In this document: one piece after another, positions 1 through 31,315 of the stretch
How the letters are laid out: every line of letters begins with the position of its first letter
How positions within the stretch are numbered: the stretch's first letter is position 1
Assembly (NCBI RefSeq): GCF_000711695.1
Contig: NW_013546872.1
Span: forward strand, 1-31,315
Source of the DNA: Tilletiaria anomala UBC 951
Lineage: Eukaryota > Basidiomycota > Exobasidiomycetes > Georgefischeriales > Tilletiariaceae
Length of the DNA: 31,315 nucleotides
Direction of reading: 5' to 3'
The notes under the pieces: generated by a model
The model's input: the letters and a program-made list of their open reading frames with translations, nothing else
Told to the model about the DNA's origin: nothing
Databases searched by the model: none
Translations under genes and position numbers: made by a program

Positions 1-495
1 AAGCAGCAGATAGCCGAGGAGGAGGCGGCCGCAGTAGCAGCATCTCCTTCCTCCGCGGCGAGCGCCAGGCTCAGCCCCGCTGCCGCGCATGCTCACGTCG
101 CGCGCACCGTCGCAGAAGCAGTCGCCGCGCGCTTCGGCCCCAGCGCTGCTGCGCACAGCGGCAGCGGCAGCCCGTCTCCGCGCGCGATCCCCGACTCGCC
201 GCTCCCGGCGCGTGCGGGCCTCAACATGCCAAGGAAAGCGGCGACGCTCCAGGCTGCCACGGCGATCGATTCGCCCCTGGCCAGGTCCAAGCCGATCTAC
301 ATCCCTCCCGGGAGGCAAGGCTTCCGCTCCGGCCAGCTGCGAGGCAGCCGTGATCAGCAGCAGCATGCTTTTGACAACGTGCCGCACTCCGCTACAATCG
401 AGCGCACGGCTGAACGCCAAGAGGCGAGCAAGATGATGCTCACCCGTCTCGGCCAGAGGTCTGCGTCGCCGCTTACGCCCAAATCCGCTTTCTAG
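1..495 (+). CDS. C-terminal end of an unrecognised protein (5' end outside window)
   Basis: The frame is open from base 1 to a TAG stop at 493-495, giving the last 164 residues of a protein whose start lies to the left. The composition is Ala/Ser/Pro/Arg-rich and mostly low complexity, with no membrane segment. The only stretch that looks conserved is SKPIYIPPGRQGFRSG (codons near 288-336), a short basic/aromatic motif of the sort found as a binding peptide near the end of disordered fungal proteins, followed by a basic tail ending LTPKSAF. I do not recognise the family and assign no function. It converges on the CTP synthase gene, with 301 bases between the two stops. The call rests on the uninterrupted frame and on this motif. 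An intron could still lie further left. Confidence 0.6.
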   Translation, partial: KQQIAEEEAAAVAASPSSAASARLSPAAAHAHVARTVAEAVAARFGPSAAAHSGSGSPSPRAIPDSPLPARAGLNMPRKAATLQAATAIDSPLARSKPIYIPPGRQGFRSGQLRGSRDQQQHAFDNVPHSATIERTAERQEASKMMLTRLGQRSASPLTPKSAF

Positions 496-796
496 ATACA
501 GGGCATAGCTAGGGTAGAAGAGAAGCCTGGCGCGGGATATTCTTCCTCCCTCTTGCCTACATGTACACACACCTTCGCAGCATACCCCGCAGCTTCCTTC
601 CCATTGAATTTTGACCAGACACCCTGAGGCATATTCGCATTTGTTACTTTCCTTTCGGTACTGGTGTGGTAACAGGCATTTACAATGGTAGATTACTGCA
701 AAGACATCATGATCATTTCTCTTTCGCAACGCACCCACACCACCGGCCGCTGCGACTTTGATACTTTTTGCTGCTGTTGCTCTATGTATATGTGTG
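496..796. other. Convergent intergenic spacer
   Basis: This 301-base spacer lies between two converging stop codons, so it should hold the 3' UTRs and poly(A) sites of both genes. It is richer in T than the flanking coding sequence. No clear canonical AATAAA signal, repeat or small gene is visible. Confidence 0.6.
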
Positions 797-3102
<2,306 letters not shown>

Positions 3103-3631
3103 CTTGCCGTGTTTGACTGTAGCACACTCTATCCACGGTTGCGCTGGCGGGGGGGGAGGATTACACGCGTGGACGCGTTTGCAAGATTCGCGTGCGGATC
3201 GGGCTGAGAAGCTTGGACGACAAAGCCAACTGTCTGCTGCGGTCTCTTTCAGGGGTTGCGTTGTGCTGTGCTATGCTGGGATGAGAAGCTGCGCTGCGTG
3301 TATAATAGGACCATGTGACACTGGGATACGGGTTATCGAGATCTCCCCTCTCCAAGAAAACGAAGAAAATCTGACCGACGGTGGGTTCGCGTTCCGCCCC
3401 GCCATCTCGAAATGACGAAATGCGTCACCATGTGTTTCCACAGATGCGAAGAGCGCGACGCGAGCTGACGATGATATGATTGATATGATATGGGAGAGGG
3501 GGAGACCCGGTACAGCGGCCACCAGGACAAGCGGCGCATAGCATGCATGCATACATGCACGCCCAGCAGGCGCGCACGCTTCGCAAGCATCGAGCAGAGC
3601 AGCAGCAGCACATATAGCCGCCCCCACAGCC
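3103..3631. promoter_or_regulatory. Bidirectional promoter region of CTP synthase and Nse2
   Basis: These 529 bases separate two diverging start codons. A TATAATA-like block lies at 3301-3307, about 200 bases from the CTP synthase ATG. A short tandem TGATATGAT motif lies at about 3472-3490, next to a purine run. Close to the Nse2 start there is a GCAT-rich patch (about 3536-3558) with several upstream ATGs. Transcription start sites cannot be read from sequence alone. Confidence 0.6.
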
Positions 3632-5411
3632 ATGCCGCCCCTGCGCTCAGCCCGCAGGCGCGTCGCCTCCGAGGATCAAGACGGCGCCGACGGGAGCAGC
3701 GCGACGCAGCGCGCAGGGCGACCGCCGCGCAGCTCGCGCTCCCAGATGCAACAGACACAAGGTCAGCGAAGCAGCGGCGGCGGCGACCGCAGGCGCACCA
3801 CGCAGGTAATCGATGAAGATGACGAGGAGGAAGAGCAAGAGGATGATCTAGGGGAGGAGGACGAGGGTCCATCGCGGAAGGGCATGCGTGCAACGTACGG
3901 CCGCAACTCGCAGCGCCTATCGGAAAGGGGCAACAAGGGGCGCCGCTCGCGCCGGGAGGCCGGCGACGACGACGATGAGGAGGACGAGGAGGAAGTTGGC
4001 GCCGGGGGCGCCGACCTCGGGTTTGACGACGCCGAGCCCGGCGGACAGGCGCGCACGCAGGCGTTCAAGGCGCTGACGCAGGCGATTCATGTCTCCGAAG
4101 ACGAGGAAGACGAGGAGGACCCGGAGCATGAGCGTGCAAAGTGGCAGATGTGGGAGGACACGGTCAAGATCGACCAGCCGGTCGATGCGCACATGGCCGA
4201 CAAGCTCATCTCCCGATCCATCAAGGAGATCGAGGCCTTCCTTAAGAGCGCTGAGGAGACCAATCAGGTCCTCGCCGACGCCATCATCGCGCTCGAAGAG
4301 TACCACGGCGGCGAGGAGGAGCATCCGGTGAGTAGGTGTCCCTAACGCTCCCAGCAGTGAACGCCTCGCTCTGACACATACTTCTCCACATTCCATGCTG
4401 CCCCCTTCGCGCTTCCTCGCACGGCCCAAACAGCGTTTCAGGCAGCTTGACAAGGACGTCCGCGATCTGATAGACGCCTGCTTTACGGCCAACGGCCGCA
4501 TACGCATCCTCGGAAACATCAGGGATGACGTCGTGAACGACGATGCCGAAGGGGTGAGAATACAAATAGTACCTTTCCCGATCATATTAGATTGGGAATG
4601 ACCTCTGAAAGCGCCTGCTCATACTCTCCCATACCCGCCTTCCCACATTGTGCAGATGGACCTCGTCGCCAAGTACGACGGCGCATCCAAGAATCTCAAC
4701 GAGGCGTACCTCGCCAAGACGGCGCGCCAAAAGTACCTCAAAAGTAAACTGTACGAGAACTTCAGGACCCTCGCGTGGGACGCCGCCGCGAGGAACCAGG
4801 GGCAGCCCATGCCGTCCATGAGCGAGATCATACCTGCTGGTATGTCAATCCTGCGACCTGTCTCATTCCCTCCGGGGGGCGCAACTGGTTACCGACGCTG
4901 ACGCGCGTGTTCCACGCCCTTTCGCTCCCGCCCCACCCGGCTTGTGCAGAGAACGGCAACCGCAATGATCTGGGTGACGATGATGACGAGCTGCAGATCG
5001 GAGGCATGACGACTAACTTCAAGGATCCGCTCACGCAAGCCTTGCTTGAGAATCCAGTCATCAAGTCAGTCTTTTTTCGTGGTCTTCGCTTGACCCATCC
5101 ACCAGATGCTATTAACTTCGTAAATGGCTGACGACTCCCCTTTTCTTCTCTTTTTCGCTTGCACGCGCAGTACGGCCTGCTCCCACGTCTACTCGCGCAA
5201 GACGATCAAGGAGTACGTCCTGAGTGAGCAGCGCACCAAAGGCAGCGCCATCTGCCCCGTGTCGGGCTGCAGCCAGCGCATCGAACCGAGGAACCTCAAG
5301 GATGATGAGTTCATGGCCAAGCGCGTTGCCTTCCACATCCGCCGCCTCAACCGCCAGGAGGAAGGCGGCGCGAGGCGCAAGGCACTGTCCCAGGCCGAGG
5401 TGATCGATTGA
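3632..5411 (+). CDS. NSE2: Nse2/Mms21-type SUMO E3 ligase of the Smc5/6 complex, five exons
   Basis: This is the SP-RING SUMO ligase subunit of the nuclear Smc5/6 genome-stability complex. Exons: 3632-4327, 4434-4553, 4656-4839, 4950-5064, 5171-5411; introns of 106, 102, 110 and 106 nt, all GT-AG and phase-consistent; 451 residues. The first ~150 residues are disordered and contain Asp/Glu runs. A mainly helical middle (about 165-330) would be the Smc5-binding part. The C-terminal SP-RING reads KDPLTQALLENPVINTACSH, with zinc ligands Cys375 and His377 followed by Cys400 and Cys405 in ICPVSGC. This is the C-x-H...C-x4-C set known for NSE2. The protein is longer than human NSE2 (about 247 residues), mostly from the acidic N-terminus. 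Acceptors at 4433 and 4445 are both in frame, so four residues at that junction are uncertain. The 3' end converges on the GLTSCR1-domain gene. Confidence 0.93.
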
Positions 5412-5643
5412 CCCTGACACGATCGTCGACATAGCTGCCGCAGGCGGAGACCCGATCCACTGGCGGCAATGTACATTAGCAGAACCTTCTCAAGGAAAAT
5501 GCCCTGATGCGGTTCACCAACTCCGTACGCGCATGTCTCATGGAACACTAGGAACTGAAGCTCACTCCCGCAGTGCCACGAAGTGCGTTGTGCAATTATG
5601 CATTGGGCGGCGAGCGCGCCTGGCGCGACCTTGGCCCTTGGCC

Positions 5644-7907
5644 TTACCCAGGACCAGGCGCGGGGGAAGCATTACTAGCTACAGGCTCATTTAGCGCCGC
5701 GGCGCTTGTCTGTGGCTGCGATGGCAGCTGCGACTGGGATGCGCCTGCGGCATCGGCAACGCCTGCTTCTGCATTCACTGCAGCCTCAACCTGTGCCTGT
5801 GCCGATCCTTGCGTTTGCGCCTTCGTCTTTGTCTGCTTCTGTGCATGTGCCTGCGCTTGTGCCTGCGCCTGTAAGCCTGACATTATCGCCGCAAGCCCGG
5901 AAAGCTGGTGCGGCAGCAACTTGTCGAGGCGCACGCTAATATGCAGCACGTGCAAGGCTGGGGTAGCAGCAGCAGAAGCTGAAGACGCTTGAACTTTTTG
6001 CTGCTGTAATGGTTGCGTCTGGGTGATGCCCATGAGCAAAGCCGGCTCGCGCTGATCGGGCGGCGCACTGCGCGGTGCAGTAGCTGGGCCGATGCTGCGT
6101 AAGTAGCTACTGGCATCGATTGTGCCAGAATCAGTCCCAGCCCCTGCTCCGGCTCCCATCGAGACGCTCGCTGCAAGCGCAGGCACAAGATGCGGAGCGG
6201 GGATGGCGTTCATGCCGAGAGCCGTCAAACGCGGCAAGACGGACAGCGGAATCTGTAGCGGGATGGGCTGGTTTGGTATGCTTGAACGTGCTGATGCTGA
6301 AGAACCCCCTTGTGCGCCTGCTGATGACGGGGCTTGATTGTGCGGTTGTGGCTGTGCACCACTCGATTTTGTGTGCTGCTGCGATGAAAGGTCTGTCGAC
6401 TTTGCTGATGTGGCTGCATCAGTTATTTGCACTGTGCGCGACGCCAGCGTAGACGCTGGACTCGGCTGGTGTGGTGGCAACCGTGCTAAAGGCGGCTGCA
6501 TCTGAGGCTGAGGTTGATGTGGCGGAGGTGGTGGTGGCGGCGGCGGCAACGCGGCTTTGGCAGCCTCCGGATGCTCGCGCGCAAAGGTCTCCCATCGAGT
6601 CCGTGCTTGGACCAGCAGCTGTGTGTCCTGCTGCAGCAACTCGCGCTCGTACTCTAAATTGTACCGGTCCAGTTGCGTCTCCAAGAACACTTGGCCCTGC
6701 GCGCGTGTATAGCCGCCATCTGCTCCGATCAGCAATTTCATCACGCGCTCGCTGATGGAGGCGTGGCGGTCAAATAAGTCTATCGCTTCAATCATTGATG
6801 GAAAGCTATCGTTGTGATCGAATCCAACGGTGTAGTCAGATGTGGAGGAGCAGGACAAATCCGCTTCCCACCACGGCACGAAAGGCTCTGGCTCGGGCGG
6901 TGGCTGAGGTGTTTGGTCCTTCTTCGAAGCAGAGTCCCCGTCCTCGCCCTTTTCCGACGCAATCTCGTATCCGTTCAGGCCGCCAACCGTGACAACCGAG
7001 GCTCTTCTGTCTTTTCCCTTTCCTTCACTTGATGACCCCGATGGTGCTGCAGGTAGTCTAACTCGCAATCGAGTCTTCTTTTTGCTTGGCTGCCCGTTGA
7101 CCTCGTTCGAGGATGGCTCTAATATCGTTGCCAGAGGCGCTACACTGCTTGGTCCTACCTCGGCTTGGCTATTTGCGGCACAACTTGTAGAAGCGGCTGC
7201 TGATGCATCAGCGAAGCTCTCTGATTGCAAAGCATGTTCTTGTGCAGACGCAAGGAGAGGAGCTGGTGCAGCTGTGGGCGTTGCCTCTGACGTCGCGGAC
7301 GCAGAAGCAGCCTCCACAGGTGTCTCTATCCGCCGCCGCTTGCGCTTGAGTGATCGATTACGATGCTGCTGTTTGTGCTGATTGATGACATAGTCCAGGT
7401 CTTCCGATGGAATTTGGAAGACGTGGAAAGGGAGCAAGCGCCTGATGATGTCTTCTGTCGAGGTGAATGGCGTGTCAACTGTGGGCTGCAGAGCTGCACG
7501 CTGGTCCGCTTCGAGGGCGGCAGCGAAGCTGTGAGCGGGAAGAAAACATATCAGGAAAGCATCTTTCCAGAGCTTTGTCGCTACTATACGCACTTGTTCG
7601 TGGCAGAGGCTTGCAGGTTGTGAAGCTGCGCTTGAATTCCGGGCAGCTTGTCCGCCGGCCCGTCGAGCATCAGACCTGGAGAGGGCAGCGCCGAGAAGCG
7701 TCCAGGCTCAACAGCGTTGGTCTTCGATACAAGGTGCTGATGTTGCTGGAGTGATGTGGTCGCTTGTGCTTGAGCTTTCTGCACTGCAACTGGAGAAGCG
7801 CCTACGTCTGGTTGCGACTGCATGACACTGGATTGATGGGCCGTTGCAGCAGCATTGTTTGCAGACCATGCAGCGGAAGTTGAAGACGATGACACGTCGG
7901 CCGCCAT
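5644..7907 (-). CDS. GLTSCR1/BICRA-domain protein, probable chromatin-remodeller subunit, two exons
   Basis: Exons (- strand): 7907-7594 and 7528-5644, with a 65-nt intron (GTGCGT donor, CACAG acceptor); 732 residues. The block from residue 106 has FTSTEDIIRRLLPFHVFQ, the signature of the GLTSCR1 conserved region. A second conserved block at about 322-418 (from VPWWEADLSC to TQLLVQARTRW) is probably the rest of the domain, split from the first by a disordered Ala/Ser-rich insert with a basic KRKRRRIE patch that may serve as a nuclear signal. In animals the BICRA and BICRAL proteins define the non-canonical BAF (GBAF) SWI/SNF complex; the fungal role is inferred from this. A nine-Pro run, a Gln/Pro stretch and an Ala-Gln/Lys repeat near the C-terminus look like coactivator-type low complexity. 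The codon before the first ATG in frame is not a start, so 7907 was chosen. An unseen 5' exon remains possible. Confidence 0.8.
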
Positions 7908-9063
7908 AGTCAAGCTGCCTTGGTTTGAAAGATCCTGACTACCTTTGTGACCGAAGCCTATGACTGCGGTCTAGCGTCGCCTGATGGGAAGACGATGAAG
8001 CTGGCTCAGTTTCCGGTTGTACCGATACTTGCGACTGCGCGAGTCAATATGCACTGCTACTCGCGACGTTGCTGTTTGTATCTTCCCTGACGCCTACACC
8101 TGCGTCTGAGACGGGCCCCACGTTCACACTAATGCGGCTCTGCTAGACCCGATGGCATCAGCAGTATGAGCGAAAAGTCTGGCAGCATACAGAGCCGATG
8201 ACGACACGGTCCTGCCACGTGGAGAGCGTATTACCCTTGACTTGCTGGCCCAATGAGCGATTCTGGTCCAGAGGGTCGGCCAGCACGGACGTAGCAGGAG
8301 GGCGAGGCCAAAGGTGACCCTCCCTTCGCTGGCCAGCCCCGGTTGGGTGGCGGCGAGATGGGCAGGCCACTGCCAGCCACAGAGGGAGGCGAAGAAGGAG
8401 ATGGATCCCCCCAATATGATGGTGGTCGATGACCACGATCAGTAGATCTGCTGCTCGCAACAGCCTTCACTGATCGCCTCTCCTGTCGATCGGCTCCGCA
8501 CGCTCGCACCCTGCAGGCTATGCTTGTAGTGCACGCTCACCTGTTGCTCTTCGACTTTCGGATCCTCTCTCAAGAAGAGCACACACAGTCAAGAAGGGGC
8601 CGCAGAGCACCAACGTGTTCTCCTGCAAAAAGGCAGGCGCGGGATTTACAACCATACGTAGTGCCCCAACCCTACTTTATTTGGCCGCCTACTGGATCCG
8701 ATAGAGAGAGAGATGTAGGTAGCCAGCCTTGCGCGCGCATACTGACTGCAACGATGCAAACCGCAAAGCAACGCGACCTGAGACGGGCTCATCGAGTATA
8801 TTAAAGGGCAGTAATTGAAGAAAGATGTAGTACATGGTACAAGATACAAACAGATTTTGACACAGGCCGATCGGCTGAGCGGAAGCAGCGCCTGCTCGCT
8901 TGGGCTCTCGGGCGAATGAATAAGGAGGGGCTATGAGGTTGCTGGGAGCGAGGTCGTCATCGTTACTCTGGTTTGATGTGTGTCGGGTTAAATTTGGGCG
9001 AAAGTGGGCGCCTTCCTCTTCCTCCGATCGATGGGTAAAGGTGTCATCGGTTCGTGCCGTCGA
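7908..9063. other. Intergenic, upstream of the GLTSCR1-domain gene and downstream of the kinase gene
   Basis: This stretch of 1156 bases lies between two genes in tandem on the - strand. It must hold the promoter and 5' UTR of the GLTSCR1-domain gene and the 3' UTR of the kinase. Open frames here are short and show no conserved motif or plausible splice partners. I see no RNA gene. Confidence 0.55.
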
Positions 9064-11924
9064 TTATCGATGGAAGAGCGAATGCTTCTTCTTGTTCTCC
9101 TCCACCTGCGGCTGCACATGCGGGTGGTCCGGATGCTCGCCTTTCCCTTCGACCCGCAGGTGGGCGCACGTGCGGATGTTCTTGAGCCACTCATCGCCGA
9201 AATCATCATCGTCTTCGAACTCTGCGTGCGAGAGCTGCGTCAGCGAGTCGTGATGGCGTGACAGGCCCGATTGTTGCCTGTGCTTGTCGGAGGACCCCCC
9301 GGCAGCAGCAGCGGTAACGGCGCCGGTCATGGCCTTGTGCAGCATATCGCTAGAGGTGGACCGGCTCATCACGGGCGTGCGCGTGAGCGGCGAGTCGATC
9401 TCGCTGTACCGCCTGCCGCGCAGCAGGTCGCCGAGTGTGCATCGCAGCGCAGGGTCGATGGCCATCATGCGCGACAGGGCGCTGCGCGTCTCGCGCGGCA
9501 GCAGACGGAAGATGCTGTCAGCGGCGCCAGACTTGAACGTCGCTTCCGAGTCGATCGACTGGTTTTCGACCCTCGCTCCGGCAGCGGCTGTTGATCCCCT
9601 GCTTGGTATTGCCACAGCAGTGCCCCCAGACAGCTGGCGCTGAATTGAGAGCTGGTCCGTGATGGGGGAAGAGACCATGAGGCCACCTGTGATGTTTTGT
9701 ATGTGTCCCTCTGCTGAATCTTCTCCGTCACCCATAGACGGCGTCTGTGCTCCCGAGCCGGGGTAGTGAGGCGTGAGGTAGCCAGCCTCCTTGGCAGTTG
9801 GGATCGTGGGCGTAGCACTACCTGTGGCAGTCCAGGCGATGCCCGTGCTGTCCATCGACTCGGCCTCGTTCGCATCGTCCATCTTCGTCAGCGACAAGGG
9901 CGCCTTTGCCCCGGTTCGCTGGCCGGCGTTGCCGTCGCCTGCGGATGGACTGCGACTGCTGGGCGCCGACGTGGCAGGCGTGGATTGTGCTTGGGACGAT
10001 GAAGTTGTCGCGCCGCTACCTGCGCTCGAAGCCGATTCGCGCGTGTCGATCGACCCTCCGTTCTCGTTGCCGTCCTTGCTGGCATTCGATGCCGGCGGTC
10101 GGCAGAGCTCCGGGTGAGACTGGACGTACAGCCGGAAGCTCTGGTCGTGCTGCGGGTCCGGCAGCTTCCAGGGGAAGCGGCGCAAGACCATGCAGAGGAA
10201 GATGATACCGAGAGACCACACGTCGGTCAGACGCGGGTCGTACGTCTGCTGGCTCAGTACCTCTGGTGCGAGGTAAGGATCCGAGCCGACAACACCGGTC
10301 GCGACGACCTTGGACTTGCCGGGCGAGTGGAAGACAGTGGCCGTGCCAAAGTCGATGATCTTGACAATGTTGTCGGTCGTCATAACACAGTTGTCCAGCT
10401 TCAGGTCACGATGCGCGAGGCCCATGCTGTGCAGGTAGTCGACGCCGTCGACGATCTGGCGGAAGACGCAGTAGAGCTCCTTGCGACACATCTTTCCACT
10501 CATGACAACTGAGAAGAGGTCGAAGGGGGCGTACTCCATGACTTCGTAGTAGTGCCCATGATCGGAAATGATGTCGACAGTCTCGATGATATTGACGTGG
10601 TGCAGCGTAGACCCAATGCAGAACTCGGCAGTAACCTTTTTGATGTACTCCTTTTCGTTCTCCCCGGGTCGGCGCTGCCTGAATTCTTTGACAGCAAAGA
10701 CAGCGTGGTCTTTGGAGCGCTTGATCAGGCGGACTGTGCCCCCCGCACCCGAGCCGAGGACCTTGCCCCATTTGCCGTACTTTTTGACATGTGCGTGGTC
10801 CTCCCCCAGGGGCGGAGAGTCTCGCCCTTGGCGTCTGCCTGGCGTTCCGCTAGCCGACGCTTTCCTGTCCGAGTGATGAGAGGAGCCACCCTTGGAGTGC
10901 ACCTTGTCCGCGCTGCTGTGATGACCGATGTGGTGGTGCAGGAACTATGGATCAAGGGAGGCGAAAAAATGTCAAATGTCAATGTGGAGCTGCATGAAGC
11001 GTGGTTCCTTGCTCAGCTTACCCTCCGTAGATCATGGACAATGTGTGTTCCACCTGCATGCTCCTTGTCCTTTTTCTTACTGCTGCTGTGAATTGACCTG
11101 TTGCCTGGCGTGTTCGCTCCCGATTCGTGCGGGCTGTTGTTCTCGCTCGCCGCGACACTGCTTTTCCGTGGATTAGCGACGGAGCCCTTGCCGTTGTGCG
11201 CGTCGTGGATGTCCGCCTGCGTATTCCGCCTGCTGCCCAGCTTGGGGAAAACAAACTGCGGCGGCGTGTTGGTCGCATTGGGCGCGTCGTTTCCGCTGTT
11301 GTTAGCAGCTGCAACCTGGTGCGTCGCATCAACACCGCGAGGTCCGGAGAGACCACTTGCGCCGGGGCCCTGCGCGGATGTGGACGATCCGCGTCGGTCC
11401 ATCCCGACTGCATAACCGATCCTTCCAAATATGCCGGATGGTACAGGGCTGACAGCGTTCGAGCCGGGGGAGCTGGCGCTGCCATCGGACACGCTGCCGG
11501 CGCCGGAAGTCTGCCTTCCCATCGTATGTACATCTGCGCTCGGCCCGGTAGGCGGCGATTGAGCGGCCGACGCTGGATGAGACGACGAGGGCGAGTCGCC
11601 AATGACCACACACTCTCTCCTCCCCTCAGGTATGTCGAATGCATGATGCCCAGCTTCGAATACTGCCTCGCCGGCTGCTTGTATGGACACAGCGACCACT
11701 TCGTCGCGCTCTTTGTGGGGGTTGACAAGTGAGGCCGCATGTGCTGGGTTGGTGTAGACCTTGCGCCGCTGCTTGCGCTCCTCCTCTTTCTGAGCAGCTT
11801 CGCTGGAGAGTGCGGTGGCTACGCGTTCGGACGAAGTGGGCCGGGTTGGTCCGGTCTGGTCCGCGACGGACAAGCCCGACATCTGAGCGCTAGGAACGGC
11901 CGCCGCTAAAGACATGTTGTGCAT
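9064..11924 (-). CDS. SAT4: Serine/threonine kinase of the Sat4/Hal4 (Npr/Hal) family, two exons
   Basis: This family of fungal kinases controls ion and nutrient transporters; Sat4/Hal4 supports the Trk1-Trk2 potassium transporters and salt tolerance in yeast. Exons (- strand): 11924-11022 and 10944-9064, with a 77-nt intron (GTAAGC donor, CCATAG acceptor); 927 residues. About 350 disordered Ser/Pro-rich residues precede the kinase, which begins at [20 protein letters not shown]. It has Lys387 in [15 protein letters not shown] with catalytic Asp481, [10 protein letters not shown] with Asp499, and [10 protein letters not shown]. This active-site pattern and the [11 protein letters not shown] loop are typical of Hal4/Hal5. 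A low-complexity insert of about 190 residues (about 585-775) separates the main lobe from the final kinase helices ([20 protein letters not shown]). All catalytic residues are present. The start is the first ATG in frame; a second Met lies three codons later. Confidence 0.93.
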
Positions 11925-13890
11925 TGCCCAAGGGAATATGGTGTGAATGGATGTTGTTGTTGCGTTGGCGACGAGAAGCACGTGTTATCTGGGGTGACTC
12001 TGGCAATGCAAGGTGCGCTGACGATACGCAAGCTTCAATCAAGGGGCTGTAGACTTGGCACCTCCGAGCTTGTCTTTGTGTCGACAGCGTGCAGATTGAT
12101 GAAGCAGCGCCTGCGGGTTGCCAGCAGGGCTGCGCTGCTCGTCAAGTTCCTCCCCGACCCTCACCTGGGACGTTGATGACACTGGGCGAACTATTGAGCG
12201 CGCAGACAGGGCAGGAGACGATACCCGCGTGATATATGTGGCAAGCTCCTTTGATGAATTGGCTGGGGGGAGGGGTTACGATGAGGTGTACGCTGTGCGG
12301 ATGTTCACGACACTATGATGCAAGCAGTGAGAGGATGGCCGATGGCGGATAGTCGGTGCGCCCACACCGTGACTGTACAGACGCCGCGCCCTCGTTTCGC
12401 TGTCGTGCAGGGCGGTGTCGCAAGCGGAACATTCACCGCGGCGGCCTGCCGTCGCTACTGGCTTCGTTGTACTCTTCCACAACGCACCTCAAAAGGGGGC
12501 ACGCTTCGACTGGGGTACGCAGCTGAAGGAGAAGCAGCGATGATGGGAGTTAACGATCATGTATCCTGAGCATGGGTAGTGAGAAGACATCTTTGATGGG
12601 TGGACCCGATGGCAGCCGAGAATTGAGTCAGCGAGAGAGAGGAACACGCCAACTGCTGCGCGCGGTTGTTGCTCGGCCATTCAGCGGGCCGACGCACCGG
12701 CACCGTGGACAGGTCGTCACACTGCCGTCCAGTGGCCATTGTTCTTTCGACCGAACCAAACAGGTTTTTTGGCAGCTTTTTACATCCGCCAGCTGTGCGG
12801 CCCGCATCTCCGTCGCTCCATCTCTTCCCCAGAGCACGAGCTGGCTAATTCCATCTCAAAAAGGAGCTGCTGGCTTGTTGTTGTTGTGAAGGACGGAGAT
12901 GATCGCGTGTCCATGCATTCAGTCCTCCCGCGGCATGGGCTCCACCATCGGCACATCGGCCTGGGGGTGCTATGGCTGATGGTAGACTATGTGGTATATG
13001 CGGTGTATGGTGCTCAGTCTTGTATGATCTGGCCAGTATCCCTCTCTTCTCTACAGTGCCTCCCCCACCGCCCACGTTCGCAACACTATATATGATAGCT
13101 TGGTGCTTGAGGTAAATTGGCATCCGTCCTGTTGCTCACTCGTCAACGTGTCCATGACTTCCATGCTGATGCATTGTGGCTTGTGACCATGTCATGGCGT
13201 GAGAAGGAGGCTCTTTCACCTTTGGATTATTTTTTTCGCCTGAGGGCAACGGCTCTTCCCGCGGATATTGGGTTCTGAGGTCGATTGTACCACCACATCG
13301 CACGCCGCATGCGTGCTCTCTCCACAATTGTACATGCATATTCCGATGATCCCCAATGACGCCAAAACGTGCATTCTTGAATCACTTCAATTCCTTCGGG
13401 GCTCATCGGCAACAAGAAAAGCCGGTCAAAAGTGCAAAGGGGCCAGCCAAGTGCCAGCCGCTGCTGCGAGAATATCAGCGACCAGCGTCTCTCTACTCAT
13501 CCACGTTCAAGTGCCTAGAGGGCAGCAGCCCAGCTGGCCCCCATTTCAGCCAACAGCGCTTCTCTGGGACCCGTAGGTTGTGGCCTGCCGGTGTCGGAGT
13601 CAGCGAGCGAGATTCGGCGCAGCGTGACACTCTCTTTCTTTTGTCATAACACGGCTCACACTGCGCGCGCGACAGAGGGAGAGAAGGGAGGGAGAGAGGC
13701 GGCGAGTCGCGCAGTTGGTTCCGGGTTTGGTTAGCGTGCTTCCAGCTCGACAGGACGGCATCTAGAATTGAGCCGTGTCTCGAGCCTTGCAGTTGACAGT
13801 CAGAAGGCAAAGAAAGAGTGCGAGGCTGCAAAGTCGCTAGCTGCGTATTAGCTGCGTTTCGCATGAGCCCCCGAGCGGCCTTGGCTTGCC
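11925..13890. promoter_or_regulatory. Long divergent promoter region between the kinase gene and VMA12
   Basis: These 1966 bases lie between two diverging starts. No open frame here has a recognisable domain. On the - strand a strong donor (CAG|GTGAGG, GT at 12164-12163) and an acceptor at 12001-12000 could bound a 165-nt intron in the kinase 5' UTR; this is speculative. A TATATAT block lies at about 13087-13092, some 800 bases before VMA12. A short upstream reading frame overlaps the VMA12 start and is listed separately. Confidence 0.5.
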
Positions 13891-13898
13891 ATGCCTGA
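13863..13898 (+). promoter_or_regulatory. Upstream open reading frame overlapping the VMA12 start
   Basis: An ATG at 13863 opens an 11-codon frame ending in TGA at 13896-13898, past the VMA12 ATG at 13891 and in a different frame. A ribosome that starts here cannot restart at the VMA12 ATG by forward scanning. The upstream ATG has C at -3 (weak context) while the main ATG has G at -3, so leaky scanning is likely. It matters only if transcription begins upstream of 13863. Confidence 0.4.
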
Positions 13899-15300
13899 TC
13901 TTGTACTCTCACCACGCGCAGTTGCGGACCTCAGGCATCTCCTCTTCGTCTCGGGCCCGGGTGACGGGCAGCCAGCGGCGTCAGGATCGGGATCAGCGTC
14001 GAAAGCACCTTCATCCGCTTCCCCAGCGGATAGTGCAGATGGCGAGGGCGATCGCGAATGGGGGTCCAGCGCAGATCACTGGATTCTCCCCACAGCCCTG
14101 CGGCGGAGCATCCAAGATGCGCTTGAGCACCCTCTACCTGCGCCAGACGGCTGGCCGCAGCAGGAGCCGAGCGTGATTGTCGCCATGACTGGCAGCAGTC
14201 CCGCGATCCCGCCTACGGAGCAACGTGTCCAGCCGGAGAATGCATGCATCGCCCAGCCAGCGGCAGCGCCAGACGCCAAAGTGGTCGTTCTACATCATCA
14301 CGTGCTGCGCGACGTAGCAAAACGCATGTGGGCCCTCACAGGCGACACGCGTACGCTCGCCCGGCTGCAAGTAGCGCTCTCGACGCCGGCACCTGTATCC
14401 AGCTGCAAGGGCCGAACATCGACCAGCGAGAACGCCAACGCAACCCCCCAAAAAGCGGATAGCAATGACGACGCATCCTGGACACGATACACTCTCAGCT
14501 CACTCGTGCACGGCGCGACGCTCTACTTGCCGCCGAAGCCGAAATTCGTGCGCTCGCCGGAGCTTGAAGCAAGCCTAGCGCGGATCAAGGCGCAGCTCGA
14601 AGCGGACGAGTATGCTCGCATGACATCTTTTGCCGGCGACAGCTTGGCGCCGAGCCTGACTGCCGGTTGGACCTTCAAGGGTTCATCCGCTGCAGCACCG
14701 TACACGATCTCCACACATGCAACGCCGCACCTGCGCTCGGGCATGAATCCGCCCGTTGTGCCGATGGAGCGCGGCGCGCAGCTGCTGACGCCCGAGCAAG
14801 AAGCACAGGAGTGGGCTTATACGCGCTCCATTATCTCCGCCATTGCCAATGTTCTGCTAAGCATGTGCGCCGTCGCCGTCGCCGCCTGGTTCGCAGGGAA
14901 CAGTGGCGGCCTCGCCCCTCCCGCTCGCGCTCTCGTCGCGTTCGCCGGCGCGTTGCTCGTCGGGTTCGCAGAGACGGTCGTGTACATGCGCTACTTTAGG
15001 GGCCAGGAGGCGAAGCGGGCACGCAAAAAGCGCCGCTTATTGGATTTAGGTGATGAGAAGAAAGAGGAGAATTATAGGTCAAGTACATCAGGCAGGCTCC
15101 TGGATGACGAGGCGCTCGCGCTGCTTAGGCAGCAGCAGGAAGCTGCGATCGATGCATTGATCGCGGAGCAGCAGGCTGCTCGAAGCGTAAGCGGCAGTGT
15201 TAACGCTGTAAAGGAAGCTCCAGTTGCACTAGCAGGGACCGAAAAGGCCCCAGCCGCTCCCAAAGGCGCTCGAAAGCGTAAAAATATCATCAAAAAGTAA
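13891..15300 (+). CDS. VMA12: V-ATPase assembly factor Vma12/Vph2 (TMEM199 family)
   Basis: This ER membrane protein, with Vma21 and Vma22, is needed to assemble the V0 sector of the vacuolar proton pump. It is a single exon of 469 residues. The conserved cytosolic block reads SSLVHGATLYLPPKPKFVRS, then ASLARIKAQLEADEYARM, a strong match to the family. Two membrane helices follow at about 312-335 and 345-368, joined by a short lumenal loop (GNSGGLAPP). The C-terminal tail is charged, with a Gln-rich, probably coiled segment at 403-430, and ends KRKNIIKK. That end is Lys-rich but is not a strict KKxx or KxKxx retrieval signal. The N-terminal ~190 residues are Ala/Ser/Pro-rich and longer than in yeast Vph2 (215 residues in total). 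It converges on the NRPS-like gene with 261 bases between the stops. Confidence 0.93.
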   Translation: MPDLVLSPRAVADLRHLLFVSGPGDGQPAASGSGSASKAPSSASPADSADGEGDREWGSSADHWILPTALRRSIQDALEHPLPAPDGWPQQEPSVIVAMTGSSPAIPPTEQRVQPENACIAQPAAAPDAKVVVLHHHVLRDVAKRMWALTGDTRTLARLQVALSTPAPVSSCKGRTSTSENANATPQKADSNDDASWTRYTLSSLVHGATLYLPPKPKFVRSPELEASLARIKAQLEADEYARMTSFAGDSLAPSLTAGWTFKGSSAAAPYTISTHATPHLRSGMNPPVVPMERGAQLLTPEQEAQEWAYTRSIISAIANVLLSMCAVAVAAWFAGNSGGLAPPARALVAFAGALLVGFAETVVYMRYFRGQEAKRARKKRRLLDLGDEKKEENYRSSTSGRLLDDEALALLRQQQEAAIDALIAEQQAARSVSGSVNAVKEAPVALAGTEKAPAAPKGARKRKNIIKK

Positions 15301-15561
15301 TTTGTATAATACGCTCTTGCGCTCACTTTGGAAAATGAGAATAACCGGAGGGCATAAACTGCATGTCTGCATTGACTTTAAAATGATTATCGTGTTCATC
15401 TAAGACTACAAAAGAACAGATCTCGCGCTTGGAGACAGAGTCGGTTGCTATGATTCAAAGTCGTGCACACTTGCGAAAAGACTGGTGTGTGTTGCGCAGC
15501 ATGATGTGATGTGGTTGTGGTATGGTGTGGTACGGAGCACAGCGGTATGGAGGATGTGCGA

Positions 15562-18500
15562 TCATTTGAACCCGAATGTCTGCTGCTGCATCAGCGGACT
15601 TGCCGGCCCGTTCCAGCCGTGCCCATTTTGAGAGCCATAAGGCGTGCCGTTGGGGGACCCCTTGTAGTCAAATCCGCCCTTGTTGCCGATGTTGATCGTG
15701 CTGCTCGTGCGCGACGAATCCCCTCCATCGGCGTACGGTGCCTTTGGCTTGCGGACGCGCAGCTGTCGCGCTGGCCAGCCAGCGTAGACAGCGCCAGCCT
15801 CTGCAATCTCGCCTGAGGCGACGAGCGTGTGCTCCAAAAGGATCGAGCGCGGCTCCATGCTGGCACCTGAGAGAAGACGACTCCCTGAACGCATGGCGCA
15901 GCCGTCACCAATGCGAAGCTTGTTGAGGCTGAAACGCCCTCTGGAGTTGATGTGAGCGACGACAGACGCGTCATCGATCGAGACGTAATCGCCCATCGTG
16001 ACCATTTCCGGTTCAGTCAGCTGCAAAGACGGCTTGCCACCTGCCCAGATCGCACACTCGCGGCCAATATGAGCGCCGAGCGCACGCAGGTACCAGACAG
16101 CGTAGATCGAGCCAGAGATGCAGCCAATGACATGGCCGCCAAAGCCTCTCCCTAGCAAGCGCTGGAGCGTAAGGTGAAGCTGCCAGCGTTGGCAGTAGCT
16201 GCTCTTGTCCCAGTCGTATCGCCCTTCGCGGCGTCTTCCAATGACGGCCCACTTAGTTCCGATTACCCATGCAAAGGCGAGCATGCACTGAATGAACATA
16301 ATGATGACAAAACAAATGGCGATGGATGCATAGAGAAGCCCGGGGCGGTACCAGTGATCGGCGAACAGAAATGCGGCCTTATCTCCGAATTTACTTCGGA
16401 GAAAGTTGAGGAGCAGAACTGTCGCGGCGGCTGGAGTCGCCCAGTAGGCCGAGGCGAAGACGGACATGAAGATGTTGATGGTCACCAGCATCAAGTACGG
16501 GAAGACAAAGAAGTTGGCTTGGCGTTTGTAGAACGCGCGACCGAATGGCGTGAGCGTCTCGTCCTCGCCGCCCATGGCTTCTTGCTTGGCGGCCTTGCCG
16601 AAGCTGACAGCCTCGCCGTTCTTTGCACCCATCCACACCGAGTTTTCCTCGTAGGAACCATTGCGGCGTGCCAAGGCACCGGAGCCCATGACGCACTGTT
16701 TGCCAATGCTGCATCCGGGTAGAAGCACGACTCTGTCCGCAATCATCGCCCCGCGTCCGACGCGCACGCGAGCCCAGCCAATACTGTCGGAAGTAAAAAC
16801 TTCGGAACGTGAGCCAAAAACGACGTCATCGCCAATCTCTAGCAGCTCCGGGTCTGGGCAGTAGATGCCAGAGCCTGGCCAATAGACGCGTCGGCCGATC
16901 TTGGCGCCCATGGCACGATAGATGACGGAGGTCATTTCATAGTGCGTACCCAGGAGCGAGAAAGCACGTCTCAACTGGGGTTGAGACAACAGCTCGGCCC
17001 CAATCCAGCGACGGAGCAGCGAAAGCTCCGTGGCGTTGCGCATGGAGCCCTCGCGGTTGAGGCCGAAGCAACGTTTGACGACGACACCGAGTATGAGGTT
17101 CATGAGCGGCGGCATGGCATTGCGCACGACGCGAGCGACGTAATGCCATCCAATACGGCGCGGGTAGGCGAACCAGGCAATGACGCCCTCGATGCTGTCG
17201 TGCCTGTTGAACGAGAATGGCTGCGAGAGAAGCATGAAAAGCGCTGCGAACCAGGGCACATAGCCGAGGAATTTGACGAAGAATCGGATCGGGACGCCGA
17301 CCAACGCAATCAGCCACAAAGAGGGACGCGGGATACCTGCCCTGTTGAATGCTGCGTACGCATCGGAGGACGGCTCCTCGTGTGAGGACGACTGCGGGCC
17401 CCAGACAGTGCCGTCAGCAAGGCGTGCACCGGGCGAGATCTGGGTGAAGGTGTTGACGACGCAGTCGCGGCCGATGATGATAGGCTCCAGACGGAAGTAG
17501 CCATCGCGCTCAACGCAGAACCCGCGAACGAGCGACTTGTCGATACGTGCCCCATCGTGAACAGTGATCAGGTCGTACTCGCCTAGCTTAGCATACTTGT
17601 CGATCTTGACGTCTGAGCCGATGGACATCCCGAGGAGACGGTAGTAGCACTTTTGAAGATCGGGGGTCAGCCCAAAGAGACCCTTTCCAGCCGTCTTGAG
17701 CGACTGGTTGACGATCCACCAGCGCAGATGGTAGTTGCACCACATGGGGTACTTGCCAGGCTTGTACCGGCCTATGATGAGCCACTTGAACGCGATGGCA
17801 GTGACGGGGCAGATGATACGGCTTGTAAACCTTGCGACGATCAGCGAGGCGAGCAGGACGGCTACGCGCTCCCAGAAGTTGTCAGAAATGTAATAAGCCG
17901 AGAAGGCGAGGCCGTGCAGGATGACGGTCCACGTCCAGGCCGCTTTGAAAGGGTAGAAGAAAAGGAGTGGCATGAGTTGGATGAACATGACCCACGGGTG
18001 GCTCTGGCTGCGAGGCTGGTAGTCATGGCTGGACAGCGTGTCGCTAGGGTCATCATCGTCGTAGCGATGGGCGCCGAGGAAGCTAGAGCTGGGCAGGCCG
18101 CTCTTCTCATCGTAGTATCCATCCATGTCATCATCTTCGTCGTCCTCTCCGTCGCCGATCTCCTCCTCGATGACCTCTGCGATGCCCGCGACGGTCGAGT
18201 TGTTGAAGAGCGAAGAGACCTCAAGAGAGACGCCTGTCTCCTTGCGGATCAAGTGGACCAGACGGCCGAGCAGCAGACTGTTGCCACCAAGCAGGAAGAA
18301 GTCCGACTCGGCCGTGATGGTGCCAGACTCGGTATCAAGCAACTTGGCAATGATGTCGCGGACAATGATCGCCGTGCGCGACATGGAGGACGCATTCTGT
18401 GCCTTGACCTCCTCCTCCATTGTGTCAAAGTCGATCTGGCCGTTGACCTTGGCGAGCGGCTGACGAAAGACGTGCAGCGGGTTCGGCACGACGTAACCAT

Positions 18501-20696
18501 GAAGGACCTGCGCCAGTGCTCGATCGATGTCTGCCGCATCGTAATCTGCATCCTCTTCCACTTGGATGAACGCTTCCGGTGCGCCGTCCTTGCGTTGCCG
18601 CACGGCCGCCTCGACGATACCGGGGATGCGGTAGCAGGCGCGCTCGACTGCACGCACATCAATGGAGACAACGTTGCAGGGGATCGGCTCGGACAGGGGC
18701 ACGTTTTTGTCGGGCGCCTTCGCCTCAAAGTGCCGCTGCAGTGCAGGCACATCGTCAGAGAGGGGCCCAATGCCGAGACGAGTACCAAGTTTGATGCGCA
18801 ACGGCTTGCCTGCCTGGTTCTTGGGCAAGTCATCCATGTACACTACCGCAAACGGCCACTTGGACGGATGCAGGTGGGAGCGCAGGAGGTTTTGAAGTTC
18901 CGCTAGGCCAATGCGTGGTTGGTTCGGGACGGGCACGACGACGACGCCGATCGTCTCTTGCAGGACGGCGTGTTCAATAGAGAAGGCAAGCGTTTGCTTG
19001 ACGCGTTCTTTGCATGCCTGCGTGATGGCTTCCTCAACTTCGAAAGGTGAGACGACCTCGCCACCCTTGTTGATGATCTCCTTCGACCGACCAGTGATGT
19101 AGATGTAGCCGTCAGCGTCCATGTGGCCCATGTCGCCGGAGTCGAACCACCCTTCGGTTGAGAATGAGGATGCGTCGAGCGGCTGACCAATCTCGACTTC
19201 ATAGCCTGAGAACGTGGGTAGGCCGCGCACAGAAACAGCGCCAGTCTGCCCGATAGGGAGTTCACGCTCGCGGTTGAACGGATCGCGAATGGAAATGTCT
19301 GGCCCGCAAGCGATGCCTGAACAGCCTGGCCGGTCGAGTTGGTAATGAGTCGGTGGGGAGGCGATAGGCATGCTATGATGCAGGAACAATCGGCATCGCA
19401 CTGTTCAGCAAAGGTGTTGCAATGCACGGCTCAAACGCTCGAGACTCACCATTCTGTCATACCATACGACGGCAGGACAGCAGTGCCGCTAAATGTCTCC
19501 TTGAGCTGCACGGCCAGTGATGGCAGCAGACCGCCGGCGGCATTTGCGATCATCTTAATCTTGGTTTCTTTGCTCGCATCGATGCCCTCTGGCTTCGAAG
19601 CCAGGATGGCGTGGTGCATGGTCGGAGCGGCGTAATACCTGTGCCACGAGTGAGAGACACGGAGCATCAAGAGTGTGGCAGGTAAGTGATCGCAATGCGA
19701 GGCATTAGGGCGAGAATGAAAAAGGTATGGGAGACTAACCATGTGGCACCGAGCTGTTTGGCGAGTTTCCACCACGCAGTGGCGTCAAAGCCAGCACACA
19801 TGATGGCGCTGCCGCACGAGAACATGGGCGCCCACAGGTTACGGACGATCCCGCCGACATGGAAGAGCGGCATCATGTTCACTGCACAAGAATGTGGGAG
19901 ATGCAGGTCAGCATCGTAGGCAGCAAGAAAGGGGCCATCTGCGACGGAACGCACTGTTGACCGAGTCTGGTTTGAGCTCCCACGAGAACACGACGCAGCA
20001 TGTGCCGACGATGAGGTGCCTGAGCGAGTACGGCACGACCTTTTTCTTTCCGGACGTGCCAGATGTGTGCAAGACGAGACTCGAGTCGCGCAGGCCGTGC
20101 AGCTGAGACTTTGGCAGGCTGCCGAGTTGATACGGCGTCGGTCCATCCGGCTCGAGGACGGCCATATCGAAGAGGCCCGCTGGCCCGACGCCGCGTGGGT
20201 CGATGAAGATGACCTCCATGTTTTCTTCCTCGAACAGCGACCACAGCTCGAGGCGGTCAATCGCATCACGCGTCGTGACGACCGCACGTGCACGCAGGCG
20301 CACAGCATCGTCGCGTAGCTCACCGGCCGTGCAGCTCGCGTTGACCGGAGCGCAGGTGTGGTATGCGGCGACGGAGAGCAGCGCGAGTGCGTTCTCGGGG
20401 CCCGTGGGCAGCGCCATCATCACGCGGTCATTTTGCTTGAGCGGATTGCCGCGCGAGCGCGTCGAGACGGGCAGGGTGAAGTTGGAGATGAAATGCTTGA
20501 TCGTTCTATGGTCCAGTGGCCCACGTGATAGGTCCGGGGACCAGATCGCTGGCCGCGGTGAGTTGCAGATACAGTCGAGCAATGTTGTGGCCCGACCCGA
20601 CTCGGTGATGTGTTCTGCTAGGTGGTCACCGAGCGACCGCGTCTGCGGCCGCTGCGGCAGGCCGTAGATGAAGTCCAGGGGCCACTCGGCAGACAT
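15562..20696 (-). CDS. NRPS-like membrane megasynthetase, epsilon-poly-lysine-synthetase (Pls) type, four exons
   Basis: Exons (- strand): 20696-19955, 19881-19740, 19638-19450, 19372-15562; introns of 73, 101 and 77 nt; 1627 residues. The adenylation domain has A3 LHTSGTSGKKKVV (209-221), A5 PSYGMTECMPIASPP, A7 TEGWFDSGDMG (430-440), A8 GRSKEIINKGGEVVSPFEVE (452-471) and A10 NQAGKPLRIKL with Lys547. A second C-terminal adenylation subdomain follows, ending LAKVNGQIDF. The carrier domain has the attachment Ser723 in FFLLGGNSLLLG. After an acidic linker come membrane helices alternating with three soluble blocks at about 940-1016, 1181-1273 and 1455-1555. These are rich in the hexapeptide repeats of left-handed beta-helix acyltransferases. 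This A-T-TM/C1-C3 layout is that of bacterial Pls and the NRPS terminal domain family; a fungal member (Epichloe VibA) has, to my knowledge, been linked to epsilon-poly-L-lysine. The substrate here is not established. It is probably an integral membrane enzyme needing a phosphopantetheinyl transferase. Confidence 0.92.
18277..18279 (-). other. Phosphopantetheine attachment serine of the carrier domain
   Basis: The codon for Ser723 lies within LGGNSL, the carrier-domain signature. Its presence means the carrier domain is likely active once modified. Confidence 0.85.
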
Positions 20697-22376
20697 GGTG
20701 ACCTGGTCTAGCCGCGTAGTCCAAATATGTGCAGGATGGTGGAGAGAACCGGCGGATAAGGTCGATGTTGCAAAGCAGGATCGACAATATCGAGCGCCTT
20801 ATTATACGCCAAGGCGGGTGTTGCCTGGGTACAAACAGTATATGGCGTTCCAAAGAGGCGCTTTGAGAGTCAGTCGCGCGCAGAGGCGGAGACAGGTGTG
20901 TCAATGACGCTCTCTAAAGCAGGTGCTGCACTATCCTCCACCAGCGTTAAGCATAGCGATACTAAAGAATTCGATTATTATATATTCAAAATTAAATTCA
21001 GATTGCTTCACCCACAGTGTGTCGGTCAATGGCAGCCAGCTGCTTGCGGTTCAAAAGAAAGAAAGTACCGGTTCGGCACAGTTAGATGGCAGAGCGGCAG
21101 GGTGGAATGAGGGGTGGAGCGCTGTGCCTGGGTATGTCCTGCCAGACTGTGGGGCCTTCCTCCTCACCGCATCCTCACTCTCCTGGTGCCTTCTCGTGGT
21201 TCTGCGCGGTGCCGCAGGCTGCGGTACTCCTGCGGTGGACCCCTGAGAGGGGCAGGCGCGGGTTGGGCGAAAGTTGGAGAGTGGTGCGGTGCACTGCCCC
21301 CTAGTGTGATTGGATGCGTCAACAAGCGTCCAGTCAGTTCTTCATAGGTTCGCAAGGTGCCAGTCAACACCAAATTGCAACGACTGGCCCAGTGCCAGCC
21401 GGCCTTTCTTCTTCAGCGCAACTGGTGCGTCAACAGTGCTTTGCTATCCACCGAGACACCCATCAAATTAAACCACTGATCGTGGTAGGTCGTATTGTAA
21501 AGGCTGCCTTGCTGCTCTTCCCAGCTGGTTGCCTCTTCTCCATTCACCATCGTCCTGTCCAGCGCAGCCTATACAAGGACCATCTTGCGCATCCCCCTCG
21601 AGCAGCTGATCAAGCAGCGAGTATCGTCTGCTGTCGCTGGGGGATCGGCGCTGTTCTAGTGGCTCGTCGGCACTCTTCTCTTTGCATCCCACGGCCATGT
21701 CGAAGCGACAGCAGGGAAGCTGGACGAGCGAGCGAATGAGGGCAGGCGAGAAAACAAGGAGAAGAGTGGGGACGAATTATCGAATCATTTTTCCTGCTCT
21801 GGCCAAACAAACCCTGCGCCGCATCACTTCCTGCCATCTGCTGAGCTCCCGACACCAGGCATGGCGAGCATAAAAAGTAAAGGATAGAGTAAGGGGCAGG
21901 GTGACTTCCCTCTCCACCCCCAGGGCTGTACGCGTGCACGCTGCCGCTGCTGCGAGCTTCATCGCATCCTTGCTTACGTTGATCTCATCGCCGTTAGGGA
22001 AAGAATCAGACAGAGCCCTCGCATGCTCTCGCACACTGTCAAGGGAAGTGAAGTGTCCATTTGCATTCAAGTCATGTGGGATCGAAAAGACATAAAGTGT
22101 ATGCTCAAAGAGAAAAAGGTCCGGTGGAGGCAGGGATGATGTTAGGGGAGCAAAGGTGATTCTTGCGTAGGGAGGATCGTTAAGTAGGGGGCATAACGAT
22201 CGGCGGCTAAGCTGAGTGCTTTGGTGAACTCAAATATTACTCCGTGAATACCCCGTCTGTTGTGCCTGTTGTGCACGCGGTCAATACCATTTTTCATCGA
22301 TGATCGAAAAAGAATGAGGCGGAAACAAAGAGCAAGCGATGCCTCGCAGGCAAAGCGAGCGATATCCGCCTGCAGT
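20697..22376. other. Intergenic, upstream of the NRPS-like gene
   Basis: These 1680 bases lie between two genes in tandem on the - strand. The part next to 20697 is the promoter of the NRPS-like gene and includes an AT-rich patch at 20961-21000. On the - strand a frame without ATG is open over 21777-22229 and has a strong splice donor at 21977-21976 (AAC|GTAAGC), so an unrecognised exon is possible, but it shows no family motif. No other gene or RNA is supported. Confidence 0.5.
20961..21000. promoter_or_regulatory. AT-rich patch upstream of the NRPS-like gene
   Basis: Of 40 bases, 34 are A or T, in an otherwise GC-rich region, about 265 bases before the NRPS-like start codon. It could be a nucleosome-free promoter element or a scrap of inserted AT-rich DNA. 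It has no assigned function. Confidence 0.4.
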
Positions 22377-25060
22377 TCAACTATGACTAGTGGGCGTCCA
22401 GCTGACAAGCGGTACACTTTGTGGAGTGCTGCTGTCCGCGGACGTGAGGTCGTCCCACTGCGGCTGCCACAGTGTTTGGATTGTCGTCGCGCCAGACGGG
22501 TTGGGGATGTCGATGATGAGCGTTGTGACGCCCGTGTTGATCGGATCGCCACCATTGGCTGGGTCCGGGTCTGTGCCGTACAGCCTTTCAGCGGGCGGAC
22601 CGTTGTGGGTGAACTGAGCATTGGGCGGCGAGAGGATCTGAACCTTGAGCGTCTTCGCCGAGATTGGCACATTGAGGCCGATTGCTGCGTTTGGGTCGTC
22701 GATTGACTTGATCGTCAGCGTTGCAATGCTGCCGCTGATGGATACAGTCGCGTTGGTCTGTATGCGCCACTGGATACCGTTCTGCGCTACGCCCGCCGCG
22801 ATCTCGTCCTGCAACAGCACCTGCCTGCGGCCGTTAAGCAAGCGGATGCCGCGCTGGACCTTGTCGGCTGTTTGGTTGTACGCCGAACTCATGTCAGTGA
22901 CAAAGTACGCAATGTCGTTCGTGCCAGGCTTGTAGTTGATGTCTGACGTCTGCGTCAAATTGTGTTGCGAGCCCCATGTGTTGCTCGGCGCAGCCATCAC
23001 GCTCTGGTCGGCCTTGTTGATAACGAGTGTGTTCTGGCCTTGCGTGCCCTTTCGGAAGTACTGCCAGCGAGTGGAGCCTTGGGTCTCGTTGCTAAAGTAG
23101 TCCGTGCTCAGGTACTGCGCCGAGCCGTACTCTCCAGCCCAGCGGGTCCCCATCGCATCGAGGACAAAGTCACCGACATCAAGGTCACCGTGTGTCTGGT
23201 GCCCAGTGAGCGCGGACGCCTTCATGGCGACGAAAAGTCCGTTAAAGTCGGTCCACGAGCTGCGCATGCTCATCCAAGATCCGCGCGGATCATCAAAGTA
23301 CCTGTCCAGCGGGAGATTGTTCCAGAAGGCGCCCTTTGCGCTCGTGTCGTACCAGAACATGGCGATTGGGTCCCCGAGCGCATCTGCGCGATCGCGCTGG
23401 AAGAGCGTAAGCAGCGGTTGCTTGTAATAGTTGCCCCACCAGAGCATGGCGTTGGCGTTGGTGCTAAATTTGTTCGGGCCGTGGTCTCCATAGTTGAACA
23501 GACCGCCGTTGCCGCTGACGTACATGTGGTAGTAACCGGTCTGGTAGAACTTCTGGTTCAAGCCCTGATTGTTTCCTGTCGCACTGACAAGGGCAGACTC
23601 GGCACGAGCGGCAGCGTTGGTGCCAAAGTACCAGTAGTTAGCCGTCTCGGCCCAGGTGCCATCGGCGTAAGGGCCATTAAAGCAGTTGTTCTTGATATTA
23701 TCGATGGCATGATTGACAACCTTTGTCGCAGTCTGGCTCAGGTCTTTGGCGTCGTCGCCTATGATGGCCAGCGCACCCAGCAGCATGCCCGAGTTGCACA
23801 CACAATTCCAATTTCCATTTCCATTAACATCCTTTTTCCACCAGCCGTCGTCGGTTTGGTACTGGTTAAGACCTGGCGTGAGACCAAACTGGATGATCCA
23901 GTCCACGATGAACGCCTTCTGCGTGGTGTTCCAGGCGTCGTACATCCAGTCAAATGCGATTGCAAACGCCGCAGTCATCTCTGCGGTATCGAGAAAGTGC
24001 GCCGGGTTCCAGTGTCCATTAGGATGAGGGGGTGGTCCCTGACCGAACTGCACATTGCTGTTGTTACCTGCTGCGACTGATAGCTCCTCCCACGCCCTCT
24101 GCACCCAGCTCCGATCATTGGTCATCTTGTATGCGTAGCCCCAAGACCGGAGGCGTAGCTGTACCTCGCGAGAAACGTCGAGAATACCGGACCTATTGTA
24201 TCCGCCATCAATAGAGTAGTTGGTAGGAGGCATGGCCGCGAAAGCAGTGGCATTGGCCATGACCGAATCGTTCATGATGGTGAGATAAGCATCCTTGTTG
24301 ATTTTTTCGGCCATACATGACCACATGTAGCCGGGTGCGATAATGCGCGGATGCGAACGCAGGTTGTTCAAGCTGAGAGACGAAGGATCCGTGTCGTCAT
24401 TGCATGTGACTGCCGGGTTGCCATTGCCTGTCGGCGCAGCAGTGTTAACAGTCGGCAGAAAACGGGGGTTTCCATAAGGATCTGTGCTGCCGTAGAACAG
24501 CTTGTCCACGCCGCCTGCTTCTGCGTGGGCATTCGCCGTGCTCGCTTGCTTTGGGTTGTCAACGTGGGCACTCCCGACACTGTTGGAGTTGTTCCGCTTT
24601 GCTGCTCGGGAGCCGAAAATAGCCCCGAGGACAGCACCTGCGATGATCAGGACGAGAATGGGAAGCCCAATCAGGAGCCATTTGCTGCGGCGCTTCTGAG
24701 CAGGTGCCTTGTACGAATATTTCTGTGCCGCATGTTGAGCTGGAAGATCCAGCGGGAGAGGGTGCAACAAATTAGCAAGGAATGGATAACTCCTCGCCTG
24801 CCTAGGGGCTACTTGCATTGCTTACCTGCGTTCGGCTGCTGGCTCCAGCCTGGTTGCTCGTAATCCTTGGCAGGAGTACCACCGTACGATGCACCAGCAG
24901 CTGGCGTGTCCGAATAGTAGTATCCGCTCTGGTTAGCAGCGTTGTTGTTGTACATGCCGCCGGTGGTCTGTTGTGGATAGTCCGAGTAGCCGCCACCTTG
25001 GACTTGATACCCAGAGGTGTTGGGGAGAATGTGTGTGTCCTGCGGGCGTTGGTAGGACAT
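22377..25060 (-). CDS. Type II membrane protein with a heparinase II/III-like (alginate/chondroitin lyase fold) domain, two exons
   Basis: Exons (- strand): 25060-24826 and 24739-22377, with an 86-nt intron (GTAAGC donor, CCAG acceptor); 865 residues. The N-terminal ~95 residues are Gly/Tyr/Gln-rich and cytosolic. Basic KRRSK precedes one hydrophobic anchor at about 99-121, with no signal-peptidase site, so the bulk should face outward. At least ten N-x-S/T sequons agree. A helical toroid region carries HWNPAHFLDTAEM (321-333), NWNCVCNSGMLLGALAI (388-404) and TWAETANYWYFGT (440-452). The beta-sandwich region has HQTHGDLDVGDFVLDAMGTR (592-611), the heparinase II/III signature. His residues in these blocks and a Tyr in NYWY are the likely catalytic set. 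Such enzymes cleave uronic-acid polysaccharides by beta-elimination; the substrate here, perhaps a wall or capsule glycan, is unknown. It lies upstream of and in the same direction as the NRPS-like gene, with 1680 bases between. Confidence 0.88.
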
Positions 25061-25444
25061 CCTGATGGAAGCCTGCGAGGTAGCGGAGCAGATCCAGGCC
25101 CAGGATCACTGGCTTTGGGTGGAAAAGCTCGTGAGAACCGAAGGAGAGTTGAGGAAGAGAGCTTGTTGACCAAGCTTGCAATGAGAGGGATGCGAGTTGT
25201 TGCTGAATGGACTTTTCGGCGTCAAGTTGAATCCTCGATCCCAAAAGAGAGCGGCAGTGCTCAGTGGGCCCAAAGGCGGCAAACACGCATGCGCGGGCGT
25301 TGGAGTAGCGGCGCCCGGCTACTGGTGCTGGTGCTGGGAGACAGCACCTACCCAAAGGAAGATTTTGGTTTCCAGCAATAGGTTTCCGCTCCGTGTGGCT
25401 CGCGTCGGTCAAGTGCCCCATCAGAGTGGACACTCATCAGCTGA

Positions 25445-25463
25445 CTACTGCTGTAAGCAGTAG
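25445..25463. repeat. Perfect palindrome, 8-bp arms with 3-base loop
   Basis: CTACTGCT and AGCAGTAG flank GTA. It lies about 385 bases upstream of the heparinase-like start codon. It could be a protein-binding site for a dimer or chance; it has no known meaning here. Confidence 0.5.
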
Positions 25464-28400
25464 ACCCCTTTTTGGGCGTAGCTCAAGCCTTTTCTCCTTG
25501 CGTTTCTCTTTGCCGCGCTCGTGGACGCGCTTTTCTCGAGAAAGTTGGGCAACGTGAGGCTCTCAAGAGGGAGGAGGTCACAAGGGAGAGAGGAGAGAGT
25601 TGCGAGCCAAGGAGGAGGGCTAGGTGAGAGGCTACAGGAAGTGGATCCAAACGGCAGAGCTTGCGAGCTTCCGACAGCCGTCGAAGCTTTGTCCGAATGT
25701 AAACACAACGAGATCTATCACCTTCGTCAAGGCCACTAGGAAGCAATCAATCGATCCGCGTACACAGCAATTCCTGTGTGTACATACAAAGCCCAATGCC
25801 TGACCATGTGGTAGCAGCTTCCCCACGTTCGAGGATAGGACCTCGTAGAAACAGACGGCCTTAGCGTCACCCTCATAACCAAAAAAAAACAATTGCAGGC
25901 TCGGTACAGGGGCGCAGGCGCCATGCGCCCAGGGTGTAGGCGAGCGAAATACGAACATACGTCTTCACTTATCTTGACTCATCTCTGCTGAAGCGGCCTG
26001 AAGCGAAGCATGAAGCCTGAAGTCCAGGCGCATGCACAACGATTATCTTCAAGCCTCCTGCTATAAGATGTACAGCACGTCAGACCCAGCTGCCGGTGCA
26101 ACCAAAAAAGCAAAATGCCAGGCAAGACATGGGCACCGCGATTCCGCCAACCCGTTGGCCCAGTAGGGAGCGAGAGCAAAGCACGTAAACCCTATATAGA
26201 GTAATTCCAACCTAATTTTCTTCCCACCAATCACGCACCGTTGGGTTCAGGATGGCTCAAGTCAAGCAATTGGTCTGAAAACTTGCTCGCCCGGTCAGGT
26301 CTGACAATCGAAGTCACCGATATCGGATGAGAGCCATTCGGCATTAGGCAATGAGCCGATTAGAACTCGGTTGGAAGTTGGAAGTACATTTTGCTTGTAG
26401 GAAGCGCTTGCCGACTGCTGCCACGCGCGGCGGGCAAGGGCCGAAACGGCACGCGATGAAAATGAATTTCGAGGGTGCATACGCAACTTCTTTCCAGCTC
26501 GTCTCGTCTCTATTATATATATATCTACTCGCCTGAAGCATTCCGACGGGGCCACAGTAGACTCTTGTGATCGGCTTGGCCTTTTTGCCTCGACGACGGA
26601 TGATCCGCTTCATTTCATATCAATTTTCAACGTTTTCCGCCGCTGCCCGCATTCAAACATCCTTTGCCGTCTACAACAAAATACAGCAAGAGGAAAGCCG
26701 ACCAATTCGTACAATGTATATATGGTCACGGTTGAACCCATCCCACAGGTTGATGATAGCTTGCATGGTTGGGAGGATACGCTGGCTTGTGTTTGGTGCA
26801 GTGCACAGCAACACATAGAGCGCGAACATCGATGAGGGACTACTCGATCCGTATTGCAGCGAAAATATGTCTGTCGTGAACAGTGACCTGGAGCTCACTA
26901 AATATCGAGCGCATCGGATCATTCATACAATCACACATCACTCATTTGTTTGGCGTTCGGCGCCTGGCTTTCATCCTCTCTTATGCGCGAGGAAGGCCGA
27001 CAGCGGGATAGAGGAGACATTGGCAGAGAAAGCAACGAGGAAGATTTTACCGGGTGGTTTGAGAGTCATTGACCCTTGCACGAGCCTTGAATTTTTGTGG
27101 GCTTCGGTCCGCCACATGGTCTGAATCGACATGCTTCCCTTGATATCAACATCATCATTTCGTGTATCTCTACCGTGAGAAAGCGACCAGCACGGATCTG
27201 TCCTTGAGCAAACAGGATCCAGATGATCTACCAATGGGCCTCAATATGCTTCAGAAACTTCAAATCGTGTTCGTGCGTTGCAGTCGCGATTCGTAGGTGA
27301 CTGGGTGACCGATATCCACCACCACCATGACTCGTCATTGAGGGTTTGCTTTGCAGACATTTCGTTCGGGTTGAAAATTGGATTGACGTCGATCCGGCGC
27401 ATGTTAGATCATGGATGCAGTATGATGATGCAAGGTGATGTGCAAGACGAAATACTCTTGTTTGCCTCTACCGACTCACAGTGCTATATACGTAGTCCTT
27501 CAGTTCTGGGGTGCCGGGTGATCCAGAGGTGATCTACCAAGTGCTGCGAAGATGATTCCGATCATTGGGGTTAACGATGATTTTAACTGTAAACGGTGAA
27601 TACACAGTGATTTGAGGTGAATTTTGGTTATCGATCCAGGGTTGTTATAACTAGTTTTCTGTTCGAGTCTCATCATCGCATCATCTTTCATCACTCATGA
27701 GGCAGACTGCATCAGGCATCGAGTATCACACATCTTATCAGGCATCGTCTTACCTGCGTCATTGGAGCTGTACAGCTTCCGGCAGGACTAGGGCAAGATC
27801 TGGCAGGGGTCAGGCAACTGAGGCATGATGCGAGCATGATCGGCGCGTTGCGCGGCAGCATGCAGGCATCGACACGTATTTTTATCCATATATTGATGCT
27901 TTTCTTTCCTCTCGCTTGCATTTTTAACATAGTGTCGAACATGAAATAATTTGCGCCAAAACCCTGTTAAAACCGGATACTAAAGGGGAAGCAAATGCGT
28001 CGGTTCGACACTCTTGTTAGGCTTTGAACTTTTGAGAGAAGCACGTCAGCAGTGATCAAGGCACTGATTAAAAAAGGGTTCACTTGCATTATTCGGTGTC
28101 GCATCCTCCTATGCATGTACGAGTGTGACTGTGTTCGTCCGATATGCAAGATAAGAAGGGAGCTTGCGACTCCCATCTCCAGCCCTCTCCTACCTAGCTC
28201 TCTGCGGGCACAGGATGGCGTAGGCAGTGTACATCGTGCAGCTGTCTGAGCTATGAAGCGCTACCAGATGCTCCTGCCCTTGCATTACATGGCTTGTGCC
28301 TTTAAGTTTACGTACATAAACATAGTTTTAAGGTATGTTTTCAACGTCTTGGGGATTCAAAGTGAAAAAGTGAACAGGAACCACAAAAAGGCAAGAGCAA

Positions 28401-28723
28401 AAGGCGCTGTCTGCCCGCAGATTTCCTGTGGAAAGGAAACTCCGGGGGAGCAGACGTGGAGGAGGCGTCTGCACGCTACAGCTCCCTCATGCCTTCTGGG
28501 CTCTAGCTCTTCCCTGCGGCGTGGGGCATTGCGCGTGATTGAAACAGGAGGCTTGCAGCGTAGTTCAGCTGGTGATCTTTTTTCAGCGCCCTTTTTCAAT
28601 CATAATCAGACGAACAAGCACATATTGCGCCGCTCAATGGGCAATGGCTCACACTGAGCAATTGTAACACTGCTGCTATGCTGCCCTCCACGCTGATTCA
28701 CCACCACCCTGGAAAGGAGCTTT

Positions 28724-28744
28724 CTTTTTTTTTTATAAAAAAAG
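28724..28744. repeat. T10/A7 inverted repeat
   Basis: A C followed by ten T, then AT and seven A followed by G, forms an A/T-only inverted repeat. The T-run would stop RNA polymerase III, but no Pol III gene is recognisable upstream. Confidence 0.6.
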
Positions 28745-28812
28745 GGAGCCGATCTTCTAGATTTCTCTCGGGCACACTGAAAACTCCGTACGGACACTGC
28801 CTGTCGCCTGCC

Positions 28813-28855
<43 letters not shown>

Positions 28856-28857
28856 TT
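28813..28857. repeat. (TTTA)n microsatellite, about 11 units
   Basis: This is an uninterrupted 45-base tetranucleotide tract. It is likely length-variable between isolates. It lies some 380 bases upstream of the Ser-rich gene's first ATG. Confidence 0.95.
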
Positions 28858-29234
28858 CGGAAACTGGCTACCCCATTGCACACTCGTCTGCTGCTGGCGC
28901 AGGCTAAGTCAAGATGCTAATTCAAATAATAGTCTCTTCCCAATGCAGCAGCAGCACAGACCTCCAGAAGGGCGATGAGGAGGCGATGATGAGGTGAGGA
29001 GCGGCGCGGCGCGGGCTGCAGACTGCAGAGCCTGATTAGTACGGAGAGGAGGTTGGGTTTGAACGGACCGCCGTAACCATCACCTGTATCTTATTCGCGT
29101 GCAGCTTGCTCCAGCCTACAACCCCATATCGTAGAGGTAGAGTGACATCTGTTTGCCTGCACCTGCAAGTCACGACGCGTCAAGTCTGTCTTCTGAGCGG
29201 GACAGGGTAGCTTGCCCAGGTTTCAGCGTGGCGG

Positions 29235-31315
29235 ATGGCTGTCGACGCGAACGCAACCACCACCGCTTCACCGCTATCCTCTTCTTCGCTTCCTCCGTCG
29301 CCAACTCCGTCCGTGGCCAGCACCGGAGCCGGATCATTCACATCAAAGGCCCGCAGTGGCGTCATCATTATTGGCAGCTCCGGGAGCAGCGGCGTCGATG
29401 GCGAGTGCGGGTGCAGATGCCCCTCCTTCCGAGCTCGGTGAAAGGCGCAAGCTCCATCACGCTTTGCCCGTGTCGCTTAATACCAGCATGTCCGGCTCGA
29501 TCGCTTCCGTCTCCAGCAGCAGTAGCGCTGGTGCCTTGTCCTCTTCTCCCAGTTCGGGGGGCTACAAGTTCCCGCCACATAGTCAAGGGCAGGGGCACGG
29601 CGCGTACGGCAACTATTTCCAGAGCGGCAGCGTAGATGACGCGCTAGTAGGGGCGAGCGGGGCGGTGACGATGCAGCTTGCTCACCCGCCCCCCGGCCAA
29701 GGGCAGGGTCTTCCCACGTCATTTCTACCTCACGTTGCATCTTCACCGGCCGGCATGCCCAACTTCCAGCTGTATTGCGAGCGTTCACGCGCCTCCTCGT
29801 CTGGCAGCTATGCCTCTTTCCATACGAGCGCCAGCGCGACGTTTAGCATCAGCGGAGGGGGGAGTAGTCGGATGACCGGCAACGTCAGCGGCAGCGGAGT
29901 GCCAGTAACTGCCACGCCGACGAGCATCGAAGGCATCGACCCGTCCACCTTTCCCATCCCCCCTCCCCCCTCGGGATCAATAGCCGGCTCGAGAAGAGGC
30001 AGCGCTGCTAGCGCCGCAGGAGGAAGTGTCGGCCATCAGCTCCTCGCTCATTCACAATCCCATTCTTCGAGTTCCCACCAGCGCCCGTTTGCCAGCGCAG
30101 CGGCGCTTGCATCTTCGGCATCGACGGAAGCAATTAACACTTCCTCCTCCACCTTGCCGTACCCATCCACTTTCCCCTCCCCTTTTGCGGGCTTCCCAAC
30201 GCCTGCATCAGCATTCGCCTCACCTTCCTCATATTCGTCGACAACCACAACGACCAACATGTCCTCACCAACGAACACCACCGCGCCGTCTTCGACCCGA
30301 TATTCCAATTCGACGCGCGCGAGCACGTGGACGTTCCGCAGCCAGAACTCGGCGCTCTCCGTCTCGGCGCATTGCAGTCCCGCTGCGGGGACGGCTCCGG
30401 AGGCAGCAGCAGTGGCACCGGACGCGCCTGGATCCGCGTTTCTACAGACGGGAGGAGCAGGGGAATGGAATGAGGCGCATGCTCGCGGTGCGCAGCAGCG
30501 GGGACATGGGCTGGAAGGCGCTGAATACAGCATTGCGCACGGCCTTGGTATTACGTCCGATGCGCCGACATCACATCGTTTGCGCACAGACACGGCCGGC
30601 AGCGTCGACGACCCTGCGGTCGGAGCCATCGCAACAGCCGGCGCTAGGGACGAGGCCGTGGTAGCAATCAGCGCATCCTTATCGCATCATCGCTTGCCCA
30701 GCTGGACGGGTAGGATGTCGAATGTCTCACCGCTTGTGCTGCCTGGCATGAAAGAACATGTGCATGAGCACAGTGACGCCAAAGGTGCTGGAAACGCACT
30801 CCCAAACGCTACACCCGCTTTCTCACCCCTCATGGCCAGCACTTCCCTCCCTGAATCCGCCTCTCCTCCTCGCTGCGCTGTGCCAGCGACCAGACCGACG
30901 CAGAGCACAGTCTCAGGCCCCGCACAGTGGCCGCGTCCTCAGCTTCTGCGCGCCAAGACGGAGGACGAGATGATGCATCCGCTCCATTTGCAACCGCAAT
31001 CGCAGGCGCAGGCGCAGCATCACCCGGCCATCCCTGCGCGCCGGGATTCCAGGGCGGCAGCAGCAGCAGAGGGCGGCGTCAGATCGCACTCTACCAATTC
31101 TACGCCAGCATGCAGCCGCAAAGAGTCGGTTACCGTTGCTGCTCGTGTGGCTGTTCCGTCCACGGGTGGCGCCGCCTGGGATCAGGAGAGACCCTTCGCT
31201 GATGCTGCTGCTCTATCCGCTGCTCCGGTTCGCAAGAGCTCGTTGCGCCGCGGCAGCGGCAAGCAAGCCCAAGATACCAGCACCACCGCAGCGGACGCCA
31301 TCGAGCACCAGGAGG
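29235..31315 (+). CDS. N-terminal part of a long Ser/Ala/Pro-rich protein (3' end outside window)
   Basis: A single frame is open from 29197 to the right edge, at least 2.1 kb, far longer than chance in this sequence. Preferred model: exon 1 29235-29437, a 49-nt intron 29438-29486 (GTGAAA donor, branch-like CTTAAT, TACCAG acceptor), then exon 2 from 29487; at least 677 residues. Alternative: no splicing, with a start at ATG 29398 in the long frame. The visible part is disordered, rich in Ser, Thr, Ala and Pro, with Gln-Ala and Ala runs and no membrane segment or enzyme motif. Three RRxS sites, at 29992-30003, 31039-31050 and 31246-31257, fit protein kinase A or a similar basophilic kinase. 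This is typical of the N-terminal tail of a fungal regulator whose domain lies further right. I do not recognise the family. It diverges from the heparinase-like gene across the 4.2-kb spacer. Confidence 0.72.

Follow-up and report, generated by a model that had tools for sequence, protein, structure and literature searches.

In the window, the whole 31,315-nucleotide stretch of the Tilletiaria anomala UBC 951 genome that was analyzed, a gene on the minus strand encodes a protein which, with about an even chance, is a fungal hybrid homopolymer synthetase that combines a ligase-type adenylation (A) domain with a Pls-type terminal domain and would make a polyester of a hydroxy-acid or hydroxy-diacid, malate being the leading candidate. 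Because an acid-ligase front is joined to the polymer-making half of Pls, the protein would probably link hydroxy-acids, not lysine. The gene and its features are as follows:

15562 to 20696, minus strand: whole gene, four exons and three GT-AG introns, 1627 aa.
19954-19882, 19739-19639 and 19449-19373, minus strand: introns, within the adenylation core.
19201 to 20441, minus strand: intron-interrupted adenylation core with AMP-binding residues 86-415, acyl/oxalate-CoA ligase type (Pfam, PDB matches, tree).
19841 to 19843, minus strand: Arg261 in FHVGGIVR, aligned with PosA Glu221, which binds the side-chain amine (two alignments).
18805 to 19041, minus strand: first adenylation C-subdomain (residues 469-547), which looks functional and is of the ligase type, with AGKPLR containing the A10 Lys (Pfam AMP-binding_C, motif alignment, ligase profile).
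18418 to 18663, minus strand: second A-subdomain, a truncated Pls-type remnant, residues ~595-676, with Gln (in NGQID) in place of the A10 Lys (hhalign, tile and shuffle controls, alignment).
18169 to 18363, minus strand: carrier (T/PCP) domain, residues 695-759, Ser723 in GGNSL (Pfam, alignment).
15772 to 17979, minus strand: terminal domain of the Pls/PosA type, residues ~823-1558, with three helical segments and as many left-handed beta-helix blocks (TIGR02353, tblastn, AlphaFold2 model).
15952 to 15954, minus strand: His1498, the sole retained residue of QTHLFEDRxMK in block 3 (alignment).

The gene (5135 bp, with a coding sequence of 4884 nt) runs from an ATG at 20696 to a stop codon at 15562 through exons 20696-19955, 19881-19740, 19638-19450 and 19372-15562 (stop included). 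The introns, of 73, 101 and 77 nt, leave a spliced frame without internal stops, and the coordinates, strand and length of the original prediction are thus correct. These introns were placed by eye, not from cDNA, and the protein has a dead subdomain in its central part, as might be expected if two genes had been taken for one through an error of gene modeling or assembly. Such an artefact is extremely unlikely given that exon 4 holds, within a single open frame of 1280 codons, the last part of the ligase together with the dead subdomain, the carrier and all of the terminal domain, and that each upstream exon junction preserves the frame across a domain core.

Searching Pfam with the full protein yielded AMP-binding (86-415; E = 4.2e-35), AMP-binding_C (469-547), PP-binding (695-759; E = 5.4e-13), in which the phosphopantetheine serine is present and aligned at Ser723, and one Hexapep stretch (1227-1257), with no further domains at E<=0.01. 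By Pfam, therefore, the protein lacks condensation, reductase and thioesterase domains, and these are also absent from the best 25 of the 105 NCBIfam matches, as predicted originally along with the presence of the adenylation and carrier domains. The three hexapeptide-repeat blocks of the same prediction are all seen in the AlphaFold2 model, Pfam alone giving one clear block. The TmpL/NPS12 proteins, which are described in the available text of PMC2766074 as containing an A domain, six transmembrane segments and an FAD/NAD(P) domain but no T domain, were rejected as a match, given that Pfam detects a T domain and no FAD/NAD(P)-binding domain here.

Judging by sequence comparison, the A domain belongs with the carboxylic-acid ligases, specifically those of the acyl-CoA/oxalate-CoA ligase type, and not with the Pls A domains. 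Its best PDB matches are oxalate-CoA ligases (1.9e-48) followed by malonyl-CoA synthetases. The amino-acid adenylation model TIGR01733, which scores 375-433 bits on three bacterial Pls controls, is not among the best 25 of the 105 NCBIfam matches, the lowest of which has 92.9 bits. Fatty-acid-ligase models rank first for the A domain among the NCBIfam matches listed; however, the same model scores 189.9 bits on the 1627-aa protein and 157-219 bits on the three Pls controls, so that these models alone do not have the power to separate this domain from Pls. In a 19-row tree, the A domain clusters with five acyl-CoA ligases and is separated from 13 Pls A domains (100/100); it sits on a long branch (2.75) that the program flagged as unsure.

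The substrate pocket differs from that of Pls as well. In PosA, the alpha-amine is reportedly bound by Asp217 and the terminal amine by Glu221 (PMC10522769). Both residues are found in all 85 bacterial Pls/PosA sequences that we aligned (77 of 80 loci with an ORF >1150 aa and 8 of 10 plasmid loci, leaving out L006, which is split across two genes, and the unannotated L010), and also in all 31 A-domain-bearing ORFs from further loci. The latter consist of 28 ORFs and three added from matching genomes in the phylum of L036 that initially had no locus, all three of which keep both residues. The 28 are the remainder of 32 loci (3 from the TIGR02353 survey and 29 from terminal-domain surveys) after subtraction of four that lack the A-domain column, namely L109, a misaligned 285-aa piece, and L110, L111 and L112, second matches without this region; at least three of the 28 (L091, L107 and L120) belong to genomes already represented among the 85. 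Loci L094-L098, which are below the TIGR02353 cut-off, were left out of the count. In the present protein, the Asp217 column is occupied by His or Val, depending on the alignment, and the Glu221 column by Arg261. Seven aligned ligases have A, G, V, C or D in the latter column; Arg261 is a candidate binder of a distal carboxylate, although this is only a hint of malate use.

A cationic homopolymer synthetase of the Pls/Epls kind, producing poly-lysine, poly-ornithine or a similar polymer, would be in keeping with the carrier and the Pls-type terminal domain, but the A domain is of the ligase type and both amine-binding residues are missing; furthermore, the main published fungal clusters are shorter than 1500 aa and the quoted fungal pocket code starts with D (PMC10522769). 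We disfavor this reading as very unlikely and, the A domain being of the wrong class in residue alignments, tree and profile comparison, rejected it. With it falls the originally predicted poly-lysine-like or isopeptide product, given the carboxylic-acid ligase nature of the A domain, its grouping with acyl-CoA ligases and its lack of amine-binding residues. In Epichloe, the synthetase is Epls, whereas VibA, which had been named in that role, is a transcription factor according to the available text of PMC7179176.

The motifs of the oxalate ligases are not retained either: in the alignment with AtAAE3 and Pcs60, RSCSAS and HVHG, which we take to act at the substrate, are replaced by NAAGGL and HVGG, respectively. 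The arginine of MatB is missing as well. A simple oxalyl-CoA synthetase was rejected on account of these losses and of the presence of the PCP and the terminal domain. A malate activator could plausibly derive from a relative of oxalate- or malonate-CoA ligases. Pocket residues unlike those of both Pls and oxalate ligases, together with a terminal domain retained along its whole length, might also indicate a new polymer built neither from malate nor from a diamino acid; it could be a polyester of a different hydroxy-acid, for instance, or a polyamide of an omega-amino acid that has no alpha-amine. However, no positive evidence favors any particular unit, and polymalate is the one polymer found with a matching architecture in the available parts of the published sources; we consider this alternative improbable.

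Between the ligase and the carrier lies a second A-subdomain, which had escaped the original prediction. In an hhalign comparison, it matches the Pls profile with a probability of 95.5 (E = 1.5e-8). With profiles of equal size, the first subdomain is closer to the ligases (probability 99.5, score 124.1) than to Pls (93.9, 44.6), whereas the second is closer to Pls (95.1, 48.6) than to the ligases (19.1, 24.8); 100 shuffles of the second subdomain scored 3.0 at best. The two subdomains are thus of different kin, and the second one, in which the A10 lysine is replaced by Gln, is predicted to be dead. This truncated subdomain could be the scar of a domain replacement, in which an enzyme resembling acyl- or oxalate-CoA ligases would have taken the place of a Pls-type synthetase's adenylation core, with the old A-subdomain persisting as a dead linker that connects the carrier with the new ligase.

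The terminal region (residues ~823-1558) is a distant homolog of the Pls/PosA terminal domain. The respective NCBIfam model, TIGR02353, matches it in three stretches (183.7 bits, E = 5.4e-54), short of the curated cut-off of 423.1; among the three bacterial Pls controls, scores were 725.2 bits for L001 and 851.6 for L008 but only 358.7 for L009, so the cut-off alone is not decisive. In a tblastn search, the terminal domain matched 61 plasmid records, 25 of which cover at least 80% of the query, with 20.4-30.0% identity among the 40 matches listed. From the carrier onward, the protein retains 54 of the 100 alignment columns that are conserved in at least 95% of the 85 bacterial sequences. Weak TIGR02353 matches mean little, given that 163 of the 194 genomes from the phylum of L067 match at E<=0.001 and only three exceed the cut-off (684-729 bits); 13 of 14 named control genomes match too, one of them above the cut-off. 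The best match below the cut-off in the 194 genomes, a 239-aa frame, has 114.3 bits compared to 183.7 here. With the terminal domain as the query (E<=1e-10), matches were obtained in 6 of 199 genomes from the phylum of L082 and 23 of 398 from that of L036, and no A-domain swap was found among the loci examined from these genomes. Bacterial and archaeal contigs yielded 18 pattern matches to the terminal domain and no relative, and viral contigs no pattern match. The Pls layout originally proposed holds for the back end of the protein by TIGR02353 and tblastn but not for its ligase-type front, and kinship with Pls extends to the terminal domain but not to the A domain.

The AlphaFold2 model of residues 821-1586 is of moderate confidence (mean pLDDT 64.1, pTM 0.71, 181 of 766 residues below pLDDT 50) and contains three helical segments with a beta-helix block behind each. 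Helix pairs one and two are clear, and the third is modeled as several helices with low confidence; a hydropathy scan gives about four clear peaks, compared to the six transmembrane helices, in three pairs, expected of Pls/PosA. A search of the literature on structures of the Pls polymerizing domain found nothing relevant. Of the block-3 motif QTHLFEDRxMK, only the histidine is retained, in a column that is His in all 85 bacterial sequences, and His1498 is a candidate catalytic base; with most of the motif lost, the terminal reaction may differ from polymerization. Specifically, the protein might be a membrane acyltransferase that moves a fatty, aryl or dicarboxylic acid once from the carrier to a lipid, sugar or polyamine, a reading that is compatible with this loss, with the top rank of the fatty-acid-ligase models among the matches listed for the A domain and with the Foldseek matches of the terminal-domain model to maltose/galactoside O-acetyltransferases and serine acetyltransferases. 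However, the best of these matches span ~185 columns with a TMq of 0.17 at most, the three helix/beta-helix units and the 54 retained columns seem to be more than a single transfer needs, and the TIGR02353 score stands well above that of the best sub-cut-off match in the 194 genomes. We take this possibility seriously but consider it somewhat unlikely.

Under the preferred scenario, that of a hybrid homopolymer synthetase, the complete ligase-type A domain would convert a carboxylic acid lacking an alpha-amine (L-malate or another hydroxy-dicarboxylate being the likeliest) to an acyl-AMP, the acyl unit would be loaded onto Ser723 of the carrier, and the membrane-embedded terminal domain would link the loaded units. 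Such a unit would present a hydroxyl instead of an amine, and accordingly, the polymer would be a polymalate-like polyester. More speculatively, and with a rather low probability, the Pls-type terminal domain could be a general membrane homopolymerase that is not bound to diamino acids and was re-plumbed here, through replacement of the activator, to make a polyester, perhaps a new polymer rather than polymalate, with the old A-subdomain left as a fossil linker.

The genes around the synthetase are of the housekeeping type, as predicted originally, and Pfam names no malate, PPTase or export gene among the 12 neighboring frames. The motif GNGGCKCA, presumably a calcineurin-type (Crz1) site, occurs 19 times in the window compared to 19.2 expected, that is, at chance level, with no occurrence within 1 kb upstream of the start, and the tRNA and Rfam scans gave no matches.

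If the proposed scenario is correct, the same scaffold would serve for cationic polyamides (poly-lysine, poly-ornithine) and for an anionic polyester, the monomer being set by the fused activating enzyme. Polymalate synthesis, which is not fully understood according to the available text of a review (PMC9210645), would then find its place in the Pls family, in terms of both evolution and mechanism. This would also be a natural swap of the activating unit of a polymer synthetase and hence a lead for the engineering of biodegradable polyesters, and the missing amine anchors together with the second, dead A-subdomain would be sequence marks for searches of fungal genomes.

In the parts of the literature on this architecture and on polymalate synthetases that were covered, we found no publication on a ligase-type A domain joined to a Pls terminal domain. 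With the Pls/PosA proteins (TIGR02353, including Epls of Epichloe), the protein shares the carrier and the full-length terminal domain, with its helical segments, beta-helix blocks and 54 of the 100 highly conserved columns, but it differs in the class of the A domain, the missing amine anchors, the extra dead A-subdomain, the TIGR02353 score (183.7 against the cut-off of 423.1), the mostly lost block-3 motif and ~300 additional residues. The closest solved relatives of residues ~86-551 are the oxalate-CoA ligases AtAAE3 and Pcs60 and the malonyl-CoA synthetases, whose motifs A3, A5, A7, A8 and A10 Lys are recognizable here; unlike the oxalate-CoA ligases, the domain is fused to a carrier and membrane domains, lacks RSCSAS and HVHG and has Arg261. 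A Gemmobacter aquarius ligase-PCP-thioesterase protein (L101) resembles it in the HVGG motif, in a ligase-type A domain that feeds a PCP directly and in its place in the same tree group but ends in a thioesterase, has one A-subdomain by Pfam and has no membrane terminal domain. Finally, the polymalate synthetase of Aureobasidium (QHD40385.1) is described, in the available parts of PMC11905612, PMC9210645 and PMC10751350, as a transmembrane protein with A-like, T and C-like domains and no TE, encoded by a 5049-bp gene and acting via a malyl-AMP intermediate. Going by this published description, it is similar to the present protein in domain content and in gene length (5135 bp here), its C-like domain might be of the Pls type, and its unit without an alpha-amine would suit the ligase-type A domain, although the accessible text of one review (PMC9210645) places its six transmembrane segments N-terminally whereas those here are C-terminal. 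By size and domain descriptions, as far as the available text of these sources goes, this polymalate synthetase is the closest functional match in print, and the two enzymes may be alike in kind.

The synthetase gene spans 5135 bp (CDS 4884 nt) and is interrupted by three short GT-AG introns of 73, 101 and 77 nt, placed by splice motifs. The spliced frame comprises 1627 codons with 0 internal stops, and exon 4, encoding residues ~359-1627, lies within a 1280-codon open frame. At E<=0.01, Pfam detects no domain in the protein beyond AMP-binding, AMP-binding_C, PP-binding and Hexapep. Three stretches of the protein match TIGR02353, which models the terminal domain of Pls/PosA. Because the open frame, the Pfam domains and these matches agree with it, the gene with its domains as observed in the original prediction stands.

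Features of the synthetase gene and its product
20696-15562, minus strand: synthetase gene, four exons
Residues 86-415, minus strand: AMP-binding domain (Pfam)
Residues 469-547, minus strand: AMP-binding_C domain (Pfam)
Residues 695-759, minus strand: PP-binding (carrier) domain (Pfam)
Residues 761-815, minus strand: acidic linker from the carrier to the membrane part, with 14 Asp
Single stretch, minus strand: Hexapep repeats (Pfam)

The closest solved relatives of the adenylation domain, among the best 60 of 102, are the oxalate-CoA ligases 6qjz, 5ie0 and 8aff, followed by malonyl-CoA synthetases. Two fatty-acid-CoA ligase models (189.9 and 189.8 bits) head the NCBIfam matches; TIGR01733, which models amino-acid adenylation, is absent among the best 25 of 105 (the 25th scores 92.9 bits). 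Three bacterial Pls controls reach 375-433 bits on TIGR01733 and 157-219 bits on the leading ligase model; since they also score on the latter, the window protein is set apart by the absence of TIGR01733 from its best 25 matches. A tree of 19 rows puts the window domain together with five bacterial acyl-CoA ligases and away from 13 Pls adenylation domains (100/100), although its branch is long (2.75) and the program flagged its exact position as unsure. Motifs A3, A5, A7, A8 and A10 are recognisable in the alignment and the first A-subdomain retains the A10 lysine (AGKPLR); the ligase half looks competent. A related ligase-type domain, followed by a PCP and a thioesterase, is encoded on a Gemmobacter aquarius plasmid (L101:1399-4020), where the same kind of activator as in the window feeds a carrier in a bacterium.

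In PosA, Asp217 is reported to grip the alpha-amine and Glu221 the side-chain amine (PMC10522769). Both residues are present in 85/85 bacterial Pls/PosA proteins. Searches that used either the family model or the window as query retrieved 32 loci; all 28 ORFs from these that have an adenylation domain carry both residues, as do 3/3 further ORFs. In the window protein, the Asp217 column holds His in one alignment and Val in another, and the Glu221 column holds Arg261; at the latter position seven aligned ligases show Ala, Gly, Val, Cys or Asp. Lying at the PosA distal-ammonium site in an alignment that spans a one- or two-residue length difference, Arg261 would suit a distal carboxylate. Oxalate itself is an unlikely substrate because HVHG and RSCSAS, common to the two aligned oxalate ligases, are lost. 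Judged from sequence, the front end is not of the Pls kind: with the domain grouping among ligases and the Pls amine-binding residues missing, the poly-lysine-synthetase-like reading fails for this half, and a poly-lysine enzyme is disfavoured as very improbable.

Between ligase and carrier, residues ~595-676 match a profile of the Pls A-subdomain over 82 columns at 30% identity (probability 95.5, E 1.5e-8). Because A-subdomains of every kind look alike, a Pls and a ligase profile, seven sequences each, were compared with both window subdomains. The first is much closer to the ligase profile, with probability 99.5 (score 124.1) there and 93.9 (44.6) with the Pls profile; the second agrees with the Pls profile at 95.1 (48.6) and scarcely with the ligase profile at 19.1 (24.8). 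Of 34 tiles laid across the whole protein, 5 exceeded probability 50 with the Pls profile, three on the first subdomain and two on the second, and 100 shuffles of the second yielded a top value of 3.0. Pfam alone gives E 0.032 here. The match opens after ~17 initial profile columns, hence this stretch lacks the hinge part; Gln (NGQID) stands in place of the A10 lysine. The simplest history would be that a ligase took the place of the Pls adenylation core, with the old subdomain retained as a fossil linker.

The Pls relation proposed for the back end was borne out, and this half is of the Pls kind. TIGR02353 scores 183.7 bits, and the window keeps 54 of 100 columns (>=95% conserved in 85 bacterial sequences) from the carrier onward; the block-3 motif QTHLFEDRxMK is gone save His1498. 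In tblastn, the last 813 residues matched 61 plasmid records, 25 with at least 80% query cover; among the 40 listed, identity is 20.4-30.0%, and of the 20 with an annotation 14 bear the name Pls/PosA, 2 non-ribosomal peptide synthetase and 4 amino-acid adenylation. Across 194 genomes of one phylum, three TIGR02353 matches exceed the cut-off at 684-729 bits and the best below it reaches 114.3; the window falls between. One of the three bacterial controls, a Streptomyces sp. NBC_00060 plasmid synthetase with an amino-acid adenylation domain (L009:1027-5046), likewise lies below the cut-off at 358.7 bits, so the cut-off by itself is not decisive; this protein represents a divergent Pls subgroup. 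On a Pseudonocardia plasmid (L006:2546-6519), a Pls-type synthetase annotated as an AMP-binding protein plus an adjacent Pls/PosA part is split or broken. A phosphopantetheinyl transferase gene lies directly 3' of the Pls/PosA gene in 3/8 annotated bacterial plasmid loci with an intact synthetase:

L002:6438-6995: phosphopantetheinyl transferase gene
L003:6612-7229: phosphopantetheinyl transferase gene
L008:6438-7103: phosphopantetheinyl transferase gene

An AlphaFold2 model of the terminal domain (33 alignment rows; mean pLDDT 64.1, pTM 0.71; 181/766 residues below 50) contains three beta-helix blocks and as many helical segments, the last of which is poorly modelled; a comparable arrangement is described for a predicted PosA model (PMC10522769). 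Hydropathy gives only ~4 clear peaks, so a count of six membrane crossings is tentative. Foldseek with this model returned hexapeptide acyltransferases (best E 4.3e-4, TMq at best 0.17), and a single-transfer acyltransferase is a possible but lesser alternative.

Neighbouring genes
1216-3098, minus strand: CTP synthase, in two or more exons whose frames overlap
22377-24818, minus strand: heparinase II/III-like protein, 813-aa open frame just upstream of the synthetase
Around the synthetase: GLTSCR1-domain protein, protein kinase and Vma12 protein (Pfam)

The translated 813-aa frame has an N-terminal hydrophobic segment and its heparinase II/III-like domain at the C-terminus. In the 12 frames nearby that were scanned (7 + 5), Pfam named neither a malate enzyme nor a transporter or phosphopantetheinyl transferase, so the cluster gives no evidence on the substrate.

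We favour, with about even confidence, a polymalate-like polyester synthetase, in which the ligase half would charge Ser723 of the carrier (GGNSL) with an acid lacking an alpha-amine, and joining of the loaded units would fall to the Pls-type terminal domain. Synthesis of some other polymer is rather improbable. The polymalate-like proposal is made because the published polymalate synthetase matches in architecture and length, unlike the shorter bacterial Pls (1323-1347 aa in eight proteins) and the major fungal clusters of a published network, given there as <1500 aa (PMC10522769), against 1627 aa in the window. The Epichloe synthetase is Epls; VibA, the name used in the original prediction, denotes a transcription factor (PMC7179176). 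The Aureobasidium melanogenum ATCC 62921 enzyme (QHD40385.1) is described as a transmembrane protein whose domains are A-like, T and C-like (PMC11905612); a review gives a thioesterase-free gene of 5049 bp, a route via malyl-AMP and a carrier-bound malyl unit, and six transmembrane domains placed at the N-terminus (PMC9210645). By these published descriptions it resembles the 5135-bp window gene. If the polymalate synthetase has a Pls-type terminal domain and a dead subdomain, the window gene would be a new member of its class, and the finding would link the polymalate synthetase class to Pls.
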